A DNA stretch of 64,000 nucleotides, from NCBI RefSeq assembly GCF_000621165.1, contig NZ_KK211218.1:241196-305195 (forward strand), given 5' to 3'. This document shows positions 1 to 64,000 of the stretch, piece after piece. The first letter of the stretch is position 1, and each line of letters opens with the position of its first letter. The position numbers were made by a program, and so were the translations under genes. Below the pieces are notes generated by a model. The model saw nothing but the letters and a program-made list of their open reading frames with translations. It was not told the origin of the DNA and did not search any database. The stretch is from Enterovibrio calviensis DSM 14347 (GTDB lineage Bacteria > Pseudomonadota > Gammaproteobacteria > Enterobacterales > Vibrionaceae).

Positions 1-561
1 AGTTTAGATGTGCTGGTTAATGGCTCCTCGTCAGATATGACGCAAACCGAATTGCTCACCGCGGTCATTAACCGCGGTAGTTTATATCTAGGCGAGAATA
101 TTGGCACGAGTGATGACAATCAGCTTTTGGCGCAATCGGCAGGTGAAAGCCTATTCGGAATGGACGGCAGCGATACGCTGCAAGCAGGGAAAGGGAATGA
201 CATTCTGACTGGCGGCGAAGGCGACGACATTTTTGTGTGGCTAGAGGCGTCATTAAGTTCGCCCGCCAACACGGATGTCGTCACTGATTTCACGCTGGGA
301 CAAGACAAGCTCGATATTGGTCAAATCCTGCCTGATTTGGGTTCATCTCCAAGTAGTGGCGATTTACTGCCTTACTTCGATGAAGCATCTGTCGATACCG
401 ATGGGACGATACATTTATCACTGACATCAGATGGCGGCACGCAAAACATTGATCTCCAGAACATGGATCTAACCAGCGGGGGATTGAACTTGATTTCAGG
501 CGCTTCAACCAGTGAAGTGCTCTCCGCGCTATACGAACAACAGGTGTTCAAATTGGACTAA
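1..561 (+). CDS. C-terminal end of a large RTX/type I-secreted adhesin (5' partial)
   Basis: The frame is open to the first base of the window, so this is only the tail of a longer gene. It holds an RTX-like nonapeptide stretch (GMDGSDTLQAGKGNDILTGG, then GEGDDIFVW), followed by the VTDFTLGQDKLDIGQIL motif. That motif typifies the C-terminal secretion-target domain of giant repeat adhesins and RTX proteins exported by TolC-dependent ABC systems. RTX repeats bind calcium once outside the cell. The protein ends with a short acidic and hydrophobic tail, as expected for an uncleaved type I signal. The repeats, the cargo and the export genes lie outside the window, so the role (adhesin, enzyme or toxin) cannot be told. 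Confidence 0.85.
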   Translation, partial: SLDVLVNGSSSDMTQTELLTAVINRGSLYLGENIGTSDDNQLLAQSAGESLFGMDGSDTLQAGKGNDILTGGEGDDIFVWLEASLSSPANTDVVTDFTLGQDKLDIGQILPDLGSSPSSGDLLPYFDEASVDTDGTIHLSLTSDGGTQNIDLQNMDLTSGGLNLISGASTSEVLSALYEQQVFKLD

Positions 562-684
562 CTCAAAGGGCAATCTGTTAAAATCACAGCAATTAAATGC
601 AACGCCGAGTCGATTGTTTCCATATTGAGACTATGCTGATAGAGGACATTGTAAATTTGGCCTCAAAATGTATCGGGACTTGGC

Positions 685-1668
685 ATGAGCACAGAACAAA
701 AAACATCGATCCTGACAGAAAGCGGAACTAACGAGCTTGAAATCATTGAATTTCGACTCGAGAAAACACAGCCGGATGGCACCAAGAAGCTGTGTTTTTA
801 TGGAATTAACGTAGCCAAAGTACGCGAGGTTATTCGCGTTCCAAATACAACAGATTATCCGAACGCGCAGCCTAACGTACTGGGCGTATTTTCACTGAGA
901 GGGAAGCTCATACCCCTTGTCGATCTCGCGGGTTGGCTTGGAGTGCCTACACATAATACTATTGATACTAAAGTCGTTATCGTTACTGATTTCAACCGCA
1001 TGTCCAACGGGTTTTTGGTAGACAGTGTCAGCCGTATACACAGAATATCTTGGGAGGAAGTCGAATCTCCGAGCTCATTCCTTGAAGCATCAGACCAAGA
1101 TTGCGTGGTTGCGGTTGTGCGTCAGGATTCCAATCTGATCATGATTTTGGATTTTGAGAAAATCATTGCTGATATCAATCCCGAACTCAGCATGGAGAAA
1201 TACGACGTTACGCAAGATAAGCGAGTCGTGATCGATGATGCCATGGTGGCTAAACGTGAAGCCAAAACCATCATGGTGGTGGATGATTCTGCCTTTATTC
1301 GTCGTTTGATTGAAAACACCCTTCGTTCTGCGGGTTATAACGTCATCACCGCTAAAGATGGCCAAGAAGCGCTGGATTCAATGATTGAGTTTGTTCGCTT
1401 GTGCTCTGAAGAAAACTTACCGATTTCTGAATTCGTTGATGGCGTAGTGAGTGACGTGGAAATGCCCAAAATGGATGGTATGTATCTCGTCAAACAACTC
1501 AGAGAGATCGAAGAATACAAATCCATGCCTATCGTTATGTTCTCGTCGTTGATGAGTGACGACAACCGTAAAAAGGCGATGGATTTGGGGGCGAATGACA
1601 CAATCACCAAACCTGAAATTGGCCGTATGGTCGGCTTAATGGATGGCTTGGTGTTGAAAGAAAGCTAA
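685..1668 (+). CDS. cheV: Chemotaxis protein CheV (CheW-receiver fusion)
   Basis: This is a cytoplasmic chemotaxis coupling protein of 327 residues, the usual CheV size. Residues about 18-170 form a CheW-like domain that docks receptors and CheA (FYGINVAKVREVIRVP, then LRGKLIPLVDL). Residues about 195-325 form a receiver domain with acidic pocket D200/D201, phospho-acceptor D257 in GVVSDVEMPKMDG and K309 in the TKPE motif. CheV proteins are thought to tune array activity when CheA phosphorylates them. It stands alone, followed by a bidirectional terminator, as is common for extra CheV copies in Vibrionaceae. An MCP lies elsewhere in the window, but nothing links the two directly. Confidence 0.95.
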   Translation: MSTEQKTSILTESGTNELEIIEFRLEKTQPDGTKKLCFYGINVAKVREVIRVPNTTDYPNAQPNVLGVFSLRGKLIPLVDLAGWLGVPTHNTIDTKVVIVTDFNRMSNGFLVDSVSRIHRISWEEVESPSSFLEASDQDCVVAVVRQDSNLIMILDFEKIIADINPELSMEKYDVTQDKRVVIDDAMVAKREAKTIMVVDDSAFIRRLIENTLRSAGYNVITAKDGQEALDSMIEFVRLCSEENLPISEFVDGVVSDVEMPKMDGMYLVKQLREIEEYKSMPIVMFSSLMSDDNRKKAMDLGANDTITKPEIGRMVGLMDGLVLKES

Positions 1669-1753
1669 CGAAAGTCAGTTATTGAAATCGAGTAAAATGG
1701 CTTTGCCCATAATCGATAGTTCGACGACTAACAGCAAGCAGCCAACAAAAAAA

Positions 1754-1775
1754 GCGCCGTAACCTCGGCGCTTTT
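1754..1775. terminator. Bidirectional Rho-independent terminator
   Basis: GCGCCG (1754-1759) pairs with CGGCGC (1766-1771) around a 6-nt loop, with an A-run before and TTTT after. It lies between convergent cheV and the TRAP permease gene and can serve both. Confidence 0.85.
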
Positions 1776-1854
1776 CAATTCTTAAACTCGCTACCCATTC
1801 ACTGAAAATCACGCTCAGCGTCTTGGGACGTGCACGTAAAACCTAAACTTCGAT

Positions 1855-3987
1855 CTAAGCAGATTGGTGCTCAGTGTGATGATAGGTATAGTAAACCAAA
1901 CCGAGGAATATTAAGGCGCTGATTAGCGGAACAATAATACCCAGTCCCGGCCACATCATTAGGCCTGCCAATCCAAAGGACACGGCACGCAATGGCCATC
2001 CAATTGGCCCTTCCAAGTAACCCTCTAATCCACCGACTAACGCCCATGTACCAATAATGGCAAAGGTAGTCACGATGAATACTTGCTGAAAATCACCCGC
2101 AACCAGCGGTGTGTAGGCCATCAACAGAGGAACCAAATACAGCCCCTTGGCAATTTTCCACGCTTTGAAGCCGGTTGCCATCGGCGGTGTTTTTGCAATG
2201 GTTGCAGCGGCGAAAGCCGTCAAACACACAGGAGGAGTCACGTTACTGTCTTGCGACAACCAGAAGATAATCAAATGCGCCGATAGCAAGGCCAGACCAA
2301 CCGTGGTTGCGCCTAAACCTTGCTCTAATAGGGTAGCTTTAAAATCATCAGGTACTTTGCCAAGTAAGTCGATTGCCGCTTCAAAAGACATGGGCGAGCC
2401 GAGCGACGCCAATTGTTCAGGTGCAACCAGCATGAATATGGTTTTGGCATCTTCTGGCAGTTGACCTGTGGCCAGCAATTCTAACAGTTGTTGTTCTGCG
2501 ATTAAGCCATAGATGGCGGGTGCTGAAAGGGTGCCGAGAACGATGTATGAGGCAGTCACGGGCAAACCCATACCCAGAATCAGTGAAGCAATCGCGACCA
2601 GAACCAACATGATGAACAAGCTTCCGCCCGCCCAATCGTTGATCATGATAGAGAAGGTGTTACCGATGCCTGTGGTACTGATGACATTCACCACCAAGCC
2701 AATGCCCGTCAAAAGTACCGCTGTGGTGGCCATGTTTCGAGCGCCTTGCACTAAGGCATCAAAAATCTCTGCAATGCCCATTCGATTCGGCGAGAGCCAA
2801 GAGGCCACCACCACAGAGATGATCGAAATACCTGCCGCATAAGTCGGGGTAAAGTCTTGAACCAGCAAGGTGACCAGCACGACAAGTGGGATCAGGTAGT
2901 GCCAACCCGAAGCCAATACCGACAGCATGGATTGCGTTTCTGTTTCCACCTGATGAACGCCGGAACGTTTGGCTTCAACACGAACAAAAAATGCCACAGA
3001 TAAGAAATAGATGAGTGCCGGAGCGAACGACACCGCGATGATTTCCACATAGGGAATCTGAGTGTACGACGCCATGATAAACGCGCCAGCGCCCATTACG
3101 GGTGGCATAAGTTGCCCACCTGTGGAAGCTGCGGCTTCGACTCCTGCTGCAAACTTAGGGGGAAAACCGGCTTTCTTCATCAACGGAATGGTAATCACCC
3201 CCGTTGATACCGTGTTTGCCACGCTTGAACCTGACACAGAGCCCATGAGACCAGAGCCAAGTACAGCAACAAACCCCGGGCCGCCAATGATCTTGCCTGC
3301 AGCTGCACGAGAAACGTTGATGATGTAGTCACCCGCGCCGGACTTCACCAAAAAAGCACCGAACAGAATGAACATGAAGACATAGCTCCATGAGATGCGA
3401 GAGATAGGACCAAACATGCCTTCTGAACTATAAAACGCACGGTACAGCATGGTTTCAGCAGAAAGACCGGGGAAGGAGAAAATACCGTCAATCCAGCTTC
3501 CCCACCAAACCACATAGGTAAGCGCAACCAATATCAAGCAAGGAATAAACCAACCCATGGTTCTACGAATCAGCTCTAACGCGATCAATATTGCGACGAC
3601 CGAAAAGACCCAGTCTGTCATCACGAATGTAACGCCGCGCTCATACAGCGCATCTTCACTCAAAATGATGTAAATCAGACAAGCAACCGCTGCGATGGCA
3701 ATACCGATGTCAATGATGAGGGCGAATTTACTTTTGCGCCATCTGGCTGCTGCTGGATAGGTCAGGGCGCACATGACAGAGAAGCCCGCGAAGTGAGCGG
3801 CAGACACCCAGAGTTCAGGCAATGTGGCGAGCGTATTAAACCAAATGTGAACCAACGAAATGACAACCCCAATCAGGGTGACGCATCGTGTTAGTAATGG
3901 AAAATCAGTTCGTTGGGTTAATTCGAACTGAGACAATGAATTGTCGATATCTGATGACTGGTTGGCGTCGCTGGATGGGTTAGTCAT
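1855..3987 (-). CDS. TRAP transporter permease, fused 4TM-12TM (TAXI type)
   Basis: This 710-residue inner-membrane protein fuses the small (DctQ-like) and large (DctM-like) TRAP subunits, as usual for TAXI-TRAP systems. The N-terminal part has several TM helices (from about residue 30 to 170). The large domain carries typical DctM signatures: GLMGSVSGSSVANTVSTGVI near residue 250, and GMGLPVTASYIVLGTL. These transporters use an ion gradient, usually sodium in marine bacteria, to take up organic acids handed over by the periplasmic binding protein. The binding-protein gene lies just upstream on the same strand (4148-5161), separated by a strong hairpin. The substrate cannot be read from the sequence; glutamate/2-oxoglutarate-like and other carboxylates are known for TAXI systems. 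Confidence 0.93.
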   Translation of the reverse strand: MTNPSSDANQSSDIDNSLSQFELTQRTDFPLLTRCVTLIGVVISLVHIWFNTLATLPELWVSAAHFAGFSVMCALTYPAAARWRKSKFALIIDIGIAIAAVACLIYIILSEDALYERGVTFVMTDWVFSVVAILIALELIRRTMGWFIPCLILVALTYVVWWGSWIDGIFSFPGLSAETMLYRAFYSSEGMFGPISRISWSYVFMFILFGAFLVKSGAGDYIINVSRAAAGKIIGGPGFVAVLGSGLMGSVSGSSVANTVSTGVITIPLMKKAGFPPKFAAGVEAAASTGGQLMPPVMGAGAFIMASYTQIPYVEIIAVSFAPALIYFLSVAFFVRVEAKRSGVHQVETETQSMLSVLASGWHYLIPLVVLVTLLVQDFTPTYAAGISIISVVVASWLSPNRMGIAEIFDALVQGARNMATTAVLLTGIGLVVNVISTTGIGNTFSIMINDWAGGSLFIMLVLVAIASLILGMGLPVTASYIVLGTLSAPAIYGLIAEQQLLELLATGQLPEDAKTIFMLVAPEQLASLGSPMSFEAAIDLLGKVPDDFKATLLEQGLGATTVGLALLSAHLIIFWLSQDSNVTPPVCLTAFAAATIAKTPPMATGFKAWKIAKGLYLVPLLMAYTPLVAGDFQQVFIVTTFAIIGTWALVGGLEGYLEGPIGWPLRAVSFGLAGLMMWPGLGIIVPLISALIFLGLVYYTYHHTEHQSA

Positions 3988-4100
3988 GCTTCCTCAAACG
4001 TGCATCTTGCTGGCACGAACTACTTTGATGTTACGACCCGTAGGTAAAGAGTCTCTTTGAGACGATGATCCAAAAGGGCATGGGTACAAAACAATGCATG

Positions 4101-4150
4101 TAATTGAAAGAAGAAATCGCGCTGCCGGAAGGGCAGCGCGCTTTCAATTA
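4101..4150 (-). terminator. Two-tier intercistronic hairpin in the TAXI-TRAP operon
   Basis: An inner stem CGCGCTGCC (4118-4126) / GGCAGCGCG (4132-4140) sits inside an outer perfect 10-bp stem TAATTGAAAG (4101-4110) / CTTTCAATTA (4141-4150). The outer stem contains the stop codon of the binding-protein gene. It probably protects the binding-protein mRNA 3' end and reduces read-through into the permease gene (inference). Confidence 0.7.
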
Positions 4151-5161
4151 CTTCGCGATGAGATGCGCAGGGATCTCAATACCTTGCTCTTTGTAGAAGC
4201 GAGCTGCACCAGGGTGTAGTGGAACGGGTAGACCGTCGATCGCTTTTTCGAGTGCCATGGCTTTTGTGGCTTTGTGAATGCCATTCAAAAACGCGAGGTT
4301 TTCATAAATTGTTTTGGTCAAAAGATAAACGTCGTCATCCGTAATATCACTGCGAACTGCAAGGAAGTTTGGCTGTGCGACAGTTTCAACCGCTTCCGTT
4401 TGACCAGGGTAAGTGTTCGGCTCAATCACAAAGCGCGTCCAAAGGTTATAACCACCGTTGGCTTCTTTCATTTGTTCATCAGTGAAGTTAAGAATGGTGA
4501 TTTCATCACCCATTGCTGCAAATGCACGGGTCACTGCACTCACTGGCACACCGGCAGGTGTGTTCATGCCATCAACGGTTCCATTTTGCATTGCGTCGGC
4601 GCTAGCGCCATAGCCAAGGTAGGCGAAGTCCATCTTCTCGGTGTTAACACCTAAACCACCAAGGATTTGTAGACCAGAGCCTTCGGTGCCTGAATTCTTC
4701 TTACCAATAGAAAACTTTTTTCCGTCCATGTTGTTCATGTCAGCCATGGTGCCAGTTTTGGCGCTATCCGTTTTTACAACAAAGTGTTCCACGTTTTGCC
4801 ACAGCATAGACACAGAGCGAAGTTCTTTCTGAGGACCAGATTGTTTCAGCTTGCCGTCACCAGACCAAGCCCATGCACCGTACAAACCTTGTAGAATCGC
4901 GAATTGCGCTTCATTCTCTCGCAATAACTTAATGTTCTCTCCAGAGCCCGCAGAGCTGATAGCAGAAAGGGAGAAATCATATTTTGGTGCAAGCTTCACT
5001 TTGCTAAGTGTTGCCAATGCAACGCCAACTGGGTAATAGGTTCCGCCCGTCGAAGCTGTTGCCAATATGTAATCACGATCTTCTGCGGCTGCACTGTTGA
5101 CGCCAGTCAGCATGATGGCAGTCGATAGTGACAGTGTTTTAATCAGTGTTTTGATTTTCAT
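4148..5161 (-). CDS. TAXI-family TRAP transporter solute-binding protein
   Basis: This is a periplasmic binding protein of 337 residues from the chosen start. The ATG at 5161 is preceded by GGAGAG and begins a clear signal peptide (MKIKTLIKTLSLSTAIMLTG, then an AAA-type cleavage site before EDRDY). A start further upstream (5203) would put a non-signal segment in front. The mature N-terminus YILATASTGGTYYPVGVAL is the hallmark of the TAXI (TRAP-associated extracytoplasmic immunogenic) family, where the GGTYY loop contacts the ligand. It captures the solute and passes it to the fused permease encoded downstream (1855-3987). The higher demand for binding protein than for permease fits the strong hairpin at its stop codon. 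Confidence 0.93.
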   Translation of the reverse strand: MKIKTLIKTLSLSTAIMLTGVNSAAAEDRDYILATASTGGTYYPVGVALATLSKVKLAPKYDFSLSAISSAGSGENIKLLRENEAQFAILQGLYGAWAWSGDGKLKQSGPQKELRSVSMLWQNVEHFVVKTDSAKTGTMADMNNMDGKKFSIGKKNSGTEGSGLQILGGLGVNTEKMDFAYLGYGASADAMQNGTVDGMNTPAGVPVSAVTRAFAAMGDEITILNFTDEQMKEANGGYNLWTRFVIEPNTYPGQTEAVETVAQPNFLAVRSDITDDDVYLLTKTIYENLAFLNGIHKATKAMALEKAIDGLPVPLHPGAARFYKEQGIEIPAHLIAK

Positions 5162-5405
5162 ACAACTCTCCAATGTTAAAATGTCCCTGGATGTTTGCGG
5201 CAATCAGATGCGTAGACGATGTCACTCAGCTTCTGAGAGTAATAGTGAGCAACGAAAGAATAGCCGAGCTTGTAAGATTTTTGTTAACAACAATGTGTAA
5301 ATACAAACGTCGTCTCAGTTTTTTTCCCGATGTCCCGCCCGCGTAAGACTTTAGTCGAGCGTCCATTTTGACTTATGATGTTCGCTGACGCTGACAGAGG
5401 TAAAC

Positions 5406-5657
5406 ATGGCGAAACCTAATAAAAAGCTACCGACGCGATCTGTCGATATCGTATGTGGAAAGTGCAAAACCTTGCTATTCAAATACAAAAAAGGAGGCAA
5501 GGGCGCGTTAGTGAAATGTTTTAAGGAACGTATTGTGGTTGATTACACAGAGCGTCCATGTACTTGCCCGAAATGCGAGACAGTGTTTGCGAGAGATACG
5601 TTAGTACGCGGAACGCCAGCGTATAAAATCATTGGCGGAAAGGCGGCGTTGAAGTAA
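5406..5657 (+). CDS. Small zinc-ribbon protein, function unknown
   Basis: This is an 83-residue basic protein with two metal-binding Cys pairs: C17-x2-C20 and C54-x2-C57, with extra C38 and C52. The spacing makes a zinc ribbon (rubredoxin-like knuckles) likely. There is no signal peptide or TM segment, and the charge (many Lys) would suit nucleic-acid or protein contact. It is a single gene flanked by convergent or unrelated genes. I do not recognise a named family; Com-like translational regulators of phages share the knuckle spacing but nothing else here supports that. Confidence 0.7.
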   Translation: MAKPNKKLPTRSVDIVCGKCKTLLFKYKKGGKGALVKCFKERIVVDYTERPCTCPKCETVFARDTLVRGTPAYKIIGGKAALK

Positions 5658-5746
5658 TACAAGGATAAAGAAAAGAAGTTAGAGAATAGGGTTTGATGCC
5701 TGAGAGTGTGCAGAAGGTAGAAAGAAAAGGGATTTGATGAGAGATA

Positions 5747-5782
5747 TTGCTGGCAATGCGTCAGTGAAGTCACTGCCAGCAA
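5747..5782. terminator. Hairpin between convergent genes
   Basis: TTGCTGGCA (5747-5755) pairs with TGCCAGCAA (5774-5782) between the zinc-ribbon gene and the convergent one-TM gene. There is no clear T-run, so the termination role is uncertain. Confidence 0.4.
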
Positions 5783-5791
5783 CCTTAGAAA

Positions 5792-6280
5792 TTAGATACC
5801 TGCGCGCTTAAACAAACCCGCCATCAACTTAGAGTTAGATTTCACACCCGTTGATTTGGTTTTGAACTCACCGGCCAGACGTGTATTTCCGATATCACGA
5901 GCGATGTGCTGCATGGTCAAATACATGTCTTTCGCTGACTTCATGCGGTTGGTGTCGTTCAATGGTGCCAACAGCTTAACCATGTCAGAACCTGTCATGT
6001 TCTTGTCAATCGCGTGCTCTTCGATAGCAGACAGTAGCTTGTCCAAATCGACAGTTGCATCAGAGCTTTCCACACCTTGCTTTTTCATTGCTTTCAGATT
6101 GCGGCGGCGGATCTGCTTGATAATGAAAGATGGGCGGTTGATACGTTTAAAACCCCAGTAACCCGCTGCGATAACGAGAGCGATACCACCAACCACGTAT
6201 GGCCAGATAGGACCGGAAGATTCAGCAACGGTTTGGGCGGTAGTAACTACCTCAACGGCAGTAGAAGGTACATCTGACAT
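5792..6280 (-). CDS. Single-pass membrane protein of unknown function
   Basis: This is a 162-residue protein. Residues about 24-43 (IWPYVVGGIALVIAAGYWGF) form one TM helix, preceded by a short Thr/Val-rich N-terminus and followed by a basic stretch (INRPSFIIKQIRRRNLKAMKK) that would be cytosolic by the positive-inside rule. The C-terminal 90 residues look helical and soluble. No catalytic motif is seen and I do not recognise the family. It has its own upstream region and no obvious operon partner. Confidence 0.7.
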   Translation of the reverse strand: MSDVPSTAVEVVTTAQTVAESSGPIWPYVVGGIALVIAAGYWGFKRINRPSFIIKQIRRRNLKAMKKQGVESSDATVDLDKLLSAIEEHAIDKNMTGSDMVKLLAPLNDTNRMKSAKDMYLTMQHIARDIGNTRLAGEFKTKSTGVKSNSKLMAGLFKRAGI

Positions 6281-6581
6281 CTTTTTACCTTAGTGTTCAT
6301 ATTGATGGGTCGTAGTGTCGCACTGTGGCACGAAAATACACTGTCACGCTTCACATTAAAGGAAACATCCTTCAATTGAAAAGTTCGTTTGCGGAATTTT
6401 TATGCGATCTGCATAGTAACAGACCTCGAAGGCATAGGCGTGCGTTAATTTCGGGTGAATAACGTACGGTAAAATGTGCATGAAAAGGTTTCATAAACGT
6501 TGCTTGAATGGGCTAGTGACAACGAGGTCGCATTGTCGAACTTGTAGCATGTTGAATCAGTGGGAAGGAAAGTGGGGCAGA
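6281..6581. other. Intergenic region, no gene seen
   Basis: These 301 bases separate the start of the one-TM gene from the stop of the CZB gene. The part next to 6280 should carry the promoter of the former. I see no convincing ORF, RNA gene or strong hairpin. Confidence 0.5.
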
Positions 6582-6992
6582 TCACTCAATCCCTCTTTCA
6601 TCTAGCCATTTCTGCCAATCTCGCATTTTTGCGGTGAGATTGGCAGAAAGCACGGCAAACTGACTGCCAAGTTTCATGCGTTCATTGGCGGTATCTTTAT
6701 CGCCATTGAGTGCCAGTTCGAGGATCGCGCCCGCTTCGCGGTGAAACGCCGCATGCAGGTCAACGACTTCCTTGTAAAAATCGCTCCGCTTGTGTTCACC
6801 ATCAATACGATGATGAAGCCATTTCCCAAATGAACAGTTGTTGTCCTGCTTTACTTTGTCGGGTGTTGATTCGCATTCGCCGGTGTTAATCGCGGTTCTA
6901 AGTTTCTGTTTCCACGCGCCATGCGCACCTACGGCGTTATCGATTTCAGTTCTGATGGACATGCATTTCATCTCACACTTAAGGCAACTCAT
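6582..6992 (-). CDS. Stand-alone CZB (chemoreceptor zinc-binding) domain protein
   Basis: This 136-residue protein consists almost only of a CZB domain, the four-helix zinc sensor found in the diguanylate cyclase DgcZ and in cytosolic chemoreceptors. The 3-His/1-Cys ligand set is present: H24 (GAHGAWK), C53 in the NCSFGKWL motif, and H80 and H84 in LHAAFHREAG. The longest start adds a Cys-rich N-terminus (C3, C6, C10). No start has a good ribosome binding site, and a start at 6962 (MSIRTEIDNAV) would begin at the domain edge. With no effector domain attached, it may act as a soluble zinc- or oxidant-responsive partner of another protein; this is inference. Confidence 0.85.
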   Translation of the reverse strand: MSCLKCEMKCMSIRTEIDNAVGAHGAWKQKLRTAINTGECESTPDKVKQDNNCSFGKWLHHRIDGEHKRSDFYKEVVDLHAAFHREAGAILELALNGDKDTANERMKLGSQFAVLSANLTAKMRDWQKWLDERGIE

Positions 6993-7059
6993 TTAAGCGT
7001 AGTGCGTGTAACCGTGGTGGGGCAAAACATCTTGCTAGTTCAAGGGGTAAGCATAAGAA

Positions 7060-7085
7060 AAAGCAGAGTCGTATGACTCTGCTTT
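7060..7085 (-). terminator. Rho-independent terminator of the gabD-like gene
   Basis: AAAGCAGAGTC (7060-7070) pairs with GACTCTGCTTT (7075-7085) around GTAT. On the minus strand it is followed by a T-run, as expected after the dehydrogenase stop at 7153. Confidence 0.85.
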
Positions 7086-7152
7086 GGATAAGATATGGTG
7101 GCGAGAGAATGCAATCGAGGCGATGTATCGTCTTTACTGTTTGCCGACGAAA

Positions 7153-8580
7153 TTACATGCCACCTAGGCAGACGTATTTGGTGTTTAGGTATTCATCTAG
7201 CCCTTGTCGTGCGCCCTCACGACCAATGCCTGATTGTTTCACCCCACCAAATGGCGCAACTTCTGTTGAAATGACGCCTTCGTTAACACCGACCATGCCG
7301 TAATCGAGTGCTTCAGCGACCGCAAAAATGCGGTTAATGTCTTTGCTGTAGAAGTAACTCGCAAGGCCGTAAATGGTGTCGTTGGCCATTTCGATCAGTG
7401 ACACATCATCGTGGAAGCGAATGACTGGGGCGATGGGGCCAAAGATCTCTTCCTGTACGATACTCATGCTGTGTTCAACATGGGTGAGCACGGTGGGTGC
7501 AAAGAATTGACCATCCAATTCTTCTCCACCAATACTGATTTTCGCCCCTTGCGCCAAGGCTTCATCCACCAAACGCTGTACTTTCTTTTTGGCATTGCCA
7601 TCAATTAAGGGGCCGATGCTCGCGCCGTCTTCGATGCCATTACCCACCCTTAAAGAGGCGACTTCGGCGGTAAATTTCTCGACAAACTCATCATAAACAG
7701 CGTCATGGACATAGAATCGGTTCGCACACACACAGGTTTGACCGGCATTTCGGAATTTGGAGGCAATAGCGCCTTTCACTGCCAAATCGATATCAGCATC
7801 ATCAAACACGATAAATGGCGCATTGCCGCCGAGTTCCATGGAAACACGCTTGACGCTTTCCGCGCTTTGGCGCATCAAAATACGCCCAACGTTGGTTGAA
7901 CCCGTAAAAGAGATTTTGTTGATTTTGGGGCTACTGCAAAACAATTCACCTACCATGACTGCATCGTCGCTGGTGACAATTGCTAGCAAACCATCCGGTA
8001 ATCCGGCCTGTCGTGCTAATTCCGCCACTGCGTATGCACTCAATGGCGTTTGCACTGCGGGTTTCGCTATAAAGCTGCAACCGGCCGCAAGTGCTGGCGC
8101 GGCTTTTCGGGTGATCATGGCGATGGGGAAGTTCCATGGTGTAATTGCAGCCGCCACACCGACGGGTTGGGTGATGGTCATGATTCTACGATCAGACAAG
8201 GGCGTAGGAATGGTTTCGCCATAAGCGCGTTTGCCTTCTTCCGCGAACCATTGAACAAATGATGCGCCATAAGCCACTTCACCACGCGATTCTGCCAAGG
8301 GTTTCCCTTGTTCAAGGGTCATGATCCTCGCGAGATCTTCTTGGTTATCCATGAGCAAATGATACCAACGCATCAGGATCTCACTACGCTGTTTGGCAGT
8401 GGTTTTTGCCCATGCCTTTTGCGAAATCTCGGCTTTTTCAATCACGGTTTCAATGGTTTGGCGAGAATGAGAGCGAACATAGCCTAAGATATCGCCAGTT
8501 GCGGGGTTATGGACAGGGATTGCACTGTTCACGTTTTCGCACAGCGCGGTAAGCAGGGAAAGGTTTTTGATCTGTTCCAT
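7153..8580 (-). CDS. gabD: NAD(P)-dependent succinate-semialdehyde dehydrogenase
   Basis: This is an aldehyde dehydrogenase of 475 residues that would oxidise succinate semialdehyde to succinate in 4-aminobutyrate or polyamine breakdown. The general base is E249 (VSMELGGNAPF) and the catalytic nucleophile is C283 (NAGQTCVCANRF). The coenzyme-binding segment (ITPWNFPIAMITRK, residues 147-159) and the FTGSTNVG motif (225-232) are intact. Length and overall pattern match GabD closely. No aminotransferase (gabT) or GABA permease is adjacent, so the precise aldehyde is inferred; glutarate semialdehyde is a plausible alternative. It is monocistronic, closed by a strong terminator. Confidence 0.88.
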   Translation of the reverse strand: MEQIKNLSLLTALCENVNSAIPVHNPATGDILGYVRSHSRQTIETVIEKAEISQKAWAKTTAKQRSEILMRWYHLLMDNQEDLARIMTLEQGKPLAESRGEVAYGASFVQWFAEEGKRAYGETIPTPLSDRRIMTITQPVGVAAAITPWNFPIAMITRKAAPALAAGCSFIAKPAVQTPLSAYAVAELARQAGLPDGLLAIVTSDDAVMVGELFCSSPKINKISFTGSTNVGRILMRQSAESVKRVSMELGGNAPFIVFDDADIDLAVKGAIASKFRNAGQTCVCANRFYVHDAVYDEFVEKFTAEVASLRVGNGIEDGASIGPLIDGNAKKKVQRLVDEALAQGAKISIGGEELDGQFFAPTVLTHVEHSMSIVQEEIFGPIAPVIRFHDDVSLIEMANDTIYGLASYFYSKDINRIFAVAEALDYGMVGVNEGVISTEVAPFGGVKQSGIGREGARQGLDEYLNTKYVCLGGM

Positions 8581-8809
8581 TGTGAGCTTCCATTGTTAGA
8601 CCGAGAAAGTGGTGTACCCCAGCGTCTTCACCCAGAACCTAAGGACTGAGGGCATATCCATAGCCTAACTATGTCCGAGCATGAGAGCAACAATCTGAAA
8701 CGCCTTGGTTTCAAAGGATGGAAAATATGACCGGATTGTGTGAAGTGTGCAATATATTGAACGAAAGGTTGTTTGGTTATAAAGCGGAGAGCCGAGCTCT
8801 TATTAGAGA

Positions 8810-8837
8810 AAACGGCCAGCGAGAGCGCTGGCCGTTT
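8810..8837 (-). terminator. Rho-independent terminator after the CoA-disulfide-reductase-like gene
   Basis: AAACGGCCAGCG (8810-8821) pairs perfectly with CGCTGGCCGTTT (8826-8837) around AGAG. The minus strand continues with TTTTCTCT. Confidence 0.88.
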
Positions 8838-8870
8838 GAGGACGTTTCAATGTGGTAAATGGTAATCGCG

Positions 8871-10208
8871 TTATTTCGCGACATTACCTGCTACGTTCAT
8901 GATGTCCCATGTTCTTGAAAATGGCGGCGCATACGCGAAGTCCATCATGCCAAGTTGGCTGGTGGTTACGCCCATGGTAATTGCGACAGCCATGGCATCA
9001 ATGCGATGTACTGCGCCTTTAAAGCCGATCAATTGCGCACCCAAAATACGCTTGCTGTCAGCTTCATACACTAACTTCATGTGCATGTCAGATTGCCCTG
9101 CACAGTAGTTGGTATGGCATTTGTCTTTGATGGTAATGGTTTTGGTATTGAAACCCGCATCATTCGCTTCGCGCTCGGACAAACCGGTGCGGCCTGCTTC
9201 TAAGCCGAGCACGCGAACACAACTGGTGCCGATAGAGCCAGGGAATTGCAGAGGCTCACCGTCCACTTGTGCGATGTTGTCACCAACCAAGCGACCCATT
9301 TTATTGGCACCCGTTGCTAGCGGAATGTATTGATGGCGCTGTGATACTGAGTGCCAAATCGCGGCACAATCACCTGCAGCCCATACATCAGTTAGGGAGG
9401 TGCGCCCCGTTGAGTCCGTTGTGATAGCGCCATTGGCCAAGGTTTCAATGCCAGTCTCTTTCAGGAATGCAGTGTTAGGTTTAACGCCTGTACACACGAC
9501 GACGAGATCCGTGGCGTATTCCCCTTTATCTGTAACAATGCCAGAGACGGCTTCGTCGCCTGTGATTTTTATCAGAGATTCAGAGGTGAGAATCTCTACG
9601 CCTGCTTTCTCAAGTTCAGCATGAATGTGAACGCTGATTTCAGCATCGAAAGCATCAGGGATCAGGCGCTCTGCACGTTCGATCAAGCGAACTTGTTTGC
9701 CCTGATGGATCATGGCTTCAGCCACTTCCAAGCCAATGAAGCCAGAACCTATGATGGTGACATGCTGGCAGCTGTCATCTTCAATGGCTGATTTGAGCGA
9801 AAGGCCGTCTTTCATCACACGTAATGTGTGTACACCCGCTTTATTTAGGCCTTCAACTGGCGGCAGCACTTCACTGGCGCCTGTTGCAATCATTAGCCTG
9901 TCGTAGTGAACCACAAAGGTTTCGCCATTGTGTGTGATTTCAAGTTTCTTATTGTCAGCATCGACTTTGTTCACGCGATGACCGGTTTTAACCGTGACGC
10001 CACGTTCAGCAAATTGCTCAGGGGTGAATTCAGACATAAAGCCACTGTCGCTAAATTCGCCAGCCACGTAGTAGGGCAGGCCGCATGCGCCGAATGAAAT
10101 GATCTCTGATGCTTCATACACAGTGATGTCTGCGCTCGGATTGACGCGTCGTGCTTTTGCTGCTGCGCTCATGCCAGCCGCTTCACCGCCAATGATGATG
10201 ATATTCAT
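8871..10208 (-). CDS. CoA-disulfide reductase/NADH oxidase-like flavoprotein
   Basis: This is a pyridine nucleotide-disulfide oxidoreductase of 445 residues. The N-terminal FAD dinucleotide fold (IIIIGGEAAGMSAA, residues 3-16) is followed by a single redox-active C42 in SFGACGLPYYV, the signature of CoA-disulfide reductases and water-forming NADH oxidases, which use Cys-CoA or sulfenic acid instead of a CxxxxC disulfide. A second NAD(P)H fold lies at about 150-180 (VTIIGSGFIGLEVAEAM), and the C-terminal dimerisation domain is complete. It lies 77 bp downstream of a cystine transporter gene, which points to thiol/disulfide handling. NADH oxidase, polysulfide reductase or persulfide reductase activity are alternatives the sequence cannot exclude. 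Confidence 0.85.
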   Translation of the reverse strand: MNIIIIGGEAAGMSAAAKARRVNPSADITVYEASEIISFGACGLPYYVAGEFSDSGFMSEFTPEQFAERGVTVKTGHRVNKVDADNKKLEITHNGETFVVHYDRLMIATGASEVLPPVEGLNKAGVHTLRVMKDGLSLKSAIEDDSCQHVTIIGSGFIGLEVAEAMIHQGKQVRLIERAERLIPDAFDAEISVHIHAELEKAGVEILTSESLIKITGDEAVSGIVTDKGEYATDLVVVCTGVKPNTAFLKETGIETLANGAITTDSTGRTSLTDVWAAGDCAAIWHSVSQRHQYIPLATGANKMGRLVGDNIAQVDGEPLQFPGSIGTSCVRVLGLEAGRTGLSEREANDAGFNTKTITIKDKCHTNYCAGQSDMHMKLVYEADSKRILGAQLIGFKGAVHRIDAMAVAITMGVTTSQLGMMDFAYAPPFSRTWDIMNVAGNVAK

Positions 10209-10248
10209 GTTGCGTTCCTCGTGGGCAACTCGCCCTAAAAACCAGAAA

Positions 10249-10266
10249 TGGGGGCGAATGCCCCCA
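10249..10266 (-). terminator. Short GC hairpin between tcyP-like and cdr-like genes
   Basis: TGGGGGC (10249-10255) pairs with GCCCCCA (10260-10266) around GAAT. On the minus strand only TTT follows, so partial termination or mRNA end protection within the operon is more likely than a full stop. Confidence 0.55.
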
Positions 10267-10285
10267 AATTTAAACGTGTTGTTGA

Positions 10286-11686
10286 TTAGGCTGTGGCGTC
10301 TTCGCCATCTAGGTTTAGTGGCTTATCTTCGTTAAACACGGCCATGTCGGTTTGTCCCATTAACTTACTGGTGACTGACCCTGCGGTGATAGAACCCGAC
10401 ACGTTAAGGGCGGTGCGTCCCATATCAATCAACGGTTCGATTGAGATAAGCAGACCTGCTAGTGCGACTGGGAAATCAAGCGCTGACAATACAATCAGTG
10501 CAGCGAAGGTTGCGCCACCACCGATACCAGCGACACCAAACGAACTGATGGTGATGATAGCAATCAAGGTCACGATAAAGCCGATATCCAGCGGGTTAAC
10601 GCCCACGGTAGGTGCAATCATCACGGCCAGCATGGCAGGGTAGATGCCTGCACAACCGTTTTGACCAATGGTTGAACCAAATGATGCAGCGAAGTTTGCG
10701 ATGCCATTTGGAATACCCAGTGCTTTTTCTTGGGTCTGAACGTTCATTGGAATCGACGCAGCACTGCTACGAGACGTGAAGGCAAAAGTCAGTACTGGGA
10801 TAATTTTCTTCAAGTGACGAACAGGGTTGAGGCCGATCAGCGCGATGATGCCCAAGTGAATTGCAAACATGGTGAATAGCGCGCCGTAAGAGGCAATCAC
10901 GAAGTTAGCCAGATTAACGATGTCTGCGTAGTTTGAGCCTGAAATCACTTTCGTCATCAGTGCCAATACACCGTACGGTGTAAGACGCAAAACCAGTGTT
11001 ACCATTCTCATCACGATAGATTTTGCCACCGCAATGAATTGTTCAAACGATGCGAACACCTCTGGCTGCTTCTTGGCGATGCCCGTTGCGGCGATACCGA
11101 TAAAGATAGAGAAGATCACCACGGCAATTGTTGACGTTTTACGTGCGCCAGTCATGTCTAGGAATGGGTTTGCAGGAATGAACTCAAGGATCATGTTGGC
11201 AAATGACAGTGATTCCACTCGGCCGAGATTGGTTTCTAAAGATTGGCCGCGAGCCACTTCTGCTGCGCCAGCGGTTAAGCCGTCAGCGGTTAAACCAAAC
11301 ATCAAGGACCAAGCAATACCCACGAGGGCAGCAATCATGGTGGTGACGACCAACACGCCAATACTCATACCACTGATTTTGCCGACAGAAGATCCGCCTT
11401 TTAGCTTAATGATTGCCGAAATAATCGACACCATCACCAATGGGATAATGATCATTTGCAAAAGCTTCACATAGCCTTTTCCGACGATGTCGAAATAATC
11501 AATGCTTGCTTTAATAATATCCGAACCGGCGCCGTAATAAAGTTGTAATAGGCCACCAAATACAACACCTAACCCTAAGCCGGCAAATACGCGCTTAGTA
11601 AAAGGAACGTGTTGTGATTGTAGTCTATAAAGAAAATAGATAAGTCCGATGAATATTGCTAGGTTTAATATAACGCTTAAGGCCAT
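10286..11686 (-). CDS. tcyP: L-cystine:cation symporter, TcyP/YdjN type
   Basis: This inner-membrane dicarboxylate/amino acid:cation symporter family (DAACS) protein has 466 residues. It opens with a TM helix and the QHVPFTKRVFAGLGLGVVFG segment typical of TcyP/YdjN cystine carriers, where glutamate or C4-dicarboxylate carriers differ. The conserved C-terminal ion- and substrate-binding hairpins (SFGVAGIGGGATFAALIVLS, then ISIEPLIDMGRTALNVSGS) are intact. It would import cystine with an ion gradient. The flavoprotein downstream could use reducing power on the disulfide side of the pathway. The start ATG at 11686 has a modest AAGGAA-like site upstream. A long AT-rich region separates it from the divergent lipoprotein gene. 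Confidence 0.87.
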   Translation of the reverse strand: MALSVILNLAIFIGLIYFLYRLQSQHVPFTKRVFAGLGLGVVFGGLLQLYYGAGSDIIKASIDYFDIVGKGYVKLLQMIIIPLVMVSIISAIIKLKGGSSVGKISGMSIGVLVVTTMIAALVGIAWSLMFGLTADGLTAGAAEVARGQSLETNLGRVESLSFANMILEFIPANPFLDMTGARKTSTIAVVIFSIFIGIAATGIAKKQPEVFASFEQFIAVAKSIVMRMVTLVLRLTPYGVLALMTKVISGSNYADIVNLANFVIASYGALFTMFAIHLGIIALIGLNPVRHLKKIIPVLTFAFTSRSSAASIPMNVQTQEKALGIPNGIANFAASFGSTIGQNGCAGIYPAMLAVMIAPTVGVNPLDIGFIVTLIAIITISSFGVAGIGGGATFAALIVLSALDFPVALAGLLISIEPLIDMGRTALNVSGSITAGSVTSKLMGQTDMAVFNEDKPLNLDGEDATA

Positions 11687-12343
11687 TTGTTATTCCTTAA
11701 TGATGATAACGGGCTAAATAAAAATAATGATGTATTTCCTGTCATGTTTTTTGTCTTGATAGACGACTATACATTCAGCGTTATACCCCCATTTTCTTTG
11801 AGTTTGGGATGATATGACAGCTTATTGGGTATATAAATCAATTCAATATAACCAAAAGATATAAGTTATAAATCGAGCATAATTAGCGTCTATTTTATAC
11901 AATTGTTTATTTATTGTTTTCGTGTTTGTTGCTTTTGTGTTTTATTTTGGTTTTGATTTGGTGTGCTTTTTTTCGTCCGGGGGATTAGTGTTGTTCACGT
12001 GGTATGAATATACGGTGATAAATTTATTTTTAGCGTGACGATTATCTAGCATATTAAAAAAATAAAGCGTCGAAATGCATTCACTTCATTTTATTGCATC
12101 CCTTGCATGACAGGGCAATCTACTCTCCCTCATTACCGGATTGCATCATGTATCAGTTACAATTTTTAATGTGATCTGCGTCACTAATATTAATTGGGTC
12201 AGTGTTAACTTTGGTCTAGATTTTTAGATATACATCAGCACGCAGAACCGGAAATCGATGAACAGACATGCTCATTGGGTGTCGGCTGGTTCTGATACAA
12301 AAACGAAAAATCTTACGTGTCAGTGACCAGTTAGGGGCAATTT
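11687..12343. promoter_or_regulatory. Long AT-rich divergent intergenic region
   Basis: These 657 bases without a supported gene lie between divergent tcyP and the lipoprotein gene. They must hold both promoters. I see a good CRP-like site (12170-12185) and a CAGAACC/GGTTCTG hairpin (12243-12249 with 12288-12294) near the lipoprotein start. Much of 11870-12060 is strongly AT-rich with T-tracts, as in H-NS-bound upstream regions. Confidence 0.5.
12170..12185. promoter_or_regulatory. CRP-cAMP binding site
   Basis: TGTGA-TCTGCG-TCACT matches the CRP consensus TGTGA-N6-TCACA at 9 of 10 arm positions. It is 159 bp upstream of the lipoprotein gene start, and nearer to it than to tcyP. Confidence 0.65.
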
Positions 12344-13621
12344 ATGAATAATTTAACTCTGTCGGCGTTAGCGATTGCTTTAGCCATGTCGGTTACCGCC
12401 TGCCAATCAACATCAGAGCCCGCTCAAATCGCAAGTGAAACGAATGGTTCTTCCCAACAAAGCACAAACACTCTGGAAATCTACGAAAAAGCTAAATCAG
12501 ACTACGCAGAATGGCTGAGTAAGATGGAAGAGAGTCAGGCGTTGCGCTTGTACAGTGCAGATGCTGTTGATGACTTGTTTGATGCTTGGGAGGAGGCGGT
12601 CGATGTTTATTCTGATTTTGATGCTGACCCTGAAAAAGCGGTAGAGAGTTATTCGATGTTTTCCTCTGGCACGTACGCTGAAACCTTCGAGAAACGATTA
12701 GGTGAAGTCGCCGCGTTGCATGCGGAGCTACTCATCCTCAAACAAACAGCCGATAACCTGCTAGCTGAAGCAATCACTGAGATGGCTTACCTCGATTCTA
12801 TCAATGCGGATGAGGTGTTCTCCTCACGTTACAAACGCATTGCCAAAGAATACCGCTCGCTTTTCGAGTATGTCGCAGACAATGATTTAGATGATGCACA
12901 AGTTAAGCAGATTCGATTCTTAGAGAATGCAAAATCGTTAGAAATAGCGGTGGTGCTGAAGCGAAATATTGAGCCATTGCAAAAAGAACTCGCGCTGCTG
13001 CGCCAAGAAGGGTTCAAAACTATCGCGCCAATCAGTTATGCAAAGGCGAATGCATCTCTAGATCAAGCGGAAGCGACAGTGTCTGCGGACCCTAGGGCTG
13101 TTGACGTTATCGAACAAGCCGTATTCTTGGTTAACTTTGAAATCGATCATCTCCAACACATTGGTTTGGAAGTTAAACGCTTTAAAGGCGTGAGTAATGG
13201 GAAGTTCGAACCGTTGATTTTGGCGCTGGAAAATCAAATTCACCGCATATCACAGGCACTCGATAAGCAGGATTTAAGAGACAAGCCGATCAAGCAACAA
13301 ACGGACCTATTGGCGGGACAAGCGGAAACTCTGGTTAAGTCGTTAAATAGTCAGCCAGACGTTGATCCACAGCTAGCAGAGCTGATGGCGAAGTTGGATG
13401 AAGTGAACAGTGATTTGTCTAACACGGAGCAACAAGTGGATGTTCTGTCTGCGCAAGTTGTCACCCTGGAAGCAAAGAAAGCCTCTGATGAGAGCTTGAT
13501 TGATGATTTACGTATGGTGATAGACACCATCAAACCTACAGATAACTCTGTTGCACCAACCGAGGATTCTTCATCGGTGGCAGAACCAAACGGTGATGGG
13601 ACTGAGCAACCTAAAGTATAA
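12344..13621 (+). CDS. Coiled-coil lipoprotein, function unknown
   Basis: This is a 425-residue lipoprotein with a type II signal: hydrophobic residues 4-16 and lipobox VTAC with lipidation at C20. The next residues (QSTSE) lack Asp at +2, so the outer membrane is the expected site. The body is rich in Glu, Gln, Leu and Ala with long predicted helices. A clear coiled coil at about residues 355-395 (MAKLDEVNSDLSNTEQQVDV onward) is followed by a Pro/Glu/Ser tail. The pattern recalls periplasmic scaffold or peptidoglycan-linked proteins, but I recognise no family. A CRP site upstream suggests carbon-status control. Confidence 0.8.
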   Translation: MNNLTLSALAIALAMSVTACQSTSEPAQIASETNGSSQQSTNTLEIYEKAKSDYAEWLSKMEESQALRLYSADAVDDLFDAWEEAVDVYSDFDADPEKAVESYSMFSSGTYAETFEKRLGEVAALHAELLILKQTADNLLAEAITEMAYLDSINADEVFSSRYKRIAKEYRSLFEYVADNDLDDAQVKQIRFLENAKSLEIAVVLKRNIEPLQKELALLRQEGFKTIAPISYAKANASLDQAEATVSADPRAVDVIEQAVFLVNFEIDHLQHIGLEVKRFKGVSNGKFEPLILALENQIHRISQALDKQDLRDKPIKQQTDLLAGQAETLVKSLNSQPDVDPQLAELMAKLDEVNSDLSNTEQQVDVLSAQVVTLEAKKASDESLIDDLRMVIDTIKPTDNSVAPTEDSSSVAEPNGDGTEQPKV

Positions 13622-13738
13622 GTAGATTGAAGTGATTGCTGAGTCGGCAATAGCTTCAACGTAAAACGTGCCACTAAAAAGCGTTAATCCAAAACCTTTG
13701 AACCAACACTCTAGATTTAAAATCAGTGAATAAAAAAA

Positions 13739-13760
13739 GCGCCTTCGTCGGCGCTTTTTT
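13739..13760. terminator. Bidirectional terminator
   Basis: GCGCC (13739-13743) pairs with GGCGC (13750-13754), with A7 before and T6 after. It sits between the lipoprotein gene and the convergent membrane-protein gene. Confidence 0.85.
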
Positions 13761-13802
13761 GTTGGAACGGGCAGAGTAGTGCATCATGTCTTTGAAAGTA
13801 TA

Positions 13803-14831
13803 TTACGCACTCAAATAGTAGTGATGGTTAGCCTTCTTGGCTAACACGCCGTCATTGACCATCGTTTCGAACAATGCATCTACGTCATCATTTGTTAGCA
13901 AGAAATGCTTACAGACTGCTTTCTTCGAACAGGTAATGACGCCACCTTTCACTGCAGCTTCAACACGCTGTGCCAACGTCAGTGTCGATTCATCCTGTTC
14001 ATTTTTCGGGCTATCTTGGTTAACAACCACGTCGAAATCGGCTCTGTGTTCGAGGTATCCCATCGGCTGAATGATGTTTTCCGGCGTAATATCGATTTCA
14101 GCATGGTGCTGATAGAAGCGACGGAAGCGTGTTTCTTCACCAATCACACCAACAAAGAATGCTGCGAACAAATCCAGCAAGATCGACAAGAATACGACCA
14201 AACCAAACTGAGCCGTTTGCTGCGATACCTGAAACGCATCAGCGAGGCTGTCGATCAATCCAATCGCAGAACCTTGAGCGACAGGCGGCAATGAATCACG
14301 TTCTGCAGCTAGTCGAATTTGCTCTTCTCGCAGGGTGTTGTTTTGTGCCTGAATGCGGGTCACGCCTGTCGCGATCCGTTCCATTTGAATGTATTTTTCA
14401 GCGGCGAGATTGTTCAGGTCGATCTGTTTTTCAATCGCATCGATTTGGCGATTGTATGCATCGACTTTTGCTTGTTCTATGGCGATAACACTTTGTGCTT
14501 TGTTTGTGGCGCTATTGATACCGCCAACACTTCCGCCAATCGAAATCGCGGCAAGTACTAGGTAGAACGTCAGTGCAGTAAACGAACCCACATAATTACG
14601 ATGTGCTCGTCGCTCTCCAAATTCGTACCAAGCGTAAAACTTACCCGCCTCGAAGATAATGGCCAAGGTACCAAACAGCGCCTTCATCATCGGGCTGTCA
14701 TCTATCGAGAGGAAAAGCAGAAGTGAAAATACCGTTGAGGTGACCACAGCAGCGCCAGTGAAGCTGTAAACGCTGATCATGGCGAAAGGGCCTTTAGGGT
14801 AACGATACCCGAGCATATTTTTGTAGTGCAT
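13803..14831 (-). CDS. Membrane protein with central coiled coil and C-terminal winged-helix-like domain
   Basis: This is a 342-residue protein of unrecognised family. Three hydrophobic helices lie in the first 105 residues (about 18-42, 48-68 and 82-105). A charged helical coiled coil follows at about 112-185, then a fourth TM segment at about 215-240 (LVVFLSILLDLFAAFFVGVI). The last 60 residues (AAVKGGVITCSKKAVCKHFL, then NDDVDALFETMVNDGVLAKK) read like a winged helix-turn-helix. TM hairpin, coiled coil and wHTH together suggest a membrane-anchored sensor or scaffold, possibly contacting DNA or another protein. No clear Shine-Dalgarno marks the start. It is a lone gene with convergent and divergent neighbours. 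Confidence 0.75.
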   Translation of the reverse strand: MHYKNMLGYRYPKGPFAMISVYSFTGAAVVTSTVFSLLLFLSIDDSPMMKALFGTLAIIFEAGKFYAWYEFGERRAHRNYVGSFTALTFYLVLAAISIGGSVGGINSATNKAQSVIAIEQAKVDAYNRQIDAIEKQIDLNNLAAEKYIQMERIATGVTRIQAQNNTLREEQIRLAAERDSLPPVAQGSAIGLIDSLADAFQVSQQTAQFGLVVFLSILLDLFAAFFVGVIGEETRFRRFYQHHAEIDITPENIIQPMGYLEHRADFDVVVNQDSPKNEQDESTLTLAQRVEAAVKGGVITCSKKAVCKHFLLTNDDVDALFETMVNDGVLAKKANHHYYLSA

Positions 14832-14998
14832 AGTTTTCTTTCAAGTCACGGTATGAAGGGCGGGGAGGATACCGCATTGGCGGCGTTCCATCTGCAACTG
14901 TGACCTAACTAACAGTTTGACTGCTGCTTTCACGAGCAAACTGTTAGCGTTTTATACGATTTTGCTTTCGTCAGTAGCGAGATTTCATGAACATAGCG

Positions 14999-15892
14999 TC
15001 AGTATCCCTGCTCCGATTGCATCGCCCAAAGGTGCGCTGCGACTAAAGCACGCCATGGTGAAAAGCTTTTCAGCCAAGCTTGTGTTTCCTTTTCAGATGG
15101 TTTTTCATCGCAACCCAGTAACCGTTGAAGGTTTCTGCGCACCGCAACATCGCCATGTAACGATCCATCCAAATAGCTAAAACCTCGCAACAGGGTGTAA
15201 CTGACCGTCCAAGGGCCAACGCCTTTGATCGCCAGAAGGTCTCGAGAGACAGCGAACGGATCGGCGCTGAGTGATAAATCGAGTTCGTCATTAACCAGCA
15301 TTTGAGCAACACGCTGAATGGTGGTGGCTTTGCTGTTTGAGTAACCACAACCGCGATAGGTTTCGATGTCTGTAGAGGCGAGCATGCTTGCGTCCGGTGA
15401 GCACCAAATACCACTGCTATGAGGCTTGCCTGTTGTTTCGATGAGTCGTCGGCGAATAGATACCGCCGCTTCTACACTGATGAGTTGCCCTGTAATCGCC
15501 CAAGTAATCGCTTCAAAAGGCGTGACTGTTTGGGGAATCCTTAAGCCGCTATGGTGTGCCAGCAAACGTGAAATATCAGGGTGAGAATGGTATTGGCTCT
15601 CAAAGGTATCAATGTCCTGATCTAGACCTAACATGTGTGCGAGCAACGCCGTAAGTGATGCGTTATCAAGGGGAGACGTTACTGCATCTGCATCGAGTTC
15701 AAGTCGTGCATTGTTATCATTTAACGCCAAACTTAAACAACAAGGAATGCCATCAATTAACATGCCTTTGCGAAGCAGGTTACCGTCCACTTTCTCTGCC
15801 AATTCCGTTTTGTCTCGTTGGTGAAAAGCGAGAAAGTCACGGTGTCTAAATGTGCTTGGTAGTGACGTTGTCACGGAAAGATTGGCCTTCAT
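14999..15892 (-). CDS. alkA: DNA-3-methyladenine glycosylase II (AlkA family)
   Basis: This base-excision repair enzyme of 297 residues would remove alkylated purines. The helix-hairpin-helix is at residues 221-237 (AIKGVGPWTVSYTLLRG) and the catalytic aspartate is D248 in the following SLHGDVAVR segment, matching the HhH-GPD fold of AlkA. The preceding helix FEAITWAITGQLISVEAA is also typical. It lacks an N-terminal Ada-type methyl-acceptor domain. The gene is alone on this strand, with no ada or alkB neighbour. Confidence in family is high; which alkylated bases are removed is not readable. Confidence 0.9.
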   Translation of the reverse strand: MKANLSVTTSLPSTFRHRDFLAFHQRDKTELAEKVDGNLLRKGMLIDGIPCCLSLALNDNNARLELDADAVTSPLDNASLTALLAHMLGLDQDIDTFESQYHSHPDISRLLAHHSGLRIPQTVTPFEAITWAITGQLISVEAAVSIRRRLIETTGKPHSSGIWCSPDASMLASTDIETYRGCGYSNSKATTIQRVAQMLVNDELDLSLSADPFAVSRDLLAIKGVGPWTVSYTLLRGFSYLDGSLHGDVAVRRNLQRLLGCDEKPSEKETQAWLKSFSPWRALVAAHLWAMQSEQGY

Positions 15893-16250
15893 AAGGTTGC
15901 TCCTAATGCATCGTGAAACCAGCGTAAACCGCAGCGTGTGACAAGGCGAGAGAATTCACCATAACGCACTATAACTGAATATTTTGATGGTCATTTATAC
16001 AAACTGCCTCACAGAAGTACACAAAAACGGCTAAGTCAGCCACTGGAAAAACCAAAGCGAATCCAATTATTGTTTGGTTTATCAGTTGCACTGTGTCTCT
16101 AGAACAAATACGACTAATTCCCAATTCTTGGTCAGAAAGTCTTAGCAACGTGTTGGTATCATTCCCGAAATCGCATGCTAAATCAGTTGGCTGTGGTCTT
16201 GGGATTTATACATTTACTAAAAAGAGTCGTTAACGACACGGAGGTTGGTG
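15893..16250. other. Divergent intergenic region alkA / DUF805
   Basis: No gene is supported here. It should carry the promoters of both flanking genes. A weak hairpin (AAACCAAA near 16049-16056 with TTTGGTTT 16073-16080) is the only structure noticed. Confidence 0.45.
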
Positions 16251-16610
16251 ATGAGCTATTTCATAATGGCTTTAAAGAAATACGCAGAATTTTCTGGAAG
16301 AGCGAGAAGAAAAGAGTACTGGATGTTCATCCTGTTCTATCTGATTTTCTCTATTGTTTTGACCTTTATTGATTCAATGCTGGGGACGATGTTCCTGTCA
16401 TTGATTTTCTCATTGGCCCTGCTTATACCAAGTATCAGCCTTACAGCAAGAAGGCTTCATGATACTGGACGAAGTGGTTGGTGGCAGTTGATTGCTTTAA
16501 TCCCTTTAGTTGGCGCCATTGTTATGCTGGTTTTCCTTGTTCAGGACAGCAAAGAAGACAATCAATATGGTGCGAACCCGAAAAGCATTAAAGCAGGTGT
16601 GACGGCTTAA
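16251..16610 (+). CDS. DUF805 small membrane protein
   Basis: This is a 119-residue inner-membrane protein with the DUF805 hallmarks. The N-terminal motif YAEFSGRARRKEYWMFILF leads into the first TM helix. A second and third hydrophobic segment follow, with the loop SLTARRLHDTGRSGWWQL, and the end is the usual KEDNQYGANPK tail. The ATG at 16251 has a GGAGG six bases upstream, so it is preferred to the TTG and GTG codons just before it. The function of the family is unknown. It is alone, followed by a small lipoprotein gene 147 bp on, possibly with its own promoter. Confidence 0.9.
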   Translation: MSYFIMALKKYAEFSGRARRKEYWMFILFYLIFSIVLTFIDSMLGTMFLSLIFSLALLIPSISLTARRLHDTGRSGWWQLIALIPLVGAIVMLVFLVQDSKEDNQYGANPKSIKAGVTA

Positions 16611-16757
16611 CGAGTCGATCTAGCCCTGAAAGTGATAATCACTGTCGTTGCGGTTTGATATGGCATTGGCAGTGATTTTTTATCGTTTTGTTTTGGCCAA
16701 GTCTCCAGAATCGACATTTTAGGTAGTTTGGACAAATATCGAATAGGGGATTTAGAT

Positions 16758-17108
16758 ATGTGGAAAACAGTACTGATTTTTCTGATGACAGTGGTTATGT
16801 CAGGTTGTGATTTTCCTACAGAATCTATGGATGAGAAGTTTGGAGAGCAAAACTTCAATTCAGCAATATCTCTAATTGAGCTGCATAACGTGCGCAACGG
16901 TAGCTACCCACAACGTCTTGACGATCTGGAGTTTCTCGGCGAGTGGGATGCTATTTGGCTATCATCTGTCGAGTACACAAAAACAGAAACAGGATATAAC
17001 CTGTTTGTGAATAAAGGCTGGGTATCAGAGCCTGACCTAAAAATATCGACGAGGTTTAAGCAAGGCTTGGGCTTAGAAGAATCCAACATTACTTGGGTTA
17101 ACGATTAA
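16758..17108 (+). CDS. Small lipoprotein with pseudopilin-like segment
   Basis: This is a 116-residue lipoprotein. An AGGGGA site lies seven bases before ATG 16758, then a signal peptide with lipobox VMSGC (C17). The mature part has LIELHNVRNGSYPQRLDDLE, a pattern seen in the globular part of type II secretion pseudopilins and related small exported proteins, where a helix is followed by YP and a short beta sheet. It lacks the prepilin peptidase site, so it is not itself a pilin. Role unknown. Confidence 0.7.
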   Translation: MWKTVLIFLMTVVMSGCDFPTESMDEKFGEQNFNSAISLIELHNVRNGSYPQRLDDLEFLGEWDAIWLSSVEYTKTETGYNLFVNKGWVSEPDLKISTRFKQGLGLEESNITWVND

Positions 17109-17139
17109 ACCAATAAGCCTTATCGGCTCATCCCCCCAT

Positions 17140-17850
17140 TTAGTCCATACCAAGATAACGCCTTTCAGGTCGTCCGACACTGCCGTAATTTACCTGTGCT
17201 TCTAACTCTGATGTGCTGACCATATATTCAAGGTAGCGACGCGCCGTGGTGCGGCTTGCACCAATCAAGCTGCCGACTTCTTCAGCGTTGAGTGAGTTCT
17301 CAGAGTTATCAAACACCGCGCGGATTTTATCCAGTGTGATGACGTCGATGCCTTTAGGTAGTCGCAAGGTGTTGGTGTTAACTGTGCTGTCCAATGAAGG
17401 TGCGGATGTCATGCGTTGAGGCAGCAAGGTATCGACATCGGTTTGTGCCAGCGACTCCATAGCGCGAAGCTTTTCTAAATGCGCAGCATACTGCCCAATG
17501 ACTTCTTGTAAGCGTTCAAACACCAAGGGTTTGAGAATGTAGTAAAACACGCCACTGCGAAGGGCTTCCCTTAGCGTATCGACTTCTTTGGCCGCGGTGA
17601 TAAGAATGACGTCAGTTGCGCAGTTGTTAGCGCGTAGCTTTCGCAGTAAATCGAGCCCTGTACCTTTAGGAAAGTGATTATCGAGCAAGAGGAGTTCGGG
17701 CTTAAATACTTCCACGAGGTCTTCCGCATCTTCCAATGAATGGGCGATGCCAACGAGTTCTACACCCTCAATTCGGGCGAGAAATCGCTTTTGAATTTCA
17801 GCAATTTGAACGTCATCTTCGGCGATAACAACACGGATATTTTGAGTCAT
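17140..17850 (-). CDS. CitB/DcuR-type response regulator
   Basis: This 236-residue two-component regulator has a receiver with the acidic pocket E11/D12/D13, phospho-acceptor D57 (LLLLDNHFPKGTG), T85 and K107 (ILKPLVF). The C-terminal half is a winged helix typical of the CitB/DcuR group (NAEEVGSLIGASRTTARRYL), ending in the GSVGRPERRY loop shared by this group. It pairs with the kinase gene 40 bp upstream on the same strand (17891-19507). The pair stands divergent from tctCBA, so it probably activates that operon when its ligand is present. Confidence 0.92.
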   Translation of the reverse strand: MTQNIRVVIAEDDVQIAEIQKRFLARIEGVELVGIAHSLEDAEDLVEVFKPELLLLDNHFPKGTGLDLLRKLRANNCATDVILITAAKEVDTLREALRSGVFYYILKPLVFERLQEVIGQYAAHLEKLRAMESLAQTDVDTLLPQRMTSAPSLDSTVNTNTLRLPKGIDVITLDKIRAVFDNSENSLNAEEVGSLIGASRTTARRYLEYMVSTSELEAQVNYGSVGRPERRYLGMD

Positions 17851-17890
17851 AGGTACAGCTTTATCCTTGTGTCTCGGACTTTATGTCATT

Positions 17891-19507
17891 TTAGTTGTTG
17901 ATTGTCGGGCCAGCTTTAGGAATGTACACGGTGAAGCGACTTCCTTCATATTCTGTGGGTTCGAGCAAAATTGTTCCCCCCAATTTTTGCAGCAGCTTTT
18001 CGACAAGGTGAAGCCCAAAACCATGTCCTTCGCCTTGTTTGGTTGTTACACCTTTTCGAAAAATTTTATCTTGCTGATGCTCTGGGATACCGCTGCCTTC
18101 ATCTTCTATTTCGAAAATTAGGTCATTACCCAAGTCGGTCATTGAAAGGCGAACATCGGTACGGCGATTTTTCAATGTGGCTTCCAAGGCATTGTCTATC
18201 AAGTTACCGATGATGCTCACTAGCTCTTCACGAGGGATGTGATCAGGAATCTCCTTCATGCTGCTTTCTGGGTCAATTTCGAGGTGCAAGCCCAATTCTT
18301 TGGCTCGGTTGTACTTTCCTAACATGCAACCGGCGAGGATAGGGTCGGGAACAGCCTCGACAAGAAGCTGAATCAGGGCTTGATGGCTCTGGGTTTCTTG
18401 CCCTATCAGCGCGAGCGCTTCGTCATTTGCACCCAGTTCGATTAAACCCGCAATGGTATGAAGCTTGTTGGAGTATTCGTGGGATTGGCTACGCAATGTG
18501 TCAGCGTATTGCTCTATTTGGCTGAGTTTTTTACTGATAGCATCGAGTTCATCTTTACGTCGAAAACTCGATACCACACCGGTAATGTTGCCATCTTGCA
18601 GCACGGGAAGACGGTTAACGATGAGGTTTCTGTCTTGCAGCCATACGTCCTTATCGATTTGTGGTGCGCCAGTTCTAAGCACATCCATTAAACGGCTGTC
18701 TGGCAGCACGTCTTCGATAGGGCGTCCGGTCAGTTTGGTATTAGCATCCAACCCTAAGGTATCAATGGCTGCACGGTTGAACGTAGTAATATTGCCATTT
18801 CCGTTGACCGCGATAATCCCTTCTCTAATTGACTCTAACGTTGCGTTTCGTTCCTGAAAGAGGCGTCCAATTTGTTCTGGCTCTAAACCAAAAATTGCTT
18901 TCTTGAAGTGTGAGGCAAACCAAAGCCCAGTGAGCACGCTCAAGCCGAAACTCAACACGATCACCATATATAGGGTGTTTCTGTATCGGTCGATAATGTT
19001 TTCAACCGTATCGAGCATAAAGCCGACGGAGATAATGCCAATGACGTTTTCATGGTTGGCATCAAAGATAGGGGCTTTACCTCGCACGGATGCGCCTAGG
19101 CTCCCGATTGCCTTTTGTATATACGGTTTTCCATAGAGGAGCGCTGGTTCGTTGTAATCGCCATCATCGTCATACATGGGTTTTCCTAAGCGCTTCCATG
19201 AAGGGTGGGCGAGTCGGATTCCGTTTCTGTCTCCAATCACCACAAAGCGCGCATCGTTGATATCGGCGAGTTCGAGAGTGAGCGTTTGAAGGAATTCGCT
19301 GTCACGATTATCTACAGCGTCGACGACTTCGGGTATTGAGGCGATGGTTTTTGCAACGTGAAGCGCTCGTTGGCCGATTTGCTCATCAAGAGAATGGCTA
19401 AGGTACCCTAATGCAAACACACCAATCAGTCCGGTTTGCAGCAAGGCCATCAGACCCAAGATGAGCATCATGCGGGTTTTGAGCTTGAGAGAGCGAAGTG
19501 AAAACAT
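17891..19507 (-). CDS. CitA/DcuS-type sensor histidine kinase
   Basis: This is a 538-residue membrane kinase. The first TM helix is at about 15-36, the periplasmic PAS sensor at 40-172 and the second TM at about 178-200. A cytosolic PAS domain follows (about 220-310), then the dimerisation helix with H343 in QSHEYSNKLHTIAGLIELG and a GHKL ATPase (N-box NLIDNALEA, DEGSGIP, GHGFGLHLV). Sensor residues R98, H101, R142 and K144 (SVRGKAP) fall where citrate- and C4-dicarboxylate-binding residues lie in CitA and DcuS. It probably senses an external di- or tricarboxylate, fitting control of the adjacent tct genes. Confidence 0.92.
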   Translation of the reverse strand: MFSLRSLKLKTRMMLILGLMALLQTGLIGVFALGYLSHSLDEQIGQRALHVAKTIASIPEVVDAVDNRDSEFLQTLTLELADINDARFVVIGDRNGIRLAHPSWKRLGKPMYDDDGDYNEPALLYGKPYIQKAIGSLGASVRGKAPIFDANHENVIGIISVGFMLDTVENIIDRYRNTLYMVIVLSFGLSVLTGLWFASHFKKAIFGLEPEQIGRLFQERNATLESIREGIIAVNGNGNITTFNRAAIDTLGLDANTKLTGRPIEDVLPDSRLMDVLRTGAPQIDKDVWLQDRNLIVNRLPVLQDGNITGVVSSFRRKDELDAISKKLSQIEQYADTLRSQSHEYSNKLHTIAGLIELGANDEALALIGQETQSHQALIQLLVEAVPDPILAGCMLGKYNRAKELGLHLEIDPESSMKEIPDHIPREELVSIIGNLIDNALEATLKNRRTDVRLSMTDLGNDLIFEIEDEGSGIPEHQQDKIFRKGVTTKQGEGHGFGLHLVEKLLQKLGGTILLEPTEYEGSRFTVYIPKAGPTINN

Positions 19508-19766
19508 AAATCTGAATGCGCCTTGATAACAACTTTATAACTTAATGGTAGCGGTATTATCTATCTCGTTGAAATAGTGATTCTTTGTGGTCTGTCACGT
19601 AAGTGAACAATATGAACAAAACGTTTTTAATAGTTTAAAAAAACATTAAATCCACAAGGTTTCCAATTGGTCGTTCAGTTAATAGGTTGAATGGGGTAGG
19701 ACAACAGTAATTTAACAAAACAATAATTATCGCGTCCAAAGGACGGAACGACACAAGGAAATATGT

Positions 19767-20750
19767 ATGTTTTCAAAATTGTTCGCTAAAAAGCGCGCTA
19801 TCGTCGCTGCGATTGCATTAACGTCTGCAATGACCGCGGGCGCGGCATCAGCTGCGGTAGAAGAAGTACACTTCCTCATCCCTGGTGGTGCAGGTGGTGG
19901 CTGGGATGGTACTGCACGTGGTACGGGTGAAGCACTGTCAAAATCTGGCTTAGTTGAAACGGTATCTTACGAAAACATGTCTGGTGGCGGCGGCGGTAAA
20001 GCGATCGCACACTTGATTGAAGTTGCTGAGCAATCAGAAAACACCTTGATGGTGAACTCTACGCCTATCGTCATTCGCTCTCTCTCTAAAGTGTTCCCTC
20101 AATCTTTCCGTGATTTGACGCCGATTGCTGCAACGATTGGCGATTACGCCGCATTCGTTGTGCCTAAAGACTCTAAGTACAACAGCTTCAAAGAAATTGT
20201 GACTGACTATAATGAAAACCCTCGCTCAGTGGCAGTTGCTGGCGGTTCATCACGTGGCGGCATGGACCACCTTGTTGCGGCGATGGCATTTAAAGCGGCG
20301 GGCGGTGATCCGAAGCGCGTGAAATACGTGGCGTATGATGCGGGTGGAAAAGCCATGGCGGGTATGCTTTCTGGTGAAACCCAAGTGCTTTCTACTGGTT
20401 TCAGTGAAGCACTAGCGCTGAAAAACGCGGGTGAAGTACGCATTCTTGCTGTTACCAGCGATGAGCGTTCTCCAGCAGCTCCAGATGTACCCACCCTGAA
20501 AGAGCAAGGTTACGACGCGAGCTTCGTTAACTGGCGTGGTTTCTTCGGTGCGCCAGGTCTGTCTGATGCACAAGCAGACGAATACGCACAAACACTGGAA
20601 AAAATGTACGCAACAGACGAGTGGGTAGAAGTGCGTGACCGTAATGGTTGGACTGAAATCTTCAAACCACGCGCAGAGTTCGTCACCTTCCTTGAAGGTC
20701 AAGAACAAGAAGTGGGTGGTTTGATGAAGGAACTTGGCTTCCTACGTTAA
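19767..20750 (+). CDS. tctC: Tripartite tricarboxylate transporter binding protein TctC
   Basis: This is a periplasmic Bug/TctC-family receptor of 327 residues. The signal peptide ends near residue 29 (AGAASA). The mature N-terminus VHFLIPGGAGGGWDGTARGT is the typical ligand-binding loop, with the conserved PGGxxGG motif; the second loop, SGGGGGKAI, also contacts ligand. TctC hands solute to the TctAB membrane complex. Known clients are citrate and related carboxylates, and the downstream enzymes suggest a substrate that is activated to a CoA thioester. The start follows a CACAAGGAAAT site. A hairpin separates it from tctB. Confidence 0.93.
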   Translation: MFSKLFAKKRAIVAAIALTSAMTAGAASAAVEEVHFLIPGGAGGGWDGTARGTGEALSKSGLVETVSYENMSGGGGGKAIAHLIEVAEQSENTLMVNSTPIVIRSLSKVFPQSFRDLTPIAATIGDYAAFVVPKDSKYNSFKEIVTDYNENPRSVAVAGGSSRGGMDHLVAAMAFKAAGGDPKRVKYVAYDAGGKAMAGMLSGETQVLSTGFSEALALKNAGEVRILAVTSDERSPAAPDVPTLKEQGYDASFVNWRGFFGAPGLSDAQADEYAQTLEKMYATDEWVEVRDRNGWTEIFKPRAEFVTFLEGQEQEVGGLMKELGFLR

Positions 20751-20761
20751 TCATGAAAAAC

Positions 20762-20798
20762 ACGCCGAGTTCTTAGGCCTCGCCCTAAAGCTCGGCGT
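20762..20798 (+). terminator. Intercistronic hairpin tctC-tctB
   Basis: ACGCCGAG (20762-20769) pairs with CTCGGCGT (20791-20798), with an inner CTTAGG/CCTAAAG stem. It lies directly after tctC and likely keeps binding-protein mRNA in excess over the membrane subunits (inference). Confidence 0.65.
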
Positions 20799-20848
20799 TC
20801 TTATTTCTGACGGGCTTGCTCGTTTGTTGTTGTATCAAGGAGTGTCAG

Positions 20849-21322
20849 ATGGTTGTCACTAAAGACCATATCGGTGGTCTCGTCTTTCTCAGTCTTTCAG
20901 TGGCATATGGTGTTTATGCTCGCGAAATACCTATGTTTCCCGGCGATGAATATGAACCGTTTAATGCGCAAACGTTACCTATCTTTCTTTCTTGGTTGGG
21001 CGGCATTCTAGGATTTCTCATGCTGGTAACGGCGCGTCGTGACGCTGGAAGCAAACTCTCTGTGGCTGGGCTCGATTTTCTGCTGGTCGCGAAACTTCTC
21101 GTTCTGATTATGATTTTTGCGTTCGCCCTTGAATGGGTGGGCTTTACGTTATCGACGATTCTATTTTTAGTGGGCGGTTATTGGATCCTCGGCGAACGCC
21201 GACCAAAAATGCTGTTCATTGCATCCGTGCCTTTTGCTGTTGGCATCTGGTTTGTTCTCGCGAAGTTGTTGGATATCTATCTCGCACCGGGTCGCTTCTT
21301 TACACAAGTTTTAGGAGGGTAA
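20849..21322 (+). CDS. tctB: Tripartite tricarboxylate transporter small subunit TctB
   Basis: This is a 157-residue inner-membrane protein with four hydrophobic stretches (about 8-24, 42-62, 78-105 and 118-145), the TctB pattern. The ATG at 20849 is preceded by AAGGAG six bases upstream, and is preferred to the upstream in-frame start at 20816. TctB is the poorly conserved small partner of TctA. Its stop is 4 bases from the tctA start, so the two are translationally linked. Confidence 0.9.
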   Translation: MVVTKDHIGGLVFLSLSVAYGVYAREIPMFPGDEYEPFNAQTLPIFLSWLGGILGFLMLVTARRDAGSKLSVAGLDFLLVAKLLVLIMIFAFALEWVGFTLSTILFLVGGYWILGERRPKMLFIASVPFAVGIWFVLAKLLDIYLAPGRFFTQVLGG

Positions 21323-21326
21323 GACG

Positions 21327-22877
21327 ATGTGGGAAGGAATATCTACTGGCTTAGGTACCGCCTTAATGCCGTTCAACCTGATGATGGTCGTCGTTGGCTG
21401 TTTTGCAGGCACTTTCATCGGCATGTTGCCGGGTCTTGGGCCTATTTCTGCCGTCGCGTTAATGATCCCAATTACTTACGGCCTTGATCCTGCGTCTGGC
21501 ATCATCTTGATGGCAGGTGTGTATTACGGGGCGGTATTTGGTGGCTCGACATCATCTATCCTGATCAACGCGCCGGGCTGTGCAAGTACTGTTGTTACAG
21601 CGTTTGATGGCTTCCCTATGGCGCAACAACGCCAAGCGGGTAAAGCCCTTGCGCTGGCAGCGTACTCATCATTCACTGGTGGCACGATTGGCGCAATCAT
21701 TCTGCTTTTTGCCGCGCCGGCATTGGCCTCGGTATCACTCAGTTTCCAATCTTCTGATTACTTTGCGCTGATGATCCTCGGTTTGACTGCTGTTTCAGCC
21801 TTCGCGGGCAAAGGCCAAGTGCTGAAAGCCATGGCGATGACCGTCTTCGGTTTGATGATTGCCACGATCGGTACTGACGCGATCACAGGCGCACCGCGCT
21901 TTACCTTTAACAACATCGATTTGGTGGATGGCATTAGCTTCTTGTTGCTTGCAATGGCGACGTTTGCGCTGGCTGAGGTCGTTACTACGGTGATGAAAGG
22001 GCAGCACAAAGAAGAAGAGCAAGACATGGACATGGCTTCGCTAGGCAGCATGAAGCTGTCGAAAGAGGAAGTGAAAGAAGTGGCACCGACCGTGGCGCGT
22101 TCTTCCATCTTCGGCTTTATTGTCGGGGTGTTACCAGGGGCGGGCGCGACGATTGCTTCCTTCCTTGCTTACGGTCTTGAGCGAAACCTTGCGCCAAAAC
22201 GCTTAAAAGAGAAGTTTGGTAAAGGTGCTTTGCGCGGTCTGGCAGCCCCAGAATCCGCCAACAATGCGGCATCAACGGGATCATTTGTGCCTTTGTTAAC
22301 CTTGGGTATTCCGGGGTCTGGTACAACAGCCATTATGTTGGGTGCGCTGATTGCTTACGGTATTCAGCCGGGGCCACGCCTGTTTATTGATAACCCTGAT
22401 GTGTTCTGGTCTGTGATCATTTCCATGTACTTCGGTAACTTGGTGCTTCTGATCCTGAACTTGCCATTGATTCCTTATATTTCGCGTTTATTGGCGATTC
22501 CACGTCCAATCTTGATCCCGTTGATTTTGTTCTTCTCCATCACGGGTGTGTACTTGGTGAGCTTCAACACCTTCGACATCAATATGATGGTGTTAATCAC
22601 GGTGGTGGCGATATTCCTCAAGCTGCTCGATTTCCCGATGGCTCCGATGCTTCTCGGCTTCATTTTGGGCGGCATTATGGAAAACAACCTCAGTCGCGCA
22701 CTGATTATCTCTGACGGTAGCTTGAGCTTCCTGTGGGATCGTCCGTTAACGCTGACCATCATGTGTATTTCGATTTTTGTGTTGTTACTGCCTCTCATTC
22801 GTCGAGTGCTCGACAAAATGGGTATTGGCGTGAAAATACAACCGAATAACGCACAAGTAGACCGTGGCGATGGCTAG
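21327..22877 (+). CDS. tctA: Tripartite tricarboxylate transporter large subunit TctA
   Basis: This is a 516-residue integral membrane protein with about 11-12 helices. It contains the duplicated TctA signature: GTFIGMLPGLGPISAVALMI near residue 30 and the inverted repeat equivalent GFIVGVLPGAGATIASFLAY near residue 262. The motifs GSTSSILINAPG and PGSGTTAIMLGALIAYGI are also diagnostic. It forms the translocation path, driven by an ion gradient, for solute delivered by TctC. It follows tctB with a GGAGGG site, and the CoA-transferase gene starts 8 bp after its stop, indicating one transcript. Confidence 0.94.
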   Translation: MWEGISTGLGTALMPFNLMMVVVGCFAGTFIGMLPGLGPISAVALMIPITYGLDPASGIILMAGVYYGAVFGGSTSSILINAPGCASTVVTAFDGFPMAQQRQAGKALALAAYSSFTGGTIGAIILLFAAPALASVSLSFQSSDYFALMILGLTAVSAFAGKGQVLKAMAMTVFGLMIATIGTDAITGAPRFTFNNIDLVDGISFLLLAMATFALAEVVTTVMKGQHKEEEQDMDMASLGSMKLSKEEVKEVAPTVARSSIFGFIVGVLPGAGATIASFLAYGLERNLAPKRLKEKFGKGALRGLAAPESANNAASTGSFVPLLTLGIPGSGTTAIMLGALIAYGIQPGPRLFIDNPDVFWSVIISMYFGNLVLLILNLPLIPYISRLLAIPRPILIPLILFFSITGVYLVSFNTFDINMMVLITVVAIFLKLLDFPMAPMLLGFILGGIMENNLSRALIISDGSLSFLWDRPLTLTIMCISIFVLLLPLIRRVLDKMGIGVKIQPNNAQVDRGDG

Positions 22878-22885
22878 GAGGAAGA

Positions 22886-24088
22886 ATGCACGATGCATTG
22901 TCATCCTTTAGGGTGTTGGATTTAACCAATGTACTGGCAGGCCCATTCGCCTGCCATCAATTGGCGCACTTAGGTGCGGAAGTCATTAAAGTCGAGGTCC
23001 CCCATAGTGGGGATCTTGCACGTCAATTAGGTGCCGATGCGGATTTAAACCGCGAGAAAATGGGCATTTCCTTTCTTGCACAGAACTCAGGTAAGCGCTC
23101 CATTACCGTCAACCTCAAACACCCAGATGGCAAAGCCGTGCTCAAAAAGCTGGTGGAATCTGCGGATGTGCTGGTGGAGAACTTCCGGCCGGGTGTGATG
23201 GCGCGGCTAGGACTCGACTACGACGTGTTGAAGACGGTAAATCCCAAGCTGATTTACTGCGCCATTTCTGGCTACGGTGCTGACGGGCCAATGAAGAACC
23301 TGCCAGCCTATGATCAAATTATTCAGGGCATGTCTGGGGTGATGTCGATAACTGGCGCGCCGGACAATGCGCCGTACCGCGTTGGCTATCCCATTGCTGA
23401 CACCATTGGCGGTATTACTGCGGCGTTCGCGATTTCCTCGGCGCTAGCGGGACGTGCTCACTCGGGTAAGGGCTGTTTTATTGATGTGTCCATGTTGGAA
23501 TCAACACTCGCCACCATGGGATGGGCAGTGTCTAACTTCCTCGTCGCAGGCCGTGAACCTCAGCCTATGGGCAACGACAATGTGACGGCCAGTCCTTCAG
23601 GCGCATTTAATACCGGAGATGGCCTTATCAATATCGCTGCCAACAAGCAGGAACAGTTTGAAGCCATTTGTGATTTGTTAGGTCGCGCTGAGCTGAAAGC
23701 CGATCCACGGTTTAGCGAGCGACAAGCAAGGCTCAAACATCGCGCTGTGCTGACAGAGATTCTTGAAGATGCGTTTTCTGCTGAGTCTGCCGAGGTATGG
23801 GAGCAAAAACTGAATGCCATTGGCGTGCCAGCAGGACGCGTGCTGTCAGTGCCTCAAGCCTTGAACCTCGATCAAGTGAAGCAACGTGATTTTGAAGGCA
23901 CGTTTGATGACGTTGATGGTGTAGGGCGAGACGTTCACATCGTCAGAACCGGCTTTTTGGTGGATGGAAAACGCCCGAAAGTGGAGTCACCGCCGCCGCA
24001 ACTGGGTGAACACAGTCACGATATTCTGTCTGAGCTGGGTTTTAGCGACGAAGACATTGAGAGTCTTCAACAGGGAGGAGCCGTATGA
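22886..24088 (+). CDS. Class III (CaiB/BaiF) CoA-transferase
   Basis: This is a family III CoA-transferase of 400 residues. The N-terminal motif FRVLDLTNVLAGPFACHQLA and the catalytic aspartate D172 in RVGYPIADTIGGI are both in place; in formyl-CoA transferase the equivalent Asp forms the acyl anhydride. Such enzymes move CoA from one acyl-CoA to a free carboxylate. Its gene overlaps by 4 bases with a citrate-synthase-fold lyase and follows the tctCBA genes. The likely reaction is therefore CoA transfer to the imported tricarboxylate (e.g. citrate to citryl-CoA, with acetyl- or succinyl-CoA as donor). The substrate is inferred from context only. Confidence 0.88.
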   Translation: MHDALSSFRVLDLTNVLAGPFACHQLAHLGAEVIKVEVPHSGDLARQLGADADLNREKMGISFLAQNSGKRSITVNLKHPDGKAVLKKLVESADVLVENFRPGVMARLGLDYDVLKTVNPKLIYCAISGYGADGPMKNLPAYDQIIQGMSGVMSITGAPDNAPYRVGYPIADTIGGITAAFAISSALAGRAHSGKGCFIDVSMLESTLATMGWAVSNFLVAGREPQPMGNDNVTASPSGAFNTGDGLINIAANKQEQFEAICDLLGRAELKADPRFSERQARLKHRAVLTEILEDAFSAESAEVWEQKLNAIGVPAGRVLSVPQALNLDQVKQRDFEGTFDDVDGVGRDVHIVRTGFLVDGKRPKVESPPPQLGEHSHDILSELGFSDEDIESLQQGGAV

Positions 24089-24930
24089 GTATTCGACGAC
24101 CCACAGAAGGCCCTGAAAAAGCGGTCGCGGATTGGTGGCGCACAGACATCATCGACATGACGCCAGGGGAGATCGGCTATTACGGTTACCCGATAGAAGA
24201 ACTCATCGGCAACGTCAGTTTCACTCAAATGATTTGGTTGATGACGCAAGGCTCGCTGCCTTCGCCAGAAAAGGCAAAGTTGCTTGATGCGGCGTTGATG
24301 TCTGCGGTTGATCATGGCCCACAAGCGCCAAGTATCGCGATTGCGCGTATGGCGGCAACCTGCGGCGTTGGACTCAACAATGCCATGGCGTCAGCGGTTA
24401 ACGTGTTAGGCGATGTACATGGCGGCGCGGGTGAACAGGCAATAGCCTTCTATCAAATGATTGATGATATCGCGCAAAACGAAGGTATTGATCTTGCTAC
24501 CGCCACTAATAAAGGGCTGGAGAAACAGAGAGAACTGTTCGGTAAGTTTATACCGGGCTTCGGCCATCGTTTTCATCCAGTCGATCCCCGAGCGCCGCGC
24601 TTAATGGCCGTGGTGGAAGAAGCGAAAACAGCAGATGTGGTAGAAGGGCGATTTCTTGCGATTGCTCAACAGGTTGAATCGCAACTTGAACAAGAGAAAG
24701 GCAAGAAAATCCCAATGAACATCGATGGCGCTACTGCCGTCATTTACGCAGAACTCGATGTCGCGCCTGAGCTGGCAAGAGGGCTGTTTTGTTTGTCTCG
24801 CTCCGTGGGAATACTGGCGCACGCGTGGGAGCAGACTCAACAAGGCGGCAGAAACAAAGGCCCCATTCCTCGGGACTTGCTTTGGACGTATGACGGCCCC
24901 GCAAAGCGCTCGGTGCCTGATTCCGACTAG
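24085..24930 (+). CDS. Citrate synthase-fold lyase (citryl-CoA lyase-like)
   Basis: This 281-residue protein is far shorter than citrate synthase (about 430) but keeps the catalytic triad: H112 (GDVHGGAGEQA), H161 (GFGHRFHPVDPRAPRL) and D214 (MNIDGATAVI). Short members of this fold act as citryl-CoA lyases, cutting citryl-CoA to acetyl-CoA and oxaloacetate. Its start overlaps the stop of the CoA-transferase gene (ATGA), so the two products are made together. With TctCBA this gives uptake, activation and cleavage of citrate or a close analogue such as 2-methylcitrate or citramalate. A role as condensing enzyme cannot be excluded, but the loss of the large N-terminal domain speaks against a normal citrate synthase. 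Confidence 0.85.
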   Translation: MSIRRPTEGPEKAVADWWRTDIIDMTPGEIGYYGYPIEELIGNVSFTQMIWLMTQGSLPSPEKAKLLDAALMSAVDHGPQAPSIAIARMAATCGVGLNNAMASAVNVLGDVHGGAGEQAIAFYQMIDDIAQNEGIDLATATNKGLEKQRELFGKFIPGFGHRFHPVDPRAPRLMAVVEEAKTADVVEGRFLAIAQQVESQLEQEKGKKIPMNIDGATAVIYAELDVAPELARGLFCLSRSVGILAHAWEQTQQGGRNKGPIPRDLLWTYDGPAKRSVPDSD

Positions 24931-24964
24931 CTTCCCAATGACTAACACAATGTGCCACGACGTT

Positions 24965-24992
24965 AACGCCATCACATCGATGGCGTTTTTTC
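24965..24992 (+). terminator. Rho-independent terminator of the tct operon
   Basis: AACGCCATC (24965-24973) pairs with GATGGCGTT (24979-24987), followed by a T-run. It closes the five-gene tctCBA/CoA-transferase/lyase operon. Confidence 0.88.
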
Positions 24993-25209
24993 GTTGGGTT
25001 ACTCGCTCGAAAAGTCGTGGCTTGCATGATAATGAACACTGTTTTATTGTTGTATGCCTTGTGACCATGTGTACTATGGTGGTTGTCTACAAGAATGAAC
25101 GGACACTTTGTGCGCTGTGGCTGTCAATGACAGGTTTAAGATGGATAGTAGTATTCTGAACTCACAGCTGGATATAGACTTGGTGTCACCAAAGGATAGG
25201 AGCATTGAA

Positions 25210-25593
25210 ATGCAAATCAAACCGATTTTATTAGCCTTGCTATTTTGTCTACCTGCGTCAGTGAGCGCAGAGGAAAACAGCTGGGACAAAGCGAAAGAAT
25301 CTGCAGGTGAAGCATGGAATTCCGCGAAAGATGCAGGTGGTAGCGCTTGGGATGCCACGAAAGAGAAGAGTGGAGAGCTGCTTAATAAGGCGGAAGAAGG
25401 TAGCTCTGATTTGTGGGACAGCGCCAAAGAAAAAAGCAGTGAGCTGTGGAATAAAAGCAAAGAGAAAGGCAGTGAACTCATAGAAGAAGCGGAAAAGAAA
25501 GCTGACGAAGCCTTAACGCCAGAAAAAACAGAGCCTGCGCCAGTGGTGCCTCTAGAAAAAGAAAGCTCTCCTGATTTCACCCAATCCGCCTAA
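25210..25593 (+). CDS. Secreted protein of amphipathic Trp/Ala/Lys repeats
   Basis: This is a 127-residue exported protein. ATG 25210 has AGGAG seven bases upstream and opens a signal peptide (MQIKPILLALLFCLPASVSA). The mature part is built from repeats of about 11 residues of the form WDxAKEKSxEL (for example SWDKAKESAGE, AWDATKEKSGE and LWDSAKEKSSE), giving a long amphipathic helix with Trp on one face. An acidic, Pro-rich tail follows. The period and composition resemble LEA-like and apolipoprotein-like proteins, which bind membranes or protect against dehydration; a periplasmic or surface role is inferred. In-frame codons upstream give a longer ORF but no ribosome binding site. Confidence 0.8.
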   Translation: MQIKPILLALLFCLPASVSAEENSWDKAKESAGEAWNSAKDAGGSAWDATKEKSGELLNKAEEGSSDLWDSAKEKSSELWNKSKEKGSELIEEAEKKADEALTPEKTEPAPVVPLEKESSPDFTQSA

Positions 25594-25615
25594 TTCTCTT
25601 AGGATAGTGACGCAC

Positions 25616-26065
25616 ATGGACGTGAGTTTAACCAAGGCGACAAGCGATGATATTCCGTTTCTTCTGACGCTGCGACAGCTCACCATGAACCAGTATTTGG
25701 AAGAAGCGGGTATGCCCACCACGGAAGAAGGTCATTTAAGTCGTATTCAATATAAACTCGACTGCGCGAACATTATCAATGCGAACGGCGTCCCTGTTGG
25801 CTTGTTCAAAGCTGAATTCCAAAAAGAACACGATCAGTGGTTTATCATTCAGATTCAAGTTCATCCTGATTATCAGAACCAAGGTATTGGCAATACCGTG
25901 ATTGAGCGATTGCTAAGCACTGCCAGCGAATCTGCATCCCGTGTGAGATTGAGTGTGATCAAAACGAATCCGGCGCGTGATTTGTATACACGAATGGGCT
26001 TTGAGTCTGTTGAGGAAAGTGATTGTGAATTCACCATGGAGTACAACATGGTGAATTCACGTTGA
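25616..26065 (+). CDS. GNAT-family N-acetyltransferase
   Basis: This is a cytosolic acyltransferase of 149 residues from ATG 25616; a GTG at 25607 is the alternative. The acetyl-CoA pocket motif A is clear at about residues 82-100 (IQVHPDYQNQGIGNTVIERL, a Q/RxxGxG/A variant), and motif B follows (NPARDLYTRMGFESVEES). The N-terminal part (TKATSDDIPFLLTLRQLTMN) is typical of the single-domain group that includes RimI-like and small-molecule acetyltransferases. The substrate is unknown. It follows the repeat-protein gene by 22 bp, so it may be cotranscribed. Confidence 0.85.
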   Translation: MDVSLTKATSDDIPFLLTLRQLTMNQYLEEAGMPTTEEGHLSRIQYKLDCANIINANGVPVGLFKAEFQKEHDQWFIIQIQVHPDYQNQGIGNTVIERLLSTASESASRVRLSVIKTNPARDLYTRMGFESVEESDCEFTMEYNMVNSR

Positions 26066-26207
26066 AATCAAAGGCGAAACCTTCTTTGATAACAGCGCGA
26101 TGCACATCAATTAATGGCGTGTTAGCGGTTGCGTTGTCGTGTCATCTAAGTTGAATTGTTTGCTTACTGATTGAGTTGGTTTAGGAATAGTCTCAGGAGA
26201 TAGCGCA

Positions 26208-26603
26208 ATGATTAAACGTGTAGGAAACACGGACATTCAAGAAGTCCACCGTGCAACGTGCCACTGTGGTGGTGTTGAGTTAGCGCTTTCCCTTCCCAAT
26301 GGCATAGAAAAACCTCGCCGATGTGATTGTTCAATATGCAGAAGAAAAGGTGCGGTTGTTGCCTCCGTAAAACTAGATGGTATTCGTATTGTTAAGGGAG
26401 AGGAGTTACTCAAGCTTTATCAATTCAACACCAAAACAGCGAAACATTTCTTCTGTTCTGAATGCGGTATTTACACTCACCACCAGCGTCGTTCTGATCC
26501 GAGTGAGTATGGGTTCAACGTTGCGTGTCTAGAAGGTGTTAACCCGTTTGAACTAGGCGATGTGGTCACCAACGATGGGGTTAATCATCCCGCTGATAGA
26601 TAA
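26208..26603 (+). CDS. GFA/CENP-V domain protein
   Basis: This is a 131-residue protein with the zinc-binding Cys set of the GFA (glutathione-dependent formaldehyde-activating) family: TCHCGGVEL at about 18-25, RRCDCSICRRKGAVV at about 38-52 and FFCSECGIYTHHQRR near 85-100. Family members bind two zinc ions, and some bind glutathione. Enzymatic formaldehyde activation is doubtful for most members, so only the family is claimed. A GGAGA ribosome site precedes ATG 26208. It is alone, closed by a terminator. Confidence 0.88.
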   Translation: MIKRVGNTDIQEVHRATCHCGGVELALSLPNGIEKPRRCDCSICRRKGAVVASVKLDGIRIVKGEELLKLYQFNTKTAKHFFCSECGIYTHHQRRSDPSEYGFNVACLEGVNPFELGDVVTNDGVNHPADR

Positions 26604-26680
26604 CGCTGCGAAGACTTGTTGAAGTGGCATGAAATGAGTGACATCAATCGACAGAGAGTTCTGGGTTAAGATCTAGAGAA

Positions 26681-26706
26681 AGGGAGCGAATAGTCGCTCC
26701 CTTTTT
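26681..26706. terminator. Terminator between GFA gene and MscS gene
   Basis: AGGGAGCGA (26681-26689) pairs with TCGCTCCCT (26694-26702), then a T-run on the plus strand. The genes are convergent. Confidence 0.85.
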
Positions 26707-26737
26707 TGTTATTCAATAAAGCCACGCCAGTCGGGTT

Positions 26738-28447
26738 TTAACTTTCCTTGGGTTGCGAAGGTAGCGCCTGACCATTTTGCATGTGTAAATGCACATCTTG
26801 TTGTGGGAACGGAATAGAAATGCCTTCCTTATCGAAGCGGATTTTCACTTCTCGCGTCACGTCCCAGTACACATCCCAATAGTCATCTGTTTTCACCCAA
26901 GGACGCACGATGAAGTCCACCGATGAATTGTTAAGGACATGAACTTTGATCATAGGTTCAGGGGCGCGAAGAACGGCGGGGTGGCTGGTCACGATGTCAT
27001 TCAGAACCTCTTCAACGTGGGGGATGCTATCGCTATAGCTGACACCAAATACCATATCAACACGACGAACACGTTCATGTGTGACGTTCTTAATCACATC
27101 ACCCCAAATCTTACTGTTTGGGACGATGATGATTTGGTTATCGAAGGTTTTGATGGTGGTGTTCACCAAGCTCATGTGGCTAACCTTGCCTTCAACACCC
27201 CCAGCAGAAACGTAATCTCCAACATCGAACGGACGGTAAATTAGCAACATCATACCCGCTGCGAAGTTCGATAACGTATCTTGCAATGCAAAACCGATGA
27301 TGACACCCGCGATACCGAAACCCGTGAGAATTGGCGTCAGGTTCAGCCCGATTTGCGATAAAGCAATCAGGATACCAATGAACCAAACCCCTTTACCCGA
27401 CATCGAAATAAAGAACTCTTGCATCAACAGCGAAAAGTTAAGGTTCTTGGATGCAACAGCTCGTTTTACGACCTTACGAGCGAGATTGGCAACCGTACGA
27501 GCGATGAAAAGAATGACTAAGAATACGAGCAGTTGAAAGATGTGCTGTGGGGCGGTTTCGAGTAGCCAGCCCCAGAATTTGCTGGACCAGGTTTTCACGA
27601 TGGAGAGCAGTACATCGCCACTGAGTAGGTCCTGTGTCACGCTACCCGTGACTTCAAAATACAAACGCTTATATTCCGCGGTCGGAATACCTTCGCTATC
27701 CGCCAGATCGATCATCACTTTAAGGCTACTCGTCGTGATGCTCATTCGACGTTGCGTGACCAGTTTACTCAGTTGAAGGTTAGCTTTTTCTGCCTCTGGC
27801 GCCACACTTAGCTGTGCATCTTCGGCCTTCAATTGCTGCCTGAGGTACTCAACATTTGCTGCAAGCTGCTCAGCACGTTGAGAAATACTCTGTTTTAATT
27901 CGGCTTCTTGGTCGGGGGCGAGTGCGTTTAGCTTCTTCAACCATGCTACGTTTTGCGATGACTCTTCATACATACTATCCAGATACTTACGTGACTCCTC
28001 ATACTCTGCGAGTAGCCCAAATACTTCTTCATTCTTTGCATCATTCAGCTGTTGAGAAAGGACGGATGAACGTTTATTGAGGTATTCAATGGCTTCGTTA
28101 GCATAAATCTGTTGTTGTTTAACTTGGCTGATAAGAAAAGGCTTTCCAACCTCGTCATTGTTCACATTAGCGGCAACGAGGGCTCTTAGTTGCTCGTTTT
28201 TCTGAAACATTTGAAGTTGCAATGCAAGTTTGTCTTCGCCATTGACCTTATCTTGCAGCGAAACCAAATTTGTGAGCTCTTGATGAAGCGCATTGATGCG
28301 ATCCTCAACTTGTTCAGACGCTGACTTTGGCGTTTCCGATGAAGGTGTGGTTGCTGACTCTGCGCTTGCAAAGGCGGGAAAGGAAAAAACAAGAAAAGAA
28401 GCGAAAAAAACCACAGATAAAAAAGACCAAGGCGTGCGTAAACTCAT
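26738..28447 (-). CDS. MscS-family mechanosensitive channel with long periplasmic domain
   Basis: This is a 569-residue channel-type protein. The signal peptide (about 1-29) leads to a periplasmic, largely helical domain (about 40-260) rich in Gln, Glu and Leu. TM segments follow at about 300-385, the last of which (GFGIAGVIIGFALQDTLSNF) is the pore-lining MscS helix. The cytosolic beta domain (RPFDVGDYVSAGGVEGKVSHM, IIVPNSKIWG) and the C-terminal mixed domain come next. It is intermediate in size between MscS (286) and MscK/MscM (over 1,000), like the YbdG/YnaI or YbiO types with extended N-terminus. It would release solutes on osmotic downshift. A palindromic repeat lies in its 5' leader. 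Confidence 0.92.
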   Translation of the reverse strand: MSLRTPWSFLSVVFFASFLVFSFPAFASAESATTPSSETPKSASEQVEDRINALHQELTNLVSLQDKVNGEDKLALQLQMFQKNEQLRALVAANVNNDEVGKPFLISQVKQQQIYANEAIEYLNKRSSVLSQQLNDAKNEEVFGLLAEYEESRKYLDSMYEESSQNVAWLKKLNALAPDQEAELKQSISQRAEQLAANVEYLRQQLKAEDAQLSVAPEAEKANLQLSKLVTQRRMSITTSSLKVMIDLADSEGIPTAEYKRLYFEVTGSVTQDLLSGDVLLSIVKTWSSKFWGWLLETAPQHIFQLLVFLVILFIARTVANLARKVVKRAVASKNLNFSLLMQEFFISMSGKGVWFIGILIALSQIGLNLTPILTGFGIAGVIIGFALQDTLSNFAAGMMLLIYRPFDVGDYVSAGGVEGKVSHMSLVNTTIKTFDNQIIIVPNSKIWGDVIKNVTHERVRRVDMVFGVSYSDSIPHVEEVLNDIVTSHPAVLRAPEPMIKVHVLNNSSVDFIVRPWVKTDDYWDVYWDVTREVKIRFDKEGISIPFPQQDVHLHMQNGQALPSQPKES

Positions 28448-28480
28448 TGCAACAGCTCCATCAGCTCAAATGAACAATAT

Positions 28481-28525
28481 ATATCTAAACAACCTGAAGA
28501 TGGCCTCTTTAGGTTGTTTGGATAT
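28481..28525. repeat. Palindromic repeat in the mscS leader
   Basis: ATATCTAAACAACCT (28481-28495) is inverted at 28511-28525 with one mismatch. Inner AAGA/TCTT pairing gives a stem of about 20 bp. The core AAACAACCTGAAGAT resembles the repeats at 29341-29623 and 31392-31434. Confidence 0.7.
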
Positions 28526-28732
28526 AGAAGTATGGCATTTTGTATGAGGTTGGGTATTCAATCTGGCTCTCACATTTGAACAAACAGGGCGATTATTCAG
28601 ATGGGCTTTGTCTAGGTTTTTAACGTTGTCGATATATTGTCATATTTTACTTAAATTTACGTTCGCTTGATTGATTAGTGACCAGTCGGAGCGCAATATA
28701 TATTACCTTTCACTGTATAAGGAGATTCACCG

Positions 28733-29266
28733 ATGAGTCATCCGTCACCATTATCCAAACAGACGATCTTCTTTCATTGGTTAGTTGCAATAAGCTTTAT
28801 TGCAGTTCTAGCGTTTGGCTTGTATGTGGAAGATTTGCCAAAGGGCCCGGAAAAAGGCGAGCTAATTGGCTTACACAAATCCTTCGGCGTGCTGGTTCTC
28901 TTGTTAGCCGTTTCCCGGTTGTTATGGCGCTTTAAAGAAGGGGCGATCTCTTCTATTCCTGGCTCTCCAAGATGGCAGGAAAAAATCGCGACAGCCGTGC
29001 ATCACCTGCTTCTATTAGCCACGTTATTGATGCCGATTTCGGGTATTGCCATGTCAATCGGTGGCGGTCGTGATGTGGGCATTTTTGGCATGACACTGAT
29101 TACCGCTGGAGAGAAAAACGAGTTGCTCGGTCAGGTCGGTCACGTGACCCATGAAGTACTTGCGAATATTGTGATGGTCACGCTGGCATTGCATGTACTT
29201 GGCGCGCTGAAACACCACATTGTCGATAAAGATGCCACGCTGAGACGCATGCTAGGGAAATCCTGA
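28733..29266 (+). CDS. Cytochrome b561
   Basis: This is a 177-residue inner-membrane di-heme b-type cytochrome with four TM helices. Candidate heme-ligand histidines lie in the helices: FFHWLVAIS (about residue 14), GLHKSFGVL (about 47), VHHLLLLAT and GHVTHEVLANIVMVTLALHV. This is the bacterial CybB pattern, known to oxidise quinol or, in CybB, to pass electrons from ubiquinol to superoxide. The start has AAGGAG upstream. It is closed by a strong terminator, so probably monocistronic. Confidence 0.92.
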   Translation: MSHPSPLSKQTIFFHWLVAISFIAVLAFGLYVEDLPKGPEKGELIGLHKSFGVLVLLLAVSRLLWRFKEGAISSIPGSPRWQEKIATAVHHLLLLATLLMPISGIAMSIGGGRDVGIFGMTLITAGEKNELLGQVGHVTHEVLANIVMVTLALHVLGALKHHIVDKDATLRRMLGKS

Positions 29267-29294
29267 TATCGCTTATTTGCCGTATCTCGTGTTG

Positions 29295-29322
29295 AAAGCC
29301 ACCTGCTGAAGGTGGCTTTTTC
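29295..29322 (+). terminator. Terminator after the cytochrome b561 gene
   Basis: AAAGCCACCT (29295-29304) pairs with AGGTGGCTTT (29310-29319), followed by T-rich sequence. Confidence 0.88.
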
Positions 29323-29339
29323 GTTATCCGTAATACACC

Positions 29340-29605
29340 TATACCCAAGTAACCTGAAGATGCAGGATTCAGCGAGCTTTACTGACGTTATGATCAAGGC
29401 GTCCCTTTGCCGATGTAGTGAGCTCCATTAAAAAGGGACAACACCGAGCATGGCGTCAGTAAACTCGCCCGAAGGGAGGCCCTCAGAGCGTCCACTTCAT
29501 CGTTAAATTCCTGTGAAATAGAATGACTATTCCTACAAAAATTCGCCTTGAATTGAACACTCTGAGGGCCTCTGAAATCGAGCATCTTCAGGTTGCTTGG
29601 GTATA
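29340..29605. mobile_element. MITE-like element with 23-bp terminal inverted repeats
   Basis: The termini 29341-29363 (starting ATACCCAAG) and 29582-29604 (ending CTTGGGTAT) are inverted repeats with one mismatch in 23 bp. Inside are nested stems: 29372-29387 with 29454-29468, GTCCCTTT 29401-29408 with AAAGGGAC 29432-29439, and 29476-29491 with 29557-29572 (15 of 16). No transposase ORF fits in 266 bp. It is best described as a non-autonomous, highly structured repeat such as a MITE. Mobility is inferred; no clear target duplication is seen. Confidence 0.65.
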
Positions 29606-29623
29606 CCCAAGCAACCTGAAGAT
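29584..29623. repeat. Perfect 40-bp palindrome
   Basis: Positions 29584-29603 are the exact reverse complement of 29604-29623, with centre GGGTATACCC. It is formed where the right end of the MITE-like element meets a second copy of the same end, head to head. A further inverted match (29625-29640 with 29362-29377) shows that more of the element is repeated. Confidence 0.85.
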
Positions 29624-29742
29624 CTTCGCTGAATCCTGCTAATCGAGAGCTATCTTCACTTTTCAGCCTTAACAAACTGATACCTTTAGAAGATATGCAC
29701 AGTTCGTGGTCGTGCTTCTTTATTATTTTCAAAGGAGAGATC

Positions 29743-30567
29743 ATGAGACGGATCATATTCAATCAAAAGGGCGGTGTAGGTAAATCCAGTATATCGGTCA
29801 ACCTCGCGGCACTCAGTGCAGCAAGTGGCAAGAAAACGCTTCTCATCGATTTAGATATTCAGGGAAACAGTAGTCATTACCTAGGTATTGATATCAACGC
29901 CAAGAATGACAAAACGGTGGCTGACCTTTTTGATCAAACCGTGTCATGGTTTTCTGTATCCACGCCAATTAAGCAATTCCCTCAACCTACCGCGTATGAA
30001 AACCTCGATATTATTCCTTCTAGCCCCCGCCTTGCTGCGCTCGAACCAGAGCTAGAACGCCGTTACAAAATATACAAACTGCGTGAAGCGCTAGACGAGC
30101 TGGAAAGTGAGTATGAGCGTATATACATAGACACGCCACCAAACCTGAATTTCTACAGTAAAGCAGGGCTAATCGCGGCGCATAACCTGCTTATTCCTTT
30201 TGATTGCGATACGTTTTCTCATCAAGCGTTGTTGACGTTAATGGATAATCTTGCGGAATTGCGTGACGATCATAATCGTAATCTGGCGCTCGAAGGGGTG
30301 GTGGTGAATATGTTTAATGCGCAGGCGAAATTTCCGGCTCAGATTATCGAACGAGTACGAGAACTTGGTTTGCCCTTGCTTGAGCCTTTTATCCCGCAAT
30401 CAGTGAAGATGAAAGAGTCACATTATCACCAAAAACCCTTGGTTCACTTTGCTCCTCAGCACAAACTCTCAAAACAGTTTGCCGAACTGTACGCGCGACT
30501 AGAAAGCCCACAAGAAAAAACATCTTCAACAGAGACGTCGGCAAATAATGAAGGAGCGAAAGCCTAG
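29743..30567 (+). CDS. ParA/MinD-type ATPase without ParB partner
   Basis: This is a 274-residue P-loop ATPase. ATG 29743 is chosen because AAAGGAGAG lies just upstream. The deviant Walker A is at residues 9-15 (KGGVGKS), followed by the A' motif LLIDLDIQGN and the IYIDTPPNL motif. This is the small ParA fold without the N-terminal DNA-binding domain of plasmid type Ia proteins. No parB or parS-like site is seen, so it is an orphan ParA; such proteins position cargos (chemosensory arrays, carboxysomes, secretion or flagellar complexes) as well as DNA. The SatD-like gene follows after 94 bp behind its own promoter. Confidence 0.9.
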   Translation: MRRIIFNQKGGVGKSSISVNLAALSAASGKKTLLIDLDIQGNSSHYLGIDINAKNDKTVADLFDQTVSWFSVSTPIKQFPQPTAYENLDIIPSSPRLAALEPELERRYKIYKLREALDELESEYERIYIDTPPNLNFYSKAGLIAAHNLLIPFDCDTFSHQALLTLMDNLAELRDDHNRNLALEGVVVNMFNAQAKFPAQIIERVRELGLPLLEPFIPQSVKMKESHYHQKPLVHFAPQHKLSKQFAELYARLESPQEKTSSTETSANNEGAKA

Positions 30568-30588
30568 TCATGAAATATGAGTAAATCA

Positions 30589-30637
30589 TGTAACCTTTGA
30601 CAAAGTTACAATAAAGCGTAACATTAAATTATGTTAC
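30589..30637 (+). promoter_or_regulatory. satD promoter inside GTAAC/GTTAC inverted repeats
   Basis: A sigma-70-like promoter TTGACA (30597-30602), a 16-bp spacer and TAACAT (30619-30624) lies in two inverted repeats: TGTAAC/GTTACA (30589-30594 and 30605-30610) and GTAACAT/ATGTTAC (30618-30624 and 30631-30637). A further GTAAC is at 30646-30650. The repeats overlap -35 to +1, as an operator would. Confidence 0.65.
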
Positions 30638-30661
30638 CAATTAACGTAACTCAAGGCGAAA

Positions 30662-31402
30662 ATGAAAACTCAAGATATACACTATGCGGGCGTGATTACC
30701 GGCGACCTTGTGGGCTCGACAGAGATGAGCGAGTCCACACGTCAGGACTGTCTAGCCGCACTGGAGCGCTGTTTTTTACAGTTTCGTCAACACGATGCCA
30801 GTCAACGGGTGAGCAGCCAACAGGCTAGCAATCACCAAGCGAGTAATCATTCCCAGATACTGGATGACTCAGGTTCTGACGTCCGTGACAGCGACACGAT
30901 GGGTGAGATCTATCGTGGAGATGCTTTCCAGCTCTATACCCGCTCACCTGAACACCTTCTGAGTATGGCGCTGACAATTCGTATTGCACTCAAGAGCCTA
31001 GGTGAAGACGCCCGTTTATCATTGGCCGTTGCGCCCGCGAGTGAGCGGCAACTCCCTGTAAGAATGGCCAACAATTCTGATGCTTTCTTGCTATCAGGCC
31101 GTCATCTAGATGGCATGAAAAACCAGCGATTGGCGTTTTCCTCTAATGACGAAGAGTTTGCTCGTGACGCTCACATGGTTCTTTCATTGCTTGATGACCA
31201 TATCACGCCGCTGACGACCAAAATGGCAGTTGCGTTGTCGGTTTGGATGCGCCAGCCCAATGCCCAACATGCAGAGCTTGCAAAGGATCTGGGTATAACT
31301 CGAAGCGCATTCACAAGAATCATCAATCGAGCCAATTACACGCGCATCGACGATACCTGTAGATGGTATGCTGGCAGGCTTTTACGTTACCTACCCAAGT
31401 AA
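30662..31402 (+). CDS. SatD-like protein: cyclase-like N-domain plus C-terminal HTH
   Basis: This 246-residue protein matches the SatD family in order of motifs. The N-terminus VITGDLVGST (D15) is followed by a low-complexity Ser/Gln/His insert (about 46-70), then EIYRGDAFQLYTR (D87), ALTIRIALKSL and SDAFLLSGRHLDGM. The spacing DLVGST...GDAF...aRhL recalls class III nucleotide cyclases, where two Asp bind metal; that resemblance is my reading, not an established annotation. Residues about 180-246 form a HTH (AELAKDLGITRSAFTRIINR). The stop codon lies inside a palindromic repeat. A DUF3307 membrane gene follows 59 bp on, a pairing common for this family. SatD was named in the Streptococcus mutans sat locus; its biochemistry is unknown to me. 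Confidence 0.75.
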   Translation: MKTQDIHYAGVITGDLVGSTEMSESTRQDCLAALERCFLQFRQHDASQRVSSQQASNHQASNHSQILDDSGSDVRDSDTMGEIYRGDAFQLYTRSPEHLLSMALTIRIALKSLGEDARLSLAVAPASERQLPVRMANNSDAFLLSGRHLDGMKNQRLAFSSNDEEFARDAHMVLSLLDDHITPLTTKMAVALSVWMRQPNAQHAELAKDLGITRSAFTRIINRANYTRIDDTCRWYAGRLLRYLPK

Positions 31403-31434
31403 TCCTAATACTGCATCTTCACGTTGCTTGGGTA
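31392..31434. repeat. Palindromic repeat overlapping the satD stop codon
   Basis: TACCCAAGTAA (31392-31402) is inverted as TTGCTTGGGTA (31424-31434) with one mismatch. The right half, GCATCTTCACGTTGCTTGGGTAT, matches the terminus of the element at 29582-29604 with one difference. The left arm supplies the last codons and the TAA stop of the SatD-like gene. Confidence 0.75.
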
Positions 31435-31461
31435 TCAACATTGTCGCAAGGAGGCTTAAGG

Positions 31462-32190
31462 ATGGTACTAACAATACTGTTGGTATTGGTCGTGATTCAT
31501 GTGTGTGTCGAGTTTTACTTATTTCCCGTAGTCACCCGCCGCGCAAGACATGTTTTTGTTTCCGTTATTATTGAAAGCGTCCTGTCTTTAATTGCACTCT
31601 ATTTGCTCGCCATCCCTTTGATTTGGTCATTGGTCGGGGCGCTGTGTATAGGTTTATCCAATGTCACGGTCTCTGTGTGGTTTCGTTCTGCGCCAAACGG
31701 GTTGCGCTATTTGTTCGTCAAACAACTTTTGCATCTGTTCATATTGGTTTTGGTTGTTCTCTACGTTGTGAGCAGTGAGGATCGCGTGGCAGCCAAGCAC
31801 GCGTTCGAACAAACTGACTGGTGGACACTTTTCTGCTGGGCAACCGCATACTTGCTTGCCATGAAACCGTCTTCGACTGCTATTGCGCTACTTCTGCAAA
31901 ACTGGACTGAAGAAGTGACTCACTCAGCCCCAAGCGGAAGCAACAAGCCGCTGAAAGACGCAGGGGCATTCATCGGATACTTTGAGCGAATGCTTATTGT
32001 CACCTTTGTGCTTTGGGGGCAGTTGCCTGGTGTAGCCTTGGTGCTGGCAGCCAAATCTGTATTTCGCTTTGGTGATTTGAAAGATCACGGTAGCCGAATG
32101 TTCACCGAATACGTGATGCTTGGTACGTTTGCGAGTGCGCTGTTTGGTATCGGTTGTGGCTTGCTCGGCGGGTATTTGAGTCAGATTTAA
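31462..32190 (+). CDS. DUF3307 multi-TM membrane protein
   Basis: This is a 242-residue membrane protein. ATG 31462 has AAGGAGG seven bases upstream. The first TM helix LLVLVVIHVCVEFYLFPVV matches the start of DUF3307 proteins (a helix with His and acidic residues). A second match is the FVKQLLHLFILVLVVLYVV helix, comparable to their DQxxH helix. At least six hydrophobic segments are visible, with a soluble stretch at about 155-180. It is encoded after the SatD-like gene and probably cotranscribed. Membrane partner with cyclase-like partner resembles the layout of two-gene nucleotide-signalling systems, but a function is not established. Confidence 0.75.
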   Translation: MVLTILLVLVVIHVCVEFYLFPVVTRRARHVFVSVIIESVLSLIALYLLAIPLIWSLVGALCIGLSNVTVSVWFRSAPNGLRYLFVKQLLHLFILVLVVLYVVSSEDRVAAKHAFEQTDWWTLFCWATAYLLAMKPSSTAIALLLQNWTEEVTHSAPSGSNKPLKDAGAFIGYFERMLIVTFVLWGQLPGVALVLAAKSVFRFGDLKDHGSRMFTEYVMLGTFASALFGIGCGLLGGYLSQI

Positions 32191-32206
32191 TCCGCAACAA
32201 TCGAAC

Positions 32207-32908
32207 CTAGATGCCTTTCTTTTCGGGTTGCGCATAGCCACAGATCTTGCTGGTGGATAGCTTCAACTCTGCCAGCATTTTCACCGTTGCGATGGCAGCT
32301 TGAACGCCATCAATCACAGGCACACCAAGCGCTGACTGCAACTTCTCCTGCCAATGGCTCATTCCGGCACAGCCCAATATCAAGACTTCACTGTTCGATG
32401 TATCCAATGATGATTTCGCTAATCCGAGTATTTGTGTAAACGCATCGGGATCGGTTTCTAGCGAAAGTACAGGAATGTTGGATGCGACGATAGCGGCGCA
32501 TTGTCGTTCTAATCCATACATCAAAACGTTGCGTCGTATGATGGGCACCGAGCGCTGAAGCGTGGTCATCACCATGAAAGAATGACCAAGATAACCGGCT
32601 GTTTTCATCGCCGCTTCACCGATGCCAACGACGGGGCGTTCCGTCACTTCGCGCACCGCATCTAGCCCTGTATCGTCAAAACACGCCACGACATAACCTA
32701 ACGCGTCAGATTCCTGCTTTTCGAGTGTTTGCACCTGTTTCACCAAATGGTGCGCCGCCATTGCACCGTCATAATGTCCTTCAATGCTCAAAGGTGACGC
32801 CTTGCAGAAGTGGAATCGCGTATAAGTCGCGGTGTTGGTTTGGCTCAGGCTGTCTGAAAGTTGTTGGGTCATTGCCTCAGAGCCATTGGGGTTGATGACG
32901 TCAATCAT
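32207..32908 (-). CDS. Aspartate/glutamate/hydantoin racemase family protein
   Basis: This is a 233-residue cytosolic enzyme with the two-cysteine racemase design: VVACFDDTGLD carries the first Cys (about residue 70) and LGCAGMSHW the second (about 185). The N-terminus IDVINPNGSEAMT and the GIGEAA motif are typical of the hydantoin/allantoin racemase branch, cofactor-independent. It is the last gene of an ABC importer operon, which suggests that the imported compound or a derivative has a stereocentre to be inverted. The true substrate is unknown. Confidence 0.85.
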   Translation of the reverse strand: MIDVINPNGSEAMTQQLSDSLSQTNTATYTRFHFCKASPLSIEGHYDGAMAAHHLVKQVQTLEKQESDALGYVVACFDDTGLDAVREVTERPVVGIGEAAMKTAGYLGHSFMVMTTLQRSVPIIRRNVLMYGLERQCAAIVASNIPVLSLETDPDAFTQILGLAKSSLDTSNSEVLILGCAGMSHWQEKLQSALGVPVIDGVQAAIATVKMLAELKLSTSKICGYAQPEKKGI

Positions 32909-32943
32909 AATCTTCTCTCATATCCTTTCTCATCGTCTTCTCC

Positions 32944-33765
32944 CTAGTGAGTGGCTTGAGCACGGGTTTTGGCGCGCAGGGTGCGAACAGCAACAAGCGC
33001 CAGAACGATTAACGACAGCGAGATGAACGTCGTGAGTGTGCCCAGCGCATAGAGAACGGGCGTGGTTACATTGGTGGTCATGGCGAAGAGTTCGAGTGGC
33101 AGGGTATTGAAGCTACCAGAAGTCATAAGCGTTCTAGCAAATTCATCGTAGCTTAGGGTGAAGCCAAACAAACCGACGCCAACAAGGCTTGGTGCAATCA
33201 AAGGCAGCAGTACATAGCGAAACGTCTGCCAAGGCGTCGCACCCAGATCATCCGAGGCCATTTCATAGCTTGGGTTGAAGCGGTTGAATACGGCAAACAT
33301 GATGAGTAAGCCAAAGGGCAGGGTCCACGTCATGTGCGCGCCAAAACCTGAGCTGTACCAATCGGCGGTGAAACCCATTCGGTCGAACATCAACCCAATC
33401 CCCAAGCTGACCAAAATGGACGGGATAATCAGGCTCGCAAGGGTGACATAGAAAATCACACTGCTGCCTGCAAAGTGGCGGCGAAACGCCAGCCCAGCCA
33501 TCAAAGAAATCACGACCGTGCTGATCATCACGGCGAAACCCAGTCCTAAAGAGCGAACCAGCGCCATACTAAAATCACCGACCGCCTGACGTTCAAACAG
33601 TTGGGCATACCAATGCATAGACGTGCCGCGCATTGGAAAAGTCAGCCCGCCTTGTTCACCTTGGAAAGAGAGAATGGCAATGGTGAACGTTGGGCCATAA
33701 AGAAACAGAACGAATAGGCCAAACAACAATGAACAGATAGCAAAAGCAGTTTTGTTGTTTTTCAT
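32944..33765 (-). CDS. ABC importer permease, PotC type
   Basis: This is a 273-residue inner-membrane permease with six TM helices. The binding-protein-dependent transport motif is ASDDLGATPWQTFRYVLLPLIAPSLVG (about 165-190), the EAA loop that contacts the ATPase. ATG 33765 has AGAGG upstream and lies 1 bp after the stop of the partner permease gene. It is homologous to PotC-type subunits of spermidine/putrescine importers. Polyamine or another cationic amino-acid-like compound is the likely class of substrate. Confidence 0.9.
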   Translation of the reverse strand: MKNNKTAFAICSLLFGLFVLFLYGPTFTIAILSFQGEQGGLTFPMRGTSMHWYAQLFERQAVGDFSMALVRSLGLGFAVMISTVVISLMAGLAFRRHFAGSSVIFYVTLASLIIPSILVSLGIGLMFDRMGFTADWYSSGFGAHMTWTLPFGLLIMFAVFNRFNPSYEMASDDLGATPWQTFRYVLLPLIAPSLVGVGLFGFTLSYDEFARTLMTSGSFNTLPLELFAMTTNVTTPVLYALGTLTTFISLSLIVLALVAVRTLRAKTRAQATH

Positions 33766-33766
33766 C

Positions 33767-34636
33767 TCACACCTCTTTGCGAATGTCGACCAAGCGGAAC
33801 AACACAATCAACATCACGATGACCGTCATGAGTAGCACCACCGCACCGGCTGCCGCCGCGGGGTATTGCAGCAAGGATATTTCGTTATAAATCAGGATCG
33901 CCACGTTGGCTTTTATACCGCCTCCCATCACTTTCACCGTGATGAAATCGCCCATGACTAACGTGAAGATAAAAATGCTGCCGATGATGATGCCTGATTT
34001 ACACAGCGGAATGATGATGTCGACCAACACACGGAAGCCATTTGCCCCTGAATCTACCGCCGCCTCAATTTGGCTGCGATCAATGCGCATCATGCAGTTA
34101 AAAATAGGAACGACCATGAACATGGTGTAGAGGTGAACATACGCCAGCACAATGGCGAAATCGCTGTAGAGCAGCCAATCCAGAGGGGCGTCTGTTATTC
34201 CTGATGATTGAAGCCCTGTATTGATTAACCCGTTTCGCCCGAGCAGCGGGATCCAAGAGATCATCCGAATGATGTTTGAGGTTAAAAATGGCACGGTACA
34301 GATAAGAAACAGGATGGTTTGCGTGCTGTTACTTTTGACATAGAAAGCCAAATAGTACGCGACAAAAAAACCAATCGTTAAGGTAAGGAACCAGGTGATT
34401 GAGGCGTACTTCAGCGTTTGCAAATAGGCTTGCAACGTCACGCTGGATGTCAGGAGGTATTCATAGTTCTCAAAGATAAAATCCGGGATGATGGAAAATT
34501 CGTTGTAGTCCCAGAAGCTGACAATCACGATCACCGCGATGGGGAAGATGAGAAAAGCCGTCAACATTGACGCCAGCGGTGCGGCCTGCCAATAACTGTT
34601 GTTGCTTGATTTAGCTAAGCGCATAGCGTTATCCAT
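33767..34636 (-). CDS. ABC importer permease, PotB type
   Basis: This is a 289-residue inner-membrane permease, partner of the PotC-type subunit. TM helices start at about residue 17. The EAA loop is EAAVDSGANGFRVLVDIIIPLCKSGII (about 192-218). The N-terminal start is not fixed, since neither ATG 34636 nor the ATG four codons later has a good ribosome site. It is encoded between the binding-protein gene and the second permease, in the usual order. Confidence 0.9.
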   Translation of the reverse strand: MDNAMRLAKSSNNSYWQAAPLASMLTAFLIFPIAVIVIVSFWDYNEFSIIPDFIFENYEYLLTSSVTLQAYLQTLKYASITWFLTLTIGFFVAYYLAFYVKSNSTQTILFLICTVPFLTSNIIRMISWIPLLGRNGLINTGLQSSGITDAPLDWLLYSDFAIVLAYVHLYTMFMVVPIFNCMMRIDRSQIEAAVDSGANGFRVLVDIIIPLCKSGIIIGSIFIFTLVMGDFITVKVMGGGIKANVAILIYNEISLLQYPAAAAGAVVLLMTVIVMLIVLFRLVDIRKEV

Positions 34637-34675
34637 TAGCGGGCCGACGTCGAGCGTCGGCCTGAATGTGAAGGA

Positions 34676-36010
34676 TCAAGAAACGATGAACTCGTTCCAT
34701 TTACGGAGCATGTATTTGTTTTCATCCATCACGGAGTTCCAACAAGCGACGCTTCCCATGCGATCCCAGTAAGAGCCGCCATCACGCACTGCGCCGGCTT
34801 TCTCCATCAATTGCCCTGTTGGACTCAAAATGTCGCTGGCAGCAGGCTTGCCATCAATCCAGAAATCCCATTCGTTTTCTGTCATAAAGGCTTTGGAGGT
34901 TTCAGGTGCCGCGCTGTAGTAACCCTGACGGTTCAAATACGCACCCACCCAGCCAGAGAGATACCAATCGAGGTATTCGTAGGCGGCATCCAATTCCAAC
35001 CCTGAAAGGTGAGAGGCTAGGCCAAGGCCGCCACCCCACGCGCGATAACCTTCTTCCAGCGGCTGATAGACACAAGGAATGCCTCGGCTACGAACGGCGG
35101 CAACGGCAGGCGACCACATACTTTGAATGACCACTTCGCCCGACGCCATGAGGTTGACGGATTCATCGAATGACTTCCAGAAGGCGCGGAATTGCCCCTG
35201 TTTCTTGGCTTCAATCAGCACCGCGATGGTTTTGTCGATTTCTTCTTTTGTCATGTTGCCCTTGTCGGCGTATGACACTGCACCCATGGATTCACAGATC
35301 ATGGCGGCGTCCATGATGCCAATGGACGGGATGTTAAGAATCGATGCTTTGCCTTTAAATGCAGGGTCCATAATGTCGGACCAATTCTTGATTGGGCGAT
35401 TGATAAGGTCAGGACGGATACCAAGTGTATCTGCGTTATAAATGGTAGGGATTAATGTCATCCAATCGGTGGGTGACGACGCAAACTTAGTGGAATCTCT
35501 GCCTTCGACAAACCCAACGGTGTGAGGCGCTGTGCCTTGTGCAATCGGAGAGTCGGGCGTCAGTTTACCGTTGATGAACAATGGCGAGATTTTATCAAAC
35601 AGCTTGAGTCTTGATGTATCCAACGGTTGCAGCACTTTTGCCGGGAACACCTTTTTACAAATCCAATACTCAATGTCAGCAATGTCATAAGAGCCAGGTT
35701 GCGTCACGGCACGCTGTGTCACGCTGTCGGAATCCAAAGACGTGAGTTGGAGATTGAAGCCGAGATCTTCCTTACATTTCTCAGAAACCGCGTTGAGGTT
35801 GGATACGCCAGTACCGAATTGGCGCAAGGTAATGTTTTTAATGTTCTGAGCCCAAATCATGGGGAAGCCAGTAATTAAGCCTGAACTGGCAGCGGCTGCG
35901 GTCGCGACTGCCGCGCCTTTGATGAGTTTACGGCGGGTTTTATCTTGAGGCGCATTATCGTCCTGATCGATCACGGTCGTGCTCTTGATTGCAGATTTAT
36001 CGTCTTTCAT
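34676..36010 (-). CDS. ABC importer periplasmic binding protein, Tat-exported (PotD-like)
   Basis: This is a 444-residue binding protein. The N-terminus has a twin-arginine-type signal: TRRKLIKGA (about 25-33) followed by a hydrophobic run and IWAQ, so it is probably exported folded by Tat. The mature part has the polyamine-binding-protein type layout (RQFGTGVSNLN, LNIPSIGIMDAAMICESMGA, and the region EEGYRAWGGGLGLASHLSG). It is longer than PotD (about 348). Substrate class is inferred from its permease partners. Confidence 0.88.
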   Translation of the reverse strand: MKDDKSAIKSTTVIDQDDNAPQDKTRRKLIKGAAVATAAAASSGLITGFPMIWAQNIKNITLRQFGTGVSNLNAVSEKCKEDLGFNLQLTSLDSDSVTQRAVTQPGSYDIADIEYWICKKVFPAKVLQPLDTSRLKLFDKISPLFINGKLTPDSPIAQGTAPHTVGFVEGRDSTKFASSPTDWMTLIPTIYNADTLGIRPDLINRPIKNWSDIMDPAFKGKASILNIPSIGIMDAAMICESMGAVSYADKGNMTKEEIDKTIAVLIEAKKQGQFRAFWKSFDESVNLMASGEVVIQSMWSPAVAAVRSRGIPCVYQPLEEGYRAWGGGLGLASHLSGLELDAAYEYLDWYLSGWVGAYLNRQGYYSAAPETSKAFMTENEWDFWIDGKPAASDILSPTGQLMEKAGAVRDGGSYWDRMGSVACWNSVMDENKYMLRKWNEFIVS

Positions 36011-36027
36011 ATTCCTTTCCTTGGTAG

Positions 36028-37047
36028 CTAATGGGTAATGGTGAAAGTGTTCATCTGATTCTTGTGCCAGTTGAGGTCGACTCTTTGGCCAGAGGAAACA
36101 AGGAGGGGATCAAGCTTGTGTTCGGGAATAAAGCACATGCAGCGCTGGCCGTTGCCAATGTCGGCTTCAACAAAGTAAAACTGCGCCTGAAACTCCACAT
36201 CAACAATTTCAGCGGGCATGGATATGGTCTCGGCGCTTGGTGTGTGTGTCGGTGCAGTGATGTGGATATGATCGGCGCGCACGGAAAAAGAAGGAGGAAA
36301 ATCGGGGTGAGTGTCATTTGCGTTGATCACGTTATGACCACCGATAAAGTCAGCCACAAATGCCGACGCCGGTTTTTCAAAGATTGACTTTGGGTTTCCG
36401 CTTTGTTCAATGACGCCATCTTTCATCACAACTGCGATGTCGGCGAGCGCAAATGCCTCTTCCTGAGAATGCGTGACATGGATGAACGTCAGCCCTAGTT
36501 GCCGTTGAATGCGTTTCAGCTCTTTTCGCATTTGAATACGAAGGAAAGGGTCGAGCGCGGAAAGGGGCTCATCGAGCAATATGACATCAGGTTTACAGAT
36601 CAAGGCTCGGGCGAGGGCAATGCGTTGCTGCTGGCCGCCAGATAAATGCGCAGGAAGTTTATGCTGATGCTCCAACATATCGACAAGGGCGAGCATGTCT
36701 TTTGCGGCTTGAGTGCGTTCAGTTTTGCTGACTCCCGCCACTTTCAACCCGTAGGCGACGTTTTCCATGCACGTCATATGGGGGAACAGGGCATAGTTTT
36801 GAAACATCATCGCCGTCCCCCGTTGCCTTGGCGAAAGTTGTGTGACCTCATTACCGCTTAAACGCACCGTGCCGGATGTGACGCTTTCGTGCCCTGCAAT
36901 CATTCTTAATGTGGTGCTCTTCCCGCACCCGCTTGGACCGAGCAAACAACAATACTGGCCAGCTTCAATGGTTAAGTTCAGCGCACTGACGGCAGGACTG
37001 TTTCCATAATGTTTGGTCAGGTTGATTAGCTCAACGTTTCCTTTCAT
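36028..37047 (-). CDS. ABC importer ATPase, PotA type
   Basis: This 339-residue ATP-binding subunit energises the importer. Walker A GPSGCGKST is at 37-45, the ABC signature LSGGQQQR at 135-142 and Walker B VILLDEPLSALD at 155-166. The C-terminal 90 residues look like the TOBE regulatory domain of the MalK/PotA group. It is the first gene of the operon, preceded by a 16-bp palindrome that may be the operator of the divergent GntR regulator. Confidence 0.93.
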   Translation of the reverse strand: MKGNVELINLTKHYGNSPAVSALNLTIEAGQYCCLLGPSGCGKSTTLRMIAGHESVTSGTVRLSGNEVTQLSPRQRGTAMMFQNYALFPHMTCMENVAYGLKVAGVSKTERTQAAKDMLALVDMLEHQHKLPAHLSGGQQQRIALARALICKPDVILLDEPLSALDPFLRIQMRKELKRIQRQLGLTFIHVTHSQEEAFALADIAVVMKDGVIEQSGNPKSIFEKPASAFVADFIGGHNVINANDTHPDFPPSFSVRADHIHITAPTHTPSAETISMPAEIVDVEFQAQFYFVEADIGNGQRCMCFIPEHKLDPLLVSSGQRVDLNWHKNQMNTFTITH

Positions 37048-37063
37048 ACCACTCTCCTAAAAT

Positions 37064-37079
37064 AGATTGCTAGCAATCT
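37064..37079. promoter_or_regulatory. 16-bp palindrome, candidate GntR operator (ABC operon side)
   Basis: AGATTGCTAGCAATCT is perfectly palindromic and lies just upstream of the PotA-type gene and its ribosome site. A 13-of-16 copy occurs exactly 200 bp away at 37264-37279. Confidence 0.6.
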
Positions 37080-37263
37080 TGAAGAGTCTTTCAGCAGTTT
37101 TTGTGCCAACAAAAGGCTGAGAATAAAAACAGAGGGTTAGAGAAAGATCTACAAAATACCGGATATTTATTGCGTCATGGAGGCGCGTAAACTTGCCAAT
37201 TTGGTGCAACAAAAAAGAATGGATACCGAACACTTGGAATGTATGATCAAATATGCAATTCTT

Positions 37264-37279
37264 AAATTGGTAACAATCT
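37264..37279. promoter_or_regulatory. Second copy of the palindrome, at the gntR start
   Basis: AAATTGGTAACAATCT matches the 37064-37079 site at 13 of 16 positions and abuts the ribosome site of the GntR gene. This fits control of both divergent units by one regulator. Confidence 0.5.
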
Positions 37280-37290
37280 AAGGAGTGACA

Positions 37291-37986
37291 ATGAGCATTC
37301 TGAGCCAATCTCGCAAAGAAGTGGAAATCAATCGGATCATTGATGCCATCAGCCAAGCCGTTAGCGATCAACGCTTACCGCCCGGCACGCGCTTGGTCGA
37401 AGGCCAACTGGTGGAGACGTTTGGGGCAAACAGGAATCACGTAAGGTCAGCGATTCAGCGTTTGGCACTGCGCCGTATTGTGACTGTGCTGCCGAACAAA
37501 GGTGCGAGTGTTTCCGAGCCGACGCTAGAAGAAGCGAACGATGTGCTTTCTGCTCGCGCATTGGTTGAACAAGGCATTATCGAAAATCTGGTGGGAAGAG
37601 CGACAGACTTGGATTTGTCGCGACTCAAGCGACATGTACAGAAAGAAGTTGCTGCCAGAGACAAAGGAAGCCGAAGAGAAATCATTAAGCTTTCTGGCGA
37701 TTTTCATATTCTGTTGGCGGTACTGAATGGGAATCGTGTGCTCACCGAGATCCTCACTGACTTGATCACTCGAAGCTCACTCATCATCGCGCTATACCAA
37801 CGTGACAAGCAGTTAGATTGTGGTTGCCACGACCACGAACACATTATCCATGCGATTGCGAATGGTGAGAAAGGCAAAGCCATTGATTTGATGCGAACAC
37901 ATCTTCAGCAGGTAGAGTCAGGCTTGAACCTCGCATTTTGGAAAAACCGGACGGTGGATCTCGATAATGTGTTTTCAGATTCATGA
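37291..37986 (+). CDS. GntR-family regulator, FadR/FCD type
   Basis: This is a 231-residue transcription factor. ATG 37291 has AAGGAG upstream; the GTG at 37285 is the first in-frame start but overlaps that site. Residues about 10-75 form the GntR winged helix (LPPGTRLVEGQLVETFGANR, HVRSAIQRLALRRIVTVLPNKGASV). The C-terminal all-helical FCD domain carries conserved Asp/His metal-ligand positions (FHILLAVLNGN, HEHIIHAI). FCD regulators bind small carboxylates or amino-acid-like effectors. It lies divergent from the ABC/racemase operon and likely represses it. Confidence 0.92.
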   Translation: MSILSQSRKEVEINRIIDAISQAVSDQRLPPGTRLVEGQLVETFGANRNHVRSAIQRLALRRIVTVLPNKGASVSEPTLEEANDVLSARALVEQGIIENLVGRATDLDLSRLKRHVQKEVAARDKGSRREIIKLSGDFHILLAVLNGNRVLTEILTDLITRSSLIIALYQRDKQLDCGCHDHEHIIHAIANGEKGKAIDLMRTHLQQVESGLNLAFWKNRTVDLDNVFSDS

Positions 37987-38026
37987 TGGCCTCTCGAGTT
38001 GGTAGCGAGCTAAAACGGCCAAACAA

Positions 38027-38049
38027 AAGAGCACCCATTGGGTGCTCTT
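38027..38049. terminator. Terminator between gntR and terC-like genes
   Basis: AAGAGCACCC (38027-38036) pairs with GGGTGCTCTT (38040-38049). The minus strand continues with a T-rich stretch. Confidence 0.75.
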
Positions 38050-38071
38050 CAAATCGAAATAGGTTATTCGG

Positions 38072-39034
38072 TTAACTCGCCACTCGTTCAAGTTGGCGTT
38101 GTTTCCAAATTGAAGCACCAATACCGACAGTCAGCGAGGCCAATATAACGCCCAGTGATACCGGCGTAGCGATAGCAAATGGTGTTTCAATCAGTAGCAT
38201 CTTGGTACCGATAAAGCACAACATGAATGCCAACGTGTGGTGAAGGTACGCAAACTTGTTCAACATGCCGCCAAGCACGAAGTACAGTGAACGCAAGCCA
38301 AGTAGGGCGAACACATTCGCAGCCAATACGAGGTAAGGTTCTTGTGTTACCGCAAAGATAGCGGGGATGGAATCCAGTGCGAACATCACGTCTGTCATCG
38401 CAATCACCATCACAACCACCAGCATCGGCGTAGCAAGAATACCCAGTGAATCACGAGTGAACAGCTTGTTTCCATCGTAGTCAGGGCTAACGCGCAAGAA
38501 TCGTTTTACCAGTCTCACCGCAAAGCTGTCTGAGAAGGATTCGTTCTCTTCTCCATGTTGGCGCCACATTTGTACGCCAGTCCAAATCAAGAAGAAACCG
38601 AACAGGTAAAGTACGAAGTGGAATTCTGCAATCAGCGGAGCACCCAGTGAAATCATAATGCCACGCAGCACGAGCGCGCCGACAATACCCAGCATCAATA
38701 TGCGGGGAACATGATCTTCTGGCACCTTGAACTGTGCAAAAATCAGAGCAAACACAAATAAGTTATCGACGCTCAGCGATTTTTCAAGCAAGTAACCCGT
38801 AACAAACGAGGTGGCTGCTTCGCCGTTCGTCAGTTCACTGACGGGTGCCATATGTGGCCAATATAGATAAATAGCACCTGCAAATACGAACGCGAGAGAG
38901 AACCAGAACACACTCCACATAGCGGCGCTGCGAAAACTGATTTTTCCACGAGTGATAAGCAAGTCGATGCCGAGCATCAAAACGGTAAGAACTAACAGGC
39001 CTTCGTAGCCTGAGAAAAGTTCACTTAGGAACAT
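38072..39034 (-). CDS. alx: TerC/Alx-family membrane protein
   Basis: This is a 320-residue inner-membrane protein from ATG 39034, which follows a GGAGG. Several TM helices (about 10-30, 42-62, 80-105, 115-145, 190-260 and 275-310) carry the family signature YLLEKSLSVDNLFVFALIF and DVMFALDSIPAIFAV, with buried acidic residues likely for metal or proton transport. Family members (Alx, YkoY) export manganese. The leader upstream contains a yybP-ykoY manganese riboswitch, which supports a manganese role here rather than tellurite resistance. Confidence 0.9.
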   Translation of the reverse strand: MFLSELFSGYEGLLVLTVLMLGIDLLITRGKISFRSAAMWSVFWFSLAFVFAGAIYLYWPHMAPVSELTNGEAATSFVTGYLLEKSLSVDNLFVFALIFAQFKVPEDHVPRILMLGIVGALVLRGIMISLGAPLIAEFHFVLYLFGFFLIWTGVQMWRQHGEENESFSDSFAVRLVKRFLRVSPDYDGNKLFTRDSLGILATPMLVVVMVIAMTDVMFALDSIPAIFAVTQEPYLVLAANVFALLGLRSLYFVLGGMLNKFAYLHHTLAFMLCFIGTKMLLIETPFAIATPVSLGVILASLTVGIGASIWKQRQLERVAS

Positions 39035-39111
39035 GACACCTCCGGTGCGCGGAGGATGAGGGGGCAAAGGAGCACCTAACCAACCGCGCAGCTATAAGCA
39101 AATAAGCGAAT

Positions 39112-39225
39112 AAGTGGCGTTGGTCTCGTCAAAATACAGTGAAACTGTATTCTCGCGTGCCGGTAGCGGTGGCTACGGGATGACGACAGCGCGACAAAAT
39201 GACTACTCCCCAAAACGGCGCAATA
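39112..39225 (-). ncRNA. yybP-ykoY manganese riboswitch
   Basis: On the minus strand the leader of the TerC-like gene holds the conserved GGGGAGTAG loop (39211-39203). After a stem AATACAG/CTGTATT it holds GACGAGACCAACGCC (39130-39117 region). The arms CGTTTTGG (39217-39210) and CCAACG pair as P1. These two loops and their order are the diagnostic features of yybP-ykoY aptamers, which bind Mn2+ and control manganese exporters. The boundaries are approximate. Confidence 0.85.
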
Positions 39226-39459
39226 GTAGAGCTTTTCTAGCAAATAGGAAACAAGAAAATTCACGAAAAACAGGCTTTTAATTCAGTGTGAATAAAAACG
39301 TTTTTGATTCAATGGATTGATGAATATGAATCTATTGTGAACGTTGGTTTTTGATGATTTTATCTAAAGGCAAGTGCAGCATTTCAATGGGAAATGGCTT
39401 TGAACAATGGAGGCAATGCAATGCAAGAAAAGACTCTGGGTATAGGGGGCTTGGTATAA

Positions 39460-39490
39460 CGCTCTGATCCTCAGAAAGAGAACCAGAGCG
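39460..39490 (-). terminator. Hairpin after the MCP gene
   Basis: CGCTCTG (39460-39466) pairs with CAGAGCG (39484-39490), with further GATCCTC/GAGAACC pairing inside. It follows the MCP stop; the T-run is weak. Confidence 0.6.
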
Positions 39491-39513
39491 ACAGGGGGGT
39501 AATCTTAGTGCGA

Positions 39514-41403
39514 TTAAATATTGAACTTCGCAATAGCAGAAGTGAGTTGTTGGTTAGACACTGAGAGCTGTTGAACATTGGCGAGTGTGGCTTCTCCACT
39601 TTCACCCAACCGATCGACCATTTGGCTAATCGACCGAATGCTTTCACTAATCTCATGTGAAGCTTGGCTCTGCGTTTGTGTGATGTCAGTGATATGGCTG
39701 TTCAAGTTGTTTATTTCTTCCACGGAGGCGCTCATGACATCAAGGTTGCTATCAACAAGGTTGGTTTGCTCAACCGATTTCTGACAGCTGTTTTTCGTAT
39801 TCTCGATAGCTCGAACCGCGTTGACGGTACCTTCGTTGAGTTTTTGCAGCATATCGTTGATTTCCGACGTGCTTTGTTGAGTACGGCTGGCAAGCGCTCG
39901 TACTTCATCTGCAACAACGGCAAACCCGCGGCCTTGTTCTCCAGCCCTTGCGGCCTCAATAGCGGCATTCAAGGCTAGAAGGTTCGTTTGTTCAGCAATG
40001 TCGCCAATCACCGTGAGCACAGACGCAATCTTATCGGCATTGTCACTCATGGTTTGAATATCGTTCTCCATCACCGTAATTTCGCTCAGTAGCGCATTTA
40101 CGCTTCCTACTGATTGGCTGACTTGATGTTTCGACTCAGCCGTTTGTTCATGGGCTTTCTGCGTGCAACTCAAGGCTTCTGACGCGCTACTCGCTACCGT
40201 ATCTACAGTCGAACTCATGCTCTCCACACGAGAGACGACCTGCAGAGTTTCTTCTTTGTGATGGGTCAATACGTTGTGGTTCTCATCGGTTTTGGCTTTA
40301 ACGTCTTTTACTTCCGAAGATATTTTCGCGGTCGCATTTGAAATTCCTCCGACAATGTCTTGAAGGTTTTGTGCAACCTCATTGATGCCTCGAGCGATGA
40401 CACTAATTTCATCATTGGTGTTCACGTCCACTCGTGCTGTGAGATCGCCTTTTGCCAGTTTCTTCATCACTCGCATAACTTGTGACAATGGTTTGAGCAG
40501 CTTGCTGACGAGGAACAAGGTTATACCCATTACTAGGATGACCTGAACGAGAGAGAAAACGAGTGAATCGGTTCGGCTAGAGACCACCGTTTGATAGGCA
40601 TACTCTTTGTTCATGGCGACCGCCAAGTACCAAGGCGTACCTTCGATGGCGGTAATGTTGAAAAGGTAAGGATTATTGGCAAGGGTTAACTCGCTGACAA
40701 TTGGGTTGGCAGCAAGGGTTGGTAGAGTTTGTGATGTTAATTGAGGTGACATTTCACTGGCGTTAGTCAACAGCAACGATGTGTCGACACTCGCTAATAG
40801 TGTTGCGCTACCATCAAGCAGCATGGCTTGCGTGTTCTCACCGCTAATGCTGTTGATATAGCTGATGAGCTGTTTGATCTTAATATCGCCCGCAACCACG
40901 GCTTTTTCACCAGATGTTCGCGTATATTGCTGGGCTATCGTCACCACCAACTCGCCAGTCACTGAATCTTTATAAGGGGCGGTAATGACAGGATCTGTTG
41001 TGTTGCTGGCCTCGATATACCAAGGTCTTTTCCTTGGGTCATAGCCTTCACTCGATGGCTTGCCGTTATAACGAATCATGTCACCTGCGCCAGTGCCAAC
41101 GTAAACAGATTGAAAACCACCAGAGATACGGGCCTGACTAAGGTACGGAATGAGCGCATTGTTTGAGGGGGCGTTCAGATCGGATTCTTTGGCACTTTGA
41201 ATGATCTCAATGCGAGGCTGAATCCAATTTTGAATGCCTTTAGCACTGGCAATGCCAACGGAGTCGATAAATCGGCTCACCGAATCTTCTGTGTAGGTTA
41301 CCAATTGTTGATCTTGTCGCTGATATTGAACGACAGCGACAATGATAATGATGCTGGCTATTGCCAAGGAAATTTTGTGCTTAATAGAGCGAGGCATAAT
41401 CAT
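39514..41403 (-). CDS. Methyl-accepting chemotaxis protein (dCache type)
   Basis: This is a 629-residue chemoreceptor. TM1 is at about 10-26 and the periplasmic sensor at about 30-275 looks like a double Cache domain ([27 protein letters not shown] and [20 protein letters not shown]). TM2 is at about 280-302, HAMP at about 305-358 and the signalling hairpin centres on the invariant [20 protein letters not shown] segment. dCache receptors often bind amino acids or organic acids; the ligand is unknown. It is a single gene. Confidence 0.94.
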
Positions 41404-41567
41404 TTTTTGTCTCTCATTAGCTATGCATGATTCAAAAATGGAGCATCAATAATTAGCATAGAACAGACAGTTGGTTTCTTCTTGTTCACTGACTCATATA
41501 AGTGGAATGGCGGCCAAACGCAGCAACTAAGGCCCAATTCAAAGTAAAAAAAACGAAAAAGTGAAAA

Positions 41568-41585
41568 AACCTCCAGATGGAGGTT
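41568..41585 (-). terminator. Terminator of the sox operon
   Basis: AACCTCC (41568-41574) pairs with GGAGGTT (41579-41585). On the minus strand it is followed by TTTT and more T-rich sequence. It closes the purU-to-Ldh gene row. Confidence 0.8.
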
Positions 41586-41660
41586 GTGTATGCATACGCG
41601 AGGTGTTGTCGGACTTTATCAATCTATGTTTTGGTTTTAACTTCCATCAGATCGTACCTC

Positions 41661-42662
41661 TTATTTTGACGTTAGTGACGAAGGACCTTCGGATAACGTT
41701 ATGGCTAAGTTCCACAAAGATTCAGGTACATCAACCTCAGTCAGCTCGTTAATATATTGCCCAGGCAAACGGGTTCCTTCATCTTGTGAGACCAGATCAG
41801 CGACTTGCTGACAGCGTTCATAGAAGTATTCCGAATTCGCGGGATCAATCACCAGAAAGTACTGACCAAGATCGTGCGGGTCGCCGTTGGTCGCTTTTAA
41901 TGGTTTAACAAACTGAGAGGCAATGCCGCCAGTGAGACCTGCTGTCAGCAATTCTGCCATCAATCCAAATCCCCAGCCTTTATATCCGCCAGCGGATACC
42001 AAAGAACCGGCCAAGGCTTTATGTGGGTCAGTGGTGGGGTTGCCATCTTCATCCAGTGCCCAGCCTTCAGGAATGCTTTCGCCCGCTTCTTTCGCCATGG
42101 TGATTTTTCCCAAAGCGACAACCGTGGTGGATTGGTCAAACTGCATGGCAATGCCGCCATCGCCGTCTGGCACCGAGAAAGCGACGGGGTTGGTGCCAAT
42201 GGTGCGTATTTTCCCGCCAGGTGGGGCAACGATGGGGGAGGAATTGGTAAAGCCAATCGCGATAAAACCACGGCGAGCAATCTGCTCGGTGAAATAGCCG
42301 AGTGATGTGCATGTGTGACTGTGGCCAATCGCCAGCGCGGCAATACCGTTATCTTTGGCAGCATCCATCACCGTCGGAAATGCACGAACAAAGGCTGATT
42401 GCGCAAAACCAAATTTGGCATCAACCTGAACCACGCCGGGTTTTGGCGTTGTAATCACAGGTTCTGCGTCTTTAGAGACACGCCCTGAGACTAACTGCTC
42501 GCAGTAACTTTGTAGGTAGTAGAGACCACAAATTCGATTCTGTCTGGATTCATTCTTTGCGACAGCAAGTGCGACAGATTCTGCGATCCAAGGTAACGCG
42601 CCGTGCTTTTCCAATGCGGTTTTACAAACCTCATGGACCTCCGAAATGGTAATCGTTGGCAT
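41661..42662 (-). CDS. Ldh-family NAD(P)H-dependent reductase
   Basis: This is a 333-residue enzyme of the malate/L-lactate (MDH-II) dehydrogenase family. This fold includes ureidoglycolate and sulfolactate dehydrogenases and the delta1-piperideine-/pyrroline-2-carboxylate reductases. The active-site His is in AIGHSHTCTSLGY (about residue 115). IRTIGTNPVAFSVPDGD and the PEGWALDEDGNPTTDPHKA loop are typical. It is the last gene of a sarcosine-oxidase-type operon, so an imino- or N-methyl-amino-acid substrate is plausible. Lactate- or malate-like hydroxyacids remain possible. Confidence 0.87.
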   Translation of the reverse strand: MPTITISEVHEVCKTALEKHGALPWIAESVALAVAKNESRQNRICGLYYLQSYCEQLVSGRVSKDAEPVITTPKPGVVQVDAKFGFAQSAFVRAFPTVMDAAKDNGIAALAIGHSHTCTSLGYFTEQIARRGFIAIGFTNSSPIVAPPGGKIRTIGTNPVAFSVPDGDGGIAMQFDQSTTVVALGKITMAKEAGESIPEGWALDEDGNPTTDPHKALAGSLVSAGGYKGWGFGLMAELLTAGLTGGIASQFVKPLKATNGDPHDLGQYFLVIDPANSEYFYERCQQVADLVSQDEGTRLPGQYINELTEVDVPESLWNLAITLSEGPSSLTSK

Positions 42663-42711
42663 ACTTACTCCTTTAGAATATGTCGCTTAAATCAGGTGTC
42701 GTTCTCACGGC

Positions 42712-43299
42712 CTATTGAAACTCGTGCGCTGCATCATCCAATGCGTCCCATAAATACGCAGCACTAGAAATATCGCTCAGGATCAGAAAACGTGTTTGCT
42801 TGAGATCGCTATTTGATACGTTGACCACGACAGATGAGACACGGGCGACTGATGTTTGTGCGATGTAACCGGATGGAAACGCGCTGGGTTGGAGATCCAC
42901 CGCGCAGACTTTGGCAAACAACTGAGGACATTGGTCGCCTGTTAGAACGAACATTGCAGCGCTGTGCTGGCAATATAAGCGGGTTACTTGTTGATGGCTC
43001 GTCGCGGCTTTTTCCATGTTGAGCATGAGGTCGGTGTGTTGATTCTTGGCATCAATGATCCAGTATTCGGTGAAGCCCAACCTGAATACCCACAAGCCGT
43101 TGTCCATTTCCGTTGCTCGGTTTGGCTGAGGGGGAAGTGCTATGCCGTGATCAGCCAAAAATGCTGCGGTTTGCTGTCCTCTGAATCCGATGCGGTTTGT
43201 GGTGGTCGCATCGTAGAAAGAAATGGAAGACAGCTGGTGGTTTTGGTCAATGCTGCTGTTTCGACGCTCTGGTTGTGCGCTGACTAAGAATGAAAACAT
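42712..43299 (-). CDS. soxG: Heterotetrameric sarcosine oxidase gamma subunit
   Basis: This is a 195-residue protein from ATG 43299, which follows GGAGG and lies one base after the soxA stop. The family fold resembles a truncated aminomethyltransferase (LGFTEYWIIDAKNQHTDLML; LYCQHSAAMFVLTGDQCPQLFA). The gamma subunit has no known catalytic role and helps to assemble the complex. Its position after soxA completes the soxBDAG order. Confidence 0.85.
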   Translation of the reverse strand: MFSFLVSAQPERRNSSIDQNHQLSSISFYDATTTNRIGFRGQQTAAFLADHGIALPPQPNRATEMDNGLWVFRLGFTEYWIIDAKNQHTDLMLNMEKAATSHQQVTRLYCQHSAAMFVLTGDQCPQLFAKVCAVDLQPSAFPSGYIAQTSVARVSSVVVNVSNSDLKQTRFLILSDISSAAYLWDALDDAAHEFQ

Positions 43300-43300
43300 A

Positions 43301-46210
43301 CTAATTGACCTCCTGACGTGTGCCGTCTGGATCATAGAAGGGAAGAGGCACGACTTCGGGCCATACTTCTTTGCCATCGATACGGATTGGGAACAGTGTG
43401 CCGGGTTCCTGCTGATCAATACCGACAAATGCGAGACCAATGTAAGCATCCAGCGTTGATGAAAAATCACAGGAAGTCACATTGCCCGTGATATTCGAAT
43501 CGTGACCGGCTTTGTCTAGCACCAAATGGCCTTCTTCGGGTTTCGCCGACGATTTATCCAGCTTAAAGCCCACCAGCTTTCGTGTTTGCTCTCGACGCAT
43601 AACGATATCAACAGAGCGTGAACCGACATAAAAAGGTTTGGCTTTGGCGATTGCCCATCCTAACGACAATTCGCCGGGGTGCGACATGCCATCGGTGTCT
43701 TGTCCAACAATGATATGGCCTTTTTCTAGACGAAGCAGACGCTGAGCTTCGACACCGAAGGGGCGCATGTCAAACTCTTCACCTGCTGCCATCAACAAGT
43801 CCCAGATTTTGAGGGCGAACAGCGTCGGCATGTGGATCTCGTAGCCCAGTTCACCCACAAAACCCACACGCGCAAGGCGAACGGGCATCCCAACGATGTG
43901 TCCTTCTCGATAGAAGAGATAAGGGAATGCATCGGGGGCGAAATCCACGTCAGAACAGACTTTTTCAAGCACTTTTCGGGCGAGTGGACCTGCAACATTC
44001 ACGGCAGAAAATGCTGACGTCACGTTGGCAATGTCGACATCTAATCGCCACTGAGCATTCCACTTTTTCATTTCACGGTAAACCGCATCAACACCGCTGG
44101 TGGTCGCGGTGACGTAGTAATGATCTTCCGCAATTCGGCACGCCACGCCATCGTCAACGACCACGCCTTGTTCATTGGTCAACACGGCGTAACGTGTTTT
44201 CCCAACAGGCTGCTTAACAAAGGCGAAGGTGTACATGCGATTGAGAAATTCAGGCGCATCGGGGCCGTAAACTTCAATACCACCGAGCGTGCTGACATCG
44301 ATGATGCCAACGTTTTGTCGAACCGCTAATGCTTCTTCTTGGATCAATATATGGCGCTGGCTTGGCTCGCCATAATATGCAGGTCGACGCCATGCTCCTG
44401 CGGGCATGAATTGTGCGCCGAGAGCCTCGTGTCTTGCGTGCATCGGTGTAAGGCGCACCGGGTTAAATATTCTGCCTGCCAGATAAGCGAGCTTTTCAGG
44501 AATGAAAGGCGGCCGCGCCGTGGTTACGCCCGTTTCGCTGACGGTTCTATCTGTGGATTCCGCGACCAAACGCGCAGTGGCAAGCGCGGAATGACGGCCT
44601 TGAGACGGCCCCATGCCTACCGTAGAAAAACGCTTAACGAGTTGAATATCGCGATAGCCTAAACGCGTTGCATTGATGATGTCTTTGGATTGAAGGTCTT
44701 CATCGAAATCAACAAAGTCTTTGCCTTTAGGGTGAGGGAAGATAGGCCAGGCAAAATTTGTGGGTCGGTCACAGGTGATCATGTCTCCAACGACATCTGC
44801 CAAGCCAAGATTGGCTAAGCAGTTTTGCGCCGCACTTTCCCCGTCAGCTAATACTTTATCGAGCGCATGAATGCCATTCACCGATCCGGCGATATGGAGA
44901 TTCTCTGGCAGATTCTTCAGCGTGAAGCGCGCTGACGTGTCGTTATAGGTCAATTGTGCGCCCGCCTGACAAAGCAGTTGGTACGTCGGCATGTAGCCTG
45001 AAGACACACAGAGAAGATCACACGCGATGGTTGAAATGCGTTGCGCGACATCGCCGTTATCATCGAGAGAATATACCTCGACAGAGGAAAGGTGGTTGTT
45101 GCGGGCTTGCGCTTCGTAAACGGTTGCCCCCAAAACGACTGGGATCCCTAACGCTTGCACGGTATTGACCAAATCAGCACATCGTTGGTTCTGACGCATG
45201 TCGACGATCGATAAAACATCAACACCTTGTTGTGCCAGTTCGATGGCTGCAAGGTAACCGTCGTCATTGCCTGTTAACACCACGGACTTGTTGCCCGGCT
45301 TGATGGCGTAATGCTTCATGAGCCGCATGGCGGCGCTGCAGAGCACAATGCCGGGGAAGTCATTGTTTCTGAATACGACGTGTTGTTCGAATTCGCCAGA
45401 CGCCACGATGCACTGCTTTGCTCTGACTTTGTACATGCGGTTGCCAGTAAGAACGGGCAAATAGTTGTCGGTGAACCACGCGTTACACACAGCATCCGTT
45501 AATACGCGGATCTTGGGGTGATCGTTGACGCTTGAGCGAAGGGCGTTAAGCGTGTCATCGGCTATTTCGCCGTCAACATCGAAACGGTGATAGGTGAGTG
45601 CACCGCCTAACTGCTTGTTTTCATCGACGAGCAAGACCTCTGCACCGCCTTGTGCGGCGGTAATGGCAGCGTTCAAACCAGCAGGGCCAGCGCCGACGAT
45701 CATGACGTCGCAGAACAGATAAGCTTTGTCATGATAAGTCGGTTCGAATTCGAGGTTTGCCTTCCCCAATCCTGCCTTTTTGCGGATCAGCGGTTCCCAC
45801 TTGTCCCAAATGCCTTTCGGCTTATAAAAAGCACGGTAGTAAAAACCTACTGGCATAAACCGTCCGACTTTTTCGAGTAAGGCATCTTTATCGTTTTCCA
45901 AAGAACCGCTGTAGTTTTGCCCCATGACCGTTGGTGCGTGTGAAATATCGACGCGATCGGCCAAGACATTGGCTTCGTCGGGAAGTTGAACCAGCGTATT
46001 GGCGTCTTGACCTGCCATGGTTAATGGCCCACGAGGTCGGTGGTATTTGAACGATCGCGACATTAGCCATTGGTCATTTGCTATCAAAGCACTGGCAATA
46101 GTGTCGCCTTCATAACCAAGATAGTGTTTTCCTTCAAACTCAACGCTGATGGTTTTATCGCGCGAGATCAACGAGCCCATCGGCGGAGACAATCGATTAT
46201 CATCAATCAT
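43301..46210 (-). CDS. soxA: Heterotetrameric sarcosine oxidase alpha subunit
   Basis: This is a 969-residue flavoprotein. The N-terminal domain (residues about 1-100) is ferredoxin-like (GDTIASALIAN) without an iron-sulfur Cys set. The NAD dinucleotide fold is GAGPAG (173-178). A large oxidoreductase segment follows, and the C-terminal 400 residues are an aminomethyltransferase-like domain that passes the C1 unit to tetrahydrofolate. The enzyme oxidatively demethylates N-methyl amino acids. soxD overlaps its start by 4 bases. Confidence 0.93.
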   Translation of the reverse strand: MIDDNRLSPPMGSLISRDKTISVEFEGKHYLGYEGDTIASALIANDQWLMSRSFKYHRPRGPLTMAGQDANTLVQLPDEANVLADRVDISHAPTVMGQNYSGSLENDKDALLEKVGRFMPVGFYYRAFYKPKGIWDKWEPLIRKKAGLGKANLEFEPTYHDKAYLFCDVMIVGAGPAGLNAAITAAQGGAEVLLVDENKQLGGALTYHRFDVDGEIADDTLNALRSSVNDHPKIRVLTDAVCNAWFTDNYLPVLTGNRMYKVRAKQCIVASGEFEQHVVFRNNDFPGIVLCSAAMRLMKHYAIKPGNKSVVLTGNDDGYLAAIELAQQGVDVLSIVDMRQNQRCADLVNTVQALGIPVVLGATVYEAQARNNHLSSVEVYSLDDNGDVAQRISTIACDLLCVSSGYMPTYQLLCQAGAQLTYNDTSARFTLKNLPENLHIAGSVNGIHALDKVLADGESAAQNCLANLGLADVVGDMITCDRPTNFAWPIFPHPKGKDFVDFDEDLQSKDIINATRLGYRDIQLVKRFSTVGMGPSQGRHSALATARLVAESTDRTVSETGVTTARPPFIPEKLAYLAGRIFNPVRLTPMHARHEALGAQFMPAGAWRRPAYYGEPSQRHILIQEEALAVRQNVGIIDVSTLGGIEVYGPDAPEFLNRMYTFAFVKQPVGKTRYAVLTNEQGVVVDDGVACRIAEDHYYVTATTSGVDAVYREMKKWNAQWRLDVDIANVTSAFSAVNVAGPLARKVLEKVCSDVDFAPDAFPYLFYREGHIVGMPVRLARVGFVGELGYEIHMPTLFALKIWDLLMAAGEEFDMRPFGVEAQRLLRLEKGHIIVGQDTDGMSHPGELSLGWAIAKAKPFYVGSRSVDIVMRREQTRKLVGFKLDKSSAKPEEGHLVLDKAGHDSNITGNVTSCDFSSTLDAYIGLAFVGIDQQEPGTLFPIRIDGKEVWPEVVPLPFYDPDGTRQEVN

Positions 46211-46524
46211 GATTGTGCTCCTTTCTCTTCGCCGCTTTCCTCATCAGCATCGAAATCGACTCTTTGTGTGAATATTTCACTGGGATCATAGGTTCGAATA
46301 ATCTCGTCTGAGGCGGTGTGTCTTTCGGCAATAAACCAATAGCCAGAGGCGCTATGAAACCACCACTCTTTGACGATTTTGATGGTGTTGTCTGAATAAA
46401 AAACATATTCCGCCCACGCTTTGGCTGAGCAGTTTTTATGATCAGGCATGACTTTCACTTCGCCGCCGTAGACAAATTCATTGATGTTTCTTGGGCCGTT
46501 CAAGGGACAGGGCATTATCTTCAT
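46207..46524 (-). CDS. soxD: Sarcosine oxidase delta subunit lacking half of the usual zinc ligands
   Basis: This is a 105-residue small subunit. Its start MKIMPCPLNGPRNINEFVYG matches the SoxD motif except that the usual second Cys (CPxCG) is Asn, so only C6 remains. The later HxxGC motif reads HSASGYWF, leaving H57 but no Cys. In structurally known SoxD, two Cys, one His and another Cys bind zinc, so this copy probably does not bind zinc in the same way. The rest (ERHTASDEIIRTYDP) is well conserved. It overlaps soxA (TGA inside ATGA). Confidence 0.88.
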   Translation of the reverse strand: MKIMPCPLNGPRNINEFVYGGEVKVMPDHKNCSAKAWAEYVFYSDNTIKIVKEWWFHSASGYWFIAERHTASDEIIRTYDPSEIFTQRVDFDADEESGEEKGAQS

Positions 46525-46534
46525 ATCACTACTC

Positions 46535-47782
46535 CTAATGGCTCGCGGCCGTGGCCCCCATTTCGTTGACTTGTCGGAATGCGTCGAACCTGTCCATCGA
46601 AAATGGTGCGATCAGATCAGGCACTTTCCCGCCAGACGCGACCAATTCCGCCATGGTTTTTCCGCAGATCGGCGTGGCTTTAAAGCCCCAGGTTCCCCAG
46701 CCTGCATCCAAGTAGTAATTGTCGACAGGGCTCAGCCCCATGATCGGGCTGTAATCACTGGTCATATCTGTGGTGCCCGCCCATTGGCGTAGCAATTTGA
46801 AATTGGCCATGAAGGGGAACATTTCTATCGCGCTGGCGATCAGGCTTTCCTTCAAATCAAGTGTCGAGCGTGTGTTGTACAACGGATAAGGATCTGAACC
46901 GCCGCCGAACACAATTTCACCTCGCCCCGTTTGCTGCACATAGCAATGAAGGGCAGAAGAACTGACAAGCGGATCGAGGAAAGGTTTGACGGGTGTGGTT
47001 ACCATGGCTTGTAGCGGGTAACTGGTCAGCGGCATTCTAAAACCTGCCATGGCTGCAACAATCGAACTGTGCCCTGCAACGGCTTGAACAACCGCGCCAC
47101 AACCGACGGTTCCGCGGTTGGTTTCGACCGACACGACTTTCCCATTTTCGGTGTTTATGTTTGTCACTTCGGTAAGCTGGTGCAGCTCAACGCCGCGTTG
47201 TGTCGCACCTTTCGCATAGCCCCATGCGACGGCATCATGCCTTGCGGTCGCGCCATCCATGTGCCAAAGACCGGCAAGAATAGGAAGATCTGCTGGGTTC
47301 ATGTTGAGGGTAGGGACAAGCTCTCGAATCTGCTGGGGATCGATAAGTTCCGTGCGTCCGCCAAAATGCTTGTTCACTTCGGTGCGTTGTCGGAACGATC
47401 TAACCGTGGCATCGGTATGCGCCAGTGTGAGCTGACCACGTGAGGAATACATGATGTTGAAATCAAATTCGTTCGAGAGGTTTTGAAATAGCTTCACGGA
47501 CTCGCTGTAAAACTTCACGCCTTCAGACGTCAGGTAGTTTGAGCGAATAACGGCTGTGTTTCTCGCGGTGTTACCGCCGCCAAGGTATCCCTTCTCCAAA
47601 ATAGCCACGTTGGTAATGCCGTGATACTTGGCGAGGTAATACGCGGTTGCGACACCGTGTCCGCCGCCGCCAATGATGACCACATCATAGTGGCGTTTGA
47701 GATCGGTCGGGACAGGCAAGTCCATGTCGTTCTCAAAGGGATAGTCATTGGTAAGACCATATTTTAATAATGAAAAAGGCAC
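46535..47782 (-). CDS. soxB: Heterotetrameric sarcosine oxidase beta subunit
   Basis: This 415-residue subunit holds the amine-oxidising FAD/FMN site. The Rossmann motif GGGGHG (38-43) opens the FAD fold, and the ARHDAVAWGYA segment (about 180-190, with H182) matches the region where characterised beta subunits bind FMN covalently. It belongs to the DAO family. It is the first of the sox genes proper, 76 bp after folD. Confidence 0.93.
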   Translation of the reverse strand: MPFSLLKYGLTNDYPFENDMDLPVPTDLKRHYDVVIIGGGGHGVATAYYLAKYHGITNVAILEKGYLGGGNTARNTAVIRSNYLTSEGVKFYSESVKLFQNLSNEFDFNIMYSSRGQLTLAHTDATVRSFRQRTEVNKHFGGRTELIDPQQIRELVPTLNMNPADLPILAGLWHMDGATARHDAVAWGYAKGATQRGVELHQLTEVTNINTENGKVVSVETNRGTVGCGAVVQAVAGHSSIVAAMAGFRMPLTSYPLQAMVTTPVKPFLDPLVSSSALHCYVQQTGRGEIVFGGGSDPYPLYNTRSTLDLKESLIASAIEMFPFMANFKLLRQWAGTTDMTSDYSPIMGLSPVDNYYLDAGWGTWGFKATPICGKTMAELVASGGKVPDLIAPFSMDRFDAFRQVNEMGATAASH

Positions 47783-47858
47783 TGTACGTTCCCTCGTTAC
47801 AATCCGTTTATTGGTTATTTGGACGAAAATTGCTTGGTTTGACTGTGTACTTTGAGGC

Positions 47859-48746
47859 CTACATATCGCGCTGCTTTGCGGCTGTAAGTGTGTTCTTGAT
47901 TAAGCAGGCAATGGTCATCGGGCCAACGCCGCCCGGCACTGGGGTGATCGCGCGACACTTCTCAGCCACGTCTGCAAAATTGACATCACCAACCAGCTTT
48001 CGCTTACCGTCGATGTCAATGGCGTTGATGCCCACATCAATCACCACGGCACCCGGTTTTACCCAGTTCTTATCTACCAGCTCTGCCACGCCAACCGCAG
48101 CCACCAAAATGTCGGCTTGTCGGCAAAGCGCTTCGGGCTCTAGCGTTTTTGAGTGAACAATGCTGACGGTGCAGTTAGCTTGAAGGAGTAGGTTCGCCAT
48201 CGGTTTCCCGACGATGTTAGAGCGCCCAATCACAACCGCGTGTTTACCAGACAAGTCACCCATTTCTCGATTGAGCATCTCCATACACCCAAGCGGTGTA
48301 CACGGAACGAGTTTGGCTTGTCCTGACGACAAAAGCCCCACGTTGACAGGGTGAAAGCCATCAATGTCTTTGGTCGGGTCGATCAGATTGATAATGCGCG
48401 CTTCAGAAAGGTGTTGAGGTAAGGGGAGTTGCACCAAAATGCCATGAATATCTTCGCGCTCGTTAAGTTCCACGACCACGTCTTCGAGTGTTTTTTGCGT
48501 GCAGGATGCATCGAGGTGTTTTACCAGTGAAAACAGCCCGGCCTTTTCTGCGCATCGGATTTTATTGCGAACATATATGGTACTTGCGGGGTCTTCGCCC
48601 ACCAATACCACAGCAAGCCCCGGCTGCGAAAGGCCTTGTTGTATCCGTTCGTTTACTTCCTGTGTCATTTCCTCAATCAATACATCAGCCAGTTGACGAC
48701 CATCAATAACCTTTACTGGCGTCTCTGTCGGCGTCTTTATTTGCAT
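47859..48746 (-). CDS. folD: Methylenetetrahydrofolate dehydrogenase/cyclohydrolase FolD
   Basis: This is a 295-residue bifunctional enzyme of one-carbon metabolism: 5,10-methylene-THF to 10-formyl-THF. The N-terminal catalytic motif [14 protein letters not shown] (Lys in the YxxxK motif) and the NADP site [20 protein letters not shown] are intact, as is the C-terminal [11 protein letters not shown]. It is a second copy type linked to the sox genes, converting the methylene-THF released by sarcosine oxidase. The housekeeping folD is probably elsewhere. Confidence 0.94.
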
Positions 48747-48761
48747 GGCTACCTCTGTCGG

Positions 48762-49622
48762 TTATTGGAATACAACGGTTTTGTTGCCGTACATAAAGAC
48801 ACGGTGTTCTAAATGAAGTCGAACCGCTTGTGCGAGGGCGATGGTTTCAGTATCGCGCCCAACGGCAACCAATCTGTCAGAGGAATAAGTGTGACCAACG
48901 GGTTGAACACTTTGTTGAATGATCGGCCCTTCATCAAGATCTGACGTGACATAGTGCGCCGTCGCGCCAATCAGTTTGACGCCGCGAGCGTGCGCTTGGT
49001 GATAAGGCTTCGCCCCTTTAAAGCTTGGCAGAAAAGAGTGGTGAATGTTGATTGCTTTGCCGTGCAGCTTCTTACACAGGTCATCGGATAGGATTTGCAT
49101 GTATCGAGCGAGAACCACCAACTCGGTTTGTGTTTCTGCCATTACGTCGAGCAGCGCGGCTTCTTGGCGCGGTTTATTTTGCGCGGTCATGGGCAACCAA
49201 ATGAATCGAATGCCGGCACGTTCGACCATGGGTCTGAGATCTTTGTGGTTGGACACCACGGCGGTGATTTCCATCGGCAACTCACCATTCTCGTGACGGT
49301 ACAGCAGGTCTTTGAGGCAATGGTCGAACTTACTCACCATGATTAACACACGCGTAGGGGCGTCGGCATCGAAGAATTGCCAATCCATGTTGAAGCGGCT
49401 GACCTGTGCTTCGAAGCCTTCTCTGATGGTGTCTAATTCCACATCCGGTGATTCGATGCGGCAGACGGCGCGCATGAAAAAGTTTTGGTTCTCTTCATCA
49501 TCAAATTGATGCAGCTCAGAGATGTAACAGCTCAAACCCGCCAGATAGGAAGTGACTGCAGCAAGAATGCCGCTGGATGCATCACACGTTGCTTTGAGAA
49601 TAAATTCCTTTGAATCTGGCAT
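48762..49622 (-). CDS. purU: Formyltetrahydrofolate deformylase PurU
   Basis: This is a 286-residue enzyme releasing formate from 10-formyl-THF. An N-terminal ACT domain (about 1-85) is followed by the hydrolase part with INIHHSFLPSFKGAKPYHQA and the VTSDLDEGPII Asp. It is the first gene of the operon, 15 bp before folD. Together FolD and PurU turn the C1 unit from demethylation into formate and free THF, avoiding folate trapping. This is the usual set in bacteria that degrade glycine betaine, sarcosine or other N-methyl compounds. Confidence 0.93.
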   Translation of the reverse strand: MPDSKEFILKATCDASSGILAAVTSYLAGLSCYISELHQFDDEENQNFFMRAVCRIESPDVELDTIREGFEAQVSRFNMDWQFFDADAPTRVLIMVSKFDHCLKDLLYRHENGELPMEITAVVSNHKDLRPMVERAGIRFIWLPMTAQNKPRQEAALLDVMAETQTELVVLARYMQILSDDLCKKLHGKAINIHHSFLPSFKGAKPYHQAHARGVKLIGATAHYVTSDLDEGPIIQQSVQPVGHTYSSDRLVAVGRDTETIALAQAVRLHLEHRVFMYGNKTVVFQ

Positions 49623-49733
49623 GTTTCGTCCTGTTTGATTGCTGGAGATATGTTCACCTTAATAAGTGAAATAACAGAAAATTAACAATCAAGTTGGACA
49701 TCTCAGTAAAAGAACCACATATTTTATTCAAAT

Positions 49734-50519
49734 ATGAAATTTTCATTTACTGATGAGAAAAACATGAGCAAGGCAGACTATCAGGTTCAGTCACTCGCGA
49801 GAGGGCTGGAAATCATCGAAATGTACGACGCGGAACGCCGGATCCTCAGCACCCATGACTTTGCTGAGAGATTAGGCGTGAGCCAATCGTCGATTTACCG
49901 CATTGTTCAAACCTTGATCGATAAAAACTACCTGCGGAAAGTGGCAAGAAATGCCTATACCATCGGGCCACAAGTGGTGTCTCGCGGATTTTCGTATTTA
50001 GCGGGGCAGAATTTGGTGGATGTTGCCGCCCCTCACTTGCAGCGGCTCAGGGATGAAACCAGTATTTCTTGTCACTTGGCAGTAAGGGATGGGTTGGAAA
50101 CCCTGTATATCTATCGCGCTCAGGCGTCTCAAAGGCTGTCGGTGAATATTCCTCTGGGAACACGGCTTCCTTGCCACACGAATGCAATGGGGCGCATCTT
50201 GCTGCAACAGCTCAGTGACATTGAATTGAGCGCTGTTTACCAAACCATTCAACTGGATGTGTACGCCAAACCCAATCCTCAAACGTTTCCTGAACTGAAG
50301 CACCTTATTGCAACAGAGAAGAAGCAGGGTTTCGCATTCTCACGCTCAGACAATGCAACGGCCATCGCCGTGCCGATCACGGATTATCTCGGAAAGATCA
50401 TCGCCGCCATCAACATATCGGGCGCAGAACAAATCATGGATAAACAGCATCAATTCGAGGCTGCCAAAACGAGCCTATTGAACACCGCCAAGGCGATTTC
50501 TAATGAGGCGGCAGGCTAA
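49734..50519 (+). CDS. IclR-family transcriptional regulator
   Basis: This is a 261-residue regulator, with an alternative ATG at 49764 nearer a weak ribosome site. Residues about 18-80 hold the IclR winged helix (FAERLGVSQSSIYRIVQTLI), followed by the effector domain (LPCHTNAMGRILLQQLS, DNATAIAVPI). It lies divergent from purU-folD-soxBDAG-Ldh and presumably controls this operon in response to its substrate. Confidence 0.9.
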   Translation: MKFSFTDEKNMSKADYQVQSLARGLEIIEMYDAERRILSTHDFAERLGVSQSSIYRIVQTLIDKNYLRKVARNAYTIGPQVVSRGFSYLAGQNLVDVAAPHLQRLRDETSISCHLAVRDGLETLYIYRAQASQRLSVNIPLGTRLPCHTNAMGRILLQQLSDIELSAVYQTIQLDVYAKPNPQTFPELKHLIATEKKQGFAFSRSDNATAIAVPITDYLGKIIAAINISGAEQIMDKQHQFEAAKTSLLNTAKAISNEAAG

Positions 50520-50522
50520 TTC

Positions 50523-50954
50523 ATGGATAAATTAAAGTCGACGTTAACTTTGGCACTTATTGCGCTGACTTCAGGCATTGTTTTCTCTGAAGAGGTATCG
50601 ATAGAAAGGACGAATGAAGCCAGAAATAGTCTTAAAGACTATGGTTTGGTTTCTTGTCTTATCGCTATCGAGCCGAGCAGTGTACTGGCGACAGATCTTG
50701 GATACATAAAACGTTCACTTTCTTTTATGGGGAAGGGGAGTTATTCAATCGTTCAAGATGAAGATACGTTTGAGATTAAACATGATCCTTACTCAGAAAC
50801 CGTCGTGTTCATGCTTAAAGAGGCGAAGAAGTCAGTTGGCTATATGAAAAGCGGAGAGACTTCGAAAAGCATTGGCTGCTTCAAGGTTTATCACTCGATA
50901 GCTTTTGATGCATTCATCACTGAGCAGGATGCCTATATCATGGTTAACCGGTAG
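50523..50954 (+). CDS. Exported Tai4-like (T6SS amidase immunity-like) protein
   Basis: This is a 143-residue exported protein with a signal peptide (LTLALIALTSGIVFS, cleaved before EEVS). The mature part has SLKDYGLVSCLIAIE near the start, and SKSIGCFKVYHS, a pattern like the Tai4 periplasmic immunity proteins against type VI amidase effectors, with two Cys that may form the family disulfide (about residues 45 and 119). No amidase effector (Tae4) is adjacent. It begins 3 bp after the IclR stop. The family call is by motif only. Confidence 0.6.
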   Translation: MDKLKSTLTLALIALTSGIVFSEEVSIERTNEARNSLKDYGLVSCLIAIEPSSVLATDLGYIKRSLSFMGKGSYSIVQDEDTFEIKHDPYSETVVFMLKEAKKSVGYMKSGETSKSIGCFKVYHSIAFDAFITEQDAYIMVNR

Positions 50955-51036
50955 CGTTATGGGTGAGATTATATTGCAGAGGATTATGAGGATAGTTGCA
51001 AATAGGGCTAAGAGGAATTGCAATAACCGGAAAAGC

Positions 51037-51064
51037 AAAAAGCCTGCTCGAAAGCAGGCTTTTT
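51037..51064. terminator. Terminator between the Tai4-like gene and the tRNA operon
   Basis: AAAAAGCCTGCT (51037-51048) pairs with AGCAGGCTTTTT (51053-51064) around CGAA. It is bidirectional and ends the tRNA operon on the minus strand. Confidence 0.9.
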
Positions 51065-51068
51065 AATG

Positions 51069-51144
51069 TGGTGGGCGATACCGGGCTCGAACCAGTGACC
51101 CCCTCCTTGTAAGGGAGGTGCTCTCCCAACTGAGCTAATCGCCC
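51069..51144 (-). tRNA. tRNA-Val(TAC)
   Basis: The minus strand reads GGGCGATTAGCTCAGTTGGG onward, with an anticodon arm CCTCC-CTTACAA-GGAGG (anticodon TAC) and TTCGAGC T-loop, ending in an encoded CCA (76 nt). The cloverleaf is complete. It is the last tRNA of a four-gene operon. Confidence 0.95.
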
Positions 51145-51193
51145 GAATAATCGCGATTGGGATTCTCTAAAAGAGAGTGCGATTATTGGAATT

Positions 51194-51270
51194 TGGTGGG
51201 TCTAGGCAGACTCGAACTGCCGACCCCTGCCATGTCAAGGCAGTACTCTAACCAACTGAGCTATAGACCC
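51194..51270 (-). tRNA. tRNA-Val(GAC), copy 1
   Basis: The minus strand gives a full cloverleaf of 77 nt with CCA encoded. The anticodon stem-loop CTGCC-TTGACAT-GGCAG has T33 and anticodon GAC. The acceptor stem is GGGTCTA. It has the same body as the two following copies. Confidence 0.95.
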
Positions 51271-51302
51271 AAATTCTGATTCCATCCTGGTTAGGGAAGG
51301 AA

Positions 51303-51379
51303 TGGTGCGTCCGGGCAGACTCGAACTGCCGACCCCTGCCATGTCAAGGCAGTACTCTAACCAACTGAGCTACGGACGC
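51303..51379 (-). tRNA. tRNA-Val(GAC), copy 2
   Basis: This is a full cloverleaf of 77 nt with encoded CCA. The acceptor stem is GCGTCCG, otherwise the same D, anticodon and T arms as copy 1. It is separated from copy 1 by 32 bases. Confidence 0.95.
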
Positions 51380-51402
51380 ATTACATTGTTGCTAGGAAAG
51401 CT

Positions 51403-51479
51403 TGGTGCGTCTAGGCAGACTCGAACTGCCGACCCCTGCCATGTCAAGGCAGTACTCTAACCAACTGAGCTATAGACGC
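51403..51479 (-). tRNA. tRNA-Val(GAC), copy 3
   Basis: This is a full cloverleaf of 77 nt with encoded CCA and acceptor stem GCGTCTA. It is the first tRNA to be transcribed. Confidence 0.95.
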
Positions 51480-51668
51480 ATCGTTTGCTGAACTTCAGCG
51501 AGGCTTTCCGTGAAAGCGGGGTGAATATTAGCGAGTAGGGCGAAGGCGCGCAAGCGTAAAACCCGACTTTTTTGCGCTTCTGCGTTCGTTTGATGCTTTG
51601 GTGAGCAAATTGCTCTCTCTGTGTGCATCAAAGCACAAGTAATTGGTTTCACGAAAGTAACGCGTGGT

Positions 51669-52691
51669 CTATTTTTTGATCGAATGGCCGATTTCTACGT
51701 GGCATCGCGCAAAGAGGGTTTGCCAATAACTCACGTGATCTTTGACAGAATCTTGAAAATTTCGGTAATGCTCACCACCGAAATAGGCGTCATTGAAGTC
51801 AGATGAGGGTGAAGTCGTCGATAAATGTTGATGAAATGCATTAAGTGAAGGCTGAACATCGAGATAAAGACTGTTTATTTTGGACAAATATGGCTGAACT
51901 GCGCCAATGAAAAACGTATCAAACACATTTCTCATGTAATTGAGCCGAGTTTGATTTCGATTAGCGCCGCATATGACCAAGGCATCATCGCGTTTTAGTT
52001 GTTGTGTAATGGTGTTCAGCCAACGCGTCGTCTCATCCATAGAATAAAATAGTGCGCCGAGGTAACGCTGTTTCTCAATGGGTTCTTGAAGAGCCACCAC
52101 GTCCGTGTGAGTCATGGGTGTATTGATCGCCTTTGAGTATTTCTCGATAGCGAGTAAGGCTTCACTGTGAGGAAACGGCTGTCCAGGCGCGATTAGTGAG
52201 GTACTCGGAGGCGTCAGTTGTTTTCTCCATGCCTCGCTGCCTATTAAGGTATTCCAGTAAACCAGTGGGAGTTGTTCCTCCTTCTGACTTTGAACCTCTT
52301 TTAGTACATCCGACAAAACGGGGTCTTCAATCATGCCTAAACATGTCGCTAACGTGTTGATTAGCCGTATCTCGTAGTCCAACTGGTGAAAGGCATCTTG
52401 AACCTTGCCTAAAATGGAATTTCGATCAGCAATCAACTGGAACAAACCGCACTGCCTGAGTTCGTAAGCATCGAGCAGACCCATGCGCACATCACCAATG
52501 GGCAAAACGGCATCGCGCTTTCTAGGCAGTGCAATAGCGATAGAGTCTTGAAGGGGGACGGGGTCAGTGTCGACGACGTTGGCGAGGCGTTGCTGATAGG
52601 TGGAAAAGGACTCTACAGCGGGATCAGTGCCAAAGCAGCCAAACAGACTGAGTACGAGTAGTGTACCGACAACTGATCTAAGTATCTTCAA
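51669..52691 (-). CDS. DUF3080 family lipoprotein
   Basis: This is a 340-residue lipoprotein: signal peptide with lipobox LFGC (C19), then the DUF3080 pattern (SFSTYQQRLANVVD and RDAVLPIGDVRMGLLDAYELRQCGL). The family is found in Vibrionaceae and relatives and has no known role. It lies next to the tRNA-Val cluster. Confidence 0.88.
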   Translation of the reverse strand: MKILRSVVGTLLVLSLFGCFGTDPAVESFSTYQQRLANVVDTDPVPLQDSIAIALPRKRDAVLPIGDVRMGLLDAYELRQCGLFQLIADRNSILGKVQDAFHQLDYEIRLINTLATCLGMIEDPVLSDVLKEVQSQKEEQLPLVYWNTLIGSEAWRKQLTPPSTSLIAPGQPFPHSEALLAIEKYSKAINTPMTHTDVVALQEPIEKQRYLGALFYSMDETTRWLNTITQQLKRDDALVICGANRNQTRLNYMRNVFDTFFIGAVQPYLSKINSLYLDVQPSLNAFHQHLSTTSPSSDFNDAYFGGEHYRNFQDSVKDHVSYWQTLFARCHVEIGHSIKK

Positions 52692-52776
52692 GCAGCCTGT
52701 TTCCTTTTTGATTCCCTCATGTGGGTTGCTACGAAGTATATGAAAAGGACGATCGAAAATCGTGTGACAGAAAGAA

Positions 52777-52801
52777 AAATCCCGACATGACGTCGGGATT
52801 T
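52777..52801 (-). terminator. Terminator of norM
   Basis: AAATCCCGAC (52777-52786) pairs with GTCGGGATTT (52792-52801). On the minus strand it continues with T-rich sequence. Confidence 0.88.
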
Positions 52802-52823
52802 GAGAAGTAAGGATCTTAAACTG

Positions 52824-54194
52824 TTATTTCTCTGCCATTGCCAACTGGTAGGAGTCGGGTTGCTTACGAATCCACTGCAGTCGCATACCTAGCATGATAG
52901 CTGCAGAGGTTAAGCCGATAATAATACCAATCCAAAAACCGTAAGCCCCCATAGGCTCAACGATCCAATCAGTCATACCCAACACGTAACCCATAGGTAC
53001 GCCCAATATCCAGTATGCGATAAAGGTACGTTCGAAAATGGCGCGCATGTCTTTGTAACCGCGCAGTGCACCGGCAGCGACAACTTGAATCGAGTCAGTG
53101 CATTGATAGATAGCAGCAAGCAACATTAAGTTTGCTGCCATAGCAACTACCTCAACATTGTCGGTATACAATCCAATAATCGATTCACGGAAGACCACAG
53201 TCAGTGCTGCGGTGATAATCGCGCTGCATAGGCCAATAAGAATGCCTAATTTTGCCGCGCGCGCAGCACCTTCGATTGAACGCTCGCCCAATTGGTGGCT
53301 AACACGAATACTGACCGCAGTCGCCAAACTCATTGGCAACATAAACACCATAGAAGAGAAGTTAATCGCGACTTGGTGTGCAGCAACAACGGTAGAGCCC
53401 AATGGCGCAATCAAAAGTGCAATGACAGCAAACAAGGTCACTTCAAAGAAGATGGCTGCAGCAACAGGAACACCCAGTTTGAAGATTCGCCAAAGCGCTG
53501 AGACATCTGGTTTGCTGAAACCGGTGAAAGCTTCCACACGGTTAAGGCGTTTGTTAATTTTGATGTAAAGAAGCATTGCTGCCAGCATCAGCCAATAAAC
53601 GATGGCCGTTGCGACGCCACAACCCACACCACCTAGCTCTGGTGCACCGAACTTACCGTAAACAAAGATCCAGTTCAGGGGAACGTTTGCCGCCAAGCCA
53701 ATAAAGCCAATCACCATCGCAGGAACGGTGAGTGACATACCTTCAGCTAGGTTTCGTAATGCTTGGAACAATAAGAAAGCAGGCACAGCCCAGCTCACTG
53801 CATGTAGATAACCGATGGTTTTCTCCGCAAGAGCAGGTTCAACATCCATATAGTTGACGATATGGCCAGCATTGATCAGAACTAGGATGATAGGCACCGA
53901 CATGATCAATGCCATGTAAATACCTTGCTGAACTTGAAACGGAATTTTGCTTTGACGGCCTGAACCATGCAGTTGTGCAATGATTGGTACCATGGCGAGC
54001 AAAATGCCAATACCAAATAGTATTGAAGGTAGCCAAATACTGGATGCCACCGCAACCGCAGCCATATCGGTCGCGCTAACGCCGCCAGCCATGACGGTGT
54101 CTACAAAACCCATAGAGGTTTGCGCGAGTTGCGCGATAAAAACAGGGATACCCAACTTGATGATGGATTTGGCTTCTAGGCGGTAATTTTGCAC
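52824..54194 (-). CDS. norM: MATE multidrug efflux transporter NorM
   Basis: This is a 456-residue, 12-TM Na+- or H+-coupled drug exporter. It begins LEAKSIIKLGIPVFIAQLAQTS, and the conserved acidic and polar residues of helices 1, 7 and 10 are in place (for example the GFVDTVMAGG motif at about 30-39). Substrates in Vibrio NorM are fluoroquinolones and cationic dyes. It is divergent from ribE, the gene order seen in enteric bacteria and Vibrio. Confidence 0.94.
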   Translation of the reverse strand: MQNYRLEAKSIIKLGIPVFIAQLAQTSMGFVDTVMAGGVSATDMAAVAVASSIWLPSILFGIGILLAMVPIIAQLHGSGRQSKIPFQVQQGIYMALIMSVPIILVLINAGHIVNYMDVEPALAEKTIGYLHAVSWAVPAFLLFQALRNLAEGMSLTVPAMVIGFIGLAANVPLNWIFVYGKFGAPELGGVGCGVATAIVYWLMLAAMLLYIKINKRLNRVEAFTGFSKPDVSALWRIFKLGVPVAAAIFFEVTLFAVIALLIAPLGSTVVAAHQVAINFSSMVFMLPMSLATAVSIRVSHQLGERSIEGAARAAKLGILIGLCSAIITAALTVVFRESIIGLYTDNVEVVAMAANLMLLAAIYQCTDSIQVVAAGALRGYKDMRAIFERTFIAYWILGVPMGYVLGMTDWIVEPMGAYGFWIGIIIGLTSAAIMLGMRLQWIRKQPDSYQLAMAEK

Positions 54195-54416
54195 CTATAA
54201 CTCCGAAATAAAAAGGAAGCAGAAAAAAGGACAGCGCATTATACGTTCGTATAGATATTGGGCAATCAATACTACGGGTAAACTACAAAATATTCACATA
54301 TGGTGCCGCATCAAGTGAGTAGCGCCGAGCAAGATGTTGTTTTAGTAATGATTACCGAAATTGGCTGAATGCTTTGTGTCTGTTTTCAGACTTACATACA
54401 CTGAGCGCTAAGAGTT

Positions 54417-54442
54417 TGAAATACAGATTTGAAATACAGATT
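54417..54442. repeat. Tandem 13-bp direct repeat upstream of ribE
   Basis: TTGAAATACAGAT occurs twice in a row, ending at the ribosome-site region of ribE. It may be a slippage product or a binding site. Confidence 0.6.
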
Positions 54443-54453
54443 TGAGGGTGGGT

Positions 54454-55071
54454 ATGTTTACAGGAATTGTTCAGGCAACGAGTGAAGTTGTACATATTGA
54501 CAAGAAAGTGGACTTTCAAAGCCACGCTGTTCGTTTTACGAAACCGCTGTTGGATGGATTGGCGCTTGGTGCGTCAGTGGCGCATAACGGTTGCTGTTTA
54601 ACGGTGACCAAAATTGAAGGCGATTTGGTGTGGTTTGATTTAATGCAAGCGACACTCAATTTGACCAACCTTGGCGCAGTGAAAGCGGGCGATAGCGTCA
54701 ACCTCGAAAGAGCAGCAAAGTTTGGTGATGAGATTGGTGGGCATTCGATGTCCGGACACATTATGTGTACTGCAGAGGTCGTGAAGGTGATCGATTCGCC
54801 TAACAACCGCCAAGTATGGATGGAGTTGCCAGAAAACATCACAAAGTATGTTTTTGACAAAGGCTATATTGGTATTGATGGTATTAGTCTGACCGTTGGC
54901 GCTGTCAATGGTCAGCAGTTTTGTGTCAATTTAATCCCCGAAACCCTCCAACGCACGAATATGGGGTGGAGAAAAGAGGGTGACAGCGTAAACATTGAAG
55001 TGGATCCGCAGACGCAAGCTGTTGTGGACACTGTCGAGCGCGTGTTGGCGGCAAGAGAAACGGCAAGCTAA
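54454..55071 (+). CDS. ribE: Riboflavin synthase alpha subunit
   Basis: This is a 205-residue enzyme converting two 6,7-dimethyl-8-ribityllumazine molecules to riboflavin and a pyrimidine. Two lumazine-binding repeats are visible: MFTGIVQATSEV with SVAHNGCCLTVT, and GHSMSGHIMCTAEV with GIDGISLTVGAV. ATG 54454 has GAGGG upstream and gives the invariant MFTGIVQ start; the TTG at 54442 would add four residues. No FMN riboswitch is seen before it. Confidence 0.95.
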   Translation: MFTGIVQATSEVVHIDKKVDFQSHAVRFTKPLLDGLALGASVAHNGCCLTVTKIEGDLVWFDLMQATLNLTNLGAVKAGDSVNLERAAKFGDEIGGHSMSGHIMCTAEVVKVIDSPNNRQVWMELPENITKYVFDKGYIGIDGISLTVGAVNGQQFCVNLIPETLQRTNMGWRKEGDSVNIEVDPQTQAVVDTVERVLAARETAS

Positions 55072-55121
55072 ACTAACGAGATTCAATCTAATAACGCATT
55101 GAGTTATTGAATATTAAAGTG

Positions 55122-55147
55122 AAAAAGCCAGCGAACGCTGGCTTTTT
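55122..55147 (+). terminator. Terminator after ribE
   Basis: AAAAAGCCAGC (55122-55132) pairs with GCTGGCTTTTT (55137-55147) around GAAC. It lies between ribE and the convergent CPXCG gene. Confidence 0.9.
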
Positions 55148-55172
55148 TAGTTTTATAGGTGCGCCGTCACTA

Positions 55173-55376
55173 TTAGAAAATTTGCTCGTCGTCTGCATCA
55201 ACGAATAAGTTAATGGTCTTGTGCAGTGAGTCTATCTGTAGGTTAAGGTGAATGGCATTACAGCATGCGGGGCAGTCATCATAAAATTCTTGGTCGCCGC
55301 CACTCGTATCTAACGTAATTCGAATCTTGTGCCCACAATGCGGGCAGTCGATTCCTCTCTCTGTATAATTTTGCAT
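55173..55376 (-). CDS. CPXCG-motif cysteine-rich protein
   Basis: This is a 67-residue protein starting at ATG 55376 with GGGAG upstream. C-P-H-C-G (about 11-15) and C-P-A-C (about 35-38) form a zinc ribbon typical of the CPXCG small protein family. Function is unknown. The following acidic C-terminal part (SLHKTINLFVDADDEQIF) is usual. Confidence 0.88.
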   Translation of the reverse strand: MQNYTERGIDCPHCGHKIRITLDTSGGDQEFYDDCPACCNAIHLNLQIDSLHKTINLFVDADDEQIF

Positions 55377-55382
55377 GTCCAA

Positions 55383-55705
55383 CTCCCTATCTGAACTGCG
55401 AGCTTTTTAACATGAAGGTAAAAAGGTAGCTGTTCCTTCAACCTTTCACGTGTTCCCATTCTAAGAAGTGAAGAATCTTTGCTCAGTGAAATAAGGTCAA
55501 ACTATGACCCGAGGCCAACATTTACGCTAAGGCATTCAGTTGCATGATGGTTAAATGCAAAAACATAATGTGGTTGAAGTGGTATACGTAAGAGGATGTT
55601 TCAGGGTGTGTGTGGTTTTGTCGAAATGCGATCGGGATTGGAATAACGGATGAATAAGGGGCGAGATATAAAAGAAATCTCGCCCTTTGCGTCAACAAAT
55701 TGGTC
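55383..55705. other. Intergenic region, nothing certain
   Basis: No supported gene lies here. It carries the promoter of the CPXCG gene at the left and an AT-rich centre. GGGCGAGAT (55659-55667) pairs with ATCTCGCCC (55677-55685) as the likely terminator of hxpB. Confidence 0.5.
55659..55685 (-). terminator. Hairpin after hxpB
   Basis: A 9-bp perfect stem with a 9-nt loop follows the hxpB stop. The T-run on the minus strand is weak. Confidence 0.55.
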
Positions 55706-56368
55706 TTATTTCGTCAACATTTCGGCGGTTAATTCGTTTAGCGAGTTAAGTTTCACATCACTGATTACCCAACGTTCTTGATCTGCTACCAGGTGCTCTG
55801 GGACAACGACGGTGCGCATTTGCGCAGATTTAGCAGCAAGTAATCCCGCAAAAGAATCTTCAAAAGCAATACAGTTTTCCGGTGAAATACCGAGACTATC
55901 TGCTGCATTCAGATAAACCTCAGGGTGGGGTTTACCGTATTTCAAATGTTCAGCGGAATGACAGTGCTCAAACCATGTTTCTAATTCAAGCGCTTTCAAT
56001 GTGGTTTCAATCAAACGAAGTGGTGACGAAGACGCCAATGCTATACGCAGGTTGGCTTCTTTACATAGCGTCAGTGCGTGGATTACACCTGGCATAATCG
56101 GTTTGTGAATGGCAACAAGCTCGATCACTTTGTCCAGAATCATCCCACAAACTTCATCGCAAGTTGGGCCTTGCCAACCTTGGGTGTCAAAGTAATGCTT
56201 AACGATTTGGTCAATACGAATGCCAGTGGTGTCGATTGTGTCTTGTCGGGTAATGTTGATACCAAGTTCACTAAACACAGCCAACTGTGCGTCTTGCCAA
56301 AATGGCTCTGAGTTAACGAGCAGGCCATCCATATCAAAAATTGCAGCTTCAATCATTGGAAATATCAT
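55706..56368 (-). CDS. hxpB: HAD phosphatase HxpB (YniC), hexitol/sugar-phosphatase
   Basis: This is a 220-residue haloacid dehalogenase-family sugar phosphatase: nucleophile motif FDMDGLLVNSEPFW, then SSPLRLIE and KPHPEVYLN, and EDSFAGLLAAKSAQ. It closely resembles YniC/HxpB of E. coli, which acts on 2-deoxyglucose-6-phosphate and hexitol phosphates. The exact start is unsettled, ATG 56368 or 56356; the longer in-frame extension lacks support. It follows the fructosamine kinase gene as in E. coli. Confidence 0.88.
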   Translation of the reverse strand: MIFPMIEAAIFDMDGLLVNSEPFWQDAQLAVFSELGINITRQDTIDTTGIRIDQIVKHYFDTQGWQGPTCDEVCGMILDKVIELVAIHKPIMPGVIHALTLCKEANLRIALASSSPLRLIETTLKALELETWFEHCHSAEHLKYGKPHPEVYLNAADSLGISPENCIAFEDSFAGLLAAKSAQMRTVVVPEHLVADQERWVISDVKLNSLNELTAEMLTK

Positions 56369-56401
56369 CTTCGAAGGGGAAAAAACGCGCACACAGCAAA
56401 A

Positions 56402-56420
56402 GAGGGCGCTTAACGCCCTC
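56402..56420 (-). terminator. Terminator after the fructosamine kinase gene
   Basis: GAGGGCG (56402-56408) pairs with CGCCCTC (56414-56420), then TTTT on the minus strand. The hxpB gene may have its own promoter. Confidence 0.75.
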
Positions 56421-56455
56421 AATCTAATGCAACTTATCGCAACACGTAAATGACT

Positions 56456-57322
56456 TTATTCGGTTAATGCCAGTTTGTTGAGCAGTGCTTCAGTTTCTTC
56501 CAGATAATGCCCCCCAAAGAGCAAGCAGTGGTTGATCATGTGATACAGGTTGTAAATATCTTTGCGAGATTCAAACCCTTCGTCGAGTTGCCAAACTTCG
56601 TTGTAGCCTCTGTAGAATTCGTCTGGGAATCCGTTGAACAGGAGGCTTGCTGCAATATCCACTTCACGGTCACCCCAATAGCAGGCTGGGTCAAACACGA
56701 CAGGACCATTAACGGTAGTCGAGGCGTTGCCTTTCCAAAAGTCACCATGTAATAGGCTTGCTTTGGGTTGGTGTCCGTTCAATCTTTCTTTTACTGCATC
56801 AACAATGGCATCTACATCGCCAAACGACATGCCACGTTCTTCAGCCAGTTTTAACTGCCAGCCAATTCTATGGTCAGCAAAGAAATTGGACCATTTCCGA
56901 TGCCAACTGTTGCGTTGTTCGGTTGTTCCTATGTAGTTATCAATATCGAAGCCGTATTCCAACTGCTCTCCCCATTGATGAAGCTTCGCCATATCTCTAC
57001 CCAGCAAATAGCCACTTTCAGAATCCAGTGGTTTCATTGGTAAGTAGTCGAGCACCAACACCGCTTTCTCTTTGATGACACCCATATAGATGACTTGTGG
57101 CACGGAGACTTCGCCGCTATTGGCAAGGTGTCTTAGCCCTTCAGCTTCAGCTTCATAGGTGGGGAGATTTTCTCGGGAGTTGATTTTGACGAAGAAACGC
57201 ATATCACCGCTACTTATGACATAGCATTCATTGATGTCTCCACCATCAATGGGCATTTTTTCTTCGACTTCAAACTCCTGTCCTAGCGCAAGCGTGAGCT
57301 GAACAGAAAGGGAGTGCCACAT
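56456..57322 (-). CDS. Fructosamine-3-kinase-related protein (YniA)
   Basis: This is a 288-residue protein from ATG 57322, which has AGAGG upstream. The kinase-like fold has the APH/FN3K signatures LLHGDFWKGNA (catalytic Asp) and the VVFDPACYWGDREVDIA metal-binding Asp. It phosphorylates fructosamine-type or ribulosamine substrates to help protein deglycation. It is linked to hxpB downstream as in enteric bacteria. Confidence 0.9.
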   Translation of the reverse strand: MWHSLSVQLTLALGQEFEVEEKMPIDGGDINECYVISSGDMRFFVKINSRENLPTYEAEAEGLRHLANSGEVSVPQVIYMGVIKEKAVLVLDYLPMKPLDSESGYLLGRDMAKLHQWGEQLEYGFDIDNYIGTTEQRNSWHRKWSNFFADHRIGWQLKLAEERGMSFGDVDAIVDAVKERLNGHQPKASLLHGDFWKGNASTTVNGPVVFDPACYWGDREVDIAASLLFNGFPDEFYRGYNEVWQLDEGFESRKDIYNLYHMINHCLLFGGHYLEETEALLNKLALTE

Positions 57323-57500
57323 AGAAACACCTCTGAATAAGACTAAGAAAATTGGTGAGATAACAAAATAGTAGCGCAATATGACGAGAGTGAAGTGTGG
57401 CTAACCTAACAATATATGATAGATGTTCGGTTTTTGTACAAAAAACACCGAAGCCTTTACGGTTAAGGCCTCGGTAAGACAATTGAAAGCGATTGAACGC

Positions 57501-59033
57501 TTAGATGCTCGGCAACAATTTCTCGGGCAAATATTTGTTGTGGCTGGCTTCTAATAGATGCAGGTTGGCTCTTTCAATGTCGGGAGCGAAGTAGCGATCT
57601 TTGTCATAGAAGTCGACATGTGCTCTAAGCTCCGCTTTGATTTGCTCAATCTTCGCTGTGCTTTTGAGCGGGGCACGAAAGTCTAACCCCTGACAGGCCG
57701 CCAGTAGTTCAACAGCCAAAATGCCTCGCGTATTTTCAGCCATTTCTGTTAGTCGGCGTCCTGCGAACGTAGCCATAGACACATGGTCTTCTTGGTTAGC
57801 CGAAGTAGGTAAGCTATCAACCGACGCGGGGTGAGCCAGTGTTTTGTTTTCGCTGGCAAGCGCGGCGGCTGTGACCTGTGCAATCATAAACCCACTGTTT
57901 ACGCCGCCATTGTCGACCAAAAATGGCGGAAGCTTGCTCAATCCGCTATCAATCAGTAGCGCCATTCGACGCTCTGAAAGACTGCCGATTTCTGCTATCG
58001 CCAAAGCGAGATTGTCAGCCGCCATGGCAACAGGTTCAGCATGGAAGTTACCGCCTGACACAATATCGTCGTCATCGGCGAAAACCAGCGGATTATCAGA
58101 CACTGAGTTAGCTTCAATTTCGAGTACTTCAGCGGCAGAGCGAATTTGTTGTAAACATGCCCCCATGACTTGGGGTTGGCAACGCAGCGAGTAGGGGTCT
58201 TGGACTTTTTCACAGCTTTGGTGACTGCTGCCAATCTCGCTCTCGTCTTCTAAGAGATAACGATAGGCTGTCGCAGCATCAATTTGGCTCACGTGTCCGC
58301 GAACATGGTGAATGCGAGGGTCGAAGGGGCGACGGCTACCTAACGCCGCTTCGACGGATAAGCTGCCACAGGCCGTGGCTGACGCATAAAGATCTTCTGC
58401 GGCGAACAAGCCTTCGAGTGCAAATGCGGTGGAAGCTTGTGTGCCGTTTAACAATGCTAGCCCTTCTTTTGGCCCTAGGGTAATGGGAGAGAGCCCCGCG
58501 ATTTTTAACGCCACTGCCCCAGAAATGATTTCGCCTTTGTGTCTGGCTTGTCCTTCACCCAATAAAACGGTGCTCATGTGCGCAAGCGGGGCAAGATCGC
58601 CCGACGCGCCGACGGATCCTTTCTTCGGGATACACGGATAAACCTCGGCGTTGACCAATGTCGCAAGTGCATCAACGACAGAGAAACGAATGCCTGAGTA
58701 TCCGCGCGCAAGGCTATTAATTTTGAGTACCATCATTAAGCGTACAGTTCTGTCGTCCATCAATGCACCAATGCCGGCAGCATGTGACAGCACGATGGAA
58801 CGTTGAAGCGTTTCCAGATCTTCGGCATTAATTCGTGTGTTGGCGAGCAGGCCGAAGCCAGTATTGATGCCATATACCACGCGCCCCTCTGAAAGTACCT
58901 TTGCAACCGTGTCGATGCTGGCTTGCATTTGCGCTTCGACACCGTTTGCAAATGACAGTTGAACACCTTCACGGCTAATAGCGCGTATTTGCTTGACGGT
59001 CAATTCACCCGGGGTAAGTGTCAATGAGTTCAT
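57501..59033 (-). CDS. hutH: Histidine ammonia-lyase
   Basis: This is a 510-residue enzyme from ATG 59033 (AAGGA upstream), the first step of histidine use: histidine to urocanate and ammonia. The MIO cofactor forms from A143-S144-G145 in [12 protein letters not shown]. Other conserved parts ([18 protein letters not shown] and [15 protein letters not shown]) are intact. It is the last gene of hutIGUH, 10 bp after hutU. Confidence 0.96.
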
Positions 59034-59043
59034 GATTATTCCT

Positions 59044-60738
59044 TTACTTAGACACAGGGACGTTTGGGATATCAAGCAGCGGTAAATCCAGCTGCTGTTC
59101 TTTCGCGCAATTGATCGCGATGCCATAACCCGCATCGGCATGACGCATCACGCCTGTGGCTGGGTCATTGTGCAATACGCGCCCAACACGCTGCGCTGCT
59201 TCGTCGCTGCCATCACACACAATCACAACGCCAGAGTGTTGAGAAAACCCCATTCCCACGCCGCCACCGTGGTGGAGTGAAACCCAGGTTGCTCCCGATG
59301 CCGTGTTCAGTAGTGCATTCAACAAAGGCCAATCAGACACGGCGTCTGAACCGTCAAGCATGCCTTCAGTTTCGCGGTTTGGGCTAGCTACCGATCCTGA
59401 ATCCAAGTGGTCGCGACCAATGACAATGGGCGCTTTCAATTCGCCATTTTTGACCATTTCGTTGAACGCCAAACCAAGGCGAGCACGATCTTTTAAGCCA
59501 ACCCAGCAGATACGAGCAGGCAGACCTTGGAACTGAATGCGCTCTCGTGCCATATCAAGCCATTGATGAAGGTGTGGGTTGTCTGGGATCAGCTCTTTTA
59601 CCTTCTGGTCGGTTTTGTATATATCTTCAGGATCGCCTGAGAGTGCCACCCAGCGGAAGGGGCCAATGCCTTGGCAAAACAATGGGCGAATATATGTTGG
59701 AACAAAACCCGGAAAATCAAAGGCGTTTTCTACACCTTTTTCCAGTGCCATTTGGCGTATGTTATTGCCGTAATCTAATGTTGCTGCTCCGCGACTTTGC
59801 AATGTCAGCATGGCGTTTACTTGTTCAGCCATGGAAGACTTTGCAGCTTCTACGACGCCGGCTTCATCTATCTTTCTCTGTTCAGCAGCATATTCCATGC
59901 TCCAACCTTTCGGCAGGTAGCCATTCAGAGGGTCGTGCGCGGATGTTTGGTCTGTGACTACATCTGGCGTGATTCCGCGCTCAACCAGTTCTGTGAAGAC
60001 ATCAGCGGCATTACCCAGCAAGCCAATTGAGGTGGGTTTATTGTCGTCAATGGATTGCTGCAGCAGTGATAAAGCGTCATCGAGGTTGACGGCCTTTTTG
60101 TCGATGTAGCCTGTACGAAGTCGATAGTCGATACGGCTTTCATCGCAATCAACCGCAATCATTGAAAACCCTGCCATGGTTGCTGCGAGGGGTTGCGCGC
60201 CGCCCATGCCGCCTAAGCCGCCCGTGAGAATCCAGCGGCCTTTTGCGCTGCCACTGAAATGCTTTTGGGCAACCGCAACGAAGGTTTCATATGTTCCTTG
60301 AACAATGCCTTGTGAGCCAATGTAAATCCAACTGCCCGCTGTCATTTGTCCATACATCATCAAGCCTTGCTTATCGAGCTCGTTGAAGTGTTCCCAGTTT
60401 GCCCAGTGCGGTACCAAATTCGAGTTCGCAATCAGCACGCGTGGCGCATCTCGATGCGTTGGAAACACACCGACAGGTTTGCCGGACTGAACCAACAGCG
60501 TCTCGTTATCTTCCAATCGGGTCAGCACTTCGATGATCTTATCGAAGCATTGCCAGTTTCTTGCCGCTCGCCCGATACCGCCATACACCACCAGCGCATG
60601 AGGGTGCTCGGCCACGTCAGGGTGAAGGTTGTTCATCAGCATTCTTAACGCGGCTTCGGTCAGCCACGATTTGGCAGTCAGCGTGGAACCTGTTGGCGCG
60701 TGAATCGCCCGAGAAAGATCTAAACGAGGGTCATTCAT
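59044..60738 (-). CDS. hutU: Urocanate hydratase
   Basis: This is a 564-residue NAD+-dependent urocanase from ATG 60738, overlapping the hutG stop by 4 bases. The NAD site [17 protein letters not shown] and the catalytic Cys region [20 protein letters not shown] are present. It turns urocanate into imidazolonepropionate. Length is normal. Confidence 0.96.
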
Positions 60739-61748
60739 TGCATCACTCCTTTTGCAATGTGGCTTGTGGGTTGCGATAGGCTGTGTGTGATTGTCCAAAC
60801 AAGGCGTGCAGCCAATCGTGCTGTATGGTTATCAATATCAAATGATGGGTTTAGCTCGGCAATGTCAGCGAGTGTGAGCTTTCGCTGTCCATGTTCGTTG
60901 CAGGTTTGACAGATCAGCCGGACAAGATGTTCTACGATGGGAAAATCGACGCCGTGCACAGCAGGGGCACTCACTCCGGGCGCAACGCTGGCAGGGAACA
61001 CATCCAGGTCGATGGTCAGATATATCGCATCTAGATCCGCCATAAACATTGCTAACTGGTGGGATATGTCGGCTAAGCGATAGGGCTGACATTCAATGTC
61101 TTCCACCGTCAGTACGTTAAGTTCTTTGGCCTTAGCGAACAGCGCTTGGGTGTTACTAGATCGACTGACGCCAAGACACGCATAGTGAAACGGCCAAGCA
61201 TGTTGTTGGCAATAATCAGCAATTTGAGCAAAAGGCGTGCCCGAGCTGCCATCTTGAGACGAACCCGAGGGCGTTCTTAAATCAAAATGGGCATCGAAGT
61301 TAATAATGCCTATGCGAGGTGGCGAAGAAGCGTTGAGCTGCACAAAGTGTTCAGCTAAACCTTGAAAGCTTCCCCATGCAACCTCGTGTCCGCCACCAAG
61401 AATCAACGGAAAGTGTTGATGACTGAGGGCGTTACAAACATGTCCGGCAAGGTTGGCTTGTGCGCTTGCGAGGTCATTATCATCGCAGCGCACATCGCCT
61501 GCGTCATAGATATTCATTGTATTGTGATGCCAAGGAAGATTGGCCAGCATTTTTCTTATCTCGACGGGGGCGTTTTGCGCACCGACACGGCCTTTGTTAC
61601 GCATGACGCCTTCGTCGCTGGCAAAGCCCATTATCATCACACCAGAGGGAGTGCCGTCTTCCATTGGTTGGATCTTTTGATGGAAACGTAAACCTAGATC
61701 GCCATCTTCATCGTCACGACGACCTTGCCACACTGTCTTGTCAATCAT
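60735..61748 (-). CDS. hutG: Formimidoylglutamase
   Basis: This is a 337-residue arginase-family Mn enzyme hydrolysing formimidoylglutamate to glutamate and formamide. Metal ligands are in [20 protein letters not shown] and [14 protein letters not shown]. It overlaps hutI (start) and hutU (stop), so the row is tightly coupled. Confidence 0.94.
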
Positions 61749-62949
61749 GGGTCTTCACTCCTTTAAGATAACGAGAGTGAAGCGGGGAGAGCCCGATTTG
61801 ATAGCTCAACTCGGCCGGTGAACCAAGATTCCAAACAGAAAAATCAGCGTCAAAGCCCACCGCTATTTGTCCTTTTCGATGCAATCCTGCCGCCTTAGCT
61901 GCATGCCTTGTCGCGCCATACAGGGTTTCTTTGGGGGTTAAGCCAAACAAGGTAGACGCCATGTTCATCATCAATGTGAGGCTGGCGAAGGGCGATGTGC
62001 CGGGGTTGAAATCTGTCGCGACGGCCATTGGTACTTGATGGGCGCGCAGCAAATCAATGGGCGGCTTTTGGGTTTCACGTAAGAAATAGAACGCCCCCGG
62101 GAGCAATGTAGCAACCGTGTTATGTTCGGCGAGGGCTTTAACCCCGATCTCGTCGAGGTATTCGATGTGGTCGACAGACAATGCGCCCATGCTCGCGGCC
62201 AGCGCACTGCCTCCTTGGTTTGATAGCTGCTCTGTGTGGCCTTTGATGTTTAAGCCATGTTTAAGTGCGGATTCAAATACACGTGCCATTTGTGCTGGTG
62301 TAAATGCCATGGTTTCGCAAAACACATCGACTGCGTCGGCGAGGCTTTCTGCTGCTACGCTAGGGATCATCTCATTGCAGACAAGCTCAATATAGGCGTC
62401 TGCGCTGTGTTGATATTCGGGTGGTAAGGTATGCGCTGCCAATAGCGTGGTTGTTATGTTTATATCGACGTGTTCAGAGATTGCTTTGGCGGCTCGCAGC
62501 ATTTTCAATTCATCAGCGACCGTCAGGCCATAGCCACTCTTGATTTCAATGCTTGTTACGCCGTCACTTATCAGTGCTTTTGCGCGAGGAATCGCCAACT
62601 CAATTAGGTGCTCTAGAGAGGACTCCCGTGTTGCTTTCACCGTGGAAAGAATGCCACCACCTGCACGTGCGATATCTTGATAGGACGCGCCATTAAGTCG
62701 CTGCTCAAACTCTTTTGCTCGATTACCCGCAAAGACAAGGTGAGTATGTGCGTCAATCAGCCCCGGTGTAACGAGTCGATTTTCCAGCGAGCAGCACTCA
62801 AACCCATCAATTGATAGGCCTCTTCCAACCGCGATAACTGTGCCGTTCTCGACTGCAATCATGGCGTTATCAAGCACTTCAAATCCATCTGCTTGTTCAA
62901 TGTCGGTGTGCATTGAGACTAATCGGCAGTGGGTGAACATCCTTCTCAT
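61741..62949 (-). CDS. hutI: Imidazolonepropionase
   Basis: This is a 402-residue amidohydrolase, first gene of the hut operon. Metal-binding motifs are [32 protein letters not shown] and [10 protein letters not shown]. It opens the imidazolone ring to formimidoylglutamate. An AGAGG site precedes ATG 62949. A candidate operator lies directly upstream. Confidence 0.95.
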
Positions 62950-62964
62950 CGCGCACCTCTTTAG

Positions 62965-62986
62965 TGTATATACAAATGTATAGACA
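62965..62986. promoter_or_regulatory. Tandem HutC-type operators
   Basis: TGTATATACA (62965-62974, perfect palindrome) is followed two bases later by TGTATAGACA (62977-62986). Both fit the TGTA-N2-TACA pattern of HutC repressor sites and lie 16-37 bp before the hutI start. No hutC gene is in the window. Confidence 0.7.
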
Positions 62987-63092
62987 AATGGCGAGGCGTT
63001 TTCAAGATGCTAAGTGATCAAGTTGTGACCGCAGGTGTAAATATAAGTGGCCGGAAAGCATTTTTGTGGCATCAAAACACAGTATTGCAGGG

Positions 63093-63989
63093 TTAGGTTC
63101 GTTGGCAGCGGTAGGCGAGTGGCGTGATCTTGTTTCTTGCTTGGAAAGCTCGGAAAAATGACGTTTGCGCCTTGTAGCCGAGCAGAAAGGAAATTTCGGC
63201 AAGGTCAATTTTTGAGTATTTGAGGTAATACTTTGCGAGGTCATCTCGCAAGCTAGCGAGAACGGCATTGTACTGGGTGTTTTCGTCATTTAGTCGACGT
63301 TGTAACGTACGGCGGCTAACCGCGAGATAACGACTGGATGCATCAATAGAGAAGTCATCCGCTGGGATTGTTTTTGCGAGAAGACGACGCACTCTGGCAG
63401 TAAAAGGCTGGTAGTCACCGTCAAGGATTAGCGCATGCTCGAGCTGCGATTCTAATGACCGCCACATACTGTCACTGACGGTTAAAAATGGCTTATGAAG
63501 ATCGGCATGATGAAAGGTGATGCTATTGGTTTTCCCAATATCTATTGGAACGCCAAAAAATGCTTCGTATTCACAACTATTCATGAGTGGCACGGTTGAT
63601 TCAATCTTGTGCGGAATAACATGGTCTCGTGTTCCCATTCTCGCGAGATGAACAAAGAAAGCCATTTCCAGCTCAATAACTGCATCAGGAATAGGTTGAT
63701 GATCGGGAAGGCCCGAGAGCTGGATGCGTGTGGTCATGTCCGATTCGTTTATTTCTAGCGTCATCGGCCCAATCAAGGGTTTGAAACGAGCGAGTCGATG
63801 CAGCGCCTGAGAGAGATTAGCACTGCAAAGCGCGGCATAAAGTGGTGGGCTAAAGGTTTCAGGACGGAGATGCGCCACAATGCTAAGGGCATAAGCCGAG
63901 GTTGCGTTGTTATTGCGTAGGTTTTCCCAAAACGCGTAGTAATGCTCAACGCTCAACATGATGTTTTCTGATTGACCTAGCGATGTCAT
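63093..63989 (-). CDS. AraC-family transcriptional regulator
   Basis: This is a 298-residue regulator. The N-terminal half looks like the arabinose-binding-type effector domain of OruR-like regulators. The C-terminal HTH pair has YFYLKYSK-type spacing, with IDLAEISFLLGYKAQTSFFRAFQARN as the second HTH. It lies upstream of hutI on the same strand, with 143 bp between. Whether it controls hut or another pathway (proline, ornithine or N-methyl compounds) is not visible. The start is unsettled (63989 or 63959). Confidence 0.88.
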   Translation of the reverse strand: MTSLGQSENIMLSVEHYYAFWENLRNNNATSAYALSIVAHLRPETFSPPLYAALCSANLSQALHRLARFKPLIGPMTLEINESDMTTRIQLSGLPDHQPIPDAVIELEMAFFVHLARMGTRDHVIPHKIESTVPLMNSCEYEAFFGVPIDIGKTNSITFHHADLHKPFLTVSDSMWRSLESQLEHALILDGDYQPFTARVRRLLAKTIPADDFSIDASSRYLAVSRRTLQRRLNDENTQYNAVLASLRDDLAKYYLKYSKIDLAEISFLLGYKAQTSFFRAFQARNKITPLAYRCQRT

Positions 63990-64000
63990 AAACGGAAGTG

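Follow-up and report, generated by a model that had tools for sequence, protein, structure and literature searches.

A SatD-like protein with a predicted palm domain and a membrane protein form a widespread two-gene unit with operator-like promoter arrays in Enterovibrio calviensis and its relatives

Background

What a SatD-like gene and the membrane-protein gene beside it do together is the question raised by one locus of Enterovibrio calviensis DSM 14347. A sequence-only reading of this DNA described the first protein as class III nucleotide cyclase-like with a C-terminal helix-turn-helix (HTH), and took the layout for that of a nucleotide-signalling defence pair such as Pycsar.

SatD is known from the sat operon of Streptococcus mutans, in which the SatCDE genes are clustered with Ffh and YlxM, according to a passage of PMC12077213. 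The operon is tied to acid tolerance, as cited in passages of PMC12077213 and PMC11323703; as far as such passages go, the sat literature deals with acid tolerance and protein translocation and not with nucleotide signalling. Excerpts of PMC10326533, PMC10210942 and PMC5786311 also name satD in streptococci or Fusobacterium. In Streptococcus pyogenes, the transposon sequencing (Tn-seq) results quoted from PMC11323703 place satD, alone among accessory genes, in the uppermost essentiality range; it is essential in the emm1, emm28 and emm49 libraries, and 178 of 249 genomes carry it. Excerpts of PMC12657230 and PMC12657218 describe Panoptes as a Cas10-like palm enzyme together with a membrane toxin restrained by the enzyme's product; neither SatD nor DUF3307 appears as a word in the main text of these two papers. 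Our literature searches found no paper naming both SatD and DUF3307 or studying the pair as a unit, and none treating SatD as an antitoxin. In this study, we report the distribution, predicted structure and promoter organisation of the pair, and propose how it may work.

Methods

The window, meaning the whole stretch of DNA that was analysed, comprises 64,000 nucleotides of the 5.5 Mb genome of E. calviensis DSM 14347 (contig NZ_KK211218.1, positions 241,196 to 305,195). The nearest named relative found was Enterovibrio sp. ZSDZ42, with a best SatD segment 85% identical. Structures predicted by AlphaFold were compared using Foldseek, profiles were compared using hhalign, and domains were assigned using Pfam, the scan of 53 SatD relatives being given for the best 25 of 66 families. 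Defence-gene families were those of PADLOC. A promoter was counted as carrying an array when both a direct pair of 6-mers at 28 or 29 bp and an inverted pair at 9-19 bp were present. Stops flagged inside two SatD matches seem, from their coordinates, to be at the frame end; stops were also flagged in the SatD matches of genomes G579 and G591 of the Bacteroidota survey.

Results

Naming and linkage of the two genes

The adjacent reading frames for a SatD-like and a membrane protein were both located as the sequence-only reading had placed them (Table 1). They are named after families that their relatives match, the window copies being below the cut-offs. The SatD-like protein gave no match to the SatD family PF16264 (cut-off 29 bits), and the membrane partner scored 12.0 bits against DUF3307 (PF11750), for which the cut-off is 23, and thus carries a degenerate copy of that domain. 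At E values up to 1, PF16264 matched 20 of 53 SatD homologues and DUF3307 matched 45 of 52 partner homologues. When seven SatD homologues were scored one by one, a single one exceeded the PF16264 cut-off (L071, 33.8 against 29 bits), and further relatives exceeding it were L226 (53.5 bits), L227 (110.9), L229 (54.2) and L204 (42.2). PF16264, with the sat operon of S. mutans, is among the closest known systems, and a Fusobacterium SatD scoring 53.5 bits sits beside a partner of this type.

Table 1. Features of the two-gene unit and its promoter in the window
Feature	Position	Strand	Basis
Operator-like array, five alternating half-sites, period 28 bp	30590..30650	+	read directly from sequence
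Half-sites GTAAC, GTTAC, GTAAC, GTTAC, GTAAC	30590-30594, 30605-30609, 30618-30622, 30633-30637, 30646-30650	+	
TTGACA, -35-like hexamer between half-sites one and two	30597..30602	+	sequence; promoter role inferred
SatD-like gene, 246 aa; predicted cyclase-superfamily palm and C-terminal HTH	30662..31402	+	ORF list, AlphaFold model, Foldseek
Palm domain of SatD-like protein	30680..31165	+	AlphaFold strand/helix order E-H-E-E-H-E-H-E; invariant Asp; insert between Asp pair
D15 codon and D87 codon, predicted metal-site Asp of the palm	30704-30706, 30920-30922	+	
C-terminal helical/HTH region, residues 186-243	31217..31390	+	HTH Pfam matches below cut-off; helices in AlphaFold model
DUF3307-like membrane protein, 242 aa	31462..32190	+	longest ORF 31363-32190; ATG start at 31462 suggested by homologues
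C-terminal core of membrane protein, residues 160-232	31939..32157	+	64-sequence alignment including partners without DUF3307

The SatD-like and membrane proteins form a true, widespread two-gene unit, found in many bacteria and some archaea. The partner was adjacent in 81 of 82 SatD loci fetched (a set in which L002-L030 partly duplicate L031-L041), the exception being L021, a short stretch of 2,643 bases. It was beside SatD in all 52 loci on genome contigs, one of them split (L036), and by first possible starts the two reading frames overlap by 1 or 4 bases in 28 of these 52. The split locus is from Enterovibrio sp. JCM 19048 (L036, 5582-6351), where the partner frame is broken in two and SatD is intact; an assembly error is possible.

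Among 296 Bacteroidota genomes, DUF3307 was present in 77, one copy each, and SatD in 80, with both families in 73 (Fisher P 1e-55), so that the co-occurrence on which the earlier proposal of a pair depended is strong. For the 30 best-scoring DUF3307 genomes, 29 loci were newly fetched, and each had SatD directly upstream. Seven genomes carry SatD without DUF3307; four of them have a core-type partner (described below) beside SatD, and no partner was detected in the other three, where the SatD match was weak and partial in two and strong in G501. SatD was not detected in four DUF3307 genomes, and in the three of these examined none lay within the 4.5 kb fetched. Among 398 Pseudomonadota genomes, all 21 with SatD at E 1e-5 also matched the partner model. 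A further 19 matched the partner model only, and seven were examined: a diverged SatD adjoins the core in three (G311 at E 0.0012, G437 and G377), DUF3307 stands alone in two (G203, G457), and in two (G273, G325) DUF3307 is followed by a degenerate core, with SatD not seen.

A conserved C-terminal core in the membrane partner

The Pfam match to DUF3307 covers the N-terminal half of the partner, and the conserved core lies C-terminal to it. Partners of 124-171 aa in L204, L229 and L237-L240 are without the DUF3307 half, and those of L235, L236 and L241 have a different N-terminal stretch and keep the core. As the DUF3307 half can be missing or replaced while the core is retained, it is the core, and not DUF3307, that travels with SatD. 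In an alignment of 64 core sequences, which include partners picked for missing DUF3307 and two without a detected SatD, residues G172, E175, K198 and G221 were present in 64 of 64, R202 in 63, R176 and S225 in 62 each, and E216 in 61. The AlphaFold model of the partner is all helical (pLDDT 84), with no beta-barrel, and Foldseek returned no convincing PDB match for it (best E 2.3). We propose that the C-terminal three-helix core is the active portion of the partner; the charges of E175, R176, K198, R202 and E216, located in predicted helices, would be buried in the membrane.

DUF3307 was also seen by itself. L242 and L248 are stand-alone DUF3307 proteins of 133-137 aa, lacking the core and with no SatD nearby, and a protein of stand-alone size (134 aa) is listed for jumbo phage RsoM2USA in an excerpt of PMC8504454. 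Such proteins without core or SatD indicate that the domain also lives outside the SatD pair.

The SatD palm and its Asp pair

The GDLVGST motif with D15 and the RGDAF motif with D87, on which the cyclase reading was built, are present, and each Asp was found in 75 of 75 non-redundant SatD homologues, archaea among them. RGDxFQ and S145-G146 around the pair are nearly always conserved. The insert between D15 and D87 is indeed variable: the spacing is 72 residues in the window protein, whereas of 120 relatives measured 119 have 34-44 and one has 62. The C-terminal HTH agrees with the model and with the Pfam matches below cut-off given in Table 1.

In the AlphaFold model (pLDDT 89), the palm core of strand 1, helix, strands 2 and 3, helix and strand 4 is present, D15 is at the end of strand 1 and D87 in the strand 2-3 hairpin, and both align with cyclase Asp residues. 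The N-terminal domain is thus predicted to lie within the nucleotide-cyclase/GGDEF/Cas10 palm superfamily, and is probably a metal-dependent nucleotide-processing domain. GGDEF and Cas10 palms fit the model about as well as class III cyclases do, and GTP cyclohydrolase III is among the top structural matches. No Foldseek match of the model fell below E 0.001, Cas10 matches being at an rmsd near 16, and mCpol was not among the 50 fold matches listed. Against a viral structure library, the best match (E 0.011) was a phage protein with a guanylate-cyclase domain. By sequence alone, the SatD profile matched cyclases of known structure weakly (E 0.16-0.39, with a Fic protein ranked among them). The cyclase set aligned with hhalign consisted of 20 domains chosen by a motif pattern that already demanded the Asp and GD motifs.

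Class III cyclases carry their transition-state Asn and Arg past the fourth strand. R147, proposed as the arginine of a third (RhL) motif, is not conserved, being Arg in 53 of 121 homologues and otherwise mostly Gln, Glu, Lys, Thr or His. The position matched to the Asn, in a register set by eye, is Phe, Tyr, Leu or Gln in 121 of 121. PF00211 was absent from the six Pfam families matched by the window SatD, and gave no match when the entire window genome and 17 genomes of the same genus were searched. None of the three conditions that the sequence-only reading had named as refuting it (a fold outside the cyclases, variable Asp, no co-occurrence of the families) came true. The earlier assignment stands at the level of the predicted superfamily fold and the two Asp, in strand order as in position like those of the class III enzymes Rv1900c and Ma1120; class III identity is not shown, given the missing PF00211 match, the variable R147 and the similar fit of GGDEF and Cas10 palms, and the fused HTH is a further difference.

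The SatD tree mostly follows lineage. The Vibrionaceae plasmid copies L121 and L230 are far from the Enterovibrio copies, and the gammaproteobacterial L129 groups among Bacteroidota with moderate support (0.79-0.87).

Promoter arrays upstream of satD

The stretch described by the sequence-only reading begins at 30589, at the left edge of the array of Table 1 (30590); the array formed no part of its description, and nor did the modularity of the partner core. When 12 Enterovibrio/Grimontia loci were aligned, the window counted, the array was found in all, its first half-site being degenerate in L040 and L041. It was also found in all 12 Pseudoalteromonas loci that were aligned, out of 18, and the remaining six show five or six half-sites. 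In Pseudoalteromonas the N8 and N10 spacers are swapped relative to Enterovibrio/Grimontia; the arrays of the two groups are alike though the proteins are only about one third identical.

Across 86 non-redundant satD promoters, identical 6-mers occurred 28 bases apart 334 times, compared with 6.9 in shuffles. Of 89 non-redundant satD promoters, 55 satisfied the array rule, compared with 3 of 300 in the control set; shuffled sequences gave 1.8 of 89, and three other spacings gave 0-3 of 89. An earlier control gave arrays in 19 of 250 promoters and was contaminated, probably by genes that diverge from satD and have the intergenic region in common with it; the later control drops starts within 700 bp. 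A looser 5-mer rule, some of whose matches are A/T runs, gave 75 of 89 satD promoters against 14 of 300 controls and 9.4 of 89 in shuffles, and the 14 satD promoters without an array even under this rule include an E. coli plasmid copy.

The half-site letters vary among lineages (GTAAC, TATCG, TATAAG, ATCAAG, GCAAGC and others). In close Bacteroidota, KR in place of NQ in the recognition helix pairs with GTAAC in place of GTAAT (L166 compared with L164 and L169); the recognition-helix Arg fails to track the half-site everywhere, L130 and L131 having Arg with ATGTAAT. As arrays of lineage-specific sequence recur at satD promoters, SatD probably binds them through its HTH, with several copies lying next to one another, and acts as a repressor of its own operon. 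A three-half-site pattern matched the window genome four times (three within this array and one on contig 12), compared with five for the reversed control; single matches are thus at chance level and only the overlapping array stands out. Since it was found at this operon alone in the window genome, no wider regulon is seen.

Locus setting, defence genes and mobile copies

The locus is largely syntenic within genera, a mechanosensitive channel gene, cytochrome b561, a ParA-like gene and the pair being shared in Enterovibrio/Grimontia, and the settings differ in Pseudoalteromonas, Alteromonas, Rheinheimera and Niabella. Upstream, in window 26738-30567, the mechanosensitive channel and orphan ParA-like genes recur in 11 of 11 relatives and cytochrome b561 in 10 of 11. 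Downstream, window 32207-37986 (about 5.9 kb) holds an Asp/Glu racemase gene, two permease-like genes, one binding-protein-like gene and others, the racemase being assigned by Pfam and the transporter labels by eye. In 8 of the 11 relatives from Enterovibrio/Grimontia, the pair is followed by a relative of gene 38072-39067, either directly or with a single short ORF between them, and the intervening stretch in the window is probably a lineage-specific insertion.

The defence role proposed for the pair is not supported. Neither window protein matched any PADLOC family up to E 1. Around 20 copies of the pair (12 kb regions, 12 from Bacteroidota and 8 from Pseudomonadota, on contigs of 0.24 to 4.8 Mb), 65 PADLOC families were matched at E 1e-5 compared with 117 in control regions about 60 kb away, where 115 of 171 neighbour ORFs, hand-picked for closeness, were scanned around the pair and 117 of 192 in the controls, the L205 control yielding one ORF; there was no enrichment. 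Among the first 25 families listed for the pair regions, most are helicase-type models with two members each. The lack of enrichment, together with the sharing of loci within genera, weakens the phage-defence reading, and the setting looks like that of a settled physiological locus.

Pairs are also carried by plasmids of E. coli, Klebsiella, Enterobacter, Pseudomonas, Sphingomonas, Salinivibrio, Vibrio, Segatella and three haloarchaea, as found by opening 7 of 15 plasmid records in one search and 5 of 20 in another (the fifth of the latter being Fusobacterium). On plasmids L118 and L124 (3,770 and 4,424 bases) the pair is the main cargo, and five Klebsiella records of 3,770 bases match likewise; the pair DNA of a small plasmid had no match when searched against E. 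coli genomes. On a Sphingomonas insulae plasmid (L123, 1-9434) the genes around the pair carry the annotations helicase, TIR, ImmA/IrrE, Pycsar effector and cyclase.

Searches of phage records with the window SatD and with one partner protein gave no match. A search of viral contigs with the SatD alignment gave 14 candidates and no relatives, and one with the partner gave one relative among 33; this contig does carry SatD, and was thus overlooked by the SatD-based scan. In this IMG/VR contig (L225, 3940-5330) the pair is at the contig end, between phage structural-like and SusD-like genes (labelled by eye), and the stretch is perhaps a prophage edge.

Discussion

Starting from the pairing, the predicted fold, the invariant metal-site residues, the modularity of the partner and the promoter arrays, all of which were observed, we infer DNA binding, repression, nucleotide chemistry, membrane burial of the core charges and toxicity. 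We tentatively propose, giving it slightly less than an even chance, that an autoregulated SatD restrains a membrane effector in a layout like that of Panoptes. The SatD HTH would bind the 28-bp-period arrays at its own promoter and repress the two-gene operon, and the palm, by way of a nucleotide either made or bound by it, would hold the membrane partner inactive. Loss of SatD or of the nucleotide would then both lift the repression of the operon and set the membrane core free, with harm to the cell. Such a module would be toxin-antitoxin-like, with SatD as the putative antitoxin and the membrane core as the putative effector.

Autoregulated toxin-antitoxin modules have the regulator gene first, an often overlapping gene pair and an operator array at their own promoter. 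The SatD pair resembles them in its regulator-first order, frequent overlap, operator-like promoter array and occurrence as plasmid cargo, and differs in the enzyme-like palm of the putative antitoxin. The essential-yet-accessory status reported for satD in S. pyogenes is an antitoxin-like pattern, although it could have a polar or indirect origin, given the clustering of SatCDE with Ffh and YlxM in S. mutans. The four of 77 DUF3307 genomes without SatD and the three of 80 SatD genomes without a partner are unexpected for a strict antitoxin, unless the models missed some. Panoptes (OptS/mCpol and OptE/2TMbeta) likewise consists of two genes, a Cas10/GGDEF-superfamily palm with an Asp pair and a membrane partner. 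Its restraint of a harmful effector is shared by the SatD pair by proposal only, by an analogy that may join the Panoptes layout with the S. pyogenes essentiality. Unlike Panoptes, the SatD pair has a C-terminal HTH and promoter arrays, its partner model is all helical in place of the 2TM beta-barrel effector, and no defence genes are enriched around it.

A somewhat unlikely alternative is that SatD is a one-component repressor whose palm senses a nucleotide, and that the partner is a transporter, channel or envelope-stress protein acting, for example, in acid tolerance, with no toxicity. The loci common within genera, the lack of defence enrichment, the presence of the pair families in 77 to 80 of 296 Bacteroidota genomes and the connection between the sat operon and acid tolerance all agree with it, and the promoter arrays suit a one-component regulator as well. 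The S. pyogenes report is however hard to square with a stress regulator that the cell can do without, small plasmids carry the pair with little else, conservation of the Asp pair over bacteria and archaea exceeds the needs of a sensor, and the overlapping array was found at this operon only in the window genome.

As to the direction of control, the essential-but-accessory satD reported for S. pyogenes argues for restraint of the partner over Pycsar-like activation, which leaves that essentiality unexplained. A Pycsar- or CBASS-like system, in which a cyclic nucleotide made by SatD upon phage infection opens the partner, would fit the cyclase-superfamily fold beside a membrane protein, the one plasmid copy adjoining annotated Pycsar effector and adenylate/guanylate cyclase genes, and the one copy at a viral contig end. 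We consider it improbable, as neither window protein matches PADLOC, the controls of the 20 copies held more matching families than the pair regions, the loci are common within genera, and phage records gave neither SatD nor the one partner searched, although RsoM2USA is listed with DUF3307. Most doubtful is that the palm is catalytically dead or performs another reaction, such as GTP cyclohydrolase III-like hydrolysis, and that the pair works by direct contact: the structural matches to that enzyme and the residues at the by-eye Asn position point this way, and the conservation of both Asp and, nearly always, of RGDxFQ and S145-G146 points against it.

Conclusions

Two families of unknown function gain a joint, testable anatomy, comprising a palm enzyme candidate, an operator geometry and a minimal membrane core in which the key residues are named. 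Should SatD hold the core in check, the essentiality of the accessory satD gene in S. pyogenes could be explained, and the Panoptes-like layout would gain a self-regulated form with a fused HTH, which occurs in roughly one in four of the Bacteroidota genomes surveyed. More broadly, though we regard this as unlikely, the pair may represent an ancient, widespread class of inhibitory nucleotide signalling in bacteria and archaea, in which a DNA-bound palm polymerase, arrayed along its 28-bp-period operator, makes a nucleotide that keeps a three-helix membrane effector closed; a disturbance of this nucleotide or of the binding of SatD to DNA would end the repression and free the effector together. 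If true, palm chemistry of the Cas10 kind would be joined in one two-gene unit with control through the unit's own operator and with membrane killing or a stress response.
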